From NCBI GenBank assembly GCA_027046245.1, contig JALTZJ010000026.1, positions 1 to 64,000 of the forward strand: 64,000 nt of DNA, given 5' to 3'. Numbering within the stretch: the first letter of the stretch is position 1; every line of letters starts with the position of its first letter. This document shows, one piece after another, positions 1 to 64,000 of this stretch. The position numbers and the translations under genes were made by a program. The DNA comes from Acidilobaceae archaeon. Its GTDB lineage: Archaea > Thermoproteota > Thermoprotei_A > Sulfolobales > Acidilobaceae. The notes under the pieces were generated by a model. The model ran no database searches. It was not told the DNA's origin and saw only the letters and a program-made list of their open reading frames with translations.

Positions 1-133
1 AGTAGGGGTAGAGAAGGTGGTGCTAGTCCACGGGCAATACGAGGTCCAGCAAGCACTAGCCGCAAGGATAAAGACGGAACTAGGGATCGATGACATAGCT
101 ATACCCGAAAACGGAGAGACGGTAGCGATTTAG
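1..133 (+). CDS. C-terminal end of a probable beta-CASP metallo-beta-lactamase RNA exonuclease (partial)
   Basis: An open frame enters from the left edge (first full codon at base 2) and ends at TAG 131-133, giving about 43 residues. The visible end contains VLVHGQYEVQQALAARI and a final IPENGETVAI. This matches the C-terminal part of archaeal beta-CASP RNA-processing nucleases, where a VFLVHGE-type segment is followed by an amphipathic helix and a PE-x-GE ending. The catalytic metal-binding motifs would lie outside the window, so the family call rests on this tail alone. Confidence 0.45.
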   Translation, partial: VGVEKVVLVHGQYEVQQALAARIKTELGIDDIAIPENGETVAI

Positions 134-138
134 CCCCT

Positions 139-384
139 TTATCCACCGCCTCCCCTCTCCTCAACCTTACCCTCATTTACATATACTATCTTCTTGCAGT
201 CAAGCTGGCCTAGAACCTCCTGCAGTTTAGCCTCCTCCACTTTAAAGGTGTACAGGTACCGCTTAGTCCTAGCCTTGATCTTGACAGGTTCGCCACCCTT
301 TCTAGGCTTCTTCACACGGCACTCCTCAGCCCTCTTGACTATCTCCTTAAACCTCTCTAGATCCTTGACCTCCACAGGCATCAC
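139..384 (-). CDS. rpl38e: Large ribosomal subunit protein eL38
   Basis: An 81-residue basic protein with the eL38 core VKIKARTKRYLYTFKV at about residues 34-49, in the position where eukaryotic eL38 has VKFKVRCSRYLYTLVV-like sequence. It would sit on the 50S subunit. eL38 is found in eukaryotes and a subset of crenarchaea, so it also supports the taxonomic call. Two ATG codons stand in tandem at the start; either could be used. It ends in a glycine run (RGGGG) and converges on the partial nuclease gene with a 5-base gap. Confidence 0.85.
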   Translation of the reverse strand: MMPVEVKDLERFKEIVKRAEECRVKKPRKGGEPVKIKARTKRYLYTFKVEEAKLQEVLGQLDCKKIVYVNEGKVEERGGGG

Positions 385-669
385 TAATTCACCCCAGCCG
401 CTGAGCCGTAGAGTAGCCGAGGCTATAAGCTGTACCCAGGATCGGAGGAGGGGCCAAGGGCCGCTTGGGTGAGGACCACTTCTTCACTCCCCGGCAACGA
501 TGCAGCCCCCGGGGATCCGCTCCCAGGGTAGGGGCTTCCCCACAGCGGCCCTTCCAGCCACCTCCTCCGAGTAGTATTCTCTTGTCTCTCTCGGCGGCTT
601 CTTTAAGACGCCGCCGGGATAGCCTCTATCTACTTATGGCATACGGGGCTCGGGGGATGAAGAGTAGTC
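385..669. other. Intergenic region with divergent promoters
   Basis: Non-coding stretch of 285 bases between eL38 (minus) and the GT39-like gene (plus). GGCGGC at 593-598 and GCCGCC at 610-615 can form a 6-bp hairpin whose loop holds TTTAAG, the best TATA-like element here for the plus-strand gene. Short open frames in this stretch have no recognisable family and poor start contexts. No RNA gene seen. Confidence 0.4.
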
Positions 670-1845
670 TTGGCTGAGCAGGTGAGGAGGCTGAGCTACG
701 CGGATCCCCGGGCTAGGCTCGGCCTATTACTCTACCTTGCAGGGCTTCTACTGGCAGTTTCCTCGTCCCTCTGGGTTCTTCACGACGCCTACACGGCTGC
801 ATCCTTTTACTCGGAGGAGGGCTCTGACTATGTGAGTGACGAGGTTTACTATGTTGATGTTGCCAGGAAGTATCTGAGGGAGCTTGCAGGAGTCGAGATG
901 GATTACTGGAGGGATAGCGGTAAGGTTAAGGAGGATTACTGGAACTTCGAGCACCCGCCGCTAGCAAAGTATATAATAGCGTTGTCTATGGTTATTTGCG
1001 GCGACGAGCCTCTGTGCTGGAGAGTTCCTAGCATGGCTATGGGATCGTTGATTCCCCTAGTGATTTATGCTGGCTTCGTGGCAGCATTCCGTAGCCCGGC
1101 CGCCAGTATAGCTGGCGGTCTAGCTGCGGCGGCTGCTGCTAGTGATGGCGTGTTGAGGGCCGCCTCCTCCGTGGCGATGCTAGACGTATACCAGGCGTTC
1201 TTCACGGCTGTGAGTATAGCGTTGGCTCTTAACGGTAGATACGCTCTGGCCAGTATAGCTGGCGGTCTAGCTGCGGCTAGCAAGATGAGTGGCGCCGCGG
1301 CTGTAACAGCTGCAGGACTACTCTGGGCCGCCTCGGAGTATAGGCTGTCTAGGAAGTTTGCTGCTTTGGCTGCAGCAGCCTCTCTAGGCCTACTGGTTTA
1401 CGTAGCTACTCATATTCCATTAGTCCTCGCGTTTGGCGTCGATAAACTTTTAGAGGAGACCATCAATGCGCTTCAGTGGCACACTACTAGTAGGCCAAGC
1501 GGGCCCCCCACCAGCACGCCTCTAGGATGGATACTTAACTCTAACACCTTCTACTATAGCTATGGGCCTCTACCATTGAGGGCTGCAACAAACACGCCCC
1601 TACACTTGGCAGCCCTAGCGGCGTCGATAACAGCTATTCTAGCCGAGATTGCAGCTGGCAGAAGACTATGGCCCGGCGCCGGCCACATATACTACTTCTC
1701 GCTCCTAGCCCTCTACGCCGCAGTAATGGCCATGGGTAATCAAACGCTATACAGCTTCTACGCCGTACAGCTGACCCCAGCAATGGCCGCTGTGGCGGGC
1801 GAGCTATTCCTGGCCGCCTCAGGTGTAAGGCCTTGGAGGAGATGA
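670..1845 (+). CDS. GT39/PMT-like integral membrane glycosyltransferase
   Basis: A 391-residue polytopic membrane protein. The first hydrophobic helix (about residues 16-38) is followed by a loop with SDEVYYVDVARKYL and, near residue 93, NFEHPPLAKYIIALSM. The acidic pair after TM1 and the EHPPLAK motif are typical of GT-C enzymes of the dolichyl-phosphate-mannose protein mannosyltransferase type, which move sugar from a polyprenyl carrier onto protein or lipid outside the membrane. The rest is alanine-rich transmembrane helices. It starts at TTG 670. Its end overlaps the nitrilase-family gene, so the two are co-transcribed. It contains an exact internal DNA duplication (see repeats at 1102 and 1249). 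Sugar donor and acceptor cannot be read from sequence. Confidence 0.7.
   Translation: MAEQVRRLSYADPRARLGLLLYLAGLLLAVSSSLWVLHDAYTAASFYSEEGSDYVSDEVYYVDVARKYLRELAGVEMDYWRDSGKVKEDYWNFEHPPLAKYIIALSMVICGDEPLCWRVPSMAMGSLIPLVIYAGFVAAFRSPAASIAGGLAAAAAASDGVLRAASSVAMLDVYQAFFTAVSIALALNGRYALASIAGGLAAASKMSGAAAVTAAGLLWAASEYRLSRKFAALAAAASLGLLVYVATHIPLVLAFGVDKLLEETINALQWHTTSRPSGPPTSTPLGWILNSNTFYYSYGPLPLRAATNTPLHLAALAASITAILAEIAAGRRLWPGAGHIYYFSLLALYAAVMAMGNQTLYSFYAVQLTPAMAAVAGELFLAASGVRPWRR
1102..1130 (+). repeat. 29-bp direct repeat, copy 1 (inside the GT39-like gene)
   Basis: This 29-base stretch is identical to 1249-1277. Both copies encode ASIAGGLAAA in the same frame, 147 bases (49 codons) apart, in two neighbouring transmembrane helices. 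Confidence 0.85.
1249..1277 (+). repeat. 29-bp direct repeat, copy 2 (inside the GT39-like gene)
   Basis: Exact second copy of 1102-1130 in the same reading frame. Outside the repeat the flanking codons differ, so the identity is local. Confidence 0.85.
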
Positions 1846-2630
1846 GGATAGCCATCCTGCAAGCTCCTGCAGGGGCTGGACTAGAAGGAGCCCTGAAGTC
1901 GTCGAACCTGCTTGCAAGGATCGAGCCCGGACTAGTGTTGCTACCGGAGAACTGGCTATCAAACAAACCGGTCTCCCTGGAGGATTATGCAGCCGCCGCG
2001 GAGAGGCTTGCCTTGGAGGCCGCCGCGCCTGTAGCCGCTGGGGCTCAGTACGTGGTTGAAGCCTCAGGGAGGAGGGTTAGCCTGGGAGTGGCTGCCCTGC
2101 CGGGCTCCGGAGTCTTCAGGACCTGCGAAAAAGTTTACCCCAGTAAGGCTGTGGGGGAACGAGGCTTCATCGAGTCCGGACGCCTCTACAAGCCTCTATC
2201 CATCTCAGGCTGGAATGTCTCATGCATAGTATGCGTGGACGTGTTCTACCCTGAGATAGCTAGGATACATGCATTGGCCGGCGCGCGCCTACTACTAAAC
2301 CCTGCAAAGATAACGGTGGATAGGATACCACTCTGGCGCTCCGCCCTGCTAGCAAGGGCAGCTGAGAACATAGTATACACAGCGGGGTCTATACCGGCTA
2401 GGGGTAGCTACAGGGACGGGAGAAGCGTCGAGGGCGGCGGGGCAGTCTACTCGCCTGACGGGAAGCCGCTACTAGAGGTAGGCGGGCAGCCGGGGCCTCA
2501 CCTAGCAGTCCTAGAACCCGAGAGACTAGAAGCGGCGGCAACTAGATGGGCGTTCCGCGAAGACATGGAAGCCATGAGGCGCGTCTATGCTGTGATGCTG
2601 GACTCGATGGAGTATCCGAGCAAGATCTAG
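1833..2630 (+). CDS. Carbon-nitrogen hydrolase (nitrilase superfamily)
   Basis: A 265-residue protein with the Glu-Lys-Cys triad of the nitrilase superfamily: Glu in LLPENWL (about residue 37), Lys in CEKVYPSKA (about 107) and Cys in SCIVCVDVFYPEIAR (about 132). Such enzymes hydrolyse or condense amides and nitriles through a cysteine thioester. The substrate cannot be assigned. TTG 1833 is chosen because GGTG lies 7 bases upstream; ATG 1842, overlapping the stop of the previous gene, is the alternative and removes three residues. The overlap suggests translational coupling with the membrane glycosyltransferase, though a shared function is not evident. Confidence 0.8.
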   Translation: MEEMRIAILQAPAGAGLEGALKSSNLLARIEPGLVLLPENWLSNKPVSLEDYAAAAERLALEAAAPVAAGAQYVVEASGRRVSLGVAALPGSGVFRTCEKVYPSKAVGERGFIESGRLYKPLSISGWNVSCIVCVDVFYPEIARIHALAGARLLLNPAKITVDRIPLWRSALLARAAENIVYTAGSIPARGSYRDGRSVEGGGAVYSPDGKPLLEVGGQPGPHLAVLEPERLEAAATRWAFREDMEAMRRVYAVMLDSMEYPSKI

Positions 2631-2633
2631 GTA

Positions 2634-3377
2634 CTAGAAGAGGACGACGGCAGCTATCTGGAGAGCGAGGGCCACCGCTAGCAACGCCTCCCAGCGGCCA
2701 GGCCTACGTAGACCCCGCCTGAGTGAGCGCCTGAGCCTGAACCCCCTGAGCTCCGCGGAGACGCCCACCCAGACGGCCCTCTGAACAGAGACACTCAGGA
2801 GGGGAAGCATTATCGTTTCGTAGTCGCCGGGCGTCAGGGGAACACGCCTATAGCCTCTCTGCCTCCTCATAGCCATTACCTCGCCTAGCTCCGAGAAGAG
2901 GAGGGGCAAGAGCCTGAGGGCGTATGCAAGGCTGAACACGAGTCCCTTAGGGGCTCCTAAGGCTTCGAGACTCCTTATCACGTCGCGGGGATTTGCCAAG
3001 CCGCTAAGGAGGAGGCCCGCTCCGGCGATCGAGGCTATCCTCAGCCCTATTACTATGGTGGCGTTAACAGCGTACCAGGGGATGACTAAGGGGCCGACGC
3101 TAGCCGCTGCAGGACTATCCTTTCCAGCGACGCCTAGATAATATAGTATCATGGCGTTTATGAAGGCGCCTATCACGGTGAGGGGGAGCAGGACTAGCAT
3201 GCGGCCGAAGCGTAGGAAGCCCAGTGTAAGGCCGGGCACGCCAGTGACTAGGAACAGGACTAGCAGGGCCCGGGGCGACTCCTCGACAACGGCCAGCAAG
3301 GTAATGGAGAAGCTGTAAAGTAACAGGTAGGCTGGGTCAGGGCCTCCACGCGGACTCCAGTAGCTTGAGAGCTTCAA
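2634..3377 (-). CDS. ecfT: ECF transporter transmembrane T component (EcfT/YkoC-like)
   Basis: A 247-residue membrane protein of the energy-coupling T family, which links the two ATPase sites to the substrate-binding S component. The cytoplasmic coupling helices are recognisable: AMRRQRGYRRVPL (about residues 168-180) and SAELRGFRLR (about 207-216), matching the two Ala-Arg-Gly type motifs. Helices at about 20-100, 110-130 and 230-247 flank them. It overlaps the 3' end of the ATPase gene by 41 bases, so the two are one operon. With the divergent S component at 4858 it forms a complete transporter. Confidence 0.85.
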   Translation of the reverse strand: MKLSSYWSPRGGPDPAYLLLYSFSITLLAVVEESPRALLVLFLVTGVPGLTLGFLRFGRMLVLLPLTVIGAFINAMILYYLGVAGKDSPAAASVGPLVIPWYAVNATIVIGLRIASIAGAGLLLSGLANPRDVIRSLEALGAPKGLVFSLAYALRLLPLLFSELGEVMAMRRQRGYRRVPLTPGDYETIMLPLLSVSVQRAVWVGVSAELRGFRLRRSLRRGLRRPGRWEALLAVALALQIAAVVLF

Positions 3378-4746
3378 CCTTCCCCACCTCCACGAGATCT
3401 CCCTCGAGGGCTGCGTATACCCTGTCAGCGGCCTCCGCTACGAGCCTAGCATCATGTGTGGCCACAACGACGGCAGCCTCCCGGGATAGGCTCCTCAGGA
3501 GGGCTACAAGCCGCGAGTAAAGGGAGATATCGAGCCCCGTGGTAGGCTCGTCTAGGAGCAGCAGGCTAGGCCTGTAGGCGTATGCCACTGCTATACTCAG
3601 CCACCTCCTCTGACCATGGCTAAGCTTGAAGGGGGGCATGGACTCGAGGGAACCCCCAGAGCCTGCTAGGGCCCTGAAGAGGGGTCTCGGGTCTCTGCCC
3701 CCCAGACGTCTGGCTTCTTCAAGCTCCCTCTCAACGCTCGGGAAGAGGAAGGAGTAGTCAGGGTTCTGGGGTACGTAGAAGGCCCTCCCTTGCACATTGA
3801 CTACCCCGTTTAGGGGTTTCCTCTGCCCGGCTAGGGCCCTGAGGAGCGTGGTCTTCCCGGAGCCGTTGGGGCCCACCACAGCCACTATCTCGCCTCGGCA
3901 CGCAGTAAAGTCGTCAACTGAGAGTACTGGGGCGTCGTAGCCTAGCCGGGCCCCCGCTATTTTGGCTACTGTGGAGAGACACTCGCCCCGGGGCTCAGAG
4001 GCTTTCAGCTCGATCCTAGCATCTACACCGAGCTCCTCCATCCTGTTTATATCATTCTCAGTGAAGGGCCTTTTGAACCTGGCAGCCACATGGCCCCCGC
4101 TAAGAACTACCACCTCGTCGACTACATCAAGGAAGTAGCGGGCCTTGTGCTCAACTATAATCTCGGGCCCGGAGAAGCCCCGCACGAACTTAATAGTCTC
4201 TCCGACGATCCAGGGGTCGAGGTTTGCAGTAGGCTCATCGAGCAGTAGCGCCTCTGGATCGTGTACAGTGCCCGCGGCGAGTGTCAGCCTCCTCTTCTCG
4301 CCCCCGCTTAGTGTTTCAACCCACCAGAGGGCCTTCCCCGCGAGGCCGAAGGCCTCCAGGCTCCTCCAGGCCCTCTCCTCGGCATCCTTGAACCCCAGGT
4401 TCTCAAGGGTAAACAGTACCTCGTCGAGGGGTGTAGGCATCGCTATCTGCCTCTCGGGGTCCTGGAGTATAACGCCAACTAGCCTGGGCACCTCGCGAAA
4501 GCCCCGAGCCTCTAGAGGGTTTACTCCGGCCAGGTTGATGAAGCCCTTAACACTTCCACCAAGCAAGTTAACCATGACGCCAGTGACTGCTAGGAGGAGT
4601 GTCGTCTTCCCGCTACCGCTAGGCCCTGCCACGAGTACTCTGTGGCCCTCGGAGGCTGTGATTGCAACGTCCTCCAGTGTCTTGTAGCCTGTAGAGTATC
4701 TCGCCTCCCCTATTTTCGCCTCTATCTCTGCCACTTCCCCGGGCAC
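3337..4746 (-). CDS. ecfA: ECF transporter ATPase, two ABC domains fused (EcfA/YkoD-like)
   Basis: A 469-residue protein with two complete ABC modules. Module 1: Walker A AGPSGSGKTT (about residue 40), signature LSGGEKRR, Walker B ALLLDEPTANLD. Module 2: Walker A VGPNGSGKTT, signature LSHGQRRW, Walker B LLLLDEPTTGLD. The fused layout matches YkoD-type ECF ATPases, which pair with YkoE and YkoC in thiamine or hydroxymethylpyrimidine uptake. The start is GTG 4746; a GTG four codons inside is possible. The second signature has His in place of the usual Gly, as often seen in this family. Confidence 0.9.
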   Translation of the reverse strand: MPGEVAEIEAKIGEARYSTGYKTLEDVAITASEGHRVLVAGPSGSGKTTLLLAVTGVMVNLLGGSVKGFINLAGVNPLEARGFREVPRLVGVILQDPERQIAMPTPLDEVLFTLENLGFKDAEERAWRSLEAFGLAGKALWWVETLSGGEKRRLTLAAGTVHDPEALLLDEPTANLDPWIVGETIKFVRGFSGPEIIVEHKARYFLDVVDEVVVLSGGHVAARFKRPFTENDINRMEELGVDARIELKASEPRGECLSTVAKIAGARLGYDAPVLSVDDFTACRGEIVAVVGPNGSGKTTLLRALAGQRKPLNGVVNVQGRAFYVPQNPDYSFLFPSVERELEEARRLGGRDPRPLFRALAGSGGSLESMPPFKLSHGQRRWLSIAVAYAYRPSLLLLDEPTTGLDISLYSRLVALLRSLSREAAVVVATHDARLVAEAADRVYAALEGDLVEVGKVEALKLLESAWRP

Positions 4747-4857
4747 CCTTCCTCTTAGCTATGGCTTGGCATCCCATTATGGAGCCGGTTATCTTACTAC
4801 GTGTCAACATTAATAGGTCTTACTACTGCCAGTGGTAAGCGTGGAGGCTGAAGGGTA

Positions 4858-5436
4858 ATGGAGGCCCTAGCGGGCGGCACCGGGAAGCCCGGTAGGGGCT
4901 ACACAACCATAGACTTCGCACTGCTAGGAGCGGTCGCCGCGGTAGTATCAATAATATTCTGGGCTGCTTGGTTTGTCTACGATATAGGCACAAGCCTGCT
5001 AGGCCCCTTCGGCGGCGTCCTAATAAGCTATGGCCTATGGTACGTCGGCGCCATACTAGCAATGAGTATAATAAGGAAGCCGGGGGCGGCTCTTGTAGGC
5101 GAGACCCTGGCAGCAGCGATAGAGGTGATACTCCCAGCTCCTGGAGGCTTATACAATCTAGCCTATGGCTTCCTCCAAGGCGTATTCGCCGAGATAGCGT
5201 ACTTCCTGACAGGCTACAGGCTAACCCCCCTAGCTCACGCTGTAGCAGGCGCCGCCAGCGCTATAGGAACGATGATAGCTAACCTCCTACTATTCAAGAC
5301 GCTCATATACGAAGCCGACCCTACGCAGGGATTCATAGTGTTCGCTGCCGTGGCGGTCGGCTACGCTGTTAGCGGAGCTATATGGGGCGTGATAGCAGGC
5401 TCCATAGGAGCAGTGGTGAGGAGGCTACTACCCTAG
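4858..5436 (+). CDS. ECF transporter substrate-binding S component, YkoE-like
   Basis: A 192-residue membrane protein with about five helices. The segment SYGLWYVGAILAMSIIRKPG followed by GETLAAAIEVILP, and later LAYGFLQGVFAEIAYFLTGY, match the YkoE family pattern (loop-W-x-x-G, RKPGAA, E-x-x-AA-x-E, LVQGLGAE). YkoE proteins are S components for thiamine or its pyrimidine precursor. The gene is divergent from ecfA/ecfT across a 111-base promoter region. The ligand is an inference from the family; no riboswitch is visible upstream. Confidence 0.75.
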   Translation: MEALAGGTGKPGRGYTTIDFALLGAVAAVVSIIFWAAWFVYDIGTSLLGPFGGVLISYGLWYVGAILAMSIIRKPGAALVGETLAAAIEVILPAPGGLYNLAYGFLQGVFAEIAYFLTGYRLTPLAHAVAGAASAIGTMIANLLLFKTLIYEADPTQGFIVFAAVAVGYAVSGAIWGVIAGSIGAVVRRLLP

Positions 5437-5498
5437 CCCCCTCTAATCCTTAAATTTCTTAATCCGAGACATCTCCTTTTCCTGCGGGGCCATGGGTC

Positions 5499-7778
5499 TT
5501 GGCGAGATTATTCCTCAACCGCTATGTGGGTAGCCGTGTGAAGAGGCTAGAGGACCTCCGCATACTACGGGGAGAGGCCACCTACGTCGACGACATAATG
5601 CTTTCGGGCATGCTACACGCGGTCTTCGTTAGAAGCCCCTACCCCCATGCAGTAATAAATGAGATAGATACGAGTGACGCCGCGAAAGCGAGAGGAGTGG
5701 TTGGCGTCTACACGTGGCGGGACCTAGAGAAAGGGTTGAAGCCGTTCAGCTTCAACTCTAGCGACCCCTTCTACCCCCTAGCCAAGGACAAGGTACGCTT
5801 TGTAGGCGAGCCCGTGGCTGTAGTGCTAGCGGAGGACCCGTATAAGGCGATGGACGCTGCCGAGCTAGTAGTAGTCGACTATGAACCTCTTGAACCCGTC
5901 TCAAGCGTAGACGCTGCCTTGAAAGACGAAGCGCCCAGGATACACGACTCAGCCCCCAGCAATATAGGGTTCGACAGGACCTATGGCTGCGGGGATGCAG
6001 ATAAGGTATTCAAGGAGGCCCCGATAGTCCTGGAGAACACCCTATACAATGATAGGGTCTACGCTGCGAGCCTTGAACCCCGCGGCGTGGTAGCTCATTA
6101 CGACGGGGAAACGCTGACTGTATGGTCATCTACTCAGACACCCTTCGATCTTAGGGACGAAATCCTGGACAAGTTCGTGGCGCCACCTAGGAGTGTGAGG
6201 GTGATCCAGCCTGACGTGGGAGGAGCCTTCGGTGCTAAGATACCAACGTATCCAGAGGATCTAGTAGTGCCGTACCTTGCCTACACTACTGGGAGGCCCG
6301 TGAAGTGGTATGCGTATCGCAGGGAAGACGTGGTATCCACTACTCACGGGCGCGACATAAGGGCCACCCTAGAGGTAGCCGTCGACAGGAGAGGCAGGAT
6401 ACTAGGTCTAAGGGGCGAGGTAGTCGCGGACCTGGGAGCGTACCCCCTAGGTGCGGCCTTGCCAGCGATAGCAACTAGAATAATAAGTGGAGCCTACGAC
6501 ATAAGAGCGGGTAGCGTCAGGGCGCTGGGCGTCTACACTAACAAGACTCCTCTAGGAGCCTACAGGGGCGCGGGCAGACCCGAGGGAATATTCTTCATAG
6601 AGAGGATGATAGACCTCGTCGCGGATGAGCTAGGAATGAACCCCGCCGAGGTCAGGCTACTCAATATGATAAGCAAGGAGCAGATGCCGTACAAGAACTG
6701 CTTCGGCTTCGAATATGACAGTGGAGACTACCCGGTAACCCTGAAGAGAGCCCTCGAGGCTCTAGGCATAAGAGAGCTTGAAAGGTGGGCCGAGGAGGAA
6801 AGGAGGAAAGGCCGCCTCGTGGGAGTAGGCTACGCATTCTACGTGGAGATAACCAGTGGTGGCCCATTCGAGAGCGCATATGTAAGGCTAGAGCCGAATG
6901 GCAGGGTCGAGATAGTAGTGGGCAGCACTCCCACCGGTCAGGGCGACGCTACGGCCTTCGCCCAGCTAGCTGCAGACATATTCGGGGTCGAGCTTGAGAA
7001 GGTCAGGGTGCGCTGGGGCGACACGGGCCTAATAGGGGAGGGCGTGGGCACCTTCGGTAGTCGCACCCTAGCAGTCGGCGGCGGAGCAGTGATAGAGGCT
7101 TCAAAGCAGATAGTGGAGAAGGCCAAGAGGGCCGCTGCCGAGTTGTTGGGGGTAGACGAGGCGCAGGTCGAGTACGAGCCCGGCTACTACTATGTAAAGA
7201 GCGACCCCGCCAGGAGGGTAACACTTCTTGAGGCCGCCGAGAGGGTCTACAGGGGAGAGTCGAGCGTGGAGCCACCGCTAGAAGCTAAAGTACTCTACGA
7301 CCCCAAGCATCCAGTCTATCCCTTCGGCCTCCATGCAGCAGTAGTAGAGATCGACGGTGAGACTGGCAGGGTCAAGGTGCTCAAGTACCTATCATACGAT
7401 GACGTAGGCAAAGCAGTAAACCCGATGCTCGTCGAGGGACAGCTACACGGTGGAGTAATGCAGGGCATAGGACAAGTTCTGTACGAGCATATGGCCTATG
7501 ACGAGTCCAGCTACCCGTTAACCCTCAGCTTAGGAGACTACGGCGTGCCCACAGCACACGAAGCCCCGATAGAGTTCAAGATAGTAATGCAGGAGACGCA
7601 GACTCATCACCCACATGGGGTCAGAGGCGTCGGCGAGATAGGCACGATAGCAGCTCCACCAGCCCTAGTAAGAGCCATAGAGAATGCTTTCAAGCCGCGG
7701 CGAGTGAGAATAACCAGGACACCAGTGAAGCCCGAGGACATCTACAAGCTCGTCAAGGAGGTAACTGACAAGATCTAA
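5499..7778 (+). CDS. Molybdenum hydroxylase large subunit (aldehyde/CO dehydrogenase-like)
   Basis: A 759-residue Mo-pterin subunit of the xanthine oxidase family. It opens with YVGSRVKRLEDLRILRGEA and shows the two-domain fold signatures VRSPYPHA, FVGEPVAVV, QPDVGGAFGAK (about residue 235) and GVRGVGEIGTIAAPPAL near the C-terminus with the active-site Glu in the GxGE segment. The active-site loop reads GAYRGAGRPEG (about 350). True form I CO dehydrogenases have AYxCSFR there, so this is more likely an aldehyde or related hydroxylase, such as the glyceraldehyde oxidoreductase of Sulfolobus. Start TTG 5499; ATG 5491 is out of frame. First gene of a four-gene operon. Confidence 0.88.
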   Translation: MARLFLNRYVGSRVKRLEDLRILRGEATYVDDIMLSGMLHAVFVRSPYPHAVINEIDTSDAAKARGVVGVYTWRDLEKGLKPFSFNSSDPFYPLAKDKVRFVGEPVAVVLAEDPYKAMDAAELVVVDYEPLEPVSSVDAALKDEAPRIHDSAPSNIGFDRTYGCGDADKVFKEAPIVLENTLYNDRVYAASLEPRGVVAHYDGETLTVWSSTQTPFDLRDEILDKFVAPPRSVRVIQPDVGGAFGAKIPTYPEDLVVPYLAYTTGRPVKWYAYRREDVVSTTHGRDIRATLEVAVDRRGRILGLRGEVVADLGAYPLGAALPAIATRIISGAYDIRAGSVRALGVYTNKTPLGAYRGAGRPEGIFFIERMIDLVADELGMNPAEVRLLNMISKEQMPYKNCFGFEYDSGDYPVTLKRALEALGIRELERWAEEERRKGRLVGVGYAFYVEITSGGPFESAYVRLEPNGRVEIVVGSTPTGQGDATAFAQLAADIFGVELEKVRVRWGDTGLIGEGVGTFGSRTLAVGGGAVIEASKQIVEKAKRAAAELLGVDEAQVEYEPGYYYVKSDPARRVTLLEAAERVYRGESSVEPPLEAKVLYDPKHPVYPFGLHAAVVEIDGETGRVKVLKYLSYDDVGKAVNPMLVEGQLHGGVMQGIGQVLYEHMAYDESSYPLTLSLGDYGVPTAHEAPIEFKIVMQETQTHHPHGVRGVGEIGTIAAPPALVRAIENAFKPRRVRITRTPVKPEDIYKLVKEVTDKI

Positions 7779-7815
7779 CCCGGAAGGCCTAGGATCGAGG
7801 GGAGGTGGAAGCTCC

Positions 7816-8334
7816 ATGGCTACGGGTAACGGGGGAGCGGAGAAGACTAGGGTGCGAGTCACAGTTAATGGCCGCCTCGTAGAGGCAGAGGTACCGGTTA
7901 ACATGCTATTCGTGCACTTCCTGCGGGAAGTGGCCGACGTCAAGAGTGTCCATGTAGGGTGCGACACTAGTCATTGCGGGGCATGCACGGTAGTGCTAAA
8001 CGGGAGAGCGGTGAAGAGCTGCACCTTATTCGCCTTCATGGCTGACGGAGGAGAAGTGCTTACCCTCGAAGGACTGAGGGGCAGTGATGGAGGCCTGCAC
8101 CCGCTACAAGAAGCCTTCCACGAGGAGCACGCACTTCAATGTGGCTTCTGCACACCAGGCATTATAATGACCCTATACGACTATTTCGGCCGTGGAGGCG
8201 ACGCGAGCGAGGAGGGCCTTAGAAGGGCGCTTGAGGGTAACCTCTGCCGGTGCACCGGCTACGTAAACATACTAAGAGCTGCTAGGAGAGCGGCAGCCCG
8301 CCTCAGGATACCAAGGAAGGGCTTAGGGGTGTAG
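7816..8334 (+). CDS. Molybdenum hydroxylase small subunit with two [2Fe-2S] clusters
   Basis: A 172-residue electron-transfer subunit. The N-terminal plant-ferredoxin-like domain has GCDTSHCGACTVVLNG plus a later Cys in VKSCTLF. The C-terminal helical domain has LQCGFCTPGIIM and EGNLCRCTGYVNI. These are the eight cysteines of the two clusters of the xanthine oxidase family. It lies 38 bases after the large subunit and 6 bases before the FAD subunit. The order large-small-medium differs from the common medium-small-large cox order. Confidence 0.93.
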   Translation: MATGNGGAEKTRVRVTVNGRLVEAEVPVNMLFVHFLREVADVKSVHVGCDTSHCGACTVVLNGRAVKSCTLFAFMADGGEVLTLEGLRGSDGGLHPLQEAFHEEHALQCGFCTPGIIMTLYDYFGRGGDASEEGLRRALEGNLCRCTGYVNILRAARRAAARLRIPRKGLGV

Positions 8335-8340
8335 CCTGCC

Positions 8341-9204
8341 ATGTACCCGGCCGGCTTTAAGCTATACAGGCCTGCCAGCCTAGAGGAGGCTTTGAAGCTA
8401 TTGGACGGGTTCGGAGAAGAAGCAAAGATTCTAGCCGGGGGCCAGAGCCTGATCCCCCTAATGAGGCTACGCCTCGTAAAGCCAAGCTACATAATATACT
8501 TAGGCGGCATAGACGAGCTGAGGACAATCGCTGTAGATGATGGCATGGTATCTCTGGGGGCTTTGACCACGCACAGGGAAATAGCCGAGTCAAGAGTAGT
8601 AGCGGAGGAGGCTCCTCTGCTTAGAGAAGCCGCAAGCGTGATAGGAGACGTCCAGATTAGGAGTATGGGTACTATAGGGGGTAGCGTTGCCCACGCAGAC
8701 CCCGCCATGGACTATGGAGCCGTGCTAGCAGCTATGGATGGAGAAGTAGTAGTTGCAAGCGTGAAGGGCGTGAGGATCGTTAGATTCGAGGACTTCATCC
8801 TAGGCCCCTTCACCACCAGGCTAGAACCCAGCGAGATGATAGTGAAGATCAGAATCCCGAGACACGGCAACTGGCTGACAGCATACGAGAAGTTCGCGGT
8901 CAGACCGGGAGACCTAGCAGTTGCCGGGATTGCAGTAGCTATCAGGCTAGAGGATGGCATTATAGCGGAGGCCCGTATAGGGGTCACTGGAGCCGGAGAG
9001 AAGCCATTCAGGGCCTACAACGCAGAGGAAGCACTAGTTGGAGCAGAGCCTGGAGATGCAGAGGCCTATAAGAGGGCGGCAGACGAGGTTTACAAGGAGT
9101 GCAGAGACGCTCCTAGCGATGAAAGGGCGTCATCCTGGTACAGGCGAGAGATAGCGAAAAGCCTGACTGTGAAGGCGTTAAGGAGGGCACTAGACGGTGC
9201 CTAG
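8341..9204 (+). CDS. Molybdenum hydroxylase FAD-binding medium subunit
   Basis: A 287-residue FAD subunit. The FAD-contact motifs are LAGGQSLIPLMRLR (about residues 32-45) and TIGGSVAHADPAMDYG (about 107-122). A C-terminal CO-dehydrogenase flavoprotein-like domain covers roughly residues 175-280. It passes electrons from the iron-sulfur subunit to an acceptor. Its end overlaps the MocA-like gene by 8 bases, showing co-translation. Confidence 0.92.
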   Translation: MYPAGFKLYRPASLEEALKLLDGFGEEAKILAGGQSLIPLMRLRLVKPSYIIYLGGIDELRTIAVDDGMVSLGALTTHREIAESRVVAEEAPLLREAASVIGDVQIRSMGTIGGSVAHADPAMDYGAVLAAMDGEVVVASVKGVRIVRFEDFILGPFTTRLEPSEMIVKIRIPRHGNWLTAYEKFAVRPGDLAVAGIAVAIRLEDGIIAEARIGVTGAGEKPFRAYNAEEALVGAEPGDAEAYKRAADEVYKECRDAPSDERASSWYRREIAKSLTVKALRRALDGA

Positions 9205-9829
9205 GACTTTCAAAACCCTAGGGGTTGTCCTTGCAGCGGGCGAGTCGAGGAGATTCGGCTCCCACAAGCTTTTGGCGGTGCTCCACGGGAAACCGTTAAT
9301 TCAACATCCCGTCTTAAGGCTCCTCTCCTCACAGGCAGTTGACGAAGTACTAGTAATACTCGGTTATAACGCTGTGAGGGTTGTTGAAACACTGAAAGGC
9401 CTAGCGGTAAGGACTTTCTTTAATCCAGGCTACAGGGAGGGCATGGCTAGCAGCGTCAGGGTAGCTGCAGCCCTGGCATTAGCCTCAGGCTACGATGCAG
9501 TAGTTCTCACGCCAGGCGATGTCCCCTACCCGTACAGCAATATAGAGGAGCTGCTGAAGCCTCTCAGGGGCTGCTACGAGGCTAGCCGTCCAATATGCAG
9601 GGGCAAGCCGGGCTTCCCGGTGGCTCTCTCGCGTAGCGCCCTCCGAGAGGCTCTATCCCTTACAGGCGACGTGGGGCTCCGCAGAAAGCTAGCTTCCATG
9701 AGGCTCTACCTAGTAACCGCTACGGAGCCATGCAATGTTGATATAGACACTCCTAGGGACTTGGAGAACGCCAGAATTGCAGGCATGGATCAGCACCAGA
9801 AACCGTCATCATCGCCCCCAGATAGTTGA
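9197..9829 (+). CDS. mocA: MobA/MocA-like molybdenum cofactor nucleotidyltransferase
   Basis: A 210-residue NTP-transferase fold protein. It has the nucleotide-binding loop LAAGESRRFGSHKLLAVLHG, the LTPGDVPYP metal/nucleotide motif and NVDIDTPRDLENA near the C-terminus. MocA-type enzymes attach CMP to molybdopterin for xanthine-oxidase-family enzymes. Its overlap with the FAD subunit supports a role in maturing this enzyme. Start GTG 9197. The last dozen residues are polar and probably disordered. Confidence 0.85.
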   Translation: MPRTFKTLGVVLAAGESRRFGSHKLLAVLHGKPLIQHPVLRLLSSQAVDEVLVILGYNAVRVVETLKGLAVRTFFNPGYREGMASSVRVAAALALASGYDAVVLTPGDVPYPYSNIEELLKPLRGCYEASRPICRGKPGFPVALSRSALREALSLTGDVGLRRKLASMRLYLVTATEPCNVDIDTPRDLENARIAGMDQHQKPSSSPPDS

Positions 9830-9967
9830 AAGGAGAGAGGGGCTCAGCATATCTAGCCCTCATCACACACCCCCCGAAGTGCAAGTCTGCTAGTCTTTAT
9901 TATTCTGTGGCGGGGGATAGAAAAGGTCTGGGTGTAATGTTTGTGTTTGTACTAGAGTGGGTGGACC

Positions 9968-10462
9968 GTGGCCTTGTGGGGGCGAGAAGCTAGGAGGGGG
10001 ATAGCTACATCTATAGTGATTCTGCTGCTGGTGGCTATTGCGGTTGCCATGGCCGCCGGGTTCGCTGCCTACGTCCTAGGCCTCTGGGGCGGCATAGGAG
10101 GCTCTATGGAGAGGCTAGTCGTATACGGTGACTCAAAATTAGTAGTAGACAATACCAACGGGCAGGTCTACGCCCTGGTAAGGCTCTACGCAGACATAAG
10201 GCCCTCGGTCACAGTCCTCTTCATGGACATAGGGAAGTACCGCAGCACTAATATCCAGATAGTTGAGGTTATACAGGGTGACCCACAGGTTATCGACGGC
10301 AAGCTATACCTACCAGCAGGTAGCTATGCAGTAGTGAGATTCGACTTCCCCTCCGAGCTCACTGATGGCCTGCTGCCACAGTACTGGGGCATAGTAGAGG
10401 GCAGGATGGTCACAGAGAACGGCTACCTCTATAAGGTGGAGCTTAAGGTAGAGTATCGCTAG
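9968..10462 (+). CDS. Type IV pilin-like secreted protein with class III signal peptide
   Basis: A 164-residue protein. A short charged N-terminus (WGREARRG) precedes a single hydrophobic helix (ATSIVILLLVAIAVAMAAG and following), the pattern recognised by the archaeal prepilin peptidase; cleavage would fall near RRG-IA. The rest is a beta-rich domain of about 125 residues without a recognised fold. Start GTG 9968 has GGTGG just upstream. No pilus ATPase or platform protein lies nearby, so it is an orphan subunit that must rely on machinery elsewhere. A strong hairpin follows 30 bases after the stop. Confidence 0.7.
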   Translation: MALWGREARRGIATSIVILLLVAIAVAMAAGFAAYVLGLWGGIGGSMERLVVYGDSKLVVDNTNGQVYALVRLYADIRPSVTVLFMDIGKYRSTNIQIVEVIQGDPQVIDGKLYLPAGSYAVVRFDFPSELTDGLLPQYWGIVEGRMVTENGYLYKVELKVEYR

Positions 10463-10491
10463 CGCTGGGCTTAGGCTAAGGGAGGCTTAAG

Positions 10492-10520
10492 GGAGGAGGG
10501 GCTCCTAGGGCTCCTCCTCC
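10492..10520. terminator. Strong GC-rich inverted repeat after the pilin-like gene
   Basis: GGAGGAGG at 10492-10499 pairs with CCTCCTCC at 10513-10520, and inner G-U, G-C and C-G pairs extend it to about 11 bp with a 7-base loop. No T-run follows, so it is not a classical intrinsic terminator; mRNA 3'-end protection is equally possible. Confidence 0.4.
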
Positions 10521-10758
10521 TCACAGCCCCTTCCTCTTCCGAGATAGGCCTGAGCAGGGAAGGGGCTCAGTGCCAACCACACCAGTCACAGCCCCCTCTC
10601 CAGCTTATAGTAGGCGAGAGTAGAGGCTAGAAGACTTAATGAAAACCCGGGAGTCCTCCTTCCCACTCAATGGGAGAATACGACTTTAACCAGTGTTTGA
10701 CCCTCCCAGTAGAAGGTGTAGGGCGTGGATTACCCGTGTTACCATTAAACCCAGCATT
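10521..10758. other. Intergenic region between convergent pilin-like and ipk genes
   Basis: Non-coding, between convergent genes. Apart from the hairpin at 10492-10520 it holds C-rich and A-rich tracts with no family-like reading frame and no RNA gene that I can recognise. Confidence 0.4.
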
Positions 10759-11553
10759 CTAGGGCTTGACTAGGGTGCCTACCTCCTCTCCCATTAACGC
10801 CCTATAGAGATTCTCGCCACCCACTATTACTACTCTGGGTACGGCTATGCTGGCCCTTAACGCCGCCTCTACCTTAGCCTTCATGCCTCCAGTAACATTG
10901 TAGCCCTCCATTGCTAGCCCCGCTATCGCGGCTGTGTTTACTACCTTCACTACCCTACCATCATTGTCTAGGACTCCGGGCACGCGGGTAGCATATACCA
11001 GGCACTCAGCCTTCAGCGCCTCGGCTATGTTAGCTGCTAGCACGTCACCACTAACCACTACAAGCTTTAGACCGTCAGGGACCACGTCGCCATACGTTAC
11101 AGGTGTTAGCCCCAGAGCATAGTCCCTCGCTAGAACATCATACCAGCACTTACCAGGCCTCAAACAGAACGTGTGAGGAGCATGTATCGACGGCTTTAAT
11201 CCCGAGTCAAGCAGGGCATCAGCTACTCTAAGTGAGAGCAGCTGCATACTATACTGTATAGCAGGCGCGTCACTCGGAACAAGGGAATCACGGCCTCTCA
11301 GAGCCTCCGCCACCCTATAATGGCCAAAGCTTCCACCGCCGTGAACGACGGCCACGATCCTGCCCCCCGAGGATACGTACTCTGCTAGCTGCCTAGCGGC
11401 AAGCCGGAGCATATTCTCATCAACAGTCTCAGGCCTACTCCTATCGGTAATCAAGCCGCCTCCAAGCTTGACCACAGCACTCTTACACGGGGCACCCAAG
11501 CCAAGACCCACCTCCTTAAAGGGACCATGTAGCGGAGTCGGAGAGATGCACAC
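10759..11553 (-). CDS. ipk: Isopentenyl phosphate kinase
   Basis: An amino-acid-kinase-fold protein that phosphorylates isopentenyl phosphate to isopentenyl diphosphate in the archaeal mevalonate pathway. It shows VVKLGGGLITD at the start of the domain, VVHGGGSFGHYR with the family-specific His, VVSGDVLAANIA and YNVTGGMKAKVEAA. The frame from 11553 gives 264 residues, but the first 26 lack family features; GTG 11475, directly before the VKLGGG strand, may be the true start. It sits next to MEMO and a GHMP-like gene, the usual archaeal isoprenoid neighbourhood. Confidence 0.88.
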   Translation of the reverse strand: MCISPTPLHGPFKEVGLGLGAPCKSAVVKLGGGLITDRSRPETVDENMLRLAARQLAEYVSSGGRIVAVVHGGGSFGHYRVAEALRGRDSLVPSDAPAIQYSMQLLSLRVADALLDSGLKPSIHAPHTFCLRPGKCWYDVLARDYALGLTPVTYGDVVPDGLKLVVVSGDVLAANIAEALKAECLVYATRVPGVLDNDGRVVKVVNTAAIAGLAMEGYNVTGGMKAKVEAALRASIAVPRVVIVGGENLYRALMGEEVGTLVKP

Positions 11554-11602
11554 CCCTGTAATGGGGTTTACGTATAGAGCCCTTGGGTAGAGGGGATGAA
11601 GC

Positions 11603-11638
11603 GGGGGGTTTCCCCCCCCATCACCGTATCTTTAAATT
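11603..11638 (-). promoter_or_regulatory. Candidate ipk promoter and leader hairpin
   Basis: TTTAAATT at 11631-11638 is a TATA-like box for the minus strand. Immediately downstream, G6-TTT-C8 at 11603-11619 forms a short hairpin that would lie at the start of the ipk transcript, or end the transcript of the gene upstream. Confidence 0.4.
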
Positions 11639-11681
11639 CATTAGTTAGAGGGTCTTGTATGTGTAGTTTTCCTCTGCATTT

Positions 11682-12425
11682 CTACTGGGGGCAGGCTAGC
11701 TCGAATTCTCCTGGTAGTCCTGGGCTCCAGATGCAGACTCCACGGGGTTCTAGCCCCCATGCTGTTAGGGCTACGCCCTCGTGTATAGCTTTTAGTGTGG
11801 CTACCGCTGTTAGGGTGTCTCCAGCTTCCTTTGCTCTGATAGCGGCCTCCAGGACTGTGACGCCCATTAGGTGGACTAGTGCATTGTATGGGTCGCTGCC
11901 TATAGAGTCTCTAGCTACCCTGGCCTTCGGCGCTACCCTCTCTTGGAACACGGCCTTCCATGGGGTACCTGGTAGTGTTGAGTGCTCTTCCTCGTTCCTG
12001 TATACTGCGGGGGCTCCTTCTAGCGCTGAGTATCTTAGGGAGTCTAGTACAGGGGCCCATCCTCTTTCGGCCGCGAAGGGGTCGGCTAGCCTGGCTAGAT
12101 CTACTATCTCCAGGCTGTCTAGCTTCTCGCCGAACCACTTAGCGGTAGCGTAGACTATTGCTGCCGAGGCGGCTGCGTAGACGCCGCCTCGCGGGGCTTC
12201 TTCAGGTGCTTTGACGGCCGCTTCAGGGCACTCGTCTATCTCGAGCCCCCGGGCTAGGTTGAAGGAGAACTCCCGTAGTGGGTCCCCTTCTCTGCTCGCG
12301 CAGCCGCCGCCGACTAGCTTCACCTCTACTACTATCTTGGCTGTTGGCACTGCTATGAAGGGGTTCTCGCTGTCTGGCAGGGGAACGCCAAGGGCTATAG
12401 CTGGCGCCGCGATCTCTATCTTCAC
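11682..12425 (-). CDS. Diverged GHMP-kinase-like protein, possible mevalonate kinase relative
   Basis: A 247-residue protein starting MKIEIAAPAIALGVPLPDSE. Residues about 77-100 read PRGGVYAAASAAIVYATAKW, which has the spacing of the GHMP ATP-binding motif P-x-x-x-GLGSSAA-x-x-x-A but lacks the glycine-serine core. The N-terminal APGK-x-x-LxGEH segment of mevalonate kinase is reduced to APAIALG. It lies between MEMO and ipk, where many archaea encode mevalonate kinase, and starts 3 bases after the MEMO stop. It could be a degenerate paralogue, a non-catalytic partner or a new kinase type. The family placement is an inference from one motif and location. Confidence 0.4.
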   Translation of the reverse strand: MKIEIAAPAIALGVPLPDSENPFIAVPTAKIVVEVKLVGGGCASREGDPLREFSFNLARGLEIDECPEAAVKAPEEAPRGGVYAAASAAIVYATAKWFGEKLDSLEIVDLARLADPFAAERGWAPVLDSLRYSALEGAPAVYRNEEEHSTLPGTPWKAVFQERVAPKARVARDSIGSDPYNALVHLMGVTVLEAAIRAKEAGDTLTAVATLKAIHEGVALTAWGLEPRGVCIWSPGLPGEFELACPQ

Positions 12426-12428
12426 CGC

Positions 12429-13277
12429 TCACGCCACCCTCACTGCTGGATAGCCCACTACCCAGCTCTTCTCTCCCGTCACGTCCCCGCTGTTGGCGTA
12501 CTTCAGCACCACAGGTTTCCTTCCCGCCAGTTTACCTACATGGGTGGCCGCTGCCAGCGCTGCAGGCCCGCAGGCGCTGACCCTCTTCTCCTCTATAACC
12601 CTGTAAACCTTCTCTGCGTCGCCCTCCTCAACCGCCCTTAGAACAGCTAGATCCTTTTCCAGGCTTACATCGTAGGGCTCGTAGTGGTTGAGGTCGCTTG
12701 TGGCTAGTAGCAGGGCCTTGAGCCCGTTCTCTGAGCGAAGCTTAAGGTACGCCTCCGAGATAATCAAAGCCACGTCCAGTAGCTGGTTCAGCACTACTAT
12801 AGGGACTATCTTGAAGTCGCCGTCAAGAACGTAATGTAGGAAGGGTATCTGCACTTCTATGCTGTGCTCGTATAGGTGACCCTCCTCGTCGAAGGCTAGA
12901 TAGCCGCCCCCGTATTCAACCATAAGCTTAGCAGCTTCCTCGTCGACCTCTACATCTCCCAGCGGCGTACGCCAGAGGCCCTCACGCCACACACTCACAG
13001 GAGCCCCTAGCCCGGTATGATTAGGCCCTACAAGCACCACAACATCAGGCTTCTCCCGCAGGCTCAGGTCATAGTAGACATGAGCAGCTATAGGCCCACT
13101 ATACATGTAGCCGGCGTGGGGTGCCACATACGCGAGCGCCATGGGCTGCGAGAAGCTGCGGGGCGGCAAAGCCCCGGGGCCCAAGTTGTGGGTGAAGCTC
13201 CACTCTATCATACGAATAGTTTCCTCGCGGGTTGCCGGGTAAAAAGTGCCTGCGTGCGCTGGGAGCCTGATCCGCAT
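12429..13277 (-). CDS. MEMO family protein (AmmeMemoRadiSam system protein B)
   Basis: A 282-residue MEMO-like protein of the extradiol-dioxygenase fold. It has RLPAHAGTFYPA at the start, YVAPHAGYMYSGPIAAHVYY (about 49-68), VVLVGPNHTGLG (about 78-89), EHSIEVQIPFL, and ATSDLNHY. The His residues in PHAGY, GPNHTG and SDLNHY match the conserved metal-site positions. Biochemical role in archaea is not settled. The gene follows rpsB closely, as in many archaeal genomes. Confidence 0.92.
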   Translation of the reverse strand: MRIRLPAHAGTFYPATREETIRMIEWSFTHNLGPGALPPRSFSQPMALAYVAPHAGYMYSGPIAAHVYYDLSLREKPDVVVLVGPNHTGLGAPVSVWREGLWRTPLGDVEVDEEAAKLMVEYGGGYLAFDEEGHLYEHSIEVQIPFLHYVLDGDFKIVPIVVLNQLLDVALIISEAYLKLRSENGLKALLLATSDLNHYEPYDVSLEKDLAVLRAVEEGDAEKVYRVIEEKRVSACGPAALAAATHVGKLAGRKPVVLKYANSGDVTGEKSWVVGYPAVRVA

Positions 13278-13294
13278 GCTCCCTCCTATACTAG

Positions 13295-13912
13295 CTATCT
13301 CCTCAGCTTAGTGGCCATAAACTCCTCGTAACCGACGTCTAGATCCTCGTCGGGCCCTAGCCTGCCCCACTTCCTAAGCAGCTCCCTAGTCAGTATCCAG
13401 TAAATCAGTGCAAGGCTCCTCCTACCCTTGTTGTTTGCAGGAACTATCAAGTCGAGGTTCTCCACCTTGTTGTCTGTATCGGCCAGCGCCACCACGGGGA
13501 CGCCGATCTTACTCGCCTCGTCAACGGCCTGCTTATCAGTCCTGGGATCGGTCACCATAATAACGTCTGGCTCGACGTAGTACTCTAGATGGGGGTTTGT
13601 GAATATCCCGGGGATTATCCTGCCGGTGACAGCCCTGCAACCTATATATTCGCACATCTTCCTAACAGGCTTCTGCCCATAGAGCCTAACGCTGACCACC
13701 GCTATCTTCTCAGGCTCATACCTGCTAAGGAAGTTGGCTGCTATCCGCAGCCTCTCATCCACCTTCTTATAATCGAACTGGTAGTAGCCCTCTGGCAGTA
13801 TCCTGTGTATGAACTGCTTCATATACTTGGTGCATATCTGGGTTCCATAGATCACGCCCGCCTTCTTGTACAGCTCCTGGGGTACCAGGGTGTCCTTGGC
13901 CTGCACGCTCAA
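13295..13912 (-). CDS. rps2: Small ribosomal subunit protein uS2
   Basis: A 205-residue uS2 protein with [16 protein letters not shown] near the N-terminus, [16 protein letters not shown] (about 94-109), [19 protein letters not shown] and [11 protein letters not shown]. It binds the 30S head-body junction. Its start overlaps the stop of rpo10 by 4 bases. Confidence 0.96.
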
Positions 13913-14130
13913 TCCTCCAAGCCACCCCCTATAGCCCCGATCCTGTAGAGAGCAACAGCTTCAATATAGGTTGCAGCTGTGAATAGGGTGCGCCTGCAAC
14001 AGTACCTCTTGACGCCTAGATCGTCAAGCACCTTACCAGGAGACTCGCCAGCCCTGACTCTCTCAATGTACTCGTTCCAGAGGTGGCCCAGTGGGGCTCC
14101 GCAGGTTAAGCAACGTACAGGGGGCAGCAT
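13909..14130 (-). CDS. rpo10: DNA-directed RNA polymerase subunit Rpo10 (RpoN)
   Basis: A 73-residue zinc-binding subunit. It shows [11 protein letters not shown] and [10 protein letters not shown], the atypical CxxC...CC zinc site of the RPB10 family, which anchors Rpo3 and Rpo11. It sits between rps9 and rps2 in the ribosomal operon. Confidence 0.95.
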
Positions 14131-14136
14131 GACTCT

Positions 14137-14619
14137 TCACCTATAGCTCTTCTGCCACCTTCTCCTGGCACTGTACCTCATGTACTTCTCCGGCTCTGTC
14201 CTCCTCGGGTCGCCTGCCAGCATAGTCCTATCGTACTCCTCGAAGGCCCTATGCAGATCCTCGCTTATCTTATTCATCCTCTTACACAGCTCGTCCTCGC
14301 CCTCCTCACACTTGAAGTACTCTACGAGGCCGCGGGCTATCGCCATTCTAACGGCGTCGGCTTGCCCCATGACGCCGCCGCCCTTAACTGTGACCCTTAT
14401 ATCTACGAGGTTCCTTATCGCCTGGCCCGCGAGGAGCAGGGGCTCGAGCATCTTTATCCTAGCCATCTCTATCGGGTAGATGTCGAGCGGGACGCCGTTA
14501 ATCCAGACCCTGCCCTTCCCCGGCTTGATCACAGCTCTTGCTATGGCCCTCTTCCTCTTACCAGTAGCTATCACTATCTTGCCGACAGCCCTAGCCTGGG
14601 CTTGTCCACGCTCAGACAT
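14137..14619 (-). CDS. rps9: Small ribosomal subunit protein uS9
   Basis: A 160-residue uS9 protein with IATGKRKRAIARAVIKPGKG, VWINGVPLDIYP and the basic C-terminal tail ARRRWQKSYR, whose final Arg reaches the P-site tRNA. Start ATG 14619 follows the uL13 stop by 2 bases. Confidence 0.96.
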   Translation of the reverse strand: MSERGQAQARAVGKIVIATGKRKRAIARAVIKPGKGRVWINGVPLDIYPIEMARIKMLEPLLLAGQAIRNLVDIRVTVKGGGVMGQADAVRMAIARGLVEYFKCEEGEDELCKRMNKISEDLHRAFEEYDRTMLAGDPRRTEPEKYMRYSARRRWQKSYR

Positions 14620-14621
14620 GG

Positions 14622-15080
14622 CTACTCACCACCCCTCCAGCCAAGCTCGCGTGCAACCCTGCCAAGCTCGACTCCTCCCCTGGAGAGCCTGGAGGCGTCC
14701 GCCTCGGGGAAGCGTATGGCCTCTGCACCCTTAAGCTCCCTAGGAACACCAACGTAGACCCTGAGCCTCTTCAATGCCTCCCTACCACGGGTATTATGCT
14801 TGGGCAGCATGCCTTTCACGGCTGCTTTGAAGAGGCGCTGCGGGCTCCTAGGCCTCTTGGGCCTCCACTTGTGGCTGTAGTGGCTCCTCACGCCGAGGAC
14901 AGTCCGCTTATAGCTCTGGACCACCATGACTGGGTCCCCGCTTAACACAGCCTTCTCAACGTTGATTACATGTACTTTCCAGCCTAGTAGGAGTAGCTTC
15001 GCCACTATACTGGCGACTCTACCCATAACCTGCCCCGAAGCGTCAACGACTATCTCCCGTTTACCCTGGGCGCTGGGCAT
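14622..15080 (-). CDS. rpl13: Large ribosomal subunit protein uL13
   Basis: A 152-residue uL13 protein with VVDASGQVMGRVASIVAKLL at the N-terminus, VHVINVEKAVLSGDP, and GMLPKHNTRGREALKRLRVY. Part of the same ribosomal operon. Confidence 0.96.
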   Translation of the reverse strand: MPSAQGKREIVVDASGQVMGRVASIVAKLLLLGWKVHVINVEKAVLSGDPVMVVQSYKRTVLGVRSHYSHKWRPKRPRSPQRLFKAAVKGMLPKHNTRGREALKRLRVYVGVPRELKGAEAIRFPEADASRLSRGGVELGRVARELGWRGGE

Positions 15081-15095
15081 CCCCGCGTCACCTCT

Positions 15096-15461
15096 CTAGA
15101 CTATGATCCTCACATTCTTGCCTCTAGGGTTCTCGTTGGCGGCCTGCTGGAGCGTTATAGCTCTGCCCCCAGCAAGCTTTATCTTAACGATTGCCTGTTC
15201 ACTGAAGCTCAATGCGGCGACTGTCACCTTCTTCTCAAGCACGCCAGCGCCGAGCACTTTGCCCGGAACCACGACTATCTCCCCCTCCTTGGCGTACCTG
15301 TTTATCTTGCTAACATTCACTACTACCATGCGCCTCCTAGGCCTCTCCTCAAGGATCTCAGCGACCCTCCGCCAGACGCGGGCACCGTAGATGCTGCTAA
15401 CCCTCCTCAACTCGTCGACGAGCTTCCTAGTCACTATACTCGTCGGCCCGGTGCGCTTCAA
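15096..15461 (-). CDS. rpl18e: Large ribosomal subunit protein eL18
   Basis: A 121-residue eL18 protein with [20 protein letters not shown] and [20 protein letters not shown], the characteristic eL18 block. It starts 4 bases inside the end of rpo3. Confidence 0.95.
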
Positions 15462-16318
15462 GGCCTCACCGCCTCCTCCTGGATGCCCGCAGACCTAACT
15501 GCCTCCCGGAACCTCTTAATCTTCTCCTCAAGGATCCTGACAGCCTCTAGCAGCGTCTTCTCGGGGCTCAACGCTCCGGTAGTCTCGACCTCTAAGTATA
15601 GAACGCTGGGGTCGTAGCTCACCTTTATCGCGCCCTTGCACGGCCCTTCGCTGCAGTACTTCAGCCCGCTGGTCCTGCTGTGCCCTTCAAGCCTGAGCTC
15701 GCCCTTCCTGCCCTCCCTAAGCGCCTCTACCACCTCAGGGTACGCCTCTAGACACTCGAGACACTCACTGCTCGCACCGCCTAGTATCTCCACAACGGGA
15801 GTGTAGCGGAGGGCTGCCAGGCTCGCGGGACTCCACCTACCATGCTCCCTTCCTCTGCCCAGCCTAGCATAGGCGACTAAGTGTATCCTCTGCCCAGGGC
15901 CTACATAGGCTATAGGCGTCTCGGGATAGACAGGCTTCACAGCGGGATCACTAATCTCTAGCTCCTCGGCAGTCACATAGCGGCCATTACCTCCCTCAGG
16001 CACCTCAACCTGGAGATCAATCCTTACATAACAATCCTCGGCCCCCTCCTCGCCCGGCTCCTTACCCTTACACTCCTCCGGGGGCCGGTAGCGCTCCAGT
16101 GCTTCCTCGCTTTCAAGAACCACCAGGCCCAGCCTATGGCTAATCATCTCATCGTAGATGGGAGTGTTGTTATCGTATATGTAGGCGAAATCGACCGCCA
16201 TAACAGGGACATCGCTAAGGATAAGCCGCCGCACAGCATTAACTAAAGCCACACTATAACCCTCAATCCTGAGCGTAACCCTGTTACCGCTCCTCTCGAC
16301 GACCCTGACCCCAGCCAA
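15458..16318 (-). CDS. rpo3: DNA-directed RNA polymerase subunit Rpo3 (RpoD)
   Basis: The alpha-like subunit D that nucleates archaeal RNA polymerase assembly. The signature is [20 protein letters not shown] followed by [14 protein letters not shown] chose TTG 16318 (286 residues) because the family begins near [11 protein letters not shown]; the frame is open to GTG/ATG-type starts as far as 16378, adding 20 residues without family features. The insert domain carries two cysteine pairs, CLEC and CSEGPC, where some archaeal D subunits bind an Fe-S cluster; here the four-cysteine spacing could support a metal site but is not the eight-cysteine ferredoxin pattern. Confidence 0.92.
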
Positions 16319-16432
16319 AACCGTCAAGCACCCCGCGCTTAAACCCCGAAGCCAAGGAGGGGTTACAATGCAGGGCACTTAACCCCTGAGGGGCCTGTAA
16401 AGGGGCAAGAAGAGGCGAGGGAGCAGACCCCA

Positions 16433-16840
16433 CTAGACTCTTCTACCCCTCCTGCCGCCCGGCCTCCTAGTGGTGTCGTGCGGTATAGGCGTCACATCCT
16501 CTATCCTGCCGATGATGAAGCCGGCCCTCGCTAGAGCCCTTATGGCTGCCTGGGCCCCGGGACCCGGAGTCTTGGGTCCATGGCCTCCCGGCGCCCTCAC
16601 TTTTATGTGTATAGCTGCTATGCCCCTCTCCATAGCCTTCTGGGCAGCCCTACTAGCGGCAATCATGGCTGCGTAGGGGCTCGGCTTTTCTCTATCAGCC
16701 TTAACTACCATGCCTCCAGTCACTCTCGAGACAGTCTCGGCCCCGGTTAAGTCAGTTATGTGAACGTGCGTGTTGTTGAAGCTGCTATAGATGTGGGCTA
16801 CACCCCACTTTATATCCCGCATAGCTGCTGCGCTGGCCAC
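16433..16840 (-). CDS. rps11: Small ribosomal subunit protein uS11
   Basis: A 135-residue uS11 protein with [20 protein letters not shown], the glycine-rich [20 protein letters not shown] and the basic tail [14 protein letters not shown]. It sits on the 30S platform. Order S13-S4-S11-Rpo3 is the standard archaeal one. Confidence 0.96.
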
Positions 16841-16872
16841 TCCTCCTCACCCCCCTTACGCTGCTCCTATCC

Positions 16873-17382
16873 CTAGCTCTCTTCCTCGACCTGCTCCTTA
16901 AATGGGCTACCCGGGGCGTAGTCCACTAGCTTCTCCTCTTCCCTGCTGACGAGGTAGCCGGGGCTCGTCACCCTCCTTCCATTAATCGCTATATGACCGT
17001 GCACCACTAGCTGCCGGGCCTGGTATATGGTCTTGGCGAGGCCCTTCTTGTACACTATAGTCTGGAGTCTCCTCTCCAGTATGTCCTCAGCAGTTATGCC
17101 CAGCACCCTGTCTACGTCAACGTCGAGCGATTCTATGACTCCTATCCTGTATAGGCGGTCGAGGAGGACCCTAGCCGCTTCCCTCCTCACCTCAGGCGGC
17201 AGGCCGAGTAGTGCTCTGGCTCTGTGCCTGAACTTCCTCGCCATCGTCTCGGCTTTCCACAGCTCCTTCTTGTTCCTCAGGCCATACCTGCCCATTATCT
17301 CCCTCTCACGCTCCAGCCTCTCCTTGATCCAGGGATGCTTCGGGCCCTCCCACTTCTTTCTCGGCTTCTTAGGGTCTCCCAT
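16873..17382 (-). CDS. rps4: Small ribosomal subunit protein uS4
   Basis: A 169-residue uS4 protein with the S4 RNA-binding domain at about residues 100-150, seen as [20 protein letters not shown] and [20 protein letters not shown]. The N-terminal part ([13 protein letters not shown]) is typical of archaeal uS4. Confidence 0.96.
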
Positions 17383-17428
17383 GCTACTCTACACCCCGCA
17401 GCCCGCTAGCGCTCAGCTAGAGCGTAAA

Positions 17429-17884
17429 TCACTTCTTCTTCTTGGTGACTCCCACGGTCATGCCTAGCCTGCCAGTGGTCCTCGTCCTCTGCCCCCTCAC
17501 CTTGAGGCCTAGCCTGTGCCTTATCCCGCGCCAGCTACCGATCTTCATCTCCCTTTCTATGTCCCTCCTGGCGTAGAAGATGAGGTCGTGACCTATCAGG
17601 TGCATGTCGTTGCCGGTCTCATAATCCTTCCTCCTATTATATAGCCATGCAGGTAGCCCCAGCTTGGTTATGTCCTTTAGGACCTCGTCCAGCTTCCTTA
17701 TCTCCTCCGCGGTCAGGAACCCCACTCTCTTGTCGGGGTCGAGGCCGAGCATCCGTATAATCGCTAGTGCGGTCGTGTAGCCTATGCCCTTGACAAGGGC
17801 TATCCCGTAGGGAAGTTTAAGCCTGCCATCTATGTCGACGCCTGCAATCCTAACTATATACTTGAATCCCTGCTCCTCAGACAA
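17429..17884 (-). CDS. rps13: Small ribosomal subunit protein uS13
   Basis: A 151-residue uS13 protein with VRIAGVDIDGRLKLPYGIAL, VKGIGYTTALAI and the C-terminal WRGIRHRLGLKVRGQRTRTT. First gene of the ribosomal operon, divergent from srp54. Confidence 0.96.
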   Translation of the reverse strand: MSEEQGFKYIVRIAGVDIDGRLKLPYGIALVKGIGYTTALAIIRMLGLDPDKRVGFLTAEEIRKLDEVLKDITKLGLPAWLYNRRKDYETGNDMHLIGHDLIFYARRDIEREMKIGSWRGIRHRLGLKVRGQRTRTTGRLGMTVGVTKKKK

Positions 17885-17973
17885 CCCAAGCTACCCCTAA
17901 CTAAGCCCCTCCCAGTGGAACCTAATAAAGCGGCGCCGCCCTCCCCTTAACAGTTTTTGGAGGCCAGCGGGTA

Positions 17974-19296
17974 ATGCTAGACGGTGTCAGGAAGGCGGTT
18001 ACCAAGTTCCTAAAGGGGGGCGGAACCTATCAGAGAGCCGTAGAGGAGCTGCTGCGAGACATTCAGAGAGAGCTGATACGGGCAGACGTGAATGTGAGGC
18101 TGGTATTCGACCTGACGAGGAGGGTTAAGGAGAGGGCGCTCAAGGAGGAGCCTCCCCCCGGCGTTTCGAGGAGGGACTGGGTAATAAAGATACTATACGA
18201 GGAGATGTCGAGGCTCTTCGGAGGCGACGTTGAGCCGAGCGTGGAGCCTCCACGAACCCCCTGGGTCGTACTACTCGTGGGTGTCCAGGGCTCGGGTAAG
18301 ACTACTACTGCAGGCAAGCTGGCAGCGTTCTACGCGAGGAGAGGCTACAAGGTGGGCCTGGTAAGCACTGACACGCACAGGCCCGGGGCATACGAGCAGC
18401 TCGAGAGACTAGCGAGGCAGGCGGGCGCACTCTTCTATGGAGAGAAGGAGGGCGACCCCGCAGGGATAGCTGAGAGAGGGCTCAAGTTCATGCTAGAGAG
18501 AGGCGCTGAGGTAATAATAATAGATACTGCCGGCCGCCACGGCTACGGAGAGGAGGAGAAGCTCCTAGAGGAGATGCGTAGGATACAGGAGAAGGTGAAG
18601 CCGGACGAGGTAATTCTGGTGCTCGACGCAGGTATAGGCCAGAAAGCAGGGAGCCTGGCAAAGAGGTTCCACGAGGCAACCCCAATAGGCAGCATAATAG
18701 TGACGAAGATGGATGGGACAGCCAGAGGAGGAGGCGCCCTAACAGCAGCTGCAGTCACAGGGGCTAGGATCAAGTTCATAGGTACGGGGGAGAAACTAGA
18801 GGAGCTGGAACCCTTCGCTCCCAGGAGATTCGCCGCGAGAATCCTAGGCTTAGGAGACCTAGAAGGCCTACTAGAGCGGCTCAAGGCCGTAGAGGAAGCT
18901 AAGCAGCTTGAAGAGGCAGCCGAGGACATACTAAAGGGTAAGATCAACATGAGAGTCATCTACAGGCAGCTACAGGCGACGAGAAAACTTGGCCCCCTAA
19001 GCAAGGTACTCCAGATGCTGCCAGCAGCGAGCCTCTTCACAAACATGAACGACGAGGCACTGAAGCTCGGGGAGGAGAAGATAAAGAAGTGGCTAGCAAT
19101 AATAGAGAGCATGACGTACGAGGAGCTAGACAACCCCGACATAATAGACAAAAGAAGGATGCGCAGGATAGCTATCGGCAGCGGCACCAGCGTGGAAGAC
19201 GTGAGAGAGCTACTAGCATACTACAAAGGCCTAAAGACTATGATGAAGAAGCTAAGAAGGGACAGGAGGCTGCTCCGCCGCCTTGGAATCGAGTAG
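17974..19296 (+). CDS. srp54: Signal recognition particle 54 kDa protein
   Basis: A 440-residue SRP GTPase. The N domain (residues 1-90) is followed by the G domain with GVQGSGKTTTAGKLA (G1), DTHRPGAYEQL (G2), IDTAGRHG (G3), TKMDGTARGGG (G4), and the C-terminal methionine-bearing M domain from about residue 300 (INMRVIYRQLQATRKLGPL, LQMLPAASLF). It binds signal peptides and 7S RNA and docks with FtsY. Start ATG 17974. The next gene overlaps its 3' end by 14 bases. Confidence 0.97.
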   Translation: MLDGVRKAVTKFLKGGGTYQRAVEELLRDIQRELIRADVNVRLVFDLTRRVKERALKEEPPPGVSRRDWVIKILYEEMSRLFGGDVEPSVEPPRTPWVVLLVGVQGSGKTTTAGKLAAFYARRGYKVGLVSTDTHRPGAYEQLERLARQAGALFYGEKEGDPAGIAERGLKFMLERGAEVIIIDTAGRHGYGEEEKLLEEMRRIQEKVKPDEVILVLDAGIGQKAGSLAKRFHEATPIGSIIVTKMDGTARGGGALTAAAVTGARIKFIGTGEKLEELEPFAPRRFAARILGLGDLEGLLERLKAVEEAKQLEEAAEDILKGKINMRVIYRQLQATRKLGPLSKVLQMLPAASLFTNMNDEALKLGEEKIKKWLAIIESMTYEELDNPDIIDKRRMRRIAIGSGTSVEDVRELLAYYKGLKTMMKKLRRDRRLLRRLGIE

Positions 19297-19906
19297 CAAC
19301 TGCGCTACAGCCAGAATACATGTAGCGAAGCGCCTCCTATCAATAGAAGAGGCAGGATTATTCATAGCCTCAAGCATACTACTATCACACGGCATCCGCC
19401 CCTGCACAATAGCGGTAGTAAGGCTACATAGAACCTGGATAATAGCGCCCTCCTGGAGTATACGCCAATTCAGGCCAGACGAAGACTCGAGAACAGGCTG
19501 GATAAAAGCAGTCCTACGCGGCAAGAAACTAGGCGCAATGTTAACACCAATAGAAGCAACGATAGAAGAAGCGCTCAACTCTATAGGTGTTAGACCGCAG
19601 AGAGAGCAGCTATGCATAGCAGAGGAGAAGCCACCAACACTTAGAGCACTAGAAGCCGCTGCAAAAGCGGCACTCGAAGGCAAACAAATAATCTACGCAA
19701 CTAAACGGGAGTGCAGCAAGGCACCAACACTAGGAGCACCAGCACCCATAGCACCCGCAATAGTAAACATAGCAGCAGACAGGCTACAAGCAGGGCTAAG
19801 CCCAGCCCCAGGATTCCCCCGCGGAAAAGCACCCCTCCAGGGGAGAAGACTAGTCCCGAGGGAGGGGGATGAGGAGAAAGGGAGTCTCCTGAAACGTGGG
19901 ATGTAG
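19283..19906 (+). CDS. Unrecognised protein translationally coupled to srp54
   Basis: A 207-residue protein starting at TTG 19283, inside the last codons of srp54. I do not recognise a family. Visible features are an alpha/beta-looking first half (IEEAGLFIASSILLSHGIRP, TIAVVRLHRTWIIAPSWSIR), an Ala-rich helix around residues 115-130, and a Pro/Gly/Arg-rich tail from about residue 165 that looks disordered. Codon use is like its neighbours up to that tail. The tail may be overextended, since it runs into a GC-rich repeat-like stretch. Overlap with srp54 argues it is expressed. Confidence 0.5.
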   Translation: MESSSNCATARIHVAKRLLSIEEAGLFIASSILLSHGIRPCTIAVVRLHRTWIIAPSWSIRQFRPDEDSRTGWIKAVLRGKKLGAMLTPIEATIEEALNSIGVRPQREQLCIAEEKPPTLRALEAAAKAALEGKQIIYATKRECSKAPTLGAPAPIAPAIVNIAADRLQAGLSPAPGFPRGKAPLQGRRLVPREGDEEKGSLLKRGM

Positions 19907-20064
19907 AAAGCCGGAACACCCCACCCCTCCCATCGAGCCCCCTGGAGGGGCGCTCCGCAAAGGGGGGAGAGAATTTCTACACGGAGATCCGGCACATAGT
20001 ATAAGTGCCGGGGCATTGCTCGTCATTTCCTCCTCGGAGCCCTAGACAGCGGGTGGGGGCTCGA
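19907..20064. other. Intergenic GC-rich hairpin region
   Basis: CCCCTCC at 19924-19930 pairs with GGAGGGG at 19944-19950 (7 bp, 13-base loop). It is followed by CTCCGC (19953-19958) and AGGGGGGAGAG (19961-19971), a pair of words that recurs at 49295-49313 in another intergenic region. Confidence 0.4.
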
Positions 20065-20484
20065 TTGCCTGTATCCAGCCTACTAGACTCTATCCTAGGA
20101 TTCTCCCTCGGAGAGATAATCGTGCTAGAGAACACAGCTAGCATTATTCATTTCCTAGCGGGAGTAGCGATAGCGCTCTCGGGCTGCCCCCTCAGAGGCC
20201 TCGCCATATACACTGCCTACCAGGCCGGAATGGTGCTTGTGAAGTTCGCAGTAGCGGACTGGTACACGATAGGAGACCTAGACTGGGACCTAGTAGGGGA
20301 CGAGCTAGAATTCCTCGCAGGGCTAGGACTAGTGCTGGGACTAGGAATGGGCGGCAGACTATCAAAGGCTAGGTCCGCTAGGCTACTCTGTAACGTCAAG
20401 GTACTCGCAGCCATCTTCGGAGCAGCAGCCCTCTACTGGACAATACTACTAGTCAATGGATGGACGCCTCCATCTAAACCATGA
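20065..20484 (+). CDS. Small integral membrane protein of unknown function
   Basis: I place the start at TTG 20065 (139 residues) because GGGTGGGGG lies just upstream and the 20 residues before it look non-coding. About four hydrophobic helices are visible: around NTASIIHFLAGVAIALSG, LAIYTAYQAGMVLVKF, FLAGLGLVLGLG and VLAAIFGAAALYWTILLV. A conserved-looking acidic loop GDLDWDLVGDELEF separates helices 2 and 3. It resembles small archaeal membrane proteins without assigned function. It converges on the gene at 20772. Confidence 0.5.
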   Translation: MPVSSLLDSILGFSLGEIIVLENTASIIHFLAGVAIALSGCPLRGLAIYTAYQAGMVLVKFAVADWYTIGDLDWDLVGDELEFLAGLGLVLGLGMGGRLSKARSARLLCNVKVLAAIFGAAALYWTILLVNGWTPPSKP

Positions 20485-20771
20485 ATAAAATCTAGCCTTG
20501 CTATAGACATCCTTGTTTGAAGCCGCCAGGCTATACCCGCTCAAAGCGGGAGTTAGTTAAGCACATACGGTCACGTGGCACTGCTTCACAACTACCCTTA
20601 GTCCTAAGTCTAGTATCTCAGCCTCCCACCTCACCGTCGTGGATGGGGAAGCCCGGTAAAACCCTGGGGGCTTTCCGAGGCCGATAAGCCCCCAGACGTT
20701 CTATGTAGGCCCCGCGAGGCGGCCTTTGCATTTTAAGCTCTATCACGGAGAGGCACGGACCTTCTTATCGT
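20485..20771. ncRNA. Candidate structured RNA between convergent genes
   Basis: No protein frame is supported here, but three strong hairpins lie in series. CCCGCT 20536-20541 pairs with AGCGGG 20545-20550. CTGGGGGCTT 20664-20673 pairs perfectly with AAGCCCCCAG 20686-20695 around a 12-base loop. AGGC 20707-20710 plus CGC 20713-20715 pair with GCG 20719-20721 plus GCCT 20722-20725. An alternative fold pairs GGAAGCCCGGT (20647-20657) with ACC and GGGCTTTCC (20661-20676), excluding the second hairpin. It matches no tRNA, RNase P or SRP RNA pattern that I know. Transcription strand is unknown. Confidence 0.3.
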
Positions 20772-21251
20772 TTATCTAACGAGTTTTCCTTCGCGCCTTA
20801 GAACCTCAATGATCAGGTTCACGGCGTCATTCATTGAAACACTCTTAACAATTAAGTCGCGGTTACCGACAATTTCACGCCATTCTCTCAGAGAGGATGG
20901 GTCGTTACACGATTCCGTTAGCCCATAGCTCACTTTACATATGGCAACGAAATCGCTTGGGTAGAAGCGCGTTGGCAAGCCGCTAATCGCGACATAGCCG
21001 CTTCTATACTCGTCTAGGTAGCCTACAGCTATTACGTTGCCTTCTAGCTTGCTGGCTAGTCTTAGCGCGTGAGCAGCCAGGTGTATAGGTCCCTTTGCCG
21101 CAGTCTCCCTCCTGACCTGAACGCCTTCCAGGCTATTGCTCTCAACTGCGAGTCTATCTATCTCTATGACGCGGCCAGCTATCATTATGTGCCACGTTAG
21201 CTCCTTCAGCGCCTTGGTGGCCGCCTCGGGGAGCCTGTTAGGCAAATACAT
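20772..21251 (-). CDS. Unrecognised soluble protein
   Basis: Start placed at ATG 21251 (159 residues) since GGGGTGG lies a few bases upstream; an open frame continues to 21290. The protein has a helical N-terminus (LPNRLPEAATKALKEL), a central part with SGYVAISGLPTRFYPSDFVA and a C-terminal helix VSMNDAVNLIIEVLRREGKL. No known motif is evident. The gene stands alone, with an AT-rich upstream region shared divergently with the gene at 21639. Confidence 0.5.
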   Translation of the reverse strand: MYLPNRLPEAATKALKELTWHIMIAGRVIEIDRLAVESNSLEGVQVRRETAAKGPIHLAAHALRLASKLEGNVIAVGYLDEYRSGYVAISGLPTRFYPSDFVAICKVSYGLTESCNDPSSLREWREIVGNRDLIVKSVSMNDAVNLIIEVLRREGKLVR

Positions 21252-21638
21252 CGCCACCCCACTCCGGGGGCTACCTTTTGTAGTTGACACAGCTACGCAC
21301 TCCTAGGGCTAAACTGTTCACTCGGGATACAAATAAGGCTTTACTTGCACTCAAGCCTATATTTACAGTTATCTGGAACGACATATACGAAATGTAGTTC
21401 ATATCTAAGGCCTGCCCCGCTTATTCCTCATTTACCTAGCATAGCTACCTTTCATATATTTCATAGATGTACTTTCTCGGCTCCTCCCTACCATAACTCT
21501 TAGCATCACTCCTACACTTATAGCAACTAGTATATTTAAATATAAGCAACTAGTAATGCAGTGTTGTTTGAGCAAAGTTTAATACTAGAATGCTTAAAGT
21601 AGTGGAATGCTAGTGCAATGGGCGGGGTTTCATGAACA
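21252..21638. other. AT-rich divergent intergenic region
   Basis: Long non-coding stretch, markedly more AT-rich than the neighbours, between divergent unrecognised genes. It carries several TATA-like elements and the repeat-flanked palindrome at 21522-21555. No reading frame or RNA gene is supported. Confidence 0.5.
21522..21555 (+). promoter_or_regulatory. Palindromic TATA element flanked by 11-bp direct repeats
   Basis: AGCAACTAGTA occurs at 21522-21532 and again at 21545-21555, in the same orientation. Between and overlapping the first copy lies the perfect 14-bp palindrome TATATTTAAATATA (21531-21544). The layout looks like a promoter core bracketed by two activator or repressor sites, upstream of the gene at 21639. 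Confidence 0.5.
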
Positions 21639-22460
21639 GTGGGGGAGGGACCAGTTAGCCTCCCTGAGGCGAGATTTAAAAGATACAAGAACGCAGTAAG
21701 GCTGAAGGCTGATACCCTGAGAGAGTTAGTTGAGCATCTCGCTGATACGGCAGTGACTTATAGATCCGCGGCGAGAGGCGCCACAGTAACCCTTCTACAG
21801 GCGATGATAGAGTATAGCGGTGGGTTCAGGGAGGCGCGTATCTGGGTAGCGCCTGACGGCGTCTATGGAGCGAGTAATGTAAGGAGGGGCGAACTGCCGG
21901 AGAGCGACTTCTACACTGCACTCGTAGAGATAATGGAGACTACAGTGGATCTAATGAAATTCGACCACGAGGTTCTAGGCTATAAAGGAATAGAGGTATA
22001 CTATGCTCCTCACGGCGACGAAAAAAGATTAGTGGCGAAGCTCCTCGGCGTACAGGAGACAGAAGAGCATGAAGAAGAAGTAGCGGCGGAGCCCGGGGTA
22101 GCAGAGGAGGAGCCAGAGGAAACCGTGGAGAGCAAGGAAGAACCAGCCTTTCTATTATCCGAGGTGCAGGGAAAGGAGGGTCTACTCGAGAAATGCCTTA
22201 GGACATTATCAGTGTACTGTGCCCATGGCTGCGACGTAGAAGACCCGTTAAGGGCGCTATCAGAGGATACCCCTGTGATACTCTACGGCGACGGTCCTAG
22301 CTACGTGTGCGTGGTGCCAGAGATGAGCAGCGAGTGTGAATACCGGGTTATATACTTGGGGTTCAAGCAGAGCTGGGAAAAATGCCTCGGAAAAAGGGAC
22401 GTTGAGAAACTAGTGGATAACCTAGTCAGGAAGGAAGGCTTTGAAGCCCTCCGAATATAA
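21639..22460 (+). CDS. Unrecognised two-domain acidic protein
   Basis: A 273-residue protein from GTG 21639. Residues about 1-135 form one alpha/beta domain (VRLKADTLRELVEHLADTA; FREARIWVAPDGVYGASNVR). Residues about 137-168 are a Glu-rich linker (EEHEEEVAAEPGVAEEEPEE). Residues about 170-273 form a second domain with six cysteines, including CLRTLSVYCAHGC and SSECEYRV. No family is recognised. The promoter region has an operator-like site. It converges on the Roadblock operon. Confidence 0.55.
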   Translation: MGEGPVSLPEARFKRYKNAVRLKADTLRELVEHLADTAVTYRSAARGATVTLLQAMIEYSGGFREARIWVAPDGVYGASNVRRGELPESDFYTALVEIMETTVDLMKFDHEVLGYKGIEVYYAPHGDEKRLVAKLLGVQETEEHEEEVAAEPGVAEEEPEETVESKEEPAFLLSEVQGKEGLLEKCLRTLSVYCAHGCDVEDPLRALSEDTPVILYGDGPSYVCVVPEMSSECEYRVIYLGFKQSWEKCLGKRDVEKLVDNLVRKEGFEALRI

Positions 22461-22516
22461 TATGTTAAAGTATTCTTATGTGGAATCGTGGTGTTCCCAG
22501 TTGCTACGCCGCAGAG

Positions 22517-22536
22517 AAGCCCTCATAATAGGGCTT
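22517..22536. terminator. Hairpin between convergent genes
   Basis: AAGCCC at 22517-22522 and GGGCTT at 22531-22536 form a 6-bp stem with an 8-base AT-rich loop, in the 116-base gap between two converging genes. It could end transcripts from either strand. Confidence 0.35.
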
Positions 22537-22576
22537 ATGCCAGCCCTCTGGGCGCGACGGCAAAAAGCTTGCTGCT

Positions 22577-23362
22577 TTATCCGCTCTCGGCTTTCTTCTC
22601 CTCAGTTGATGGAGCCTTCGCTATAGGCTCCCTCGGAGCGTTGCGATAGATGAACATTCCTATAACCGAGCCGCCTAGGACTCCTGCAGCGATGGCTACT
22701 ATCGGGTTCATAGTTGCTATGTAGCCTAGCGAGCCAAGGATGACGCCGCCTATGAAGCCCTCTAGTGCAGCTATTCTGGCTGCTTCTCCTGTTCTAATGT
22801 ACTCCACCTTCCTGCCCGTTCCAGTTATGAGCCTGCCGCAGCTGGGGCACTTCTTGAAGCGCACTACTCTGCCGCAGAAGGGGCAGACGTCGCTTCTGAA
22901 GGGTATAGTGCGGCCACATCTAGGGCACTTGTATATCTCTAGGGTTAAGTCGTGCCTGCAGTAGGGGCAGTAGACTCTATAGCCCTCTAGGTAGCTAGAT
23001 GCTATCTGCGTTGCCTCCTCTGTTATTTTGCGTTGCCCCTCTATTAGTAGGAGTAGCCCTTTGCTGCGAGACACGCTTATGACTCTCCCGCTCTGCACGA
23101 AGACTACTACGCTGTTTATCTCTTCGTTTATAAGATCGGCTATGTAGATCTCGGCTGCAGTGGCTAGGTCAACTGCTAGTGCTGCGGCGGTCTCAGCCCT
23201 CTCCTGATCCATGCCAGTATAAGCTAGGGGGAATCCCTCGCTAACTATAACAGAGTACTCGATACCATCGAGTTTGTTTAAAAAATCGGTTACATCCTGG
23301 GCTAGCTCGCTTATATCCTTCTGCTCCTGGAGCCTCTCTCGGCCCGCGGGGGTTTCACTCAA
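22577..23362 (-). CDS. Roadblock/LC7 domain protein with zinc ribbons and C-terminal membrane helices
   Basis: A 261-residue multidomain protein. Residues about 15-125 resemble a Roadblock/LC7 domain (LDGIEYSVIVSEGFPLAYTG; NSVVVFVQSGRVISVSRSKG). Then follow four CxxC pairs: CPYC, CPRC, CPFC and CPSC, giving two zinc-ribbon-like modules at about 130-180. Two hydrophobic helices (about 200-240; GFIGGVILGSLGYIATM and VAIAAGVLGGSVIGMFIY) end in a charged tail. The layout suggests a membrane-attached scaffold. It is the last gene of a three-gene operon with another Roadblock protein. Confidence 0.65.
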   Translation of the reverse strand: MSETPAGRERLQEQKDISELAQDVTDFLNKLDGIEYSVIVSEGFPLAYTGMDQERAETAAALAVDLATAAEIYIADLINEEINSVVVFVQSGRVISVSRSKGLLLLIEGQRKITEEATQIASSYLEGYRVYCPYCRHDLTLEIYKCPRCGRTIPFRSDVCPFCGRVVRFKKCPSCGRLITGTGRKVEYIRTGEAARIAALEGFIGGVILGSLGYIATMNPIVAIAAGVLGGSVIGMFIYRNAPREPIAKAPSTEEKKAESG

Positions 23363-23378
23363 AGGCTCCAGCCTCTTG

Positions 23379-23909
23379 TTACCTGACTATAACTTCTATC
23401 ACTAGCGGGTCTTCAGGGTTCTTCTGCGGGTGTATCTTGACCCTCACCTGTGCGTTGGGCCTGACCTTCCTGATAGCCTTCCTCACAATTGCGGCTGCTA
23501 CGAAGCTTTCGGGGCTCAGCGTGAAGGCTATGCCCTTCTTGGCTAGTAGCATTGACACCGGCTTGAACACGCTGTCATGTATCTTTATTACGTACTTGTC
23601 TCCCTGGTCTGCTCCGTCCTCAGGCGTCTCAACTTCTACGTTATTGCTGATACCTAGCATCTTGAAGGCTTTCGGTATGTCCTCCTTGAGATCCTTGATC
23701 TCGTGGACCTCGAAGCCTATCTCCTCTAGCATCTCCTCTAGGAACTCGCCCACGTCCTTTATGAGTAGCTGGGTCATAGCGGCGCTGCCGCTACCCAGGG
23801 TTCTGTTTAGGGCGATTTGGTATCCAGCTATTATCGCATTTATGAGACCCGAGGGCAAGGCCACCTTCTCCTCCAAGGTAAACTTTCCCTCCTTATAACC
23901 GTCACTCAT
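23379..23909 (-). CDS. Unrecognised protein between two Roadblock genes
   Basis: A 176-residue soluble alpha/beta protein, no family recognised. The N-terminal half is helical (SGLINAIIAGYQIALNRTLG; DVGEFLEEMLEEIGFEVHEI). The C-terminal half has KYVIKIHDSVFKPVSMLLAK and strands VRVKIHPQKNPEDPLVIEVI. Gaps of 16 bases to the gene downstream and 22 bases to the gene upstream place it firmly in the Roadblock operon, so it may bind one of those proteins. Confidence 0.55.
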   Translation of the reverse strand: MSDGYKEGKFTLEEKVALPSGLINAIIAGYQIALNRTLGSGSAAMTQLLIKDVGEFLEEMLEEIGFEVHEIKDLKEDIPKAFKMLGISNNVEVETPEDGADQGDKYVIKIHDSVFKPVSMLLAKKGIAFTLSPESFVAAAIVRKAIRKVRPNAQVRVKIHPQKNPEDPLVIEVIVR

Positions 23910-23931
23910 GGCCCCTCCACCCCCTCAGGGG

Positions 23932-24294
23932 CTAGAGGGTGTTAGCTATCCTGGGGGCTTGCTTCTTCATCTCATACCTTAGCCTGCCTAGAACTGCCTG
24001 GCTTCTGTCGGCTAGCAGAGCTACTATGTTGTCGCCTATATCGTGGATTAGCAGGTAGTGGCCGGGGAATTCTAGTGTCGTTATCTCTGGCCTGCCGATC
24101 TGCAGCTCGCCGCCCAGCTGCTCTATCGAGCCGAGGACGGCGGTAACCATTGCTGCGAACGCGTCTTCGTCTAGGTTTAGCGTGCCGGTGGCAGCCTTGT
24201 CTATGACGAAGCCCTCCTTGCTAACAATGAATACGGCGACAACTCCGGGTATCCGGGTTATGTCGCTTAGTATCCTTTGCACGGGGCTAGACAA
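23932..24294 (-). CDS. Roadblock/LC7 domain protein (MglB-like)
   Basis: A 120-residue single-domain protein. It has the helix SPVQRILSDITRIPGVVAV, the strand FIVSKEGFVIDKA, a central helix AFAAMVTAVLGSIEQLGGEL, then TLEFPGHYLLIHDIGDNIVA, the usual Roadblock order. Such proteins dimerise and act with small Ras-like GTPases (MglA/MglB, Rag/Ragulator). No GTPase gene is nearby. First gene of its operon; upstream at 24332-24343 is a CCGTT/AACGG inverted repeat and a TATA-like AATTTATAC near 24380. Confidence 0.75.
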   Translation of the reverse strand: MSSPVQRILSDITRIPGVVAVFIVSKEGFVIDKAATGTLNLDEDAFAAMVTAVLGSIEQLGGELQIGRPEITTLEFPGHYLLIHDIGDNIVALLADRSQAVLGRLRYEMKKQAPRIANTL

Positions 24295-24425
24295 TTCGTC
24301 CCTTCACCCCTCACCTGTTACCGTTCAATAACCGTTTTAACGGGTCAGCCTTAATGAAGCCTAGATAATTGTTGCGTATAAATTAGTGTTTTCAATGAAT
24401 CATGGAAGGAGTGGGGTAGGTTAAG

Positions 24426-26636
24426 TTATGAGCCGGCCTCCTCAACTGCTTCGCCGGTATCATCTAGGAATGCTAGCAGGCCTCTCTTAGCTACTCTTTC
24501 TCGCATCCTGTACGTCTCTGCCTCCTCCCTTCTACCGACGGCTTCAAGTATACTACGCACTGTAGCCACACCTATCCCCGGCACCCTAAGCAGCTCCTCG
24601 GGCCTTGCAAGGGCTAGATCATGGATTGTCCTGTAGCCTGCATCGTAGAGCCGGCGAGCCCTGACTCTACCTATGCCTGGCAGCGACACGAGCGGGAGAA
24701 GCTCCTGCCTTACTCCATAGCGGATGCGCTTAGCGAGCCTCTTAACAAGGCTAGCCTCCTCTTCGCCGGCACCCAGCAGCGGGAGCAGCTGGGAGAGGGA
24801 GGAGGCTATCCACTCGCCAGTCTCGGCCATGGCAGCCAGGTCTCCCGGGGCCACGCCCCACCTCTCATATATGACGTCCTCGCTCTCCTCGTTGATCCAC
24901 GCCTTCAAGACCAGCATCGTCTTAGCAGCGCTCATCTCCTCGGGGCCGAGCCAGTCCTCAAGCAGTCTGAGAGCCGAGGGCGCCTCATCGACAAGCGCCT
25001 CAAGGACCCTGTCCTCCTCGCGCCTCGGCACAGGGAGCCGTATCATATCAGGGCTCATAGCTATGAGTAGCAGCGCCGAGTCCTCGTCTAGAGGCCTAGC
25101 CCTAGACAGGACATCCTTCGCTACCACAACAGTCTCAGGGTCAAGGTAGAGCCTCGATACATTATAGCCTAGAGGCGTAGCTACTAGCCGGCCCTTAAGA
25201 TCGCCCTCCAGGAGGCCCCACTCCCAGAGGTCGCGTAAGGCCCTAGCTAGATACTCTCTCAGATTACCTCCTTGCACAGCATAGAGCGTTCTAGACAGTA
25301 TGCTCTCAACCTCGTTGCGGCTTGAAGCCTCACCAGAGGCTATGAGGCCCAGAGCCAGATGCCTGAGCCGCTGGACACCGTAAAGCCTGCTCTCAACCCG
25401 TTCCGGCTTACTCTTCACATACCAGTCTAGCAGGTCCTCGGGCTCGTCGCCAGACTCAGCTATTATAACGGCTAGTCCCTCCTCGTCGTAGCCCGGCCTG
25501 CCAGCCCGCCCTGCTAGTTGCTTGTACTCGGCAACCCTAATGGGCTCCCTCACTCCCCTCTCAAACCTGTAGTACTCATCAACCACTACTAGACGTGCAG
25601 GTAGGTTAACGCCGGCTGCTAGAGTAGGGGTAGAGTAGAGGATTGAGACCCCGCCAGCGCGGAAAGCATCTTCTATTATCCTCCTGAGCTCGCTGGTGAG
25701 GCCAGCGTGATGATAAGCCACACCCCTCCTGACAAGCCCCGATAGCTCCTCCCTGAGAGCCCGCGGCGCCCCCGTTGCGTCCTCTATGAGTGACGCTGCC
25801 TCCCTGGCAGCGCGCCTGTCATGGGGGAGCCTCGCCTTCCTAGCTGCCCTCCTGGCTAGGCTCATAGCCCTCCTCCTGCTCTGGCTAAACACGAGAGTCT
25901 GTCCGCCTCTAGAGGCGGCCTCTAAGGCCAGGTCGAGATCGGGGTGGCCGTGAATCCTAGCAACCTCTCTATAATATCCTTCGCTGAAGTAGAGCCGGTA
26001 GTCCTTGAACACGGCTTCCCTTAGGGGTACAGGCCTCCACTTAGATACTAGAGGCTCGGCGCCGAGCCACGCAGCGATCTCGTCAACGTTGGGCACTGTG
26101 GCGCTGAGCCCTAGAACCTGGGGCTCGCCACGGGATAAGAGGCGGGCGACGACTCCCTCGAGAACGGGCCCCCTCCTAGGATCCCCAGCCACGTGGACTT
26201 CGTCGACGACCAGTAGTTTAACCCTACTTGCTAGCCTTCTATCATTACGCAGCATGCTATCCATTTTCTCATAAGTAGCTATCACGATGTCTGCGTCGGG
26301 GGCGCCCTCACTGTAGTCGCCTATAGAGACTCTAACGCGGAGGCCCAGGGCTTCAAGGGCTCTGAAGTCCCTGTACTTCTCCTGGGCTATGCTCTTAAGA
26401 GGGACCAGGTAGAAGGCTTGTCCCCCTCCCTGGAGGGCGTTAACTAGGGCGATCATTGCTATGAGGCTCTTACCGGAGCCCGTGGGGGCAGCTACTACTA
26501 GGCTCTGACCCCTCTCTACCCCCCTCTCAAGGGCCTCTCTTTGAGGTGGGAAGAGGCCCTCTACTCCTAGGAGCGAGAGGAGCCTCCTAGTATGTATAGT
26601 AGCGGTCTCGGGTATAGGCTCTAACTGCAACACCAT
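24426..26636 (-). CDS. hel308: ATP-dependent DNA helicase Hel308 (Hjm)
   Basis: A 736-residue superfamily 2 helicase. Walker A is APTGSGKSL, the DExH box reads DEVH, motif III is LSATVPN, motif IV-VI region includes AYHHAGLTSELRR, YSTPTLAAGVNLPAR and QLAGRAGRPGYD. The C-terminus has helix-hairpin-helix elements LVSLPGIGRVRARRLYDAGY and LLRVPGIGVATVRSILE. Hel308 unwinds lagging-strand forks and interacts with the Holliday junction resolvase. It lies 41 bases after mcm in the same direction, so likely one replication/repair operon. Confidence 0.93.
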   Translation of the reverse strand: MVLQLEPIPETATIHTRRLLSLLGVEGLFPPQREALERGVERGQSLVVAAPTGSGKSLIAMIALVNALQGGGQAFYLVPLKSIAQEKYRDFRALEALGLRVRVSIGDYSEGAPDADIVIATYEKMDSMLRNDRRLASRVKLLVVDEVHVAGDPRRGPVLEGVVARLLSRGEPQVLGLSATVPNVDEIAAWLGAEPLVSKWRPVPLREAVFKDYRLYFSEGYYREVARIHGHPDLDLALEAASRGGQTLVFSQSRRRAMSLARRAARKARLPHDRRAAREAASLIEDATGAPRALREELSGLVRRGVAYHHAGLTSELRRIIEDAFRAGGVSILYSTPTLAAGVNLPARLVVVDEYYRFERGVREPIRVAEYKQLAGRAGRPGYDEEGLAVIIAESGDEPEDLLDWYVKSKPERVESRLYGVQRLRHLALGLIASGEASSRNEVESILSRTLYAVQGGNLREYLARALRDLWEWGLLEGDLKGRLVATPLGYNVSRLYLDPETVVVAKDVLSRARPLDEDSALLLIAMSPDMIRLPVPRREEDRVLEALVDEAPSALRLLEDWLGPEEMSAAKTMLVLKAWINEESEDVIYERWGVAPGDLAAMAETGEWIASSLSQLLPLLGAGEEEASLVKRLAKRIRYGVRQELLPLVSLPGIGRVRARRLYDAGYRTIHDLALARPEELLRVPGIGVATVRSILEAVGRREEAETYRMRERVAKRGLLAFLDDTGEAVEEAGS

Positions 26637-26677
26637 GTTACCTCGCAGCTGCTACTAGCCTCCTTGGAGGCGCTGGG

Positions 26678-28768
26678 TTAGTCTACTGTCTGCACGCAGC
26701 CGCTTCTCCTCTCATATAGCATGCCGTCTTGTAGCATTCGTTGTATCGTTCTCTCGACTCTATCTCTAGGCGCCTTGGTTGCTTTCACGACTTCCTGTAT
26801 TACTGTTTCCACCTTGGCGCACTGGCTGGACTCGCCACCGGTTATCCTTTTGATGACGTCGTTTATAACGCTCATGAGCTTCCTCGTGTGGAAGCTGGCT
26901 CCAGTCATGATCATGCCAACGTCTATGGCTCCGGTCTCTAGGTCTACGCCTATGCTGCTTAGCATGGTTACCATGAGTCTTATAGCTGCCATGGCGTCTT
27001 CCTCCGTCGCCTCGCTCTTCAGAGCGAGCTTTGCATGAGCCTCTGTGAGCCTCACTAGGGCTTCGAGCTGCCTCGTGGTTATCGGTACCGGCACCTGGCC
27101 TGTTTCCTGGCTGGCCTGCTGTAGGACGCTGCTCCTCATCTCTACGAAGAAGTCCTCGAGGAGCCTCTTGGCCTGAGGGGTGAGCCTCGGCTTCACGTAC
27201 TTCCTTGCATAGGCTATGTACTTCCTGAGCAGCTCGGGCTCTATATCGGGCTTGAACCTCTCAAGGTTAGTATGCGTTTCTAGGACGTAGCGGGCCAGCA
27301 TCTTATCCCTGTCCCTGCTTATAACGTCCCTCACTATGAAGATGAGGTCGAACCTGCTGATTATAGGCGCTGGTAGATCTACGTTGTCGATGAAGCTCTT
27401 AGTGGGGTCGTAGTAGCCGTATTTCGGGTTGCCAGCGGCCAGTACACTGGTCCTGGCGCTGAGGGTAGCCTTGATTCCGGCCTTAGCTATGCTGACAGTC
27501 TGCTGTTCCATGGCCTCGTGGATGACTGCTCTATCATTCTTACTCATCTTGTCGAACTCGTCTATAATGGCTACGCCCCCATCTGCTAGCACCAGGGCAC
27601 CTGCCTCCAGGTAGTACTCGCCGGTTTTTGCATCCCTTATCACTGCGGCGGTAAGGCCTGCCGCCGTGCTGCCCTTGCCCGTGGTGAAGACCGCTCTAGG
27701 CGCTATCTGCGCGGCGCTCTGTAGGAGCTGGCTCTTCGCGACGCCAGGGTCTCCTATGAATAGTACGTGTATGTCTCCCCTCACCCTGGTGCCGTCGGGC
27801 CTCTGCTTAGGCACGCCCCCGACTAGCAGTAGGGCTATGGCCAGCTTGAGGTCCCAGTGGCCGTAGATCGCTGGTGCTATGCTAGCTACTATCCTCTCCC
27901 TTATCCACGGGTCCCTCGCTAAATCGAGTATTCTCTCTTCGTCTTCCTTCGTTATGCTCACCTCCTCAAGGATCTTCTCGCTGAGCTTTACACTGTTGGC
28001 GTCGATATAGAGGCCGAAGAGGGTGCCGGTCGAGGAGAGCTGCTCCAGGCTGACGATTCCAGCTATCTTAACCCTGTCTCCAGGCCTCGCGGTCTCGACT
28101 AGGTCCCTCGTGAGGTGAACCTCTATGCTCCTAGGTATCTGGCCTCCTGGTACGTCTTCGGGTCTCTCCTGGACTACTATCTTCTGCCAGTCTATGAAGA
28201 CGCTTCTCTCCCTGACTAGTATGAATTTGCCTCCCCCTTCACCGCAGACAGGACATATGCTGGGCCTCTCCACTCTCTCGCCTAGTACCTCGTCGTCGCC
28301 CGGGGGCCAGTAGAACTCGCCGCCGCACTTGTCATGCCTGAAATAGGCTTTAAGCATCCTAGTAGCCCTTGGCTGCATCCTAGTCACTATGCCCTCAACC
28401 TGCACAAGCTTGCCCACGTGCTCGCTACCGACCTCCCTAATCTTTACGGTCTCGAAGAGGCCAACAAAGCGGGGGATAAACTCCCTGCGCTTCTCAGCAT
28501 ACTCAGGATAATCCCTCTTAACGATCTCGTAAATAGCCTCGCCGGCTTCACGGATAAACTCCCTGGGCTCCTCAAGAGCCCGCATAGCCAGCTCGGGATC
28601 GAACCTGTAGAGGTCGCCAAACTCTATTATGAGGCTGAACCCCTCATAATCAACCATACGTCTAATCCTATCCATATACTTCAGATTACCCTCGTGATCC
28701 CGGAAGCGTTCAAGGAACTCCTTAAAGCGGGTTGCAATATCTAGCGGCTCGAGAATCTCCTCTGTCAA
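26678..28768 (-). CDS. mcm: Replicative DNA helicase MCM
   Basis: A 696-residue MCM protein. The N-terminal part has a zinc-binding segment (CGGEFYWPPG...CPVCGEG). The AAA+ part shows Walker A GDPGVAKSQLL, Walker B VAIIDEFDKM, the presensor hairpin region and arginine finger SRFDLIFIVRD. A winged-helix domain ends the protein. It forms the hexameric replication helicase. Its start overlaps the gins23 stop by 4 bases. Confidence 0.97.
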   Translation of the reverse strand: MTEEILEPLDIATRFKEFLERFRDHEGNLKYMDRIRRMVDYEGFSLIIEFGDLYRFDPELAMRALEEPREFIREAGEAIYEIVKRDYPEYAEKRREFIPRFVGLFETVKIREVGSEHVGKLVQVEGIVTRMQPRATRMLKAYFRHDKCGGEFYWPPGDDEVLGERVERPSICPVCGEGGGKFILVRERSVFIDWQKIVVQERPEDVPGGQIPRSIEVHLTRDLVETARPGDRVKIAGIVSLEQLSSTGTLFGLYIDANSVKLSEKILEEVSITKEDEERILDLARDPWIRERIVASIAPAIYGHWDLKLAIALLLVGGVPKQRPDGTRVRGDIHVLFIGDPGVAKSQLLQSAAQIAPRAVFTTGKGSTAAGLTAAVIRDAKTGEYYLEAGALVLADGGVAIIDEFDKMSKNDRAVIHEAMEQQTVSIAKAGIKATLSARTSVLAAGNPKYGYYDPTKSFIDNVDLPAPIISRFDLIFIVRDVISRDRDKMLARYVLETHTNLERFKPDIEPELLRKYIAYARKYVKPRLTPQAKRLLEDFFVEMRSSVLQQASQETGQVPVPITTRQLEALVRLTEAHAKLALKSEATEEDAMAAIRLMVTMLSSIGVDLETGAIDVGMIMTGASFHTRKLMSVINDVIKRITGGESSQCAKVETVIQEVVKATKAPRDRVERTIQRMLQDGMLYERRSGCVQTVD

Positions 28769-29334
28769 TCTTCACCCCCCTCAATAACCCTCTTAACATA
28801 CTTATCCCAAGAATTGGCGGTCTCCGCTATAGCTGAATACACTATTATCTCCTCGGGGGTCATCCTGTCCTTGAATGTCTCGTCCTGGGGAGGCATAGCC
28901 AGCCGCACTATCTTCTGGAACCTGGCGTCTGCAATAGCCTTCACATTCTGCTGAACCCTGTCCTTGTCCTGGAGAAGCATGTGTATAACCTTCTCCTTGA
29001 GCATCTCATTTATTCTAGCCACGAGCCTCTCAACCTGGTAGTAGAAGTCCTCCCTTAGGGAGACCAGGGTAGAGGCCCCGCTCCTGTTGACCTCGCTAAA
29101 GTGAACCCTATTAATCTCATCTATATCAACGCTATCGTCCCTCATGTCAACGTAGCCCATCTCCTTGAGCATACGAGCCTGCCACCTGGGCAGCTCGACC
29201 TCGTCGCCACGCCTAGCATTAATGACGCCGCCCGGCGTTGGGAGGCCTTCGTAGTCCCTAACGAATACCACCCTAACAAGCCTGCCTTCAAAGTACTCGC
29301 GCACCAGCTGAAGCCGCATGTCAAGCTTTAACAC
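28765..29334 (-). CDS. gins23: GINS complex subunit Gins23
   Basis: A 189-residue protein. A beta-rich domain at about residues 15-55 (VRVVFVRDYEGLPTPGGVIN; GDEVELPRWQARMLKEMGYV) precedes a helical domain at about 75-185 (LREDFYYQVERLVARINEML). The B-then-A order is that of Psf2/Psf3-type subunits, hence Gins23 rather than Gins15. It activates MCM at the fork, and the gene pair gins23-mcm is common in crenarchaea. Confidence 0.88.
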   Translation of the reverse strand: MLKLDMRLQLVREYFEGRLVRVVFVRDYEGLPTPGGVINARRGDEVELPRWQARMLKEMGYVDMRDDSVDIDEINRVHFSEVNRSGASTLVSLREDFYYQVERLVARINEMLKEKVIHMLLQDKDRVQQNVKAIADARFQKIVRLAMPPQDETFKDRMTPEEIIVYSAIAETANSWDKYVKRVIEGGED

Positions 29335-29541
29335 AGCCCACCATACCCCTCCAATCCGCTAGCAACAGCACGTAGTGAGTGGTTAGGGGCTACAGGGCCC
29401 CAGGGGTGCACCCCTATGTTTAGTGTGTTACTGTGGGGTTTAGCCTTTAAGAGGGGGGCCAGCCCACGGGGCTCCCCCCGATTAACGGTGAGAGCCTCCT
29501 AAAAGACTCGGGCACCATTATATCGCTGGGTCGAGCTAGTC
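29335..29541. promoter_or_regulatory. Divergent promoter region with a 14-bp palindrome
   Basis: Between gins23 (minus) and an MFS gene (plus). AGGGGTGCACCCCT at 29402-29415 is a perfect palindrome and an operator candidate. A second G-run/C-run inverted repeat lies around 29454-29480 (GGGGGG and CCCCCC arms). Confidence 0.4.
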
Positions 29542-30786
29542 ATGAAGAGGCCTGGAGGAGTGCAGCCAACACTGCTACTGCTAGGCGCTGTAAACGGGGC
29601 TAGCTTTGGCTTGCTACTGAGCGTGGTAGCCCCCTACATGTACAGCCTGGGCTTCACAGGCACAGAGTTCGGGGCTATAACGGGTCTCAGCGTGGCAAGC
29701 AGCCTCCTGGCTACATTGACGAGCGGCTATCTAAGCGACTCCCTGGGGGCGCGCAAGGTGGTATCAGCGGGGCTATTTCTCAGGGCTGTTGCAGCGCTCT
29801 TAATAGCGTCAGGCTCGGCAATAGTAATGGCTCTAGGCTTCCTACTCCAGGGCTTCGCCATGGGCTTCACCTGGGCAGCAGCCAGCGCCCTGGTAGCGAG
29901 GAGCGGAGATGACGAGAGGCTTCACTACACTTTCAGCTATGTGGCCGCGGCTTCAACACTAGGCGCAGCCGCCGGGAGCTTCTCAGGATTCATCCCAGTA
30001 GCGGCTAGCCAATGGACCGACATGCCATTGATAGAGGCGTATAGGCTAGCCATAGCAGGGCTGGCGCCCCTAAGCCTGGCAAGCGTGCCCCTAGCGCTAG
30101 CCACCAGGGAAACCGGGGTCTCCAACGCTAGAAGGAGTCCTCTAGACGCCGTTAAGGCATTCAGGGCGATAAAGCCGCTAAGGATACTGGTAGCGTATAA
30201 CGCCGTCGTAGGCTTTGGAGCTGCGATGTCGATACACAATATAGGCTACTACTTCGCCGCCAAGTACGGTGTCACAAGCGCCGAGATAGGCGTGGTAACA
30301 GGGCTAGAGCAGCTAGCCATGGCCGCCCTCATGATTATCAATCCAAGGCTGGCAGACAGGATCGGAAGCCCGCTCATAGTCTACCTAGCCCTGACTAGTG
30401 CAAGCCTCCCCCTACTAGTAGCCATGACGCTAACCAACAGCTTCGCAGTAGCATCTACCCTATTCATAGTGAGGACCGTGCTGATGAACGCCGCTAACCC
30501 CCTACTAGAGGCCACTATAATGAGGCTAATACCCAGAGATCTCAGGGGAAGCGCTGGCGCATTGATGAGCCTTAGCTTCACACTACCCGCTAGCGCGGGC
30601 CGAGCCTTCGGCGGCGCGCTACTAGACCTGCACTTAGAGCTGCCGCTTAGAGCAACTGCAGCGCTCTACGCAATCAGCATAACGTTCTTAGCAAGTAGGA
30701 GGAAGGAGATAGAGGCCTGGATCCCAGCGGAGCCCGTCACCCCAGGAGCATCCTCGCCCCGGCGAGTAGCAGCACCAGCGAGATAA
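29542..30786 (+). CDS. Major facilitator superfamily transporter
   Basis: A 414-residue protein with about 12 hydrophobic helices. The MFS loop 2-3 motif is SGYLSDSLGARKVVSAGLFL (about residues 60-79), a variant of G-x-x-x-D-x-x-G-R/K. Substrate unknown. It starts at ATG 29542. Its 3' end overlaps the convergent TauE/SafE gene by 50 bases. Confidence 0.82.
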   Translation: MKRPGGVQPTLLLLGAVNGASFGLLLSVVAPYMYSLGFTGTEFGAITGLSVASSLLATLTSGYLSDSLGARKVVSAGLFLRAVAALLIASGSAIVMALGFLLQGFAMGFTWAAASALVARSGDDERLHYTFSYVAAASTLGAAAGSFSGFIPVAASQWTDMPLIEAYRLAIAGLAPLSLASVPLALATRETGVSNARRSPLDAVKAFRAIKPLRILVAYNAVVGFGAAMSIHNIGYYFAAKYGVTSAEIGVVTGLEQLAMAALMIINPRLADRIGSPLIVYLALTSASLPLLVAMTLTNSFAVASTLFIVRTVLMNAANPLLEATIMRLIPRDLRGSAGALMSLSFTLPASAGRAFGGALLDLHLELPLRATAALYAISITFLASRRKEIEAWIPAEPVTPGASSPRRVAAPAR

Positions 30787-31522
30787 CGAGCCGCAAGCTC
30801 CTTGGCCTCATCCTCGCAGCTATTCTAGGCCCTAGCGTGGCGCCTGCAAGCGCTCCAAGCCCCCACGGCACCGCCACCTCATAGACTACCTGTCCGGTGG
30901 CCACGTGGACAACGCCGCTAGCCACGCTCCCAGCACTTATAGCGACTATACTAGTGGCTGCAGCTTCATGCACGCCCATGCCGAGGGGCCCCATGAGGAG
31001 CGGCATCAGGATAGCACCACCACCGGTTCCAGTTAACCCTGCGACTAAGCCCGCTGCCAGGCCTACGAAGACTTCAAGCAGCGGCCTCCTCCTCTCAGCG
31101 CCGCCAGCGCCTTTCTCAGCTCCCTCTTTCCCGCCTCTAGAGGCGAGGGTTTTCCTAGCGAGGTTCAGTGCATAGGCTACAATGAAGGAGCCCACGAGCA
31201 ACTCTATGAGCCTAGCATTTATATAGGCGACTAAGGCGGCTCCCGCCACGCTGCCGGGAAGCATAGAGACCAGAAGTATGGCGGCCCTCCTTATGCTAGC
31301 ATCTCCCCGTGCTAGATAGTTAAGCCCGCCCCACACGGTTATGACCGCAACTACAGCCTTACTGGTTCCCACGGCGAGCCCGATAGGCAGCCCTAGCACG
31401 AAGTAGAACACTGGTACCATGAAGACACCGCCACCGACGCCACTCATAGTAGCAAGAATCCCGACTACCAGGCCGCCCAAGCCTAGAATCGCATAGTAGA
31501 GCGGTTCTGCCCCCACCGCCAC
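30737..31522 (-). CDS. TauE/SafE family membrane transporter
   Basis: A 261-residue membrane protein with two related halves. Each half carries the family pattern: GILATMSGVGGGVFMVPVFY in the first and GLVAGLTGTGGGAILMPLLM in the second. Members export sulfite, sulfoacetate or similar small anions. A 40-residue charged loop (SRGGKEGAEKGAGG...) links the halves. Gene end overlaps the MFS gene on the other strand. Confidence 0.85.
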   Translation of the reverse strand: MAVGAEPLYYAILGLGGLVVGILATMSGVGGGVFMVPVFYFVLGLPIGLAVGTSKAVVAVITVWGGLNYLARGDASIRRAAILLVSMLPGSVAGAALVAYINARLIELLVGSFIVAYALNLARKTLASRGGKEGAEKGAGGAERRRPLLEVFVGLAAGLVAGLTGTGGGAILMPLLMGPLGMGVHEAAATSIVAISAGSVASGVVHVATGQVVYEVAVPWGLGALAGATLGPRIAARMRPRSLRLVISLVLLLAGARMLLG

Positions 31523-31565
31523 AGTGCAACGCCGCTAAAACCCTGTGAGCGGCTTTGCAGAGCCT

Positions 31566-31964
31566 CTAAGCCTTTCCTCTGCCCCCTCTTTCACCCTCCT
31601 TGTCCACGCCCTCAGCGCTGCGACGCCGTAGACTCTTAATCCTCTCAACGCTCTCGATAACGTCTAGCCACTCCTTAACCCTCTTAGGGTCGCCTTCGTC
31701 CAGGCTCTCCTTAACCTTCTGGGCTGCAACATACTGCGCCATAGAGATTATGCCCTCTATCTCTGCCTCCCTAGCCTCGCTCTCATCACTTACAATCATG
31801 ACCCTGCCATGTACGGGGCATACTATCTCGCCGCTACGAAGCCTGAAAAGGGGAAGACCATCAAGAGGGCACGTCTGCTCAAGCATAACGGCGCCCTGCA
31901 GCATCAACTGGGTCATCCGGCGCAGGGCCTCGTCCCTATCGACGCCGCCTCCACCTTTATCCAA
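31566..31964 (-). CDS. Zinc-ribbon protein of the Sjogren/scleroderma autoantigen p27 family
   Basis: About 132 residues from TTG 31964. The core is MTQLMLQGAVMLEQTCPLDG followed by LPLFRLRSGEIVCPVHGRVM, in which CPLDG and CPVHG supply the metal ligands. Role in archaea unknown. The frame is open to 32171, but the added N-terminal 69 residues look non-coding and would run into the divergent kptA promoter region. A charged tail ends the protein. Confidence 0.78.
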   Translation of the reverse strand: MDKGGGGVDRDEALRRMTQLMLQGAVMLEQTCPLDGLPLFRLRSGEIVCPVHGRVMIVSDESEAREAEIEGIISMAQYVAAQKVKESLDEGDPKRVKEWLDVIESVERIKSLRRRSAEGVDKEGERGGRGKA

Positions 31965-32136
31965 GCCAGCACTCCACCCCACACTATCACAGCACTGCGG
32001 GTCTGCGGTGAAAACAGTGGAGGAGCCCCGGAGAGCCGCGGGGAACCCCTCCGAGCTGTCACCACTCCATCTATGCAGGGACGGCAGCATAGTCGAGGAC
32101 CCTAATGCTTGTAGCAGGAGGGGCGGTGTCAAGGCG

Positions 32137-32697
32137 GTGCTACCCGGGAGTAGCAGGCTTGCACTCAGCAAGAGAATGGCGGGCCTCCTACGCCACTATC
32201 CTCATAGATACGGGTTAAGCCTCGACAAGGAGGGATGGGCCAGGATAAGGGATCTCGTAGAGGCGCTCCACAGAATGGGGCTCCGCTGGGTGGAGGAGTG
32301 GCACGTCAGGGGAGTAGCAGAGCATGACCCAAAGGGCCGATACCAGCTAGTGGGGGACATGATAAGAGCGCGATACGGTCACAGCATAAGGATAGAGGGG
32401 CGCTACGAGGAAGCCGTAAACCCGCCTCCACTCTACCACGGAACCCCAGTTAGAAACCTACAAAGCATACTAGCTAGGGGCCTCATGCCAGGGAGAAGAC
32501 TCTACGTTCACCTCTCAGCGACCAGGGAAGACGCCCTGGAGACCGGAAAGAGGCACGGTTCCCCAGTAGCGATACTCAAGGTAGATCCTGCATGCCTTAG
32601 GAACAGGCAGGTTAAGGTGTACAAAGCCACGGATCGAGTATACCTAGCACGGTGGGTGCCCCCCGAGTGCATAGAGGTAGAGGAGGTGACTGGGTAG
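32137..32697 (+). CDS. kptA: RNA 2'-phosphotransferase Tpt1/KptA
   Basis: About 186 residues from GTG 32137. Family motifs in order: LSKRMAGLLRHYPHRYGLSL, RYQLVGDMIRARYGHSI (RxxxGHS), PPPLYHGTPVRNLQSILARG and RLYVHLSATRED. The enzyme transfers an internal RNA 2'-phosphate to NAD. The frame is open further upstream, to 31600, but that part is antisense to the p27 gene and carries no motif. An intron-containing tRNA gene begins 61 bases after its stop. Confidence 0.9.
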   Translation: MLPGSSRLALSKRMAGLLRHYPHRYGLSLDKEGWARIRDLVEALHRMGLRWVEEWHVRGVAEHDPKGRYQLVGDMIRARYGHSIRIEGRYEEAVNPPPLYHGTPVRNLQSILARGLMPGRRLYVHLSATREDALETGKRHGSPVAILKVDPACLRNRQVKVYKATDRVYLARWVPPECIEVEEVTG

Positions 32698-32758
32698 ACG
32701 ATTAACACTAATAACCCCCGCCGGCAAGGGGGACTACCATAATACGGGGGCCTGGCGA

Positions 32759-32891
32759 GGGCCCGTCGTCTAGCCTGGCTAGGATGCGGGGTACGAAGGC
32801 CTGCCGAAGCCCGCACTTGAACAGGCGGGGAGCGGCGGCCTCCGCCCGACTCGGGACCCCGTGGTCCGGGGTTCAAATCCCCGCGGGCCCA
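32759..32891 (+). tRNA. tRNA-Pro(CGG) with a 58-nt intron between positions 32 and 33
   Basis: Acceptor GGGCCCG (32759-32765) pairs with CGGGCCC (32884-32890), discriminator A 32891, and CCA is encoded at 32892-32894. D-arm GTCT...GGAT. Anticodon stem CGGGG (32787-32791)/CCCCG (32857-32861). T-arm CGGGG-TTCAAAT-CCCCG (32867-32883). A bulge-helix-bulge is visible: CGGG 32787-32790 pairs with CCCG 32845-32848, with 3-base bulges GTA (32791-32793) and ACT (32849-32851). Cutting after the second base of each bulge removes 32793-32850 and leaves loop TTCGGGA, anticodon CGG at 32852-32854 with G37. The intron itself folds into a long stem (CGAAGGCC with GGCCTCCG). Confidence 0.92.
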
Positions 32892-32909
32892 CCAGGCCCC
32901 CTCCACTAT

Positions 32910-33653
32910 TCAAGCCTTGAATCCCCTCTCCCCTAGTAGCCGTCTTAGAGACTCGCTTCTCTCATCGAAGTAGCCTCCCCTGGCGGCGTAACGCTTCAAC
33001 AGCCTAAGCCAGTCCCTCTTCCTGCTGTAGGGAGCCATTACCTCGTAGGCCCTCGCCAGGTCATCGCCGCTATAGTCTCTATACTTGTCCTCGTGGACTA
33101 GCATGTCCAATGGTAGCCTAGGCCTAACCGGCGGATCCTCCGCGGGAACTCCTATGGTGAGCCCAAAGAGCGGGTAGGTGAGCCTGGGCAGCCGCAGCAA
33201 CTCTATTATATCCCCTGCAGCATTCTGCACTGCTCCTATGAAGCAAGTCCCGTATCCCAGGGCTTCAGCCATTGTAGCCATGTTCTCGGCTGCAAGAGCC
33301 GCATCTATCGCTGCGAACAGCAGCAGGGCGTAATGATCCTCGGCCAACTCCTCTCCTCTATACTCCAGGAGGCGCTTCAACCTGTATAGATCCGCGAGGA
33401 AAACCAGGAACTCACCCGCCTCGTCAACGTGGCTCTGCCCTATAAGCTCGGCAATCCTCCGCCTAACACTCCTATCTCGCACCCTAACAGCGCTCCAAAG
33501 GTGAAGCGTAGCATCAGTAGGAGCCCTACGGCCAGCCTCTAGGATAAGCCTCACATGCTCCTCCGGCAGCTCCACCCGCTTATACCGCCTAATACTTCTA
33601 TGCCTAGAAAATACCTCATAGACAGTCATCCAGGAAGACGCATCCAGCACCAT
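32910..33653 (-). CDS. Nitroreductase family oxidoreductase
   Basis: A 247-residue FMN-dependent fold protein. It has FSRHRSIRRYKRVELPEEHV (about 15-34) and LEAGRRAPTDATLHLW with the family's RRS/S-x-R FMN phosphate contacts, and AAENMATMAEALGYGTCFIG (about 130-149). Substrate unknown. GGAGGT about 9 bases upstream supports ATG 33653. A 20-bp palindrome lies in its upstream region (33732-33751). Confidence 0.85.
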   Translation of the reverse strand: MVLDASSWMTVYEVFSRHRSIRRYKRVELPEEHVRLILEAGRRAPTDATLHLWSAVRVRDRSVRRRIAELIGQSHVDEAGEFLVFLADLYRLKRLLEYRGEELAEDHYALLLFAAIDAALAAENMATMAEALGYGTCFIGAVQNAAGDIIELLRLPRLTYPLFGLTIGVPAEDPPVRPRLPLDMLVHEDKYRDYSGDDLARAYEVMAPYSRKRDWLRLLKRYAARGGYFDERSESLRRLLGERGFKA

Positions 33654-33731
33654 AACACGTCGACCTCCAGCTAGTTTAGACCTCCGGAGAGCAAGCTAAG
33701 GAATGGCACAAGAGGTTATGAGGCCAAGTTA

Positions 33732-33751
33732 TTACGCAGTGCACTGCGTAA
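33732..33751. promoter_or_regulatory. Perfect 20-bp palindrome upstream of the nitroreductase gene
   Basis: TTACGCAGTG (33732-33741) is followed directly by its exact reverse complement CACTGCGTAA (33742-33751). It lies 79 bases before the nitroreductase start and is a strong candidate for a dimeric regulator's operator. Confidence 0.55.
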
Positions 33752-33829
33752 CGTGGAAAACAAGTGAGGAAGGAAAGGGAAGGGAGGATAGAAGTTTCCC
33801 TCGTCCTCCACTGGTTTAGATCCCTTGCT

Positions 33830-34567
33830 TTAATCTATTAAGGCTACGTGTAGTGCTACGGTGAGCAGGACTAGTATCCCTAGGATTCTTTGAGCATGGA
33901 TTAGCCTTGCATACCTAGTAGTTTTGCCTTTACTATAGTAGAGGATTATGCCGCTTACTGTTATCAAGGCTGCGAGCCCCGCGGCAGCAAGCTCCACGGG
34001 ACCAGCATACTCTATTAGCATGGCGCCGTGGAGGAGAGCCGCTGCGCCCAAGACGAGGCTAGTCACCACATGAATCTTTAGTGCGGTCGCTAAGCTCAGG
34101 GGCAGCTTTATCTTCCTCTTAATAAGAGCTATGTAGGTGTACTTATATGCAACGAAGCCAAATATAAGCGGTATTCCAAGGTTCCAGGCAGCTGAGCCTA
34201 GAGATTCGGCAAGCTCCTCTTCACCCTCATCTTCTTCTCCTTCTTCTTCGTCTTCAGAACCGTTACTAGGCACGTAAATGCTGTTTTCCTCCCCATATTT
34301 ATCTTCTTCATAGGTATTGTCGGTTTCATTTAGCTTATCCTGACCCTCTTGAAGCATAGTATTATTTAAAGTACTATTGCCTGTATTTTTGGCGACTGTA
34401 TCTGTAGAGGTTGTATATTCCTCGTACTCATCATAGTCTTCGTCGTACCCGTTACCGTCTAATTGGATATTATGCAGTGAAGCGTTGATAACGAGTGTCA
34501 AAGGAGCTAGCAATAGTATAGATAATAGAATTAGAAGTAGAGGTGTTGTGCCACCGTTGAACCTCAA
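33830..34567 (-). CDS. Membrane protein with acidic outer loop and b-heme-like histidine pairs
   Basis: Start placed at TTG 34567 (245 residues): GGTGGTG lies just upstream and the TATA box at 34605-34618 would set transcription close by. After one N-terminal hydrophobic segment comes an outer loop of about 90 residues, rich in Asp, Glu, Tyr, Asn and Thr with several N-x-S/T sites. Four helices follow. Two of them carry spaced histidines, LKIHVVTSLVLGAAALLHG (H-x13-H) and HAQRILGILVLLTVALH (H-x15-H), a layout seen in b-type cytochromes and ferric-reductase-like proteins. Heme binding is an inference; the family is not certain. Confidence 0.5.
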   Translation of the reverse strand: MRFNGGTTPLLLILLSILLLAPLTLVINASLHNIQLDGNGYDEDYDEYEEYTTSTDTVAKNTGNSTLNNTMLQEGQDKLNETDNTYEEDKYGEENSIYVPSNGSEDEEEGEEDEGEEELAESLGSAAWNLGIPLIFGFVAYKYTYIALIKRKIKLPLSLATALKIHVVTSLVLGAAALLHGAMLIEYAGPVELAAAGLAALITVSGIILYYSKGKTTRYARLIHAQRILGILVLLTVALHVALID

Positions 34568-34604
34568 CCGCGCACCACCAACTATTACCAATATCCTAAA
34601 CTGG

Positions 34605-34618
34605 ATATTTATATAGTA
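34605..34618 (-). promoter_or_regulatory. TATA box of the acidic membrane protein gene
   Basis: On the minus strand the sequence reads CTATATAAATATCC, a near-consensus archaeal TATA box. Transcription would begin about 25 bases further, just before TTG 34567. Confidence 0.6.
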
Positions 34619-34928
34619 ATGGAACACACGGCTAGCTACCGAACCTATAGCGACTCGGATCGGTAGAGTTTATAGAGTTACCTGGATTTCCGTCTGAAGC
34701 GGCCTTTTTCTAGGGCTGTAGCTATTGTAGCTATACGTGAACTATATTTAATTAATAGAATATAAAATATTATATTCGTAGAGGGTAGAGGAAGACGCGG
34801 CTTAGCAATTTAAAAGGGCGATTTTGTCCACGTTAGTTGCTAAATTAACCTAAGTAGTGTAACGCATATTTTAGCATATACTAGAATTTATACGTAGAGT
34901 GTAAACTGGGGGTGCCGGAGGCCTGGCA
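34619..34928. other. AT-rich divergent intergenic region
   Basis: Non-coding and AT-rich, with several TATA-like tracts (for example around 34745-34775 and AATTTATAC near 34886) upstream of the secreted-protein gene at 34929. No frame or RNA gene seen. Confidence 0.45.
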
Positions 34929-35792
34929 GTGTATACGCGTAGCTGGAGGACTAATTACAGGCTTCTGGCCCTCCTAGCATTATTTACGATTATTATGACA
35001 ACGCCTATCTCAAGCATCGCATCTTTGGGCGCAGAGGAGAGCTATCCATTCGTCGATTTCCCGATCATGGAGGGATTCACGTATAGGCCCTCCGTGAAGG
35101 GCGGCGCAGTTGATATTAAGTCGATGGCTTGGAGCCCTGAGAGGCCAAAGGTTTTCGTGGTTGGCGCTGAGCGGTGGGTCGCTCTGGTTTCGGCCGATGT
35201 GGGGCGTGAGCGGTGGATAAATCAGATACCAGTGAAGGGCTGGGTCTTCGAGGTAGACTGGGCTGGGGATCTAATAGTAGTTGTCGCTGCTAAGCGGCTA
35301 GTCGAGGGTGCCTGGATTAACGTATGGGAGACGGGGTTGATAGCCTACACTACCAGGGGCGAGATTGCCTGGTTGAAGAAGTATAGTGGACAGCCCGTCC
35401 TAGCTGTGGGGCAGGGCCTCATAGCGGTTACCGAGATGGATGCGGTAGAGGAGGACGGCGGGGCCCGCATGACGGGTCAGAGGATAGTGGTGTACACTTT
35501 TGAAGGTGCTGAGGCCTGGAGCCTGGACTTAGGCGCTTCAACAGTGGTTCTAGATGCCGAGTGGAGCCCTAGCGGCCGGTACCTAGCGGTGGAGGCATTC
35601 GTAACCCCGAATCCCGTCAGCGGCGCGGCCGAGGTAATCGAGTACAAGGTGATCGTGTTAGACTCTCAAGGCGGTAAAGTGCTGGAGGAGACCTATCCTG
35701 CCGACGCTGTAAATGACGTAGCTCAGGCTTGGGCCCGTGACGGCGACTTGCTGGCAATAGCTGTGGCGGGCCCCCGAGGGCTTCAAGATTAA
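34929..35792 (+). CDS. Secreted beta-propeller-like protein, N-terminal part (frame interrupted)
   Basis: The first 287 residues of a large secreted protein. A signal peptide is clear (RLLALLALFTIIMTTPISSI). It is followed by repeated WD-like blades: MAWSPERPKVFVVGAERWVA, VDWAGDLIVVVAAKRLV, AEWSPSGRYLAVEAFV and AWARDGDLLAIAVAG. The frame stops 18 bases after a run of five C (35771-35775). Removing one base joins it without a gap to the next frame. Start GTG 34929. The function is unknown; the fold suggests binding outside the cell. Confidence 0.7.
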   Translation: MYTRSWRTNYRLLALLALFTIIMTTPISSIASLGAEESYPFVDFPIMEGFTYRPSVKGGAVDIKSMAWSPERPKVFVVGAERWVALVSADVGRERWINQIPVKGWVFEVDWAGDLIVVVAAKRLVEGAWINVWETGLIAYTTRGEIAWLKKYSGQPVLAVGQGLIAVTEMDAVEEDGGARMTGQRIVVYTFEGAEAWSLDLGASTVVLDAEWSPSGRYLAVEAFVTPNPVSGAAEVIEYKVIVLDSQGGKVLEETYPADAVNDVAQAWARDGDLLAIAVAGPRGLQD

Positions 35793-35838
35793 GATCATAG
35801 ATGTTGCATCGGGCAGTGTAGAGGAAGTCTCCTCAGGA

Positions 35839-37509
35839 GTGCAAGCCGGAGAGATATTCTGGATAGAGTGGACCCCCTTCGGGGAAGCCTGGGTAGCAGT
35901 CTCTGAGAGCGGCGATGACGAGTCTATACTCTTAGCGGCGAAGCCTGGCGGTGACGAGGCAGTCAGGATCGAGCCTGAGGGGGGAGTACCCAGGTATAAG
36001 CCAAAATGGAGCCCTGACGGCGCATTAGCAGTTAACCTTTCAAATGACAAGCGGTACCTAGAGCTCAGGGATGGAAGGCTAAACCTCTTCTTCCAGGCGG
36101 GACCGGGCTTTACAGTATTGAATGAAAGGGCTATGGATACGCTAATACAGTGGATCCAAGTAGGAGACACGTACAAGTTAATAGCAAAGAGTAGCTTCAA
36201 CGAGGTAAGACAGTACATAGTCAATGTGTTCTCCGTGGTGAAGCTTGAAGGAAGCGGCCTCTCTTACCAGTTCTGCGTCACAGCACCAGGCCTGACGACC
36301 CCGGCGTGCCTAGATCAGCTAGGCGGCGTCACAACCCTATACATGAAGCCGGGCAGCTACACGGCGGAGGTAAGGGTGACGAACGCAGAGAGCCTAAACG
36401 TCTACGGCCCAGTCTGGAACGTTAAGTTCACCATAGACATAGAGGCTAGACCCTTCGAGGTAGCGGCCTACGACCTCGTAGGCCCCTTCATGGAGCGCGT
36501 AGGCACACTAGAAATAGTATATGAGTTGCCGAAACGCATATCATTCACACTAAAAATCCTAGGAGCCGACGATAAAGAATACCATAAAATAGTAGGCGTG
36601 CAAGGTAAAGAAGAGAACGCTACTCTCCGGATTAAGCTTGTCGAGGGCACCTACAAAGTGGTAGCCTCAACAAAGGTTACTGGGCTCCCTGTTAAGCTAG
36701 AGAAAGAAGTAACGGTCAGGCCCGGGGAAACCAGCAAAGTAGATGTCAACATGGAGACGCTAGGGATAGGGAAGCTAATTCTCCTAGGGGGAGCAGTCCA
36801 CACAGTGACTCTCAGCGACGGTACCGAAGTTTATAGAGAAATGGTGCATAGAGGCGGCAAGGTAGTACTATACCTCCCAGCAGACACCTACAAGGTCAAA
36901 GTAGAAGTAGACCTATTCCTGCTAGGCGGCATAGAGATCCTAGGACCGGGAGGCGACCTATCATTCACAGAAGAAATAACAGTGAAGCCCGCCGAGGAAT
37001 CAACTGTGGATCCTCTTAAGATACTCGAGGAAAACCTGGCAAGGCTAAAAGTAGAAAACGCTAGAGGCGACGCAGTAGTCATATTCCTAGTACCATTCAC
37101 GGAGGAAGGAGAGCTAGTCGAGATGGTGAACCTTATAACCCTAGGCCTGGGAGAAGCCAAAGAGTACTTCATAATGCCTGGCTACAACTACAAAGTAATA
37201 GACCAGGACAGCGAGGAAGTGATAGCAGAGATAGCACCCAAGCCCGGCGAGATAATAACGCTGACCGTAAGCGAGAAAGGCGCCACACAGGAAACCCAGA
37301 CGCCTACACAAACAGAACCCGAAACGGAGCCTACGGGGACACAAACCCAGACAGAGACGGGTGGAGAAGCTAAGACAGGGGAAACAGCAGAGACACCGGA
37401 AACAGGGGACGAAGGCGGCCAGAGCAACACGGCTATCCTTGCAGGTGCAGGAGCAGCAGCACTAATACTACTACTTATAGTAGTTGTAGCCCTGGCGAGG
37501 CGCCGTTAG
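35839..37509 (+). CDS. Secreted beta-propeller-like protein, C-terminal part with membrane anchor
   Basis: The continuation of the preceding gene; coding in this frame is already visible from about 35773 (PEGFKIKIIDVASGSVEEVS). The listed start GTG 35839 is merely the first start codon. It holds more blades (IEWTPFGEAWVAVSESGDDE; KWSPDGALAVNLS), then several beta-sandwich-like repeats ending in Y-x-V/A-x-V strands (TYKVVASTKVTG; TYKVKVEVDLFLLG), then a Thr/Glu/Pro-rich stalk and a final helix AILAGAGAAALILLLIVVV with ALARRR. This is the usual layout of archaeal cell-surface proteins anchored at the C-terminus. Confidence 0.7.
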   Translation: MQAGEIFWIEWTPFGEAWVAVSESGDDESILLAAKPGGDEAVRIEPEGGVPRYKPKWSPDGALAVNLSNDKRYLELRDGRLNLFFQAGPGFTVLNERAMDTLIQWIQVGDTYKLIAKSSFNEVRQYIVNVFSVVKLEGSGLSYQFCVTAPGLTTPACLDQLGGVTTLYMKPGSYTAEVRVTNAESLNVYGPVWNVKFTIDIEARPFEVAAYDLVGPFMERVGTLEIVYELPKRISFTLKILGADDKEYHKIVGVQGKEENATLRIKLVEGTYKVVASTKVTGLPVKLEKEVTVRPGETSKVDVNMETLGIGKLILLGGAVHTVTLSDGTEVYREMVHRGGKVVLYLPADTYKVKVEVDLFLLGGIEILGPGGDLSFTEEITVKPAEESTVDPLKILEENLARLKVENARGDAVVIFLVPFTEEGELVEMVNLITLGLGEAKEYFIMPGYNYKVIDQDSEEVIAEIAPKPGEIITLTVSEKGATQETQTPTQTEPETEPTGTQTQTETGGEAKTGETAETPETGDEGGQSNTAILAGAGAAALILLLIVVVALARRR

Positions 37510-37731
37510 CACTCTCCTCAAACTCATAATATAATTCTTTATTGTTTTTGTACTAGGAGGTGAGTTAAATAGTATGCTCCTGCTATCTGCTCGCTCGATA
37601 ATCTAGAGGAAAACTCTTTTACTCTTGACTGTGTGAGATCGCTCTTTTCCGCTTTAAGCGGGTCGGGATGATGGGTGTTAAAGGGGAAGATCTCCCCCTG
37701 GGTAAACCCGGTTTCCCTCTAAGGAGTACAG
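37510..37731. other. Intergenic region between convergent genes, T-rich terminator
   Basis: TTCTTTATTGTTTTTGT at about 37535-37551 is a likely archaeal T-rich terminator for the secreted-protein gene. CCGCT/AGCGG around 37650-37664 forms a small hairpin. No gene supported. Confidence 0.4.
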
Positions 37732-38325
37732 CTAGTAGGGATCATCTAGGAAGTTCTTGAGTATTCTTAGGCCGTGGGGCGTGCCTATGCTCTCCGGGTG
37801 GAACTGTACTCCATGTACGGGGTACTCTACATGCCTAACTCCCATTATCTCTTTGTCGTCTAGGCTCACCGCGGTGACCTTTAGGCTGTCGGGTAGCGTG
37901 TCTAGGGCTAGACTATGATATCTCATCGCTGGAAAGACCTCCGGCACGCTACTGTAAAGCTTGTCCCCTAGGTGCCTTACCATGCTCTGCTTGCCATGCT
38001 TCACTGTGCGGGCCCTTCTTACTCTCGCGCCGTAGACGGCTCCTATTAGCTGGTGGCCCAGGCATACTCCTAGGATGGGAGTTGTGGGGCCCAGCTTCTC
38101 TACTATATCCCTGGAGACGCCTACGTCCCTGGGTTTCAAGGGGCTTCCGGGGCCCGGGGAGATTATTATCCTGTCAGGTTTCAGCCTCGCGACGCCTCTA
38201 ACCGTGACTTCATCGTTTCTAAACACGAAAGCTCTAGCTCCTAGCCTGGCTAGGTAGTCTACTATGTTGTATACGAAGCTGTCATAGTTGTCTATAACTA
38301 CTACGAGGTCAGGCACGTCTCTCAA
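37732..38325 (-). CDS. trpG: Anthranilate synthase glutamine amidotransferase subunit
   Basis: A 197-residue class I amidotransferase. It has VVVIDNYDSFVYNIVDYLAR, IIISPGPGSP, the nucleophile elbow LGVCLGHQLIGAVYG and the His-Glu pair in VHGVQFHPESIG. It supplies ammonia to TrpE. Start overlaps the trpE stop by 17 bases. Confidence 0.95.
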   Translation of the reverse strand: MRDVPDLVVVIDNYDSFVYNIVDYLARLGARAFVFRNDEVTVRGVARLKPDRIIISPGPGSPLKPRDVGVSRDIVEKLGPTTPILGVCLGHQLIGAVYGARVRRARTVKHGKQSMVRHLGDKLYSSVPEVFPAMRYHSLALDTLPDSLKVTAVSLDDKEIMGVRHVEYPVHGVQFHPESIGTPHGLRILKNFLDDPY

Positions 38326-39622
38326 CCCCGAGAGCCTCGCGGAGAGCCTTGAGCTTGTGAACAGTCTCCATGTACTCTCGCTCTGGCCGGGAATCGTAGA
38401 CTATCCCGGCTCCAGCCCTCAACTCCACTCTCCCGTCCGGGAGGCTCCACGCACTCCTGATCACTATCGCTGCCTCACCGGCTCGTAGTCCTCCCAGGCC
38501 CACGGCTCCAGCGTAGGGTCCACGCGGCTTATCCTCAAGGACTGCTATGATCTCCATGGCCCTGGGCTTCGGCGCCCCGCTCACGGTGCCCGCTGGCAGT
38601 GTCGCGGCTATCGCTTCATGCAGTTCTAGACCGTCACGAGCTCTTGCGACAACCCTGGACACTATATGCTGTACCCTGCTATACTTCTCGACATCCATTA
38701 GGCTAGCAACTTCCACAGAGCCGGGCTCAGCTATTCGGCCTAAATCATTTCTCGCCAAGTCAACAAGCATTATATGCTCTGCAAGCTCCTTCTCGTCGCT
38801 TAAAAGCTCCTCTTCCATGAGTATGTCCTCCTCGCCTTCGCCGCGAGGCCTGGTTCCAGCTATGGGATGCGTCTCCAGGATGCCGCGCTCGAGCTTAATT
38901 AATAGCTCTGGGCTTGCACCTAGAATCTCGCCGGCGGGACTCTTAAGATAATACATGTAGGGGCTTGGATTAATCGATGCAAGCCTCTCGTAGGCGGAGT
39001 ACAGGCTGCCCCTGTACTCGTAGGACTCCACTCTGGAAAGGACAACCTGGAATGCTTCTCCCTCCTCTATTAGCCTCCTCGCCGTCGACACCCATTCAAC
39101 ATAGTCTCCCCGGGGAGTAGAGTAGACCTCTCGCGTCACCCTGAAGCCCTCAGTAGCCCCACCACCCCGGGGCTCGTAGCTTTTGGGGCAAACAGCAGCC
39201 CTGCTAGCGTAATGATCGTAAACCACTATAGCATCTGGCGTGAAGCCCGCTAGAACAGGCCACTCGTGTCTGTCCAGTAATCCCCGCAGCCACGGCTCCT
39301 CGTCAGCCACAGCTTCATAGGATAGGGTGAAGAAGGCGGGCTTGCTACACGGTAGACTCTCGCAGTCAGCCATTGATAAGAGGCGGCGAAGGGATTCATA
39401 GACCCCCTCAGGAGATCTATGCTCCACGTAGCTTTCAGCGCCAACTGCCACGAGGCTGAACCTGCTTCTATGAAGCTGTCCTCCCCCGCTCTCCAGCAGG
39501 GCAACGTACTCCTCGCCACTAGCTACAGCGGCTGCCGCCAGCCTGCGGGGGCTCGGAAGACTGGATATAGAGTACTTATTGCATCCCTCCCATTTCAGGA
39601 GAGGGCGGAGCCCCGCTAGCAT
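38309..39622 (-). CDS. trpE: Anthranilate synthase component I
   Basis: A 437-residue chorismate-using enzyme. It has SPYMYYLKSPAGEILGASPE, IAGTRPRGEGEEDILMEEEL, HIMLVDLARNDLGRIA, and PAGTVSGAPKPRAMEIIAVL. The N-terminal region contains SLPSPRRLAA and ALLESG, near the position where feedback binding of tryptophan occurs in the family. Middle gene of trpDEG, 7 bases after trpD. Confidence 0.95.
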   Translation of the reverse strand: MLAGLRPLLKWEGCNKYSISSLPSPRRLAAAAVASGEEYVALLESGGGQLHRSRFSLVAVGAESYVEHRSPEGVYESLRRLLSMADCESLPCSKPAFFTLSYEAVADEEPWLRGLLDRHEWPVLAGFTPDAIVVYDHYASRAAVCPKSYEPRGGGATEGFRVTREVYSTPRGDYVEWVSTARRLIEEGEAFQVVLSRVESYEYRGSLYSAYERLASINPSPYMYYLKSPAGEILGASPELLIKLERGILETHPIAGTRPRGEGEEDILMEEELLSDEKELAEHIMLVDLARNDLGRIAEPGSVEVASLMDVEKYSRVQHIVSRVVARARDGLELHEAIAATLPAGTVSGAPKPRAMEIIAVLEDKPRGPYAGAVGLGGLRAGEAAIVIRSAWSLPDGRVELRAGAGIVYDSRPEREYMETVHKLKALREALGVERRA

Positions 39623-39628
39623 AACGCC

Positions 39629-40669
39629 TCAACCCCTTCCAGAAACGCATTGAGAGGCTACGCCCACTACCTCATCTAGGAACCTGGCAGGCATGCCCTC
39701 CCTCATTGCCTGTAGTGCAGCCTCGACACCATCCCTAAGGCCTGAAGCAGCGCCTGCAACATACAGTGCAGCGCCCGCATTAGCCGCGATGAACGCCTCG
39801 TCGCCCCGCCTCCCCCTACCCTCAAGAGCTGATCTCACCCTAGCAGCGCTCTCCTCGGGGCTAGAAACCCTCAGCTCACCCAAGGGCACGCGTGGCAGCC
39901 CAAGATCCTCGGGTGCAAGGCTATACTCTTCGCCGGAGCCATTGCCGACCTCTATAACCAGGGTCTCCCCCGACACGCTAACCTCGTCAACGCCAGGCTC
40001 GCCATGAACTACTAAGGCCTTCCTCAGGCCCAGCAGCCTAGCAGCGCCCGAGATAACGGGGAGCAGGCTCCTCTCAGCTACCCCGACGACCTGAACATCG
40101 GGTCTGGCAGGATTAGAGAGGGGGCCTGCAAGGTTGAAGACCGTCCTTACGCCTAGTTTTCTCCTGACAGGCATAACCCTCTTCATAGCAGGGTGGAAAC
40201 GGGGGGCGAAGAGGAAGGTGAACCCCTTCTTGGCAAGCAGACATTCAGCCTCCCGGGCGCCATGACCCACGGGGTAGCCTAGAGCCTCTAGGATATCGGC
40301 GCTGCCACTCTTACTGCTAACCCCGCGGTTGCCGTGTTTGGCTACGGCTACGCCGAGACTGGCAGCAACTATTGCGGCCGCCGTGCTAGCGTTTATCGTA
40401 TGAGCCCCGTCGCCCCCGGTACCAGCGGTGTCGAGGAGGGGCCGACGCGGCGCTTCGACACGCTCCGCGGCCCTCAGCAGGGAGTACGCGAAGCCCGCGA
40501 CTTCGCCGGCCTCCTCCCCTTTAACCCTTAGAGCCACGAGGACGGCGGCAACTCCTACATCGTCTAAGCCCCCGTCTAGCATGGAATCGGCTAGTTTGGA
40601 GGACTCCTCGAAGGATAGACTACGTCTCCCGGCTAGAGCCTCCAGCACCTCCTTCAGATTCACGGTCAC
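39629..40669 (-). CDS. trpD: Anthranilate phosphoribosyltransferase
   Basis: A 346-residue enzyme adding phosphoribosyl from PRPP to anthranilate. The PRPP loop is DTAGTGGDGAHTINASTAAA (about 80-100), followed by KHGNRGVSSKSGSADILEAL and FNLAGPLSNPARPDVQVVGV. Start GTG 40669, with GGAGGTGG about 8 bases upstream. First gene of the minus-strand trp operon. Confidence 0.95.
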   Translation of the reverse strand: MTVNLKEVLEALAGRRSLSFEESSKLADSMLDGGLDDVGVAAVLVALRVKGEEAGEVAGFAYSLLRAAERVEAPRRPLLDTAGTGGDGAHTINASTAAAIVAASLGVAVAKHGNRGVSSKSGSADILEALGYPVGHGAREAECLLAKKGFTFLFAPRFHPAMKRVMPVRRKLGVRTVFNLAGPLSNPARPDVQVVGVAERSLLPVISGAARLLGLRKALVVHGEPGVDEVSVSGETLVIEVGNGSGEEYSLAPEDLGLPRVPLGELRVSSPEESAARVRSALEGRGRRGDEAFIAANAGAALYVAGAASGLRDGVEAALQAMREGMPARFLDEVVGVASQCVSGRG

Positions 40670-40958
40670 GGCCTAGCCACCTCCCCAGGGAGGAATGACG
40701 CTGTTTGCTGGCGCTGCGGGGACCCGCTGTGGGCAAGGACTGTAGTGCTTCTATACTTGGAAGAGCGAGGGGCTGACGGGGCTATGTAGCCCCGAGAAGC
40801 TATCTCCATTGGCTCATCATGCCACCACCACGTTACAAACCCAAGGCTATGCATCCTCTATTTAAAAGATTACATGTATCCTATGGGGGGCTTCAGGTTA
40901 AAAACGGTGCAGAGGGACGAGTGCACCACTTACTGGTGCGCAAGGCGATGCAGCGCCA
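40670..40958. promoter_or_regulatory. Divergent trp promoter region with leader hairpins
   Basis: The region drives trpDEG leftward and trpABFC rightward. TATTTAAAAG at about 40859-40868 is the likely TATA box for trpA; AGTATAGA on the minus strand at about 40751-40758 may serve trpD. GGGGCT 40778-40783 pairs with AGCCCC 40788-40793. In the trpA leader GTGCACCA 40921-40928 pairs with TGGTGCGC 40934-40941 (8 bp with one G-U), ending 17 bases before trpA ATG 40959, which leaves the start region sensitive to its folding. Confidence 0.5.
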
Positions 40959-41723
40959 ATGGCCCTATCTAGGCCCGGCTACTCGAGCTACCTCACAATA
41001 GCCTGGCCCTCTCCTAGCGAGTTCCAAAGCCTACTACACAAGCTAGCTCCCTGTACGGACTTCTTCGAGTTAGGTCTTCCCGCGAGGAACCCCCTCTACG
41101 ATGGACCAACGATAAGGTCTACCCACAGAGAAGCGCTACGAAAGGTGGGGAGCCGGGGAGAGGCGCTTAGACTAGCCTCTAGGGCTGCCAGCGAGGCGGG
41201 TGCAAGGTTCATAGTGATGACTTACCTGTGGGAACACGGAGGCCCCAGAGGCCTGAGGAGCCTTGTGGAGGATGTTGCCGCAAGCGGTGCAGACGCTCTA
41301 CTACTACCAGATCTCCTCTTCGAGTATCCCGGCTTACTGGTAGAGTATGTTGATGCAGCGAAGAATAATGGGTTGCAGCCAGCCTTCTTCGCCTCCAGCA
41401 AGTTCCCTCATCACATACTTAGGCTACTAGCTGGAATGAAACCCCTACTAATCTATCTGGGGCTCCAGCCAGCCACCGGGGCCTCACTGCCCGTGGCTGT
41501 GAAAAGCAATGTAGCCCTAGCTCGAGAACTGATAGAGGATTCCTACCTGCTAGCCGGCTTCGCCATCCGCAGCCCTGAGACGGCTATAGCAGTCATTGAA
41601 GCAGGTGCTGACGCCGTCGTGGTCGGAAGCGAGCTGGCAAGACTCTACAAAGCTGGAGGCGCTGAAGCGGCGGCCGGCCTGGCTTGCGCCATAAAAAAGG
41701 CGCTAGTCGCGAGAAGGGGGTGA
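40959..41723 (+). CDS. trpA: Tryptophan synthase alpha chain
   Basis: A 254-residue TIM-barrel enzyme cleaving indole-3-glycerol phosphate. It has DFFELGLPARNPLYDGPTIR (catalytic Glu in FELG), ADALLLPDLLFEY (catalytic Asp in LPDL), GLQPATGASLP and AGFAIRSPETA with AGADAVVVGSEL. First gene of trpABFC. Confidence 0.93.
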   Translation: MALSRPGYSSYLTIAWPSPSEFQSLLHKLAPCTDFFELGLPARNPLYDGPTIRSTHREALRKVGSRGEALRLASRAASEAGARFIVMTYLWEHGGPRGLRSLVEDVAASGADALLLPDLLFEYPGLLVEYVDAAKNNGLQPAFFASSKFPHHILRLLAGMKPLLIYLGLQPATGASLPVAVKSNVALARELIEDSYLLAGFAIRSPETAIAVIEAGADAVVVGSELARLYKAGGAEAAAGLACAIKKALVARRG

Positions 41724-41733
41724 GCTTCTCCCC

Positions 41734-42990
41734 TTGGACATCCCTAGGCGATGGTACAATATAGCAGCTGACCTCCCAGAGCCTCTGCCGCCACTCGTGG
41801 ACCCCCCAGAACGGGATGGAAGGATATCGCTCTTAGCATCAATACTGCCCTCCAGGCTGATAGAAGACGAGTACAGGCTCGACAGATGGGTGTTGATCCC
41901 CCATGAGGTGCTGGAGGCCTACCGCAAGCTAGGCAGGCCAACGCCCCTAGCCAGGGCTCGCGGCATGGAGAAGCAGCTAGGGGTTGACGGGAGAGTCAGG
42001 ATATACTATAAGTATGAGGGCGTGCTGCCTACGGGGAGCCACAAGCTTAACACGGCAATAGCCCAGGCATACTACGCCTCGCTCGACGGAGCCTCGGAGG
42101 TCGTGACCGAGACGGGAGCCGGCCAGTGGGGGTTAGCAGTAGCTACCGCCGCATCACTATTCAGCCTCAAGACAACCGTGTTCATGACAGCGTCGAGCTA
42201 CGAGAGGAAAGCTGCTAGGAGAACGTTGATGGCGGCCCTAGGAGCCAGGGTCGTGCCGAGTCCTAGCAGGGAGACCAGATCAGGGCTCGAGGCGATTAGG
42301 GCCGCAGGCGAGGGACACCCAGGCAGCCTGGGACTGGCCATAGCGGAGGCCGTGGAGTACACCCTAGCCGATGAGCACCGTCGCTATCTGCCCGGCTCTG
42401 TGCTTGAAGCAGTATTGATGCATCAGACCGTTATAGGTTTGGAGGCGGAGGAACAGCTAGCAGAGGAGGGAGTCGAGCCAGACGTCCTAGTGGCTTGCGT
42501 CGGAGGCGGCAGCAACTTCGGCGGCTTCACGTATCCATTCCTGGGAGCCCGGCTCCGAGGAGAGGCGTATAGGAAGCTCAGATTCGTTGCCGCAGAGAGC
42601 AGCGCTGCGCCGAAGCTAACCAGGGGCGAGTACAGGTATGACGGTCTAGACTCGAGCCTCATGCTACCAATGGCAAAAATGTATACGCTAGGCAAAGACT
42701 ACGTACCCCCAGCAACCCATAGCGCCGGCCTCCGCTACCACGGCGCCGCAGCCAGCCTCAGCCTCCTCAAGAGGATGGGCTACATAGAGGCAGTAGCACT
42801 CCCAGAAGACGAGGTGCTAGCCGCGGCTAGGAGATTCGCCAGGAGCGAGGGCATAATCCCGGCCCCCGAGAGCGCTCACGCAGTACTGGCAGCAGAGCTC
42901 GAGGCTAGAAGGCTAGCCAGCAGAGGCGGCGGAGTAGTGGTGTTCAACCTCAGCGGCCACGGGCTCCTAGACTACGAGGCGATGATGTAA
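41734..42990 (+). CDS. trpB2: Tryptophan synthase beta chain, TrpB2 type
   Basis: A 418-residue PLP enzyme. It has the TrpB2-type N-terminus (DIPRRWYNIAADLPEPLPP), the PLP lysine in GSHKLNTAIAQAYYA, VTETGAGQWGLAVATA, and the phosphate loop CVGGGSNFGG. The longer N-terminus and KYEGVLPTGSHK instead of KREDLNHTGAHK mark the TrpB2 group. Here it is the only beta gene of the operon and lies beside trpA. Start TTG 41734. Confidence 0.92.
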   Translation: MDIPRRWYNIAADLPEPLPPLVDPPERDGRISLLASILPSRLIEDEYRLDRWVLIPHEVLEAYRKLGRPTPLARARGMEKQLGVDGRVRIYYKYEGVLPTGSHKLNTAIAQAYYASLDGASEVVTETGAGQWGLAVATAASLFSLKTTVFMTASSYERKAARRTLMAALGARVVPSPSRETRSGLEAIRAAGEGHPGSLGLAIAEAVEYTLADEHRRYLPGSVLEAVLMHQTVIGLEAEEQLAEEGVEPDVLVACVGGGSNFGGFTYPFLGARLRGEAYRKLRFVAAESSAAPKLTRGEYRYDGLDSSLMLPMAKMYTLGKDYVPPATHSAGLRYHGAAASLSLLKRMGYIEAVALPEDEVLAAARRFARSEGIIPAPESAHAVLAAELEARRLASRGGGVVVFNLSGHGLLDYEAMM

Positions 42991-43658
42991 TGACCCTGGT
43001 CAAAATATGCGGCATCTCCTCTTCAGAGTCAGTCGCCTTGCTAGACGGGATGGTGGACTACTTGGGCTTCGTATCAAGCAAAATGATAACATCGCTCCGC
43101 ACCCTGGAGCCGGCAGCGGTGACTGCGCTGGCTAGGATCGCAAGCCGCAGCAGGACTGTAGCTGTGCTCCACGGATACACCGTAGAGGAGGCAGCAGGCC
43201 TGGCAAACACCCTAGAGGTTGACGTTGTACAGTTCCACGGCCCCTTAGCTCCTCGCGAGGCTGCAAGTCTAGCAGGGGCGCTTGAGCCCGTGGGGACGAG
43301 GCTAGCCCTGGTAGTAGAGTGGAGTGGGGACACATGGCGCCCCATGAATCCCTGCCTTTACATAGAGGAGCTACACGGGGAAGGATTGATGCCAGAGTAT
43401 GTACTGTTGGACGCCACCAAAGGCCTAAGGGCTAGGCTCCCCCTAGCTGAAGCCGCTAAGGCTCTTCCGTGTGCCGAATCGAGAGGCATTGCACTCGGAG
43501 CAGCTGGTGGTTTGAAACCTGGGGGGACTGCCTGTGAGGCTGCGAGGCTAGGCTTTCACCTGATAGATGTGAGCAGGGGCGTGGAGGAGGCGCCTGGCCG
43601 TAAAGACCCGCTACTGGCAGCAGAGATCGCATTCGAAGCGCGGAGGTGTAAACTGTGA
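42990..43658 (+). CDS. trpF: Phosphoribosylanthranilate isomerase
   Basis: A 222-residue TIM-barrel isomerase. It has VKICGISSSESVALL with the catalytic Cys, VDYLGFVSSK, VDVVQFHG, and the C-terminal LGAAGGLKPG with LIDVSRGVEEAPGRKD (the phosphate and Asp sites). ATG overlaps the last base of the trpB2 stop. Confidence 0.92.
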   Translation: MTLVKICGISSSESVALLDGMVDYLGFVSSKMITSLRTLEPAAVTALARIASRSRTVAVLHGYTVEEAAGLANTLEVDVVQFHGPLAPREAASLAGALEPVGTRLALVVEWSGDTWRPMNPCLYIEELHGEGLMPEYVLLDATKGLRARLPLAEAAKALPCAESRGIALGAAGGLKPGGTACEAARLGFHLIDVSRGVEEAPGRKDPLLAAEIAFEARRCKL

Positions 43659-44434
43659 AGGGCTTCATCGATGAGGCTTTCAGGATTGCAAGGTTGAGAG
43701 CCGAGGCGCTGGCCAGGCTAGGGCTAAAAGGGTGCCGCGTGGAGCCGCGCCGCTTTAAGGCCGCACTAGAGGCTGGATGGCGTGCCTGGGGGTTAGCTGT
43801 AATAGCCGAATTCAAGAGGTGCAGTCCCAGCAGGGGGTTTATAGCCTATAGAACGCTCGACGAGTTCATAGAGGAGGCTTCACCTTACTCTGACGCATTC
43901 TCGGTACTAGTAGAGCCTTCATGGTTCTGTGGATCCCCCGAGCTACTAGCTCTGCTCTCGAAGATGCATGGGATCCCCGTACTGGCTAAGGACTTCGTTG
44001 CAGCAGAAGAGCAGTTAGAGGTTTATGCTTGCATGGGTGCATCGGCGGCCCTCATAATAGACTGGCCCGGGATAGATGTTGAGGGTCTCGCATTGAAGGC
44101 GCTAGAGTTGGGGCTGGATCCTCTAATAGAGGTGTCGAGCGCCGAGGCCGCGGTGAAGTGGGGTGAAGCAATACCAGAGGCTGTAATTGGCGTTAATGCT
44201 AGAAACCTGGCGTTGCTCAAGGTAGACTACGACTCTATGCTCCTAGAAGTTAGGAGGGCGCGGGAAGCTCTAGGCCCTCGTGCAGTCATAGTGGCTGAGA
44301 GCGGCGTTGACTCTCCCCTAAAGGCTCTAAGAGCAAGGGATTCCGGTGCCTCGGCGATCCTGGTCGGGACCTCGGTAATGCTAGATCCAGGCCTGCTAAA
44401 GGCTATTAGATCTTTGCTTATAACAGGGGGTTAA
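43655..44434 (+). CDS. trpC: Indole-3-glycerol phosphate synthase
   Basis: A 259-residue TIM-barrel enzyme with VIAEFKRCSPSRGF (catalytic Lys and Glu region), SVLVEPSWFCGS, VLAKDFVAAEEQLEVYACMG, VIGVNARNLALLKVD and VIVAESGVDS. GTG 43655 is preceded by GGAGGTG at 43642-43648. It overlaps the trpF stop by 4 bases and ends the operon. Confidence 0.94.
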   Translation: MKGFIDEAFRIARLRAEALARLGLKGCRVEPRRFKAALEAGWRAWGLAVIAEFKRCSPSRGFIAYRTLDEFIEEASPYSDAFSVLVEPSWFCGSPELLALLSKMHGIPVLAKDFVAAEEQLEVYACMGASAALIIDWPGIDVEGLALKALELGLDPLIEVSSAEAAVKWGEAIPEAVIGVNARNLALLKVDYDSMLLEVRRAREALGPRAVIVAESGVDSPLKALRARDSGASAILVGTSVMLDPGLLKAIRSLLITGG

Positions 44435-44626
44435 ACGTCACTATAGATTAAATAATTTAGTATGTATTGTTTATTAGATAATATGGTATTTAACTGTTTA
44501 AAATGTATGTTCCCGGATAAACCTGTTTGCTAGTGTTGAATACCCGTCTTGGAGTGGGCCCACAGGAAGTAGTATTAGCGGGGCCCGCCCTCCAGCGGGA
44601 GGCTCGATATTAAGGGTGCCCGCGCC

Positions 44627-45340
44627 TTGGTGGAAGTACTCTCCACGGACGCTATATGGTGGAGCCTATTCACCATGTTCACCGCTGCGGGACTAATCCT
44701 CGCAGGCACCGTCACCCTCATATTCCTCTATCTAATTTACAGGTACAGGGTGAAGGGCTCAGAGGACAAGGACGAGCTAGAGCCAGGTAGGATCTATGTT
44801 GAGACTCCGGCTAAGGGTAGTAGCAGGCTACTACTAGTATTCACGGGAATAATAGTACTGAGTCTCATAGTCGCGACATTCGATGAGACTATTTACCTTG
44901 AGAGGACGCCGAGTGAGGAGGCCTTCGTCATCTGGGTTACAGGCTTCCAGTTCGGCTGGCAATTCGACTATAACGTGGACGGCGAGACAATCACTACTAT
45001 AGGCGCTGTCGTCGTGCCGAGCGATACAGTAATAGAGTTTAAAGTGACGAGTAGAGACGTGTTCCACACATTCGGCTTCGCGGAATTCAAAGTGAAGATC
45101 GACGCCCTCCCCGGGATAGTGAATAGCATGTGGATTAAGACGCCCGAAGAGCCCGGGGAGGTGTATAAAGCGTACTGCTATGAGCTATGTGGCATAGGCC
45201 ACAGCCTCATGGTAGCCGACATGATAGTAGTTGACAAGAACGAATTCTTCCAGGCCTACGAGGCGGGCCCCCAGGAGTTCAGGAACTTCATCAACCAAGT
45301 GATATCAGAGTACAGAGCGTCGCTCCAGGGGGCTCCCTAG
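44627..45340 (+). CDS. coxB: Cytochrome c oxidase subunit II
   Basis: A 237-residue subunit with two N-terminal membrane helices (about 8-34 and 65-85) and an outer cupredoxin domain. The CuA site is complete: His in DVFHTFGF and CYELCGIGHSLM with two Cys, His and Met. QFGWQFDYN matches the aromatic electron-entry patch. Start TTG 44627 or GTG 44630. The likely TATA-like GATATTAAG lies at about 44605, so the leader is very short. First gene of the oxidase operon. Confidence 0.95.
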   Translation: MVEVLSTDAIWWSLFTMFTAAGLILAGTVTLIFLYLIYRYRVKGSEDKDELEPGRIYVETPAKGSSRLLLVFTGIIVLSLIVATFDETIYLERTPSEEAFVIWVTGFQFGWQFDYNVDGETITTIGAVVVPSDTVIEFKVTSRDVFHTFGFAEFKVKIDALPGIVNSMWIKTPEEPGEVYKAYCYELCGIGHSLMVADMIVVDKNEFFQAYEAGPQEFRNFINQVISEYRASLQGAP

Positions 45341-45367
45341 CAAGGTGGAGAGGGAGGTGAAGTGGTT

Positions 45368-47824
45368 ATGGCAGGAGCAGAGTTCTTCGGAAGGCTTACT
45401 CGTTGGATCCTGAGGTGGCTCACGACCACGAACCACAAGGATATAGGGATCCTCTACATGGTTACAAGCGTGTACTTCTTCTTCATAGCAGGAGTGCTAG
45501 CCCTCCTCTTCAGAACACAGCTAGCAATGCCAGCCAGCGAATTCCTCACGGGCAAAGCCTACTACGAGGCGGTAACAGTTCACGGACTCATAATGCTGCT
45601 ATGGTTCGCCAGCCCCTTCGCAGCCGGCCTAGCAAACTACTTCGTGCCACTCCAGATAGGAGCAAGGGACCTAGCCTTCCCCAGGCTCAACGCCTTGAGC
45701 TACTGGCTCTACCTGGCAAGCGGCATCCTAGTAATCCTAGGATTCCTAGCGGAGGCTGGGGCCATAGACGTCGGCTGGACCATGTACGCTCCCCTCACCA
45801 GCAAGGACTTCACCCCCAGCCCAGGCGTCGACCTGGCAGTGCTAGGAGTAGCGCTGCTAAGCCTCAGCGTGACGATAAGCACGATAAACTTCCTCGTCAC
45901 GATAGCCACCATGAGGGCTCCAGGCCTCAGCTGGTTCAAACTACCCATGTTTACCTGGAGCATCATATTCACTATGATACTGATGCTCTACGCCTTCCCA
46001 CCGCTCATGGTGGGAGCGGCGATACTCTGGATAGACAGGAACATCGGTACAGAGTTCTTCAGTAGCCCCGCCGGCGGAGCCCTACTATGGGACCACCTCT
46101 TCTGGTTCTTCGGCCACCCCGAGGTATACATACTCCTCTTCCCCGCACTCGGAGCAATAGCTGATATAGTGAGCACCTTCGCCAGGAGACCCCTCTACGC
46201 TAAGAGGTACATCCTGACAGCATTCTTCCTAGCAACAATACTGAGCTTCCTAGTCTGGATGCACCACATGTTCGTAACCGGCACCAACCTATACACGAGG
46301 CTGTTCTACAGCTTCACAACGATACTAATCAGCATACCCTTCGAGATGGCCACAGTAAGCCTAATACTAACCCTCTACAAGGGCAAGATACGCTTCACAA
46401 TACCAATGCTATTCGCCCTAGCAGCAATATTCCACTTCATACTGGGCGGCAGCACAGGAGTATACCTAGGCAGCATAGCTCTCGACAAGGGCTTCAGAGG
46501 CACGTACTGGGTGGTAGCACACTTCCACTACATACTAGTGGGAACCATGCTCTTCGGCTTCTTCGCCGCCCTATACTACTGGTTCCCAAAGATAACAGGA
46601 AAGATGTACAACAAGAAGCTAGCGCTACTTCACTTCATATTAGCAACAATCGGTGTAAACCTAACCTTCTTCCCGCAATTCATAATATTTGACATGCCGC
46701 GCCGCTACTTCACATACGACGTGCCAGAATGGCTAACCTTCAACCAGCTAAGCACCCTAGGCTCATACATCTTCGGCCTCTCAATGATAGTAGCATTAAT
46801 AACCATAGTTCATGGGCTGCTGCGCGGCAGCCCGGCACCAGAGAACCCGTGGAGAGCGTGGACGCTAGAGTGGCTAACCAAGAGCCCGCCGCCACCCGAG
46901 AACTTCGAAGGAGTCCCTGTAGTGACGAACGACGGCAGGGTAGTCTTTGTCAGCGAGGAGGTGGCTGAGAAGAGCAGCAGATCAGAGCTAGTAAGCGGGA
47001 AGCTCGCGGGAGTCCAGCCCCTCACAGGGGCTAGCCACGCAGCGCCGAGCCACAGCCACGCTCACAGCCACCCAGTTAGCATCGACCCCTTCATACTAGG
47101 CGTGGGTAGCCTGCTAGCCCTCTTCGGCCTAGTAGTAAACAAGTTCATACTAGCAGCAGGCATAGCAGTACTCGCATGGGGCCTATACAGGTGGCTGAGA
47201 GACGAGCTAAACGACAGATTCCACGCGGAGATACCGAAGTACCTGGAGACCTGGCCCTTCCCCAGGAGCAAGCTAAGGAACGGCATGTGGGTCTTCATAG
47301 CAAGCGAGGTAATGGTCTTCGGAAGCATACTGAGCGCGTACTTCTTCATAAGATTCAACCCGGTAGGAAAGGTGCTAGAGGAGCCGTGGCCGCCCGGCTA
47401 CATGATACATGACGTAGGAATAGGAATAATAAATACAATGATAATGTTCACTAGCACGCTAAGCTTCGCCATGGCATACCTAGGCGTCAGAAAGGGAGAC
47501 AACATTTTGGCCCAGCTAGGCATGATAGGCACCATATTCCTGGGAAGCCTCTTCCTCATAGTAAAGTACTTCGAGTGGAAAGAGCTATTCGCAGCTGGCT
47601 ACGGCCTCGACTGGGGCCTAGCCACCCAGACATACTTCCTGGCTACTGGAGTACACGGCCTCCACGTAGCGCTAGGCCTACTACTCACGACTTACACACT
47701 CTTCAAGCTCTACGCCGGAAGACTAGGCCCGCAGAGGAGCGAGGAGGTACTCATGGTAGCCATATACTGGGGCATAGTAGAGATAGTCTGGACCTTCATA
47801 TTTCCGCTCTTCTACCTAGTCTAA
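45368..47824 (+). CDS. coxA: Cytochrome c oxidase fused subunits I and III
   Basis: An 818-residue fusion. Subunit I part (about 1-500): heme and CuB ligands in TVHGLIMLLWF, FFGHPEVYILLFP (His-Tyr crosslink pair and the A1-type Glu), HHMFVTG and WVVAHFHYILVGT. A linker at about 555-585 holds five His in ASHAAPSHSHAHSHP. Subunit III part (about 590-818): LRNGMWVFIASEVMVFGSIL, YFEWKELF and THGLH-like VHGLHVALGL. Fused I/III subunits are known in Aeropyrum and in SoxM-type oxidases. ATG 45368 has GGAGGTGA 8 bases upstream; GTG 45362 is less likely. Confidence 0.95.
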   Translation: MAGAEFFGRLTRWILRWLTTTNHKDIGILYMVTSVYFFFIAGVLALLFRTQLAMPASEFLTGKAYYEAVTVHGLIMLLWFASPFAAGLANYFVPLQIGARDLAFPRLNALSYWLYLASGILVILGFLAEAGAIDVGWTMYAPLTSKDFTPSPGVDLAVLGVALLSLSVTISTINFLVTIATMRAPGLSWFKLPMFTWSIIFTMILMLYAFPPLMVGAAILWIDRNIGTEFFSSPAGGALLWDHLFWFFGHPEVYILLFPALGAIADIVSTFARRPLYAKRYILTAFFLATILSFLVWMHHMFVTGTNLYTRLFYSFTTILISIPFEMATVSLILTLYKGKIRFTIPMLFALAAIFHFILGGSTGVYLGSIALDKGFRGTYWVVAHFHYILVGTMLFGFFAALYYWFPKITGKMYNKKLALLHFILATIGVNLTFFPQFIIFDMPRRYFTYDVPEWLTFNQLSTLGSYIFGLSMIVALITIVHGLLRGSPAPENPWRAWTLEWLTKSPPPPENFEGVPVVTNDGRVVFVSEEVAEKSSRSELVSGKLAGVQPLTGASHAAPSHSHAHSHPVSIDPFILGVGSLLALFGLVVNKFILAAGIAVLAWGLYRWLRDELNDRFHAEIPKYLETWPFPRSKLRNGMWVFIASEVMVFGSILSAYFFIRFNPVGKVLEEPWPPGYMIHDVGIGIINTMIMFTSTLSFAMAYLGVRKGDNILAQLGMIGTIFLGSLFLIVKYFEWKELFAAGYGLDWGLATQTYFLATGVHGLHVALGLLLTTYTLFKLYAGRLGPQRSEEVLMVAIYWGIVEIVWTFIFPLFYLV

Positions 47825-47849
47825 CATGTATGGGAGGTGAGGAGTTGCA

Positions 47850-48131
47850 ATGGCAGACGCAAAAACATATATAGCGGTGTGGGCGGTCCTCGTAGGAAGT
47901 GCTCTAGCAGAGGCATGGGTAGTGCTCAGCGGCATAGCGGTAAACACGCTCGCCTTCGTGACTAGCGTAGCGCTATTCCAGAGCGCATTGATAGCACTCT
48001 TCTTCCAGCACCTTAGAGAGGAGAGCTTCGCCATAAAAGGCATGGGGATAGGAGGAGCAGCACTAGTAGTTGTATTAATAGTAGCGGCAGTCACCAGCGT
48101 GATCAGCTGCACACCATACTTCCCACAGTAA
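47850..48131 (+). CDS. Cytochrome c oxidase subunit IV-like protein
   Basis: A 93-residue protein with three hydrophobic helices (AVWAVLVGSALAEAWVVL; LAFVTSVALFQSALIALFF; GGAALVVVLIVAAVTSVI), the layout of prokaryotic subunit IV. The QSALIALFFQHLREE segment between helices 2 and 3 is typical. It lies 25 bases after the I/III fusion and is preceded by GGGAGGTGAGG. Confidence 0.8.
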   Translation: MADAKTYIAVWAVLVGSALAEAWVVLSGIAVNTLAFVTSVALFQSALIALFFQHLREESFAIKGMGIGGAALVVVLIVAAVTSVISCTPYFPQ

Positions 48132-48160
48132 ACCCCCCTTATGGAGAGGTGGGGTTAGGG

Positions 48161-48289
48161 ATGGCGGGAGGTAAGAATGAGGGAGGGATACACCCTCTAG
48201 TGTGGATAGGCATAGTTACAGCAGCTAGCTTAGCCACACTAGCAATAGTAATTGCCAGCCTCTTTGACGTAATCCCAGGAATTTTTTAG
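48161..48289 (+). CDS. Small single-helix membrane protein in the oxidase operon
   Basis: A 42-residue frame starting ATG 48161, with AGAGGTGGGG upstream. It reads MAGGKNEGGIHPLVWIGIVT, then a hydrophobic helix (AASLATLAIVIASLF) and a short end DVIPGIF. Size, position between subunit IV and SCO, and the ribosome site suggest a real accessory subunit of the oxidase, similar in kind to other tiny oxidase subunits. No family is recognised. Confidence 0.6.
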   Translation: MAGGKNEGGIHPLVWIGIVTAASLATLAIVIASLFDVIPGIF

Positions 48290-48327
48290 TGAGGCTCTTA
48301 GTATGATCCATTCATCCCCCGTGCGGG

Positions 48328-49086
48328 GTGTTGCTGGGTTTGCGCTTTCCAAGCATATCATTAACCCCTAAAACCCTCGTGATATTCGCTGCATTCATGT
48401 TCCTCCTGACGCTAGCCGTCAACACGTACACTGTAATGATAGGGGTCTACCCGGTAGTCACCGGAGGAGGCCTAGAAGACTACGGCAAATACGTGAAGGT
48501 ATACTATGTTGGTCAGCACCTGTTCCCGCTTAAGATAAACAGTACTGTAGGCGAGGTCACCGTGCCTATAGAGGGTAAAGCCAACGTGTTCGTACCCCAG
48601 TACGTTAGATGCCCGGATGTGTGCCATTACGAGACCAATATAATGAGGTATGCGATGCTAAAGCTACAAGAGGACGGGCTACTAGACAGAGTAGTATTCG
48701 TAACCGTTGAAGTAGATCCCTGGAAGGGTACCGTGGATGAGGCAAGACAGTACATAGAGGAGAGCACGCAACCCCTAGGAATAGAGCCCAACTGGATATG
48801 GGTGGGTAGCGAAGGAGACATGGAGACGTTAAAGAAACTATGGATACAGTTGGGCATAACAGTGCAGAGAGACCAGGAGACAGGGCTCATACAACACACA
48901 GCAGGCTTCTACATAGTTAGCCAGAACGGCTTCTACCTATACTTCGTAGGGCCCACGCCAGATGGGTGGAAAGCCCAGGACAAGGTGGCAGAGGCTCTCT
49001 ACCTAGTAATTAAAGCTGCGGTGAACGGTGAGGAAATAGACCCAGGTCACCCGTTATCAAAGCTAGTAATAAGAGGAGAACCCTAA
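48328..49086 (+). CDS. SCO1/SenC/PrrC family copper chaperone
   Basis: A 252-residue membrane-anchored thioredoxin-fold protein. One N-terminal helix (TLVIFAAFMFLLTLAVNTY) is followed by an outer domain. The copper site is complete: YVRCPDVCHYE (CxxxC) and the distal His in IQHTAGFYIV. SCO proteins load the CuA site of subunit II, which fits its place in this operon. Start GTG 48328; nearby TTG codons are possible. Confidence 0.9.
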   Translation: MLLGLRFPSISLTPKTLVIFAAFMFLLTLAVNTYTVMIGVYPVVTGGGLEDYGKYVKVYYVGQHLFPLKINSTVGEVTVPIEGKANVFVPQYVRCPDVCHYETNIMRYAMLKLQEDGLLDRVVFVTVEVDPWKGTVDEARQYIEESTQPLGIEPNWIWVGSEGDMETLKKLWIQLGITVQRDQETGLIQHTAGFYIVSQNGFYLYFVGPTPDGWKAQDKVAEALYLVIKAAVNGEEIDPGHPLSKLVIRGEP

Positions 49087-49467
49087 ATACGAGGCTTAGC
49101 CCCTCCAACTTCATTTTACGGTTGAAGATCTAAAGCGGGTATTAGGGGGATTCACTCTAACCCCCAATCCTCCGCGGAGGGGCGAATGGCTGACGGGCTA
49201 TACGCCGAATAGTCCCTCACCCCTCCGTGGCTCCCGGCGGAGGGGGCGGGGCAATGTGGATGCGTCGCGGCGTGCTCACCCCCAAGCACGCCCTCTCCGC
49301 GGAGGGGGGAGAGTAGGAAGTCTCCAGAGTGCTTCTTTCTATTCTCTTGTTTCCGTTTAAGAGGGAGATGAGAGGGAGGAGTTGGTGGCGTCTGCACTGT
49401 CAAGAATGCAAAAATGGATAAAGCTACATTTTAATTATTATTAATTTATAGAGTACATGTTATCGTC
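49087..49467. other. Hairpin-rich region between convergent genes, candidate structured RNA
   Basis: Four strong inverted repeats follow each other. ATT-GGGGG (49141-49149, one bulge) pairs with CCCCCAAT (49161-49168). CCTCCGCGGAGG 49169-49180 is a palindrome. CCTCCG 49222-49227 pairs with CGGAGG 49238-49243. GGCGTGCT 49269-49276 pairs with AGCACGCC 49285-49292. The last is followed by CTCTCC 49293-49298 and GGAGAG 49308-49313. The right part (about 49420-49455) is AT-rich and may end transcripts from both sides. No reading frame is supported. Confidence 0.4.
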
Positions 49468-49929
49468 TTAGAGTGGCTCCTTTCTCTTGTCTATCACTCT
49501 TATGGGGCCTATCTCGCTGTTCGGGTACAATCCTTTCTCGTCTTTCTCGAGCTGTTTCACCATGTCCCAGATTGTTAGCAGGGCTGTTGCTACGGCGTTT
49601 ATGGCTTCGAGTTCGGGTCCCGTAGGTGCTATGCTAGTAACGGAAGCCACTACTCTAACCTTGTCGCTGGTAACCTCTATATTGACGTCTACGTGGTGTA
49701 CTGGTATTGGGTGTGCTAGGGGTATGTTTTCGAAGGTCCTCTTTGCAGCCATGACTGCTGCTGCTTCTGCTACTGCTATCACGTCGCCTTTTGGCACTTC
49801 GCCTTTCTTTATGGCCTCTAGGGTTTGTTTTCTTAGCTTGAGGTAGCCCTCTGCCACGACGGTCCTCTTCATAGGAGGCTTCCCGCTCACGTCTACCATT
49901 ACCGCCTTTCTAGCCAATGCATTCTTCAC
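49468..49929 (-). CDS. moaC: Cyclic pyranopterin monophosphate synthase MoaC
   Basis: A molybdenum cofactor enzyme of 153 residues in this frame. It has VMVDVSGKP, VAEAAAVMAAKRTFENIPLA, HPIPVHHVDV and ASVTSIAPTGPELEAINAVA, the latter normally reading TGVEMEAL. The true start may be TTG 49917 (MARKAVMVDVSG), about 9 bases after GGGGTG. It provides cofactor for enzymes such as the hydroxylase at 5499-9204. Confidence 0.92.
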   Translation of the reverse strand: MKNALARKAVMVDVSGKPPMKRTVVAEGYLKLRKQTLEAIKKGEVPKGDVIAVAEAAAVMAAKRTFENIPLAHPIPVHHVDVNIEVTSDKVRVVASVTSIAPTGPELEAINAVATALLTIWDMVKQLEKDEKGLYPNSEIGPIRVIDKRKEPL

Positions 49930-50070
49930 CCCCTGCGGCTTTCGCCTAGCCGGGTTCCCCTAGTACTAGTGTAGCGTCTCCACGCCGGAAGTATATGTCG
50001 CGTGTGCTTGAAAGTTGATGTGTCTGTAGTGCATTCAATGTAAACCCGTTAGTGGGTTCACGGTGGGAGC

Positions 50071-50274
50071 GTGGTGAGTGGTGGCGCCGCTAAGGCGTGG
50101 GCTGCGATGTTAGCATTCCTCTACCTGATAACATATCTACTCTACATCGGGAAAGGACTGAACAGCCCCGAGCCCATCGTATTAGGCCTCAGTAGAACGC
50201 TGGCCTTCAGCCTGCTGGTGTGGCTAGGCCTCATGGCGTTGATAGTCATCGCCTACAAGTCTGTGTGGAGGTGA
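50071..50274 (+). CDS. Small two-helix protein paired with a sodium/solute symporter
   Basis: A 67-residue protein with two hydrophobic helices (MLAFLYLITYLLYIGKG; FSLLVWLGLMALIVIAY) separated by LNSPEPIVLGLSRTLA. This resembles the DUF3311-type small proteins encoded before SSS symporters. It ends 9 bases before the symporter gene. Start GTG 50071. Confidence 0.65.
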   Translation: MVSGGAAKAWAAMLAFLYLITYLLYIGKGLNSPEPIVLGLSRTLAFSLLVWLGLMALIVIAYKSVWR

Positions 50275-50283
50275 GCAAGCCTC

Positions 50284-51849
50284 ATGGAGGGTAGGGCGTT
50301 AATAGTAACGGCTCTCATAATCGGGTATAGCCTCTTAATGCTAGGCATAGGCTACGTGGCCTGGCGCCGCTTCAGAGGAACAATAGAGGATTACTACCTA
50401 GCCAGTAGGACCGTCGGCGGTTTCGTGCTGTTCCTGACCTTAGCCGCCACATATCACAGCGCATTCGCCTTCCTAACGAGCGTTGCGGTATATAGTAGTG
50501 CTGGTGTGAGCTTCTGGGTAGGCAGCATGCTATGGACTACACTGGCAGCAGTGGGCGGCTACTGGTTAGGTAAGCGCTTCTACAAGCTAGGCAAGGCCAA
50601 GGGCTTCATAACTCCCGCGGATCTCCTGGCGGACTTCTATAAGAGCGAGGCCGTGAGGGTAGTCAGTGCTATCTTGATGGCGTTATTCGTCATAGGCTAT
50701 ATGATGGTCCAGAGCATCGGTCTCGGCATAATACTTAGCATAGGAAGCGGAGGCGCGATAAGCTATGAAGCCGCCGCGGCCTTCTTCATGGCCGTAACAG
50801 TAATCTACCTAGTAATAGGCGGTAACAGAGCTGCCTTCTGGACCGACGCTCTTCAGGGAGTCTGGATGTATATAGGGATCTGGCTTGTAGGACTATTCGT
50901 ACTCTTCCGCTTCTTCGGCGGCCCCACAGGCCTCTTCAACCAAGTGCGAGAGGTAAACCCAGACCTGTTGATTCTACGCTGGCCCCCTGAACTACTGACA
51001 AGCTTCGTAGTAGTTTTCAGCCTCGGCATAGTCCTGCTGCCTCACCTATGGATGAGATACTACACCGCGGTGGACGAGAGGGCCCTGAAGATAGGGGCAG
51101 TGGGCATGGCGCTCTACGTGTCAAGCTACTACCTGCCAGCTATGATTGTAGGTCTAGCAGCTGCAGTGTTCAACGCCAAGGGGCTGGTGATAAACGGGGA
51201 AACAGTGCTTGAGCCCGGTTTCATACAGACCTTCATAGAACAGTACGGCACCAGGGACGCTGTAATGGCCGTAATGGTCTACACTCTAGTCCCCGCGGTG
51301 ATCGCAGGCCTGCTACTCGCAGGCGCCGCAAGCGCTGCAATGAGCACTCTAGACAGCCTGCTAGGCGCGACTAGCATGATCCTGACGAGAGACATATTCC
51401 AGAGATACATTTCACCGAGAGCCCCAGAACGTACACTAGTAATGGTAGCGAGGCTACTGGTAATAATTTGGGGCCTCATCGCCTACGTGCTGGCGGTGAC
51501 TAAGCCCGGCCTGATATTCAATATAGTAGCTGTGGCCGCCAGCGGCGGCCTCCAGTTCCTCCCAGCAGCGGTGCAAGCAGTATACCCGAGGTTTAAGGTG
51601 CTCAACGCTAAAGGAGTGATAGCAGGCGTGATAGCGGGAACACTAGTAACAGTGATGTTCACTAGTAACTTCAGGTCGCTCCCGATACTCTCAATCCTAG
51701 ACCAGGCGCTCCCCGCATACCACGCAGCGATAGCGGGAATGATAGGCCTAATAGTAAATGTGTTAGTAGCCGTAATGGTATCAGGACTTACTACAGGCGA
51801 GACTAGATCGGAGGAGTATACAGAGATACTAGAAGAGAAGAGTAAGTAA
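50284..51849 (+). CDS. Sodium/solute symporter family (SSS) transporter
   Basis: A 521-residue protein with about 13 helices. Family features are IGYVAWRRFRGTIEDYYLAS at the start, TLAATYHSAFAFL, GGNRAAFWTDALQGVWMYIG (about 180) and LLAGAASAAMSTLDSLLGA (about 345), which carries the SSS sodium-binding serine/threonine region. Closest in layout to monocarboxylate/acetate-type members; the substrate is not certain. Ends in a short Glu/Lys-rich tail. Confidence 0.88.
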   Translation: MEGRALIVTALIIGYSLLMLGIGYVAWRRFRGTIEDYYLASRTVGGFVLFLTLAATYHSAFAFLTSVAVYSSAGVSFWVGSMLWTTLAAVGGYWLGKRFYKLGKAKGFITPADLLADFYKSEAVRVVSAILMALFVIGYMMVQSIGLGIILSIGSGGAISYEAAAAFFMAVTVIYLVIGGNRAAFWTDALQGVWMYIGIWLVGLFVLFRFFGGPTGLFNQVREVNPDLLILRWPPELLTSFVVVFSLGIVLLPHLWMRYYTAVDERALKIGAVGMALYVSSYYLPAMIVGLAAAVFNAKGLVINGETVLEPGFIQTFIEQYGTRDAVMAVMVYTLVPAVIAGLLLAGAASAAMSTLDSLLGATSMILTRDIFQRYISPRAPERTLVMVARLLVIIWGLIAYVLAVTKPGLIFNIVAVAASGGLQFLPAAVQAVYPRFKVLNAKGVIAGVIAGTLVTVMFTSNFRSLPILSILDQALPAYHAAIAGMIGLIVNVLVAVMVSGLTTGETRSEEYTEILEEKSK

Positions 51850-51913
51850 CACTATGATACCCTCTACCTTTAAAATGCGACCTTGAATCAATATTTTTAA
51901 TTCACAGTAGCCG

Positions 51914-52867
51914 ATGAATACCGGCTCTATAGTGAGGGCCCGCCTACAACCTTCCTTATTACACCTTATTAGCGGGCTGTGCACTCCGTGGAGGCTACTG
52001 GGGAGGTGTGGAGGGACGGATCCCGGTCTCAGGGTGAGGCTCACCGGCGGCCTGATAGGCGCCTGGTTCGGCGGAGTCACGCTTCACATAGCAGGCATGC
52101 TCCTAGGCGCCGGGGCGAGCCTCGCCCTCACGGCGGCCGGGGCCCTCTTGGGCTTCCTTCTGGGCTACAAGCTCATGAATAGGATTTATAGGAGGCTTGA
52201 GGAGGCCGAGGCGAGCCTGGAGAAGGGGATCATAGTATATTACGAGTCTAGGGATGCCGAGGGCAGGATCCTCGACTTCGACTTCTACTCCTTCGACGAC
52301 CCGGAAGCCGAGCTAGTCTATGGCGACTCATCGGAAGAGGCATTGATAAACGTGTGGGGCCTCGCCTCTAGCCTTGCGCAGGCCATGAGCAAGAGACGTA
52401 TAGAGGTTGCAGTAGTGGTACTCGAGGATGGTGTACCAGTAGCTGTTTACCCCGAGACCGCGGGGATCGAGATAGACGATGAGGACGGCCAGGTCAGGGC
52501 CATAACGGGCGAGGGGGGCAGAATAACGGTTAACATAGACGTGAAGAGCTTCAGGGCGTTGGCAGCGAGCATTAAAGATGGGGAGCAGCTAGTAGTGAGG
52601 GACAGGGCAGCCCTTGAAGCCCTCTACAGCCTCGCGAAGGCTCTCAGCGAGGCCATTCACGGGAGCGACAACCCAATGAAGGTATACATAGCCTATAAGG
52701 CGATACGGGCCCTAGAGGAGAGAGGAGCCCTGAAGATAGAGCCCGAACTAAAGGCGCGCCTCCCACTCGAGGACGAGGAGACCAGGCGCAGGATACGGGA
52801 GCAGGTAGAAGAGGAGCTCGGCGTGGAGAAAGCGAAGGGAGTTAGCGAGGGTGAACGGGGGAGTTAG
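51914..52867 (+). CDS. Unrecognised protein with N-terminal hydrophobic hairpin
   Basis: The frame from ATG 51914 gives 317 residues. A TATA-like AATATTTTTAA at about 51889-51899 puts transcription near 51922, so GTG 51932 or GTG 52034 may be the true start. Two hydrophobic segments (LTGGLIGAWFGGVTLHIAG; LALTAAGALLGFLLGYKLM) lead into a soluble acidic domain with YRRLEEAEASLEKGIIVYYE, VVLEDGVPVAVYPETAGIEI and a C-terminal helix. No family is recognised. Gene end is within about 108 bases of cbiB. Confidence 0.5.
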   Translation: MNTGSIVRARLQPSLLHLISGLCTPWRLLGRCGGTDPGLRVRLTGGLIGAWFGGVTLHIAGMLLGAGASLALTAAGALLGFLLGYKLMNRIYRRLEEAEASLEKGIIVYYESRDAEGRILDFDFYSFDDPEAELVYGDSSEEALINVWGLASSLAQAMSKRRIEVAVVVLEDGVPVAVYPETAGIEIDDEDGQVRAITGEGGRITVNIDVKSFRALAASIKDGEQLVVRDRAALEALYSLAKALSEAIHGSDNPMKVYIAYKAIRALEERGALKIEPELKARLPLEDEETRRRIREQVEEELGVEKAKGVSEGERGS

Positions 52868-52974
52868 GCACGCCTCCCTGCCTCCCAGGAGACCCCCTCC
52901 TAGCAGCCGCCCCACTCATACTGCACCTCATCCTAGACAAGGCCTACCCCAGACATAAGGGCATACTCCTAGCC

Positions 52975-53817
52975 GTGCACCCCGTGCGGACAGGCTTCCT
53001 ACTCGCTAGGCGCCTAGCAGCAATAGCTCCCAGGAGCACGGCCTGGGGTGCTGCCACGTGGCTAGCCGTGGCCCTGCTACACCTAGCTCCGTGGATACCT
53101 TTCTTATGCATCCCAGGGGGCACCGCGTGGCTGCTGCCTGCACTGGCTGCACTGAAATTCTCTGCAGCACTAGAGCTACTCCACCAACACGCACAGGCAG
53201 CCGCTAAGCTACTAGAGGAGGAAGACATCGCTGGAGCCCGTAGGGAAGCAGGAGAAATCGTGAGAAGGCGCCTCGACCATGCACAGCCTGGAGCAGTGGC
53301 TAGCGCGGCCATAGAGAGCGTGGCGGAGAACCTGGTAGACGGCTACACAGGCCCCATCACATACTACCCCCTGCTAGGGCCCCTGGGAAGCCTCCTCTAC
53401 AGGATAGCGAACACGATGGACGCAGCCCTAGGATACAAGACGCCAGAGTACCGCAAGGTAGGAGCCTTCAGCGCCCACGTAGACACGATCCTTAACCTGG
53501 CGCCCTTCAGGCTCACGGCAGCCCTCATAGTGCTCCTCTCGCCAATAGTAGGCGGGTCGCCCAAGAAGGCTATGAAGGCTTGGCTAGCCTGGCGGAGTGC
53601 TACTCCAAGCATAAACGCCGGCCACACAATAGCTGCCATGGCTGGAGCACTCAACATCAGGCTCTGGAAGGAAGGAGTATACACTATTAACCCCGAAGGC
53701 AGGGAACCCAACGCCGAAGACGTCAAGAAGGCGATAAGACTCTCGAAAGCCGTAGCAGTAGCCTACCTAGTAATCACTATTGCAGTCGCGAGCACGATAA
53801 CCTGGGTAACCTCATAG
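52975..53817 (+). CDS. cbiB: Adenosylcobinamide-phosphate synthase CbiB
   Basis: A membrane enzyme attaching the aminopropanol arm to adenosylcobyric acid. From GTG 52975 it has 280 residues: RREAGEIVRRRLDHAQPGAV, ESVAENLVDGYTGPITYYPL, GYKTPEYRKVGAFSAHVDTI and AWRSATPSINAGHTIAAMAG, all family hallmarks. The same frame stays open back to about 52855 and reads LILHLILDKAYPRHKGILLA before HPVRTG, which looks like the missing CbiB N-terminus, but holds no ATG, GTG or TTG. Its 3' end overlaps convergent cobS by 55 bases. Confidence 0.88.
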   Translation: MHPVRTGFLLARRLAAIAPRSTAWGAATWLAVALLHLAPWIPFLCIPGGTAWLLPALAALKFSAALELLHQHAQAAAKLLEEEDIAGARREAGEIVRRRLDHAQPGAVASAAIESVAENLVDGYTGPITYYPLLGPLGSLLYRIANTMDAALGYKTPEYRKVGAFSAHVDTILNLAPFRLTAALIVLLSPIVGGSPKKAMKAWLAWRSATPSINAGHTIAAMAGALNIRLWKEGVYTINPEGREPNAEDVKKAIRLSKAVAVAYLVITIAVASTITWVTS

Positions 53818-54512
53818 ACTAGCCCGGCAGCGTCGCCGCTAGCCCTCCCAAGCCTCGAAGCAGAATCCCTCGACACAAGGAAAGCGGTCACCGGGGCAGC
53901 AATCATAGCAGTTAAAACCATCGGGTTGCCTGAGAGCAACGATAAACCAGTAGCCAGAGCCAAGGCTAGAATCGTTGAAACTAGCATCTTTCTAAGCCCC
54001 CCCGCGTGTGCCCTGAAAAACTCGCCCAGCCTCCGGCGCCCGGCCTCGGACGGCTCGGGGTGGAGTGCCAGGTATAGGTGAAGGCTCCAACCCGCTGCTA
54101 CGTAGCTCGAAGCAACTAGGGCCGGGTGGGGTTCTGATATGAGGAGGCCTAGCCTGGCAGCAACAAGTGTAGACACGGCGGCGAGCGCCATGCCGCCTCT
54201 ACGGGGATCCCTTAGTATCCGCTCTGCAGCCTCCCCACGGGCCCTAGCCAGCAAGGCTTCAGAGTAGTCAGCGAATCCGTCCAAGTGGAGCCCCCCGGTA
54301 GCTATTAAGTGGCTGGCTATGGCTGTGGCAGCGGCGACAGAGGGGAGAGCAGTCTGGAGTAGAAGCAAGTAGGGAGCAGTCACGGCTATCCCTACTACTA
54401 GACCGGCTAGTGGAGCCAGGTGTATGCTCCTAGCGGCGCCCTCTAAGCTGCCCCCGCCTAGGGGGAGGCTAGTAAGGAACGCTAGCAAATCCCTAAGGCC
54501 CATTAACGACAC
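53763..54512 (-). CDS. cobS: Adenosylcobinamide-GDP ribazoletransferase (cobalamin synthase)
   Basis: A 249-residue membrane enzyme joining the lower ligand to adenosylcobinamide-GDP. It has FLTSLPLGGGSLEGAARSIH at the N-terminus and the active-site segment TGGLHLDGFADYSEALLARA followed by ERILRDPRRGGMAL. Start overlaps the cobD stop by 20 bases. Last gene of the cob operon. Confidence 0.92.
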   Translation of the reverse strand: MSLMGLRDLLAFLTSLPLGGGSLEGAARSIHLAPLAGLVVGIAVTAPYLLLLQTALPSVAAATAIASHLIATGGLHLDGFADYSEALLARARGEAAERILRDPRRGGMALAAVSTLVAARLGLLISEPHPALVASSYVAAGWSLHLYLALHPEPSEAGRRRLGEFFRAHAGGLRKMLVSTILALALATGLSLLSGNPMVLTAMIAAPVTAFLVSRDSASRLGRASGDAAGLVYEVTQVIVLATAIVITR

Positions 54513-55557
54513 CTCTAAACGCGTCTACCAGGAGCCTATTCTCCCATGGGAGCCTTACGCTGACCCTGCTATACTCTGGGCCAAGCCCGTAGAAGCTGCT
54601 TGCATCCCTAACCCAGACCCCCCGGGTAGCAAGCATCCTCTGCATAACTGGATGCGGCATGCCGGGATGACGGACTAGGAGGAACACAGTGCTAGTGGGG
54701 TACACCTCTAGGCCGAGGGATGAGAGTTCTCTCACAATTCTGGGGGCTTCCCTGGCGGCAAGCCTGGCACCAGCACTCATGTACTCGCGGGCCTCGTCGA
54801 GAAGCTCCTGGGCTAGGCGCCTGTAGAAGCAGGACTCTACGCCGCCGATGGGCCAAGGCTGCCTAGCCGTGTCGAGTAGCTCCAGGAGGGGGCCCCAGCC
54901 TATTAGTGCTCCGAAGCGGAGGCCCGGCGTCGCTAACGACTTAGTAGGGCTCCATAGAACATAGCTCGACTCCCGCCTAGGCCTAAACCTCGGGGCTAGG
55001 CTCAGATCCTGGAACGCCACGTCTATTATCAGCGAGGAGCCCCTATCCTCTGTTAGATCCTCGAGGGCCCTGAGATACTCGTAGGAGAGGCTATAGCCCG
55101 TAGGATTATTCGGGCTAGACACGACTATCATGCTTCCGGGGTGAAGCAGCGGCTCTAGGCTCCAAGGCGGGGGAGGCTCTACTCTGCCCCGCGAGACCAT
55201 GAACTTTACTCTATAGAGCCTGGTAGGCCCCCATACCCGGGACTGTATACCGTGATCGCCGAACGTAGGCTCAAGGAATACTATTGAGGGAGGCTTAGCC
55301 GCTAGGGGTAGCAAAGCCAGGATGTCGCTAGACCCGTTAGCAACGTACGCATCTAAATCAGTGTAGCCCGACAGGGTGAGGGCAGCTCTCCGCTCTTCCT
55401 CAAGCCCTGGCGACGGGTACCGAGAGTAGACGCCTTCCTCTATACACGAGGCTAGTAGATCCCTAAGCCACGGTGGATGGGGGAGAGGGTTCCTGGGTAC
55501 GCTGAAATCTATCGTGCCCCGCGGCGCCCCGCCCCCGTGGCTCCTAGCTACCGGCAC
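54493..55557 (-). CDS. cobD: PLP-dependent threonine-phosphate decarboxylase-like protein (CobD/CobC)
   Basis: A 354-residue fold-type I PLP enzyme. It shows DFSVPRNPLPHPPWL at the start, NGSSDILALL, SSPNNPTGYSLSYEYLRA, LIIDVAFQDL and the PLP lysine in LWSPTKSLATPGLRFGALIG. The nearest relatives include histidinol-phosphate aminotransferase, but its place in the cob operon points to production of the (R)-1-aminopropan-2-ol phosphate arm. It overlaps cobY by 10 bases. Confidence 0.85.
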   Translation of the reverse strand: MPVARSHGGGAPRGTIDFSVPRNPLPHPPWLRDLLASCIEEGVYSRYPSPGLEEERRAALTLSGYTDLDAYVANGSSDILALLPLAAKPPSIVFLEPTFGDHGIQSRVWGPTRLYRVKFMVSRGRVEPPPPWSLEPLLHPGSMIVVSSPNNPTGYSLSYEYLRALEDLTEDRGSSLIIDVAFQDLSLAPRFRPRRESSYVLWSPTKSLATPGLRFGALIGWGPLLELLDTARQPWPIGGVESCFYRRLAQELLDEAREYMSAGARLAAREAPRIVRELSSLGLEVYPTSTVFLLVRHPGMPHPVMQRMLATRGVWVRDASSFYGLGPEYSRVSVRLPWENRLLVDAFRGVVNGP

Positions 55558-56048
55558 CTCTTCTCAGCCTCCTCCAAGTCACTCCGGGTGTTTACATTCA
55601 CTATGCCGCAGCCCGCGTCTACGCTGCTCCACTTCCACCCGCGGCCCCTGAGCAGAGAGACTCCGAGGGGCTCCCCCTGGCATGTCAGGGTGACTACATC
55701 GCTATCCCCAGGCGCCTTCAGAAGCGCATCTATATGGCGCTCTTCTAGCCCTACTAGGTCGGCGGGCGCGACTATGAGGGGGCGCCATGCAATGGTAGAC
55801 GCTGCTATCCTGAGGTCTTCAGGGTAGCCGGCACCAGGGGTGTGGATGCAAAGGCGGGGGCCGCAATAGCCTAGGAGGTCCTCTGGGCTCTTGGGGCTCA
55901 ATGCCAGCACCACTACCCTAGAGAGGTGCTCCAACGCGGCCAGTACGTGCTCGATCAACGGCTTCCCGCATACAGATAGCAGCGGCTTAGGAGCGCCCCC
56001 CATCCTGGTGGCGGCGCCTCCAGCCATCACTAGTGCTGCCGCCTCCAA
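55548..56048 (-). CDS. cobY: GTP:adenosylcobinamide-phosphate guanylyltransferase CobY
   Basis: A 166-residue nucleotidyltransferase. It has ALVMAGGAATRMGGAPKPLL, VVVLALSPKSPEDL, LIVAPADLVGLEERHIDALL and the family ending GCGIVNVNTRSDLEEAEK. CobY replaces the CobU guanylyltransferase in archaea. It overlaps the preceding cbiZ-cobZ gene by 19 bases. Confidence 0.93.
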   Translation of the reverse strand: MEAAALVMAGGAATRMGGAPKPLLSVCGKPLIEHVLAALEHLSRVVVLALSPKSPEDLLGYCGPRLCIHTPGAGYPEDLRIAASTIAWRPLIVAPADLVGLEERHIDALLKAPGDSDVVTLTCQGEPLGVSLLRGRGWKWSSVDAGCGIVNVNTRSDLEEAEKRCR

Positions 56049-57115
56049 GTCAAGCCCCCCACAATGCCGTCGAGCAACCTGCTATAGGCTCCCCCTAGGA
56101 GCCCAGCAGCAGCATCGTCAAGCATCGGGGGGAGCCCGGCTATCTCAAGGCTCAGAACCTTCTTCCTCCTGTCTAGCCAGTAAGCAGCCAGGAGACCTCT
56201 CCACCCATTGATATACAAGGCTATCATGGAGCCTATCAACTCGTCCGCTATGAGCCCTCTAGGATCGCCAGTGTACTCTCTAAGGGAGGCCTTGAGATAG
56301 TCGTGGGCGCCGCGGGCTGCAGCCAGCAACGCCCACACATTTGGATCGCCGAGAGCCTGCTCCAGGATCTCTCTCAGCATCCCGGCGAACTCGCCTGCCT
56401 CAACGCCAGGCACCGGGGCGGAGGAGTATGCCCTTACTGCGTCAGCTACTAGGGAGTCGAGTCCCACACCTAGCAGCCCCCAGAGCCTCTCCTCTAAACT
56501 CCTCTCGTCCCCCTCCAAGACTAACCTGTAGACTAGCTCGGCCGCCTCGCCTCCGTGGACAGTCCCAGCGCCGCTCCAGGGTAGAAGCCCGTCTCCCTCA
56601 AGAGGCGCTGCGACCGCTATTGCATCGCTCACAGTGCCCAGAGGAGGCCCTGCGTCTCCACACCATAATCCTAGGTCGCGTGCTGCTACGGTCTTGGCCT
56701 CTGCAACGGTCCTGAGCAGGTCTAGAAGGCCGGCCTCAGTCAGGGGCCTCCTGACTACCGCCACTACATTAATAGTTGAGAGCCTAGGAGCCTCGAATCT
56801 CTCGCCACCAATACACGAGGGGCTGGACAAGCCTACAGTTACAGCTGCAAAGGCCTCTTCACCCCAAGCAGACCTAGCCTTTGATGGGTCTACAGCGGTG
56901 AGCAGCGTTACTGCACGGTTCTTTTCGAGGCCTAGCTCTTCCAGAGCCTTACTAGCCTCCCTCCAGGGATCGCCGCCCTCGCTCCTAGCTACTACAATGT
57001 AGCGGGCCCGCCTCAGGCCGCCATCGACTCCTGTGCTGGCTACAAGCCACTCGCCACCCAGATCTACTATCAGGGCTCCACTGCTCTTCTCAATCCTCGG
57101 AGGCCATGCCGCCAC
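56030..57115 (-). CDS. cbiZ-cobZ: CbiZ-CobZ fusion: adenosylcobinamide amidohydrolase and alpha-ribazole-phosphate phosphatase
   Basis: A 361-residue two-domain protein. The N-terminal domain (about 1-200) matches CbiZ: VASTGVDGGLRRARYIVVAR, AVTVGLSSPSC, LSTINVVAVVRRPLTEAGLL and VAEAKTVAARDLGLWCGDAG. CbiZ opens imported cobinamides for re-arming. The C-terminal domain (about 235-361) matches CobZ, the PgpA-like phosphatase: GDPNVWALLAAARGAHDY, ADELIGSMIALYINGWRGLL, FDRRKK-like LDRRKKV and PPMLDDAAAGLLGG. Start overlaps the cobT stop by 26 bases. Confidence 0.88.
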   Translation of the reverse strand: MAAWPPRIEKSSGALIVDLGGEWLVASTGVDGGLRRARYIVVARSEGGDPWREASKALEELGLEKNRAVTLLTAVDPSKARSAWGEEAFAAVTVGLSSPSCIGGERFEAPRLSTINVVAVVRRPLTEAGLLDLLRTVAEAKTVAARDLGLWCGDAGPPLGTVSDAIAVAAPLEGDGLLPWSGAGTVHGGEAAELVYRLVLEGDERSLEERLWGLLGVGLDSLVADAVRAYSSAPVPGVEAGEFAGMLREILEQALGDPNVWALLAAARGAHDYLKASLREYTGDPRGLIADELIGSMIALYINGWRGLLAAYWLDRRKKVLSLEIAGLPPMLDDAAAGLLGGAYSRLLDGIVGGLTWRRQH

Positions 57116-58148
57116 TAGCTAGCACCTCGTATTCCTCGTAGATTAACCGCTTGGCCTCCTCGACCCCCAGCAGGGCCGCCGCTAGGTAGAGGGCTCCCCC
57201 GGCTCCAACGCCCTCCTTTACATAGCCCTCCTCATACATCCTGAGGCCCCTTCTAGGGGCGTCGGCGAAGCTCATCTTTGCATAGGCGAGGCCCGCCCCA
57301 AGCTCGGCAGCTATCCTCTCGATGCCTGCACCGCGGTCAGCGACTATCCAGGGGGTAGTCGCGATCATTATTCTACCCTCATAGCCTAGCCGCCTCAGAA
57401 TAGCTAGTGGAGCCCCCATCTGGGTGCCCCCAGCCAGCACCACGGGAACTCCCTTCTCCAAGGCGCCAGCAGCTGAGCCAGCTATCACCACATGAACAGG
57501 ATCCCCTACCTCGTCGAGAACGCAGAACACGTCGTCCCCGCAGTGAGCAGCTCTACCGAGAGCCGCATCGACCACGCGGCGTTTAAGCTCCTTCGGGTTC
57601 TCCGCAGAGCTAGAACTAACAAGTTCCACGCCCGGTATGCCGAGGGCAGTCATTATGGCTGCAGCAGTCGTGGTACCTCCGGGTATGGTCTCACCAAGCA
57701 CTAACCCACCGCCGCCGGCTAGCCATCTACCGAGGAGGCGGGCCTCCTCGAATATCGCCTTAGACGAGCCTCCAAGGCCTGGCTCCAAGTCTATCCTGCC
57801 ACCGGGCCTAGCGGAGGGCAGCCTGGCATGGGACACTTTCAAAGGATACGAGAGGCCCGAGTCTACAACAAGGAGCGACACGGGGATCCTAGGAAGAAGG
57901 GCGCGAGATATCACGGCTGGCGTGGGGAGGCCCTCGGGACTCACAGGGACGACATTAAGGCTTAGGGGCTTCCCAGCTACTAGGTACTCAAGGTCTAGCG
58001 TGGGAGTCCAGAGCGTGGCCTCCGGGCTCGGACCAGCAATGCTTATCCCAGGGATCGTAGAGACCCGGGTAGAGCCCCCGAATACAGAGAACACCCTGAC
58101 CTCGCCGGGCTCCACCACAGGGCCTCTAACTAGGGATACCCCCTCCAC
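57090..58148 (-). CDS. cobT: Nicotinate-nucleotide-dimethylbenzimidazole phosphoribosyltransferase CobT (archaeal type)
   Basis: A 352-residue protein activating the lower-ligand base. It has PGISIAGPSPEATLWTPTLD, LVLGETIPGGTTTAAAIMTA, VVLAGGTQMGAPLAILRRLG and RIMIATTPWIVADRGAG, the pattern of the archaeal CobT group. First gene of the overlapping cobT/cbiZ-cobZ/cobY/cobD/cobS operon. Confidence 0.9.
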   Translation of the reverse strand: MEGVSLVRGPVVEPGEVRVFSVFGGSTRVSTIPGISIAGPSPEATLWTPTLDLEYLVAGKPLSLNVVPVSPEGLPTPAVISRALLPRIPVSLLVVDSGLSYPLKVSHARLPSARPGGRIDLEPGLGGSSKAIFEEARLLGRWLAGGGGLVLGETIPGGTTTAAAIMTALGIPGVELVSSSSAENPKELKRRVVDAALGRAAHCGDDVFCVLDEVGDPVHVVIAGSAAGALEKGVPVVLAGGTQMGAPLAILRRLGYEGRIMIATTPWIVADRGAGIERIAAELGAGLAYAKMSFADAPRRGLRMYEEGYVKEGVGAGGALYLAAALLGVEEAKRLIYEEYEVLASGGMASED

Positions 58149-58295
58149 TCAACCCACCGGCACCACACTACCAACACCGAGAACACTTAACCTCGGAAAG
58201 AATAAGAAGTGGGGACAAATTATCTCAGGTGAAAAAGACTTGGATGTTGTGAAACTGTGGAAGCTCCCCGAGGTTTACGGGCCTCACCGCCGCTA

Positions 58296-58844
58296 TCACT
58301 GGCCCTCCTCTACGGGCACAAGCTCGTATGTAAGGTAGCCCTCGGGCTCCCTCTTGACTACCTCTAGCCTAACCTTCATGCCGACTCTGAGTTTCCCAGG
58401 GTCGCTTTCTCTGACCCAGGCCAGCACGTTGACGCCGTTGGGGAACCTGGCTATTCCGACGGTGTAGTCATTGTAGTGGCTGAAGCTGTAGGGCTTCGTG
58501 TATATCACGGTCCAGGTTAGCAGCTCGCCTTCCCGGGGCATCTCTATCCATTCCACCTCGCTCCCGGGGGCGTCGGGGCAGTCAACCTGGGGCGGGAAGT
58601 ATATGGTGCCGGTTTCCTTGCAGCGAGTGGCTAGTACCTTCCCCTCGGAGAGTGCCTCGAAGAACTTGCGTATCCTCTCCACGCTTATAGTGAACCTTAG
58701 CGTTAGCTCCCTCTGGTCTAGCCAGAGGGCGGCTCCGCTCTTCTGGTCGAAGACTAGCGGCACTCCCACACTCTGCTTCATGGTCTCCGCGAAGCCTATC
58801 ATCTGCTTGAAGAACTCCTCTATCTGCTCCCTCTGGCTCACCAT
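58296..58844 (-). CDS. DUF35 OB-fold protein partner of thiolase
   Basis: A 182-residue protein. The N-terminal helices (FKQMIGFAETMKQSVGVPLV) precede a metal-binding-like segment ATRCKETGTIYFPPQVDCPD, in which only two cysteines remain of the usual rubredoxin-like four, and an OB fold with LLTWTVIYTKPYSFSHYNDY. DUF35 proteins bind thiolases and help channel acyl-CoA in the archaeal HMG-CoA pathway. It lies 26 bases after the thiolase gene in the same operon. Confidence 0.85.
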   Translation of the reverse strand: MVSQREQIEEFFKQMIGFAETMKQSVGVPLVFDQKSGAALWLDQRELTLRFTISVERIRKFFEALSEGKVLATRCKETGTIYFPPQVDCPDAPGSEVEWIEMPREGELLTWTVIYTKPYSFSHYNDYTVGIARFPNGVNVLAWVRESDPGKLRVGMKVRLEVVKREPEGYLTYELVPVEEGQ

Positions 58845-58870
58845 TCCTCACCCCCACTTAAACACCGGAG

Positions 58871-60070
58871 TCATGGTCTCCTGGGCTTCTCGAGGCTGTA
58901 GACGGTGATGAATGCGTAGTGGCCCGTGCCGCCCACGTTATGGGCTAGGCTCCTGCCCTTTACTATAGGTGCCTGCCTCTCCTTCTCCACCCTCTGCTGT
59001 AGCTGCCTCACGTGCTCCACTGCCATGCCGACGCCGGTGGCGCCTATCGGGTGGCCCTTAGCCTTGAGGCCCCCGTCAAGGTTGACTGGTATCAGGCCTC
59101 CTATGTAGGTCTGCTCCTCCCTTACGAGCTTGTAGCCCTCCCCCCACTTAGCGAATCCTAGGGCCTCGTAGGCCAGTATCTCCGCTATGGTGAAGGCGTC
59201 GTGAACGTTAGCAAAGTCGAAGTGCTTGTAGCTCTCCTCCCTCTCTATCCCCAGCTTCTTGAAGGCACGCTCGGCTGCCCAGAGGCTAGCCCTGTGAACC
59301 AGGAAGTCGGGCCTCTTACTCAGGTTGCTGGTATCGCTCGCCATCCCTATAGCCTCTATCCACACAGGGCTATCGGTGAGCTTCTTCGCCAGCTCTTCGC
59401 TAGCAAGGACCACGGCGGCGGCTCCATCCGTTATCGGGCTTGAATCGAAGAGCTTGAGGGGCCAGGCGATGTAGCGGCTCTGCATGCACTGCTCCAACGA
59501 TATCTTCCTGGGGAAGTGAGCCTTCGGGTTGAAGCTAGCATAGTAGTGGTTCTTCACAGCGACCCGGCACAGGTCCTCCTCCGTGGCTCTATACTTGTCC
59601 ATGTAGGCGGTGGCGTAGAGAGCGTAGTAGCCCGGGAAGGTCAAACCGAAGTTCTCGAACTCCCAGAAGTAGTTGCCAGCCCTCCCTATGAATTCAACCA
59701 CTATAGGCGTCGGACTCTCATTCATCCTCTCAACTCCAACAACCAGGGCTAGATCAGCCTCGCCACTAGCGATGGCGTCGTGAGCCGCCTTGATAGCGGC
59801 ACTGCCCGTGGCGCATGCCGCCTCGACCCTATACACGGGCTTGCCACTCATACCGGCGTACTCCAGGAGGACGACGCTGCTAAGCGGCTCGCTGCTCCAC
59901 CCGCCAACATTGCCAACAACGACTATGTCAATATCCTTCTGCTCGACGCCAGCCTCCGCGAGGGCGCCGTGAATAGCCTCCCACGCAAGCTCCGCGATGC
60001 TAGCATCATTCCTGACACCATACTTGGCGATCCCTGTGCCGACGACGGCGACGGGCCTACCCAAAACCAT
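58871..60070 (-). CDS. Thiolase (acetyl-CoA acetyltransferase family)
   Basis: A 399-residue SCP-x/archaeal type thiolase. The nucleophile Cys is in YRVEAACATGSAAIKAAHDA (about residue 84). Later motifs are VGVERMNESPTP, HDAFTIAEILAYEALGFA, GGLKAKGHPIGATGVGMAVE and the C-terminal NVGGTGHYAFITVYSLE, where the usual second Cys in CxG is replaced by GTGHY, as in SCP-x members. With the DUF35 protein it probably makes acetoacetyl-CoA for mevalonate, but HMG-CoA synthase is not in the window. Confidence 0.9.
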   Translation of the reverse strand: MVLGRPVAVVGTGIAKYGVRNDASIAELAWEAIHGALAEAGVEQKDIDIVVVGNVGGWSSEPLSSVVLLEYAGMSGKPVYRVEAACATGSAAIKAAHDAIASGEADLALVVGVERMNESPTPIVVEFIGRAGNYFWEFENFGLTFPGYYALYATAYMDKYRATEEDLCRVAVKNHYYASFNPKAHFPRKISLEQCMQSRYIAWPLKLFDSSPITDGAAAVVLASEELAKKLTDSPVWIEAIGMASDTSNLSKRPDFLVHRASLWAAERAFKKLGIEREESYKHFDFANVHDAFTIAEILAYEALGFAKWGEGYKLVREEQTYIGGLIPVNLDGGLKAKGHPIGATGVGMAVEHVRQLQQRVEKERQAPIVKGRSLAHNVGGTGHYAFITVYSLEKPRRP

Positions 60071-60205
60071 AGCACCCCGCTCCAGGAGGACCAGGTGTCA
60101 AGGAGGGAGAGTTAACGTGTAGCCTGAATAGCCTCCCAAGCCCGGGACTAACACCCCTTTAAAAGGGGCGGAGAAGGTGTGGAGCTGGAAGGTTAGCTTC
60201 TCGGT

Positions 60206-61237
60206 CTAGCTCTGAGCGGCAGCCCTAGCCCTAGCCTTTAACCACTCGTCTATTGCCTTGGCAGCGTCTAGCCCGCTCTTTAACGCCTTACCTATCAGGC
60301 TGGGACCGTGCCTCACGTCGCCAGTAGCGAATACGCCCTCCCTAGTAGTCATGAAGCGTTCGTCAGTCTTGATGGTGCCGTTGGGGTTCAGCTCTATGCC
60401 GCAGCAGCCGTCCTCGAATGGGGGCGTCGGTATCTCGCCTATAGCCAGCAGCACCCAGTCGAACTCCGCCTCGAACTCGCTGCCCGGCACTGGCACGGGC
60501 TTCGGCCTCCCACTGCCAACGTCTTCAAGCTTCATCCTAACGAACTTCACTATCTTCCTGTCACCCTCCTCCCTGAACTCCACGGGCTGGGTCAGCTCCC
60601 ATGGCTCGGCGCCTAGCTTAACGAGCCTCTCGAACTCTTGCTTCCTCATAGGTGCGTAGTCCCTTGTTCTCCTATAGCTGAGGACCACCTTCTCTACGCC
60701 ATCCTTGAACTCCGGGTATGTCATGGGGACATGGACTGCGTCTGCAGCGGTTAGGCCTCCGCCCACCACTAGGATCCTGCCTTGGGGCTTTGGCACCTTA
60801 TCCCAGGGGAGGTAGCCGTAGCGGGCCATGTGAACCTCTACTAGCCAATCAGCTGCAGGCAGGACCCAGGGCAGGTCCTCCCCGGGGGCTCCTAGCCTTC
60901 TAGGTTTCCAAGTACCGGTAGCTATGAGGGTAGCATCGCTCTCCTCGATTATCTTATCTAGCCCGATGTCGCGGCCAACCTTAGTGTTAAAGAAGAACTT
61001 GACCCCTGCGTCCATTAGCTCCTTAACGCTCTTCCTGATGCCATCCTTGGGGATCCTATCGTCGGGGATGCCGAACATCATCATGCCGCCGGCCTCAGGC
61101 ATCATATCATAGACGACTATCTCGTAGCCCCTGCACACGAGCACGCCAGCAGCGCCGAGCCCCGCAGGCCCAGCACCGATAATGCTAACCCTGCCATTTA
61201 CCGGCTCGGGGACCTCCTTGCACTTCAGGAATCTCAA
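60206..61237 (-). CDS. GltD-like FAD/NAD(P)-dependent oxidoreductase
   Basis: A 343-residue flavoprotein of the glutamate-synthase small-subunit type. The FAD dinucleotide fold is VSIIGAGPAGLGAAGVLVCR (about 17-36), then MPEAGGMMMFGIPDDRIPKD, the NAD(P) fold GRILVVGGGLTAADAVHVPM and the C-terminal FAD motif VFATGDVRHGPSLIGKAL. The N-terminal Fe-S domain of GltD is absent. Such stand-alone proteins feed ferredoxin, thioredoxin or sulfur reductases. TATA-like AATTTAAAAT at 61271-61280 lies about 35 bases before TTG 61237. The peroxiredoxin gene upstream may be its partner. Confidence 0.82.
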   Translation of the reverse strand: MRFLKCKEVPEPVNGRVSIIGAGPAGLGAAGVLVCRGYEIVVYDMMPEAGGMMMFGIPDDRIPKDGIRKSVKELMDAGVKFFFNTKVGRDIGLDKIIEESDATLIATGTWKPRRLGAPGEDLPWVLPAADWLVEVHMARYGYLPWDKVPKPQGRILVVGGGLTAADAVHVPMTYPEFKDGVEKVVLSYRRTRDYAPMRKQEFERLVKLGAEPWELTQPVEFREEGDRKIVKFVRMKLEDVGSGRPKPVPVPGSEFEAEFDWVLLAIGEIPTPPFEDGCCGIELNPNGTIKTDERFMTTREGVFATGDVRHGPSLIGKALKSGLDAAKAIDEWLKARARAAAQS

Positions 61238-61512
61238 AGGGATCCACCCAGCCCTACCATCAACCGCTTGAATTTAAAATGAAGGATATATGCGGTTACC
61301 TCCATTATAACGGATATACAGGCGAGGAAGCACAGGAAATTACCCCTTCAACCGCGGGGCAAAAGCCAGGATATGGTTGTGACGAGGATAATGAGGGGGC
61401 CGGCGGAGGGGTTACGCTTACCCTACCAGGATTCCATGTTAAGTCAAACGCGTTAATTCAAATAAAAGTCGAGTGATTTAGGTTGCCCGCCGGGGCTATC
61501 TCGCCAGGGGCT
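61238..61512. other. Intergenic region between peroxiredoxin and GltD-like genes
   Basis: Holds the TATA box of the GltD-like gene (61271-61280) and AT-rich sequence after the peroxiredoxin stop (61450-61475). The gap and the separate promoter mean the two genes have distinct transcripts. No gene supported. Confidence 0.45.
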
Positions 61513-62274
61513 TTAGTGTAGGTGGAGCTTGGCCTTCTCTGCGAGTAGCTCCTCGGGCTTCTTAGCAGCCCTCTCTAGGTAGCTGCGGACCTCCTGGACC
61601 TCCTCAGGCTTCGCCGGGTAGTCCCAGCAGAACCACCAGTCTAGGCACTTGATCTCGCCGGCCTTCGCTCTCTCGATCCTGGCCTTGGCCTCCTCCTCGG
61701 TGCCCGGCGGCGGTATGATCAGGCCCTCGCCGATGATCTGGTTGTTCGGCCAGTCAGCGGGCACAGCCCTCTTGTAGGCGTCGCCGGTCTTGAGGGCCCT
61801 GACGATCCTCAGTATCTCGTCTATTAGCCTACCGAGCTCTAGCGGGTAGTAGAGTATAGTCCTTATAACGCCCCTGCTGTCGACTATGAAGACAGCCCTC
61901 ACGGTGTGGGTGCTGCTCTCCGCGTGGATCAGGCCTAGCTGCTTGGCCACAGCACCCTGTGGATCAGCGATTATTGGGAAGGGTATCTTGACGCCAACAT
62001 GCTTCTCGATCCACTCCTTCCACTTGATATGGCTGAACACGCTGTCAACGCTCAGGCCGATTAGCTTGACTCCTAGCTTCTGGAAGTCCTCGTAGCGGAG
62101 GGCGAAGCTAACGAACTCAGTAGTACAGACGGGGGTGAAGTCTGCTGGGTGGCTGAAGAGTACGAACCAGCTACCGTCTTTGATGAGGTCGTCGGGCAGC
62201 TTCAGAGTGCCCTGGTCGGTCATCACGGTCATCTCAGGGAACTTCTCGCCGATTAGGGGTATCTGTCCGGGCAT
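61513..62274 (-). CDS. Archaeal 2-Cys/Prx6-like peroxiredoxin
   Basis: A 253-residue thiol peroxidase from ATG 62274 (GGGGTG lies about 6 bases upstream; GTG 62298 is an alternative). The peroxidatic Cys is in [16 protein letters not shown] (about residue 50), Arg in the active site follows later, and CLDWWFCWD near the C-terminus holds the two other cysteines. The whole chain closely resembles the well-known Aeropyrum pernix thioredoxin peroxidase, as I recall it. It removes hydrogen peroxide, fitting an oxygen-respiring organism. TTAAATT near 62322 may be its TATA box. Confidence 0.95.
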
Positions 62275-62435
62275 CACCGTCACCCCTGCACGCTCCACTT
62301 CTACAAAAGCGTAGCGCCCCAGAATTTAACCCTTTGAATATACGAAAGGCAATACTATACTACCTGGAACAGTGTTAGCTATTACCCACCAACTAGTAGT
62401 GATATAAGCCGGTAGAGATACAGCTACCACAGGGT

Positions 62436-63767
62436 CTACCGTGAAAGCCTCCTCAAGAGCCCCGCGAGCAGCCTCGCAGCGGCGGGAGCCAGGGCTAGAG
62501 GCGTCTTAAAGGCAAACCCAGGCCGCCTGAGAACCTCTAGGCTGAGCCTAGCAACATCTCCACCCCCAGAATAGCCCTCGAGAAACGCCTCCACAAGCCC
62601 AGGCCTCGACATCGTAACGGCTAGCGAGTAAGCAGCGAATGCAGCGACATCCCAGGCACCCCTCTCAGGAGTGTATTCTGCAGCCTGCTCTGCATCGATA
62701 ACCCCCCACTTGGAGGGCACCAGGTTACCGGGGTTCGGGTCGCCCAGGGAGGCCCCTGCAGCGTGGACTGCCGCCAAGAGCTCGCCTCCCAGGCGCCAGT
62801 AATCCTTGTCTAGCCTATCCTCAAGCGTGTCACCCTCGAGGAACCCCCTAAGCATGGAAACCCTGAGGTGAGAGGAGCAGAGCCTCTCCACACGGGGCGT
62901 CGCGAAACCCCTGTGCCGCAGCTCGACGAGCCACCTGTACTCGGCACCAGCCCTGGCATGAGGCCTGACCCTCAAGGGATAAACTGGAGCGTATACCGGA
63001 GAGACGGCTACCCACTTAACAGACACCCTGAAATAGTCTTTGTAGACTAGTTTGCGGCCTCTGCAGGAGCATATAACACTGCTACTCTTGGCGCTCGGAG
63101 CCCTACACATGCACTCGGGAGGAGGGCCACAGCCCTCAAGCACAACGCTACCCTCAGGCGCTTTGAAGAGCCTCCAGGGCTCCAACACGTGGCGGGGCGG
63201 CCTGCAGCCGCTACCTCCCAGGCCGGAAACCGGGGCTAGAAAGGAGAGCTTGCTAGCGATCCTAGCAGCAACAGCGCCCCCCGCAGCGACCCTGCTAGGC
63301 GGCGGCCCCTCAGGGGTAGAAGACCCCAGTGCGTCCGTTACAGCCCTACGGAGCAGTGCTAGACCCTCAGAGTCGAGGCCCTTAGCAGCGGCGCAGGGAT
63401 GAAGGGGAGCTAGAGTCTTCCTAGCCCTTAACAGTAGAAGCGCCTCAGGAGGCACATGCACGAGTCGAAGCGCCTCCCCCAGTAGCAGCTCTAGCTCGGA
63501 ATACTCCTCCCTGGCCGCTCTAGCCTTGTAGCTCCTAGCCAGGGACCGCATCCAGGGCGAGCCGCCCTCCTCTGGTAGTAGGAGTGGCGATGCAAGAGAC
63601 TCCCCCACGGCGCCCAGCTGGGCGTCGAGCCTGAGCAGGGCTGGGGGAGCGCGCAGCGTGTCTCCATCAACAGTAGGTGCCTGGATGCCGGGGACGGCCT
63701 CAACCCGCAGCCCGCCCCTGAGAGCGATCCATTCTACTCTTCCACCCACCCCTCGCCCCTCCTCCAA
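62436..63767 (-). CDS. Protein with C-terminal Bud32/Kdo-kinase-like domain
   Basis: A 443-residue protein. The C-terminal 220 residues resemble atypical small kinases: Lys in RKLVYKDYFR, the helix LRHRGFATPRVERL, the catalytic-loop-like AVHAAGASLGDPNPGNLV (H-x-x-G...GD-x-NP-x-N) and the metal-site-like GVIDAEQAAEY. The N-terminal 230 residues are Ala/Leu/Pro-rich with several cysteines (CMCRAPSAKSSSVICSC) and match nothing I recognise. Its start overlaps the UPF0248 gene by 34 bases. The kinase call is from motifs; the target is unknown. Confidence 0.55.
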   Translation of the reverse strand: MEEGRGVGGRVEWIALRGGLRVEAVPGIQAPTVDGDTLRAPPALLRLDAQLGAVGESLASPLLLPEEGGSPWMRSLARSYKARAAREEYSELELLLGEALRLVHVPPEALLLLRARKTLAPLHPCAAAKGLDSEGLALLRRAVTDALGSSTPEGPPPSRVAAGGAVAARIASKLSFLAPVSGLGGSGCRPPRHVLEPWRLFKAPEGSVVLEGCGPPPECMCRAPSAKSSSVICSCRGRKLVYKDYFRVSVKWVAVSPVYAPVYPLRVRPHARAGAEYRWLVELRHRGFATPRVERLCSSHLRVSMLRGFLEGDTLEDRLDKDYWRLGGELLAAVHAAGASLGDPNPGNLVPSKWGVIDAEQAAEYTPERGAWDVAAFAAYSLAVTMSRPGLVEAFLEGYSGGGDVARLSLEVLRRPGFAFKTPLALAPAAARLLAGLLRRLSR

Positions 63768-64000
63768 GCGGCGCCTCCGCTTCTCCGCCTGATCTCCACT
63801 ATCCTGTGGAGCGGTATACTTTCACCAGTCGCGAGGTGGACCGCCCAGGAGTCAACCTTCACTATGAAGCGGGGATCTAGCTCGGCGAGCGTCTCGCCGC
63901 CCTCCGGCCTCCTGTGACGATACAGTATTACATAGCCTTCCGGGTCGCCGCTGTAGAGCACCCTGTTCACGGCGTCACGTATCCTGCTCCTCCTCTTAGC
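63734..64000 (-). CDS. UPF0248 (DUF504) family protein, N-terminus outside the window
   Basis: The frame runs in from the right edge with no start before the first GTG at 63970. The visible part reads RIRDAVNRVLYSGDPEGYVI and later ATGESIPLHRIVEIRR, the family's IP-x-HRI ending. Small protein of unknown function, possibly RNA-related. The tail (GGAAWRRGEGWVEE) overlaps the kinase-like gene. Confidence 0.7.
   Translation of the reverse strand, partial: AKRRSRIRDAVNRVLYSGDPEGYVILYRHRRPEGGETLAELDPRFIVKVDSWAVHLATGESIPLHRIVEIRRRSGGAAWRRGEGWVEE

Follow-up and report, generated by a model that had tools for sequence, protein, structure and literature searches.

What might two Roadblock proteins be doing in an archaeal operon that lies beside no GTPase gene? 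The question arises from three consecutive open reading frames, A, B and C, which follow one another, separated by 22 and 16 bp, on the minus strand of a 64,000-nucleotide stretch of contig JALTZJ010000026.1 from an Acidilobaceae archaeon (the window; Table 1). The source genome comprises 1.38 Mb in 73 contigs and, at 76% completeness, holds no Roadblock matches beyond A and C. The first-pass annotation had described two Roadblock genes flanking an unknown gene, with zinc ribbons and membrane helices in one of the products, and the reading frames bear this description out. Both Roadblock assignments exceed the curated Pfam cut-off for Robl_LC7 (PF03259, 23 bits), A with 40.3 bits (E 2.7e-10) and C with 30.5 bits (E 3e-7). 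C additionally matches the double zinc ribbon family DZR (35.6 bits, cut-off 27.3) and has four CxxC pairs together with two C-terminal hydrophobic segments, placed by hydropathy at residues 197-215 and 216-234. The cysteines are invariant in the alignment of C, and the operon copies retain the Roadblock domain, the zinc ribbons and the hydrophobic segments alike. The earlier label of A as MglB-like is loose: among solved relatives in the PDB, the Roadblock entries 7yh1 and 7f8m, which we take to be Asgard structures, rank before MglB. A probable homologue of A is Iho_0929 (arCOG 2603), a Roadblock protein found to be abundant in the proteome of I. hospitalis and threefold up with Nanoarchaeum equitans present (PMC3149612).

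Table 1. Positions of the genes in the window and of related features at other loci
Feature	Position	Strand	Length	Description
Gene A	24294..23932	(-)	120 aa	TTG start; Roadblock/LC7; first gene of the operon
Gene B	23909..23379	(-)	176 aa	ATG start; predicted divergent V4R/Bet3 (TRAPPC3 fold); without cysteine
Gene C	23362..22577	(-)	261 aa	TTG start; Roadblock, double zinc ribbon, two C-terminal hydrophobic segments
Gene D	21639..22460	(+)	273 aa	Convergent; flanks C in loci of the same family
Gene E	20772..21290	(-)	172 aa	Adjoins D; peripheral
Second cassette	L038:5174-7197			A'-C'-cl7 without B
Split B homologue	L057:10001-10466			Spread over two reading frames
Gene after B homologue	L134:3951-4793		~280 aa	Family f6
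Gene after B homologue	L135:3403-4239		~280 aa	Family f6
SPFH/Band 7 gene beside A	L141:3051-3881			Assigned by Pfam
SPFH/Band 7 gene beside A	L142:3144-3968			Assigned by resemblance
SPFH/Band 7 gene beside A	L143:1539-2363			Assigned by resemblance

The three genes form a real, conserved operon. Their arrangement is not due to chance, for it recurs in the same order and on the same strand in relatives from three families, across which the identity of B falls to 52-56%. B is the best-conserved gene of the operon (81% identity to one relative, where A reaches 71% and C 43%), and the A orthologues immediately upstream of B are 51-78% identical to A. Linkage was counted over 27 loci, the window and 26 others taken from a scan of named genomes, all of them metagenome-assembled and named Acidilobaceae, Aeropyrum sp., Thermodiscus sp., Pyrolobus sp., Pyrodictiaceae, Desulfurococcales or Thermoproteota. 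With truncated copies at contig ends included (L046 and L052 are examples), 22 of the 27 loci (L033-L053 and the window) have A immediately upstream of B, and 21 of those 22 have C immediately downstream of B; at L051, C is nearby on the opposite strand. Two Pyrodictiaceae loci, L054 and L057, have the order B-A. The B homologue at L057 is spread over two reading frames, as is also seen at L029, possibly through a frameshift or an assembly error. Locus L038 carries, divergently beside its A-B-C cassette, a second one that lacks B and whose C' copy lacks the hydrophobic hairpin.

Co-occurrence extends the association beyond gene order. A search with B returned clear matches in 28 of the 197 genomes of the class; matches at E about 1e-3 (P0002) in five further genomes (G143, G077, G124, G134 and G104), spanning only ~70 residues of different proteins of 221-243 aa, were not counted. 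Roadblock matches occur in 34 of the 197: 27 genomes have both B and Roadblock, one has B only, seven Roadblock only and 162 neither. Roadblock genes are thus present in 27/28 genomes with B and in 7/169 without it (Fisher P 1e-25, phylogeny not corrected for), and the lone exception among the former, G183, is a 72%-complete metagenome-assembled genome. Strong matches to the C alignment (E < 1e-18) were obtained in 36/197 genomes, weaker ones confined to zinc-ribbon stretches being left out of the count, and they include 27 of the 28 B genomes, the exception again being G183. The co-occurrence that the first-pass annotation had put forward as a check was therefore found, with all three gene types in 27/28 B-bearing genomes, and neither of its refuting outcomes, a lack of co-occurrence or of a Roadblock fold, applies. 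Even where the genes are dispersed over the genome, in families f6 and f3, all three are still present. In G035, apparently Ignicoccus hospitalis and assembled as one contig of 1,297,538 bases, the genes are unlinked, with B at 1,166,964, Roadblock at 824,163 and C at 578,843. Since the genes are missing from most of the class, their function is not universal. Two genomes of family f6, likely Ignicoccus, have a gene for a ~280-aa protein directly after the B homologue, and the L134 copy of that protein gives weak Pfam matches to beta-propellers.

The identity of B is central to any functional reading. B falls into no family in Pfam, NCBIfam, PHROGs or PADLOC, and PADLOC and the other resources gave no defence link; weak Pfam matches to FeoA and other families stay below the cut-off and differ between members, and searching the sequences of the PDB with the profile of B returned chance matches only. 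Structure prediction was more telling. The AlphaFold2 model, computed from 26 aligned sequences, has a mean pLDDT of 86 and a pTM of 0.83, and when it was searched with Foldseek against the PDB, the top 15 matches were all Bet3-family subunits (TRAPPC3/Bet3) of the TRAPP complex, the best of them to TRAPPC3 with E 1.7e-5 and probability 1.00; TM-scores to these subunits are moderate, about 0.4-0.6. Behind the Bet3 family come the V4R sensor domains of DmpR, PoxR and MopR and the Thorarchaeal TRAPPC3 structure 7yh3. In an independent profile-profile comparison (hhalign), the B profile aligned at 91.8% (E 7.5e-7) with one built from V4R proteins of the same order, co-linear along the full length and spanning 139 columns, while decoys made of unrelated families, reversed profiles and 30 column-shuffled profiles reached at most 2.2%. 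As fold search and profile comparison agree, B is assigned, on predicted fold and profile evidence, to the V4R/Bet3 superfamily as a divergent member. It is thus a new partner in the sense of the first-pass annotation in that it belongs to no described family, but not at the level of the superfamily. A fortuitous fold resemblance, with the operon being no more than a common grouping of small proteins that have nothing to do with one another, would fit the lack of a Pfam V4R or TRAPP match and the moderate TM-scores, but is rendered very improbable by the agreement of two independent methods, the clean decoys and the near-complete linkage and co-occurrence of the genes.

The divergence of B within the superfamily is considerable. 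PF02830, the Pfam family for V4R, matches neither B in the window nor any B position in 20 B-bearing genomes. Cysteine is absent from 23 of the 27 aligned members of the B family and occurs once in the other four, from which it follows that the zinc site of V4R and the palmitoyl-cysteine of Bet3 are almost always missing; B in the window has no cysteine and hence none that could be palmitoylated as in Bet3/TRAPPC3. An invariant LSPE motif forms part of the family's own signature. Archaeal V4R proteins of the PF02830 type, exemplified by Igni_1332 of Ignicoccus hospitalis, occur in the same order and are homologous to B by the profile comparison but differ from it in these respects. Because the B position of G035 is not among the V4R matches of that genome, B appears to be distinct from Igni_1332 and a protein unrecognised so far. 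V4R was first linked to Bet3 in Ignicoccus (Podar et al. 2008, PMC2253512), where Igni_1332 was later located at the inner membrane and at putative fusion sites (Heimerl et al. 2017, PMC5468417).

Roadblock proteins control small GTPases in Myxococcus and in eukaryotes, and a few Crenarchaeota carry small GTPases of a Group 2 Rup clade (PMC4316618); the operon might accordingly encode a regulator, of the MglB or the TRAPP kind, for a GTPase that is unrecognised or encoded at another locus. As the first-pass annotation had remarked, no GTPase gene adjoins the operon, and an MglA-type GTPase was found neither beside it nor elsewhere in the 76%-complete source genome. Three profiles (Roc, Arf and Ras) were run on the source genome and on B-bearing relatives, several of them 99% complete, and in none of these genomes did they detect a stand-alone Ras-, Arf- or Roc-type GTPase. 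The three profiles matched only longer proteins, of ~600 aa, ~740 aa and roughly 340-440 aa, the first two of which are probably translation factors, judging by size. Matches in the range of 344-382 aa were discarded as Ras-like regulators because one is NOG1, one has the NOG1 layout and one looks like HflX. A few weak matches to the GTPase profiles, partial in their coverage, lie in reading frames of 233-251 aa. Since no stand-alone GTPase of these types was found, the usual role of Roadblock proteins as GTPase regulators is doubtful here, and we regard this explanation as improbable. The comparison with the MglB and Ragulator (LAMTOR) platforms runs along the same line: the operon has in common with them the Roadblock fold and the idea of a membrane-linked platform, but neither MglA nor a Rag GTPase was found, the anchor would be provided by C's own helices, and zinc ribbons and a Bet3-type partner are present.

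Among the closest parallels is the core of the eukaryotic vesicle-tethering complex TRAPP, which is composed of Bet3/TRAPPC3, C5 and C6 together with the longins TRAPPC1 and C4. The predicted fold of B is that of the Bet3-family subunits, and in both cases Bet3-fold proteins go together with a pair of profilin-like (Roadblock or longin) ones. The operon differs in that its partners are Roadblock rather than longin by Pfam, in having a single Bet3-type gene and a transmembrane subunit with zinc ribbons, and in that no Rab was found and the Bet3 cysteine is lacking. Without the longin pair, a detected Rab or the Bet3 cysteine, it is not TRAPP by membership; this weakens the claim that the operon is TRAPP, not that it works like a platform of TRAPP type. 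Asgard archaea possess Roadblock and TRAPPC3 proteins (7yh3, 7yh1, 7f8m; PMC10933270) with folds as in the operon, although Thor-TRAPPC3 binds zinc through four cysteines, unlike B (PMC10933270). In the Asgard archaeon MK-D1, small-GTPase genes are generally not in operons with Roadblock, longin or TRAPPC3 genes (PMC10933270); here, Roadblock and V4R/Bet3 genes share one operon, and no Rab or Rag was found.

Based on this collective evidence, we favour, with somewhat better than even confidence, a membrane-anchored complex of two Roadblock subunits and one TRAPPC3/V4R-fold subunit, with a role in organising or sensing the membrane that involves no canonical small GTPase. C would be held in the membrane by its C-terminal hairpin, with its Roadblock domain paired to A on the cytoplasmic side, and B would dock on the A-C pair, probably as a dimer, which is the state of Bet3, V4R and Asgard TRAPPC3. 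We infer pairing and docking by analogy: in eukaryotic TRAPP cores, TRAPPC3-fold subunits flank the longin pair, and longin and Roadblock have a common core fold (PMC10933270). The inner-membrane location of the V4R protein Igni_1332, apparently not B itself, also speaks for this reading. B may use the cavity characteristic of its fold to bind a lipid or a hydrophobic ligand, and the platform could organise, mark or sense a membrane region with no need for a canonical Ras-type GTPase. D, in the source family, is a likely accessory. Against this reading count the moderate TM-scores of B to Bet3 (about 0.5-0.6), the near-absence of cysteines from its family, the lack of an assignable fold for D, the absence of the genes from most of the class and the general view of V4R proteins as ligand sensors, not tethers (PMC2253512).

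In an alternative, the operon is a regulatory module for sensing a ligand: like V4R domains, B would bind a small hydrophobic molecule, A and C would only scaffold it at the membrane and relay the signal, and membrane organisation or traffic would not be involved. The V4R sensor domains among the Foldseek matches of B fit this possibility, as does the study of Thorarchaeal TRAPPC3, which judged ligand binding the likely role (PMC10933270). B nonetheless misses the cysteine cluster of sensor V4R domains, and no recurrent kinase or regulator gene is seen beside the operon, given that the additional neighbours found repeatedly at the 26 related loci (up to 10 kb on each side) are limited to the gene families cl3, D, E and cl7. 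We consider the sensing module a contender, yet on balance an unlikely one. The same neighbourhoods speak against a role of the operon in the polarity or assembly of type IV pili or archaella, which is quite improbable in view of the finding that, with annotation covering the recurrent neighbour clusters at the 26 loci, none of these was recognised as a pilus gene.

The recurrent neighbours themselves are varied. D orthologues, 14-24% identical to D where aligned, adjoin C in 10 related loci. D is a fast-evolving protein of two domains and a disordered linker with four invariant cysteines; its AlphaFold2 model has a pLDDT of 76 (about 90 for the N-domain), and neither a fold search (best E 7.6e-3, probability 0.23) nor Pfam, NCBIfam, PHROGs and PADLOC yielded a significant match, a family or a defence link. 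E is matched at E 2.4e-7 by the HMM of cluster 6 (L033, L035 and L037), and its relatives adjoin D at these loci of the same family and, weakly, at L034. Loci of families f2 and f8 have a different gene, cl3 (~280 aa), close to the A-B-C cassette, mostly upstream of A. The cl3 HMM weakly matches cl7 (E 4e-4 to 5e-6), which is DUF2226/DUF4388-like below the Pfam cut-offs and adjoins A in Pyrodictiaceae and in several genomes without B. As hhalign gives 3.7% for D with cl3 and 0.3% with cl7, we do not claim homology of D to the DUF2226-like neighbours. Roadblock genes stand beside cl7 genes at L131, L132, L133, L144, L145 and L146, some of these in genomes without B, and in three genomes of genus g14, A adjoins a gene for an SPFH/Band 7 (stomatin-like) membrane protein.

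Taken as a whole, the earlier interpretation is partly supported: the conserved operon, its membrane-attached Roadblock protein, the partner of no described family and the lack of an adjacent GTPase gene stand, and signalling or trafficking is a possible role. The folds are already known. The open-licence literature searched yielded no description of the cysteine-poor B family, of the operon, or of Roadblock paired with Bet3 folds outside Asgard archaea where a Ras GTPase is lacking. Lastly, our study has importance for the question of how the eukaryotic TRAPP core came about, built as it is of Bet3-fold and Roadblock/longin-fold proteins whose prokaryotic origin is usually discussed for Asgard archaea. 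Here, an operon from heat-loving TACK archaea joins both folds to a membrane anchor, is kept as a unit and has its genes co-occurring even when unlinked. Tentatively, and as a possibility that we rate well short of probable, the Roadblock pair, the Bet3-fold subunit and the built-in anchor could make up a GTPase-independent TRAPP-like membrane platform in Desulfurococcales, including the Ignicoccus lineage with its endomembranes. If so, the pairing of a profilin-fold dimer with the Bet3 fold would be older than Asgard archaea and small GTPases or independent of them. A-B-C offers a small, expressible system for asking whether these folds assemble, what role they play without a Ras GTPase and how they relate to membrane remodelling of the Ignicoccus type. 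The operon suggests a simple membrane platform of TRAPP-fold/Roadblock type in archaea other than the Asgard group, to which eukaryotes are related.
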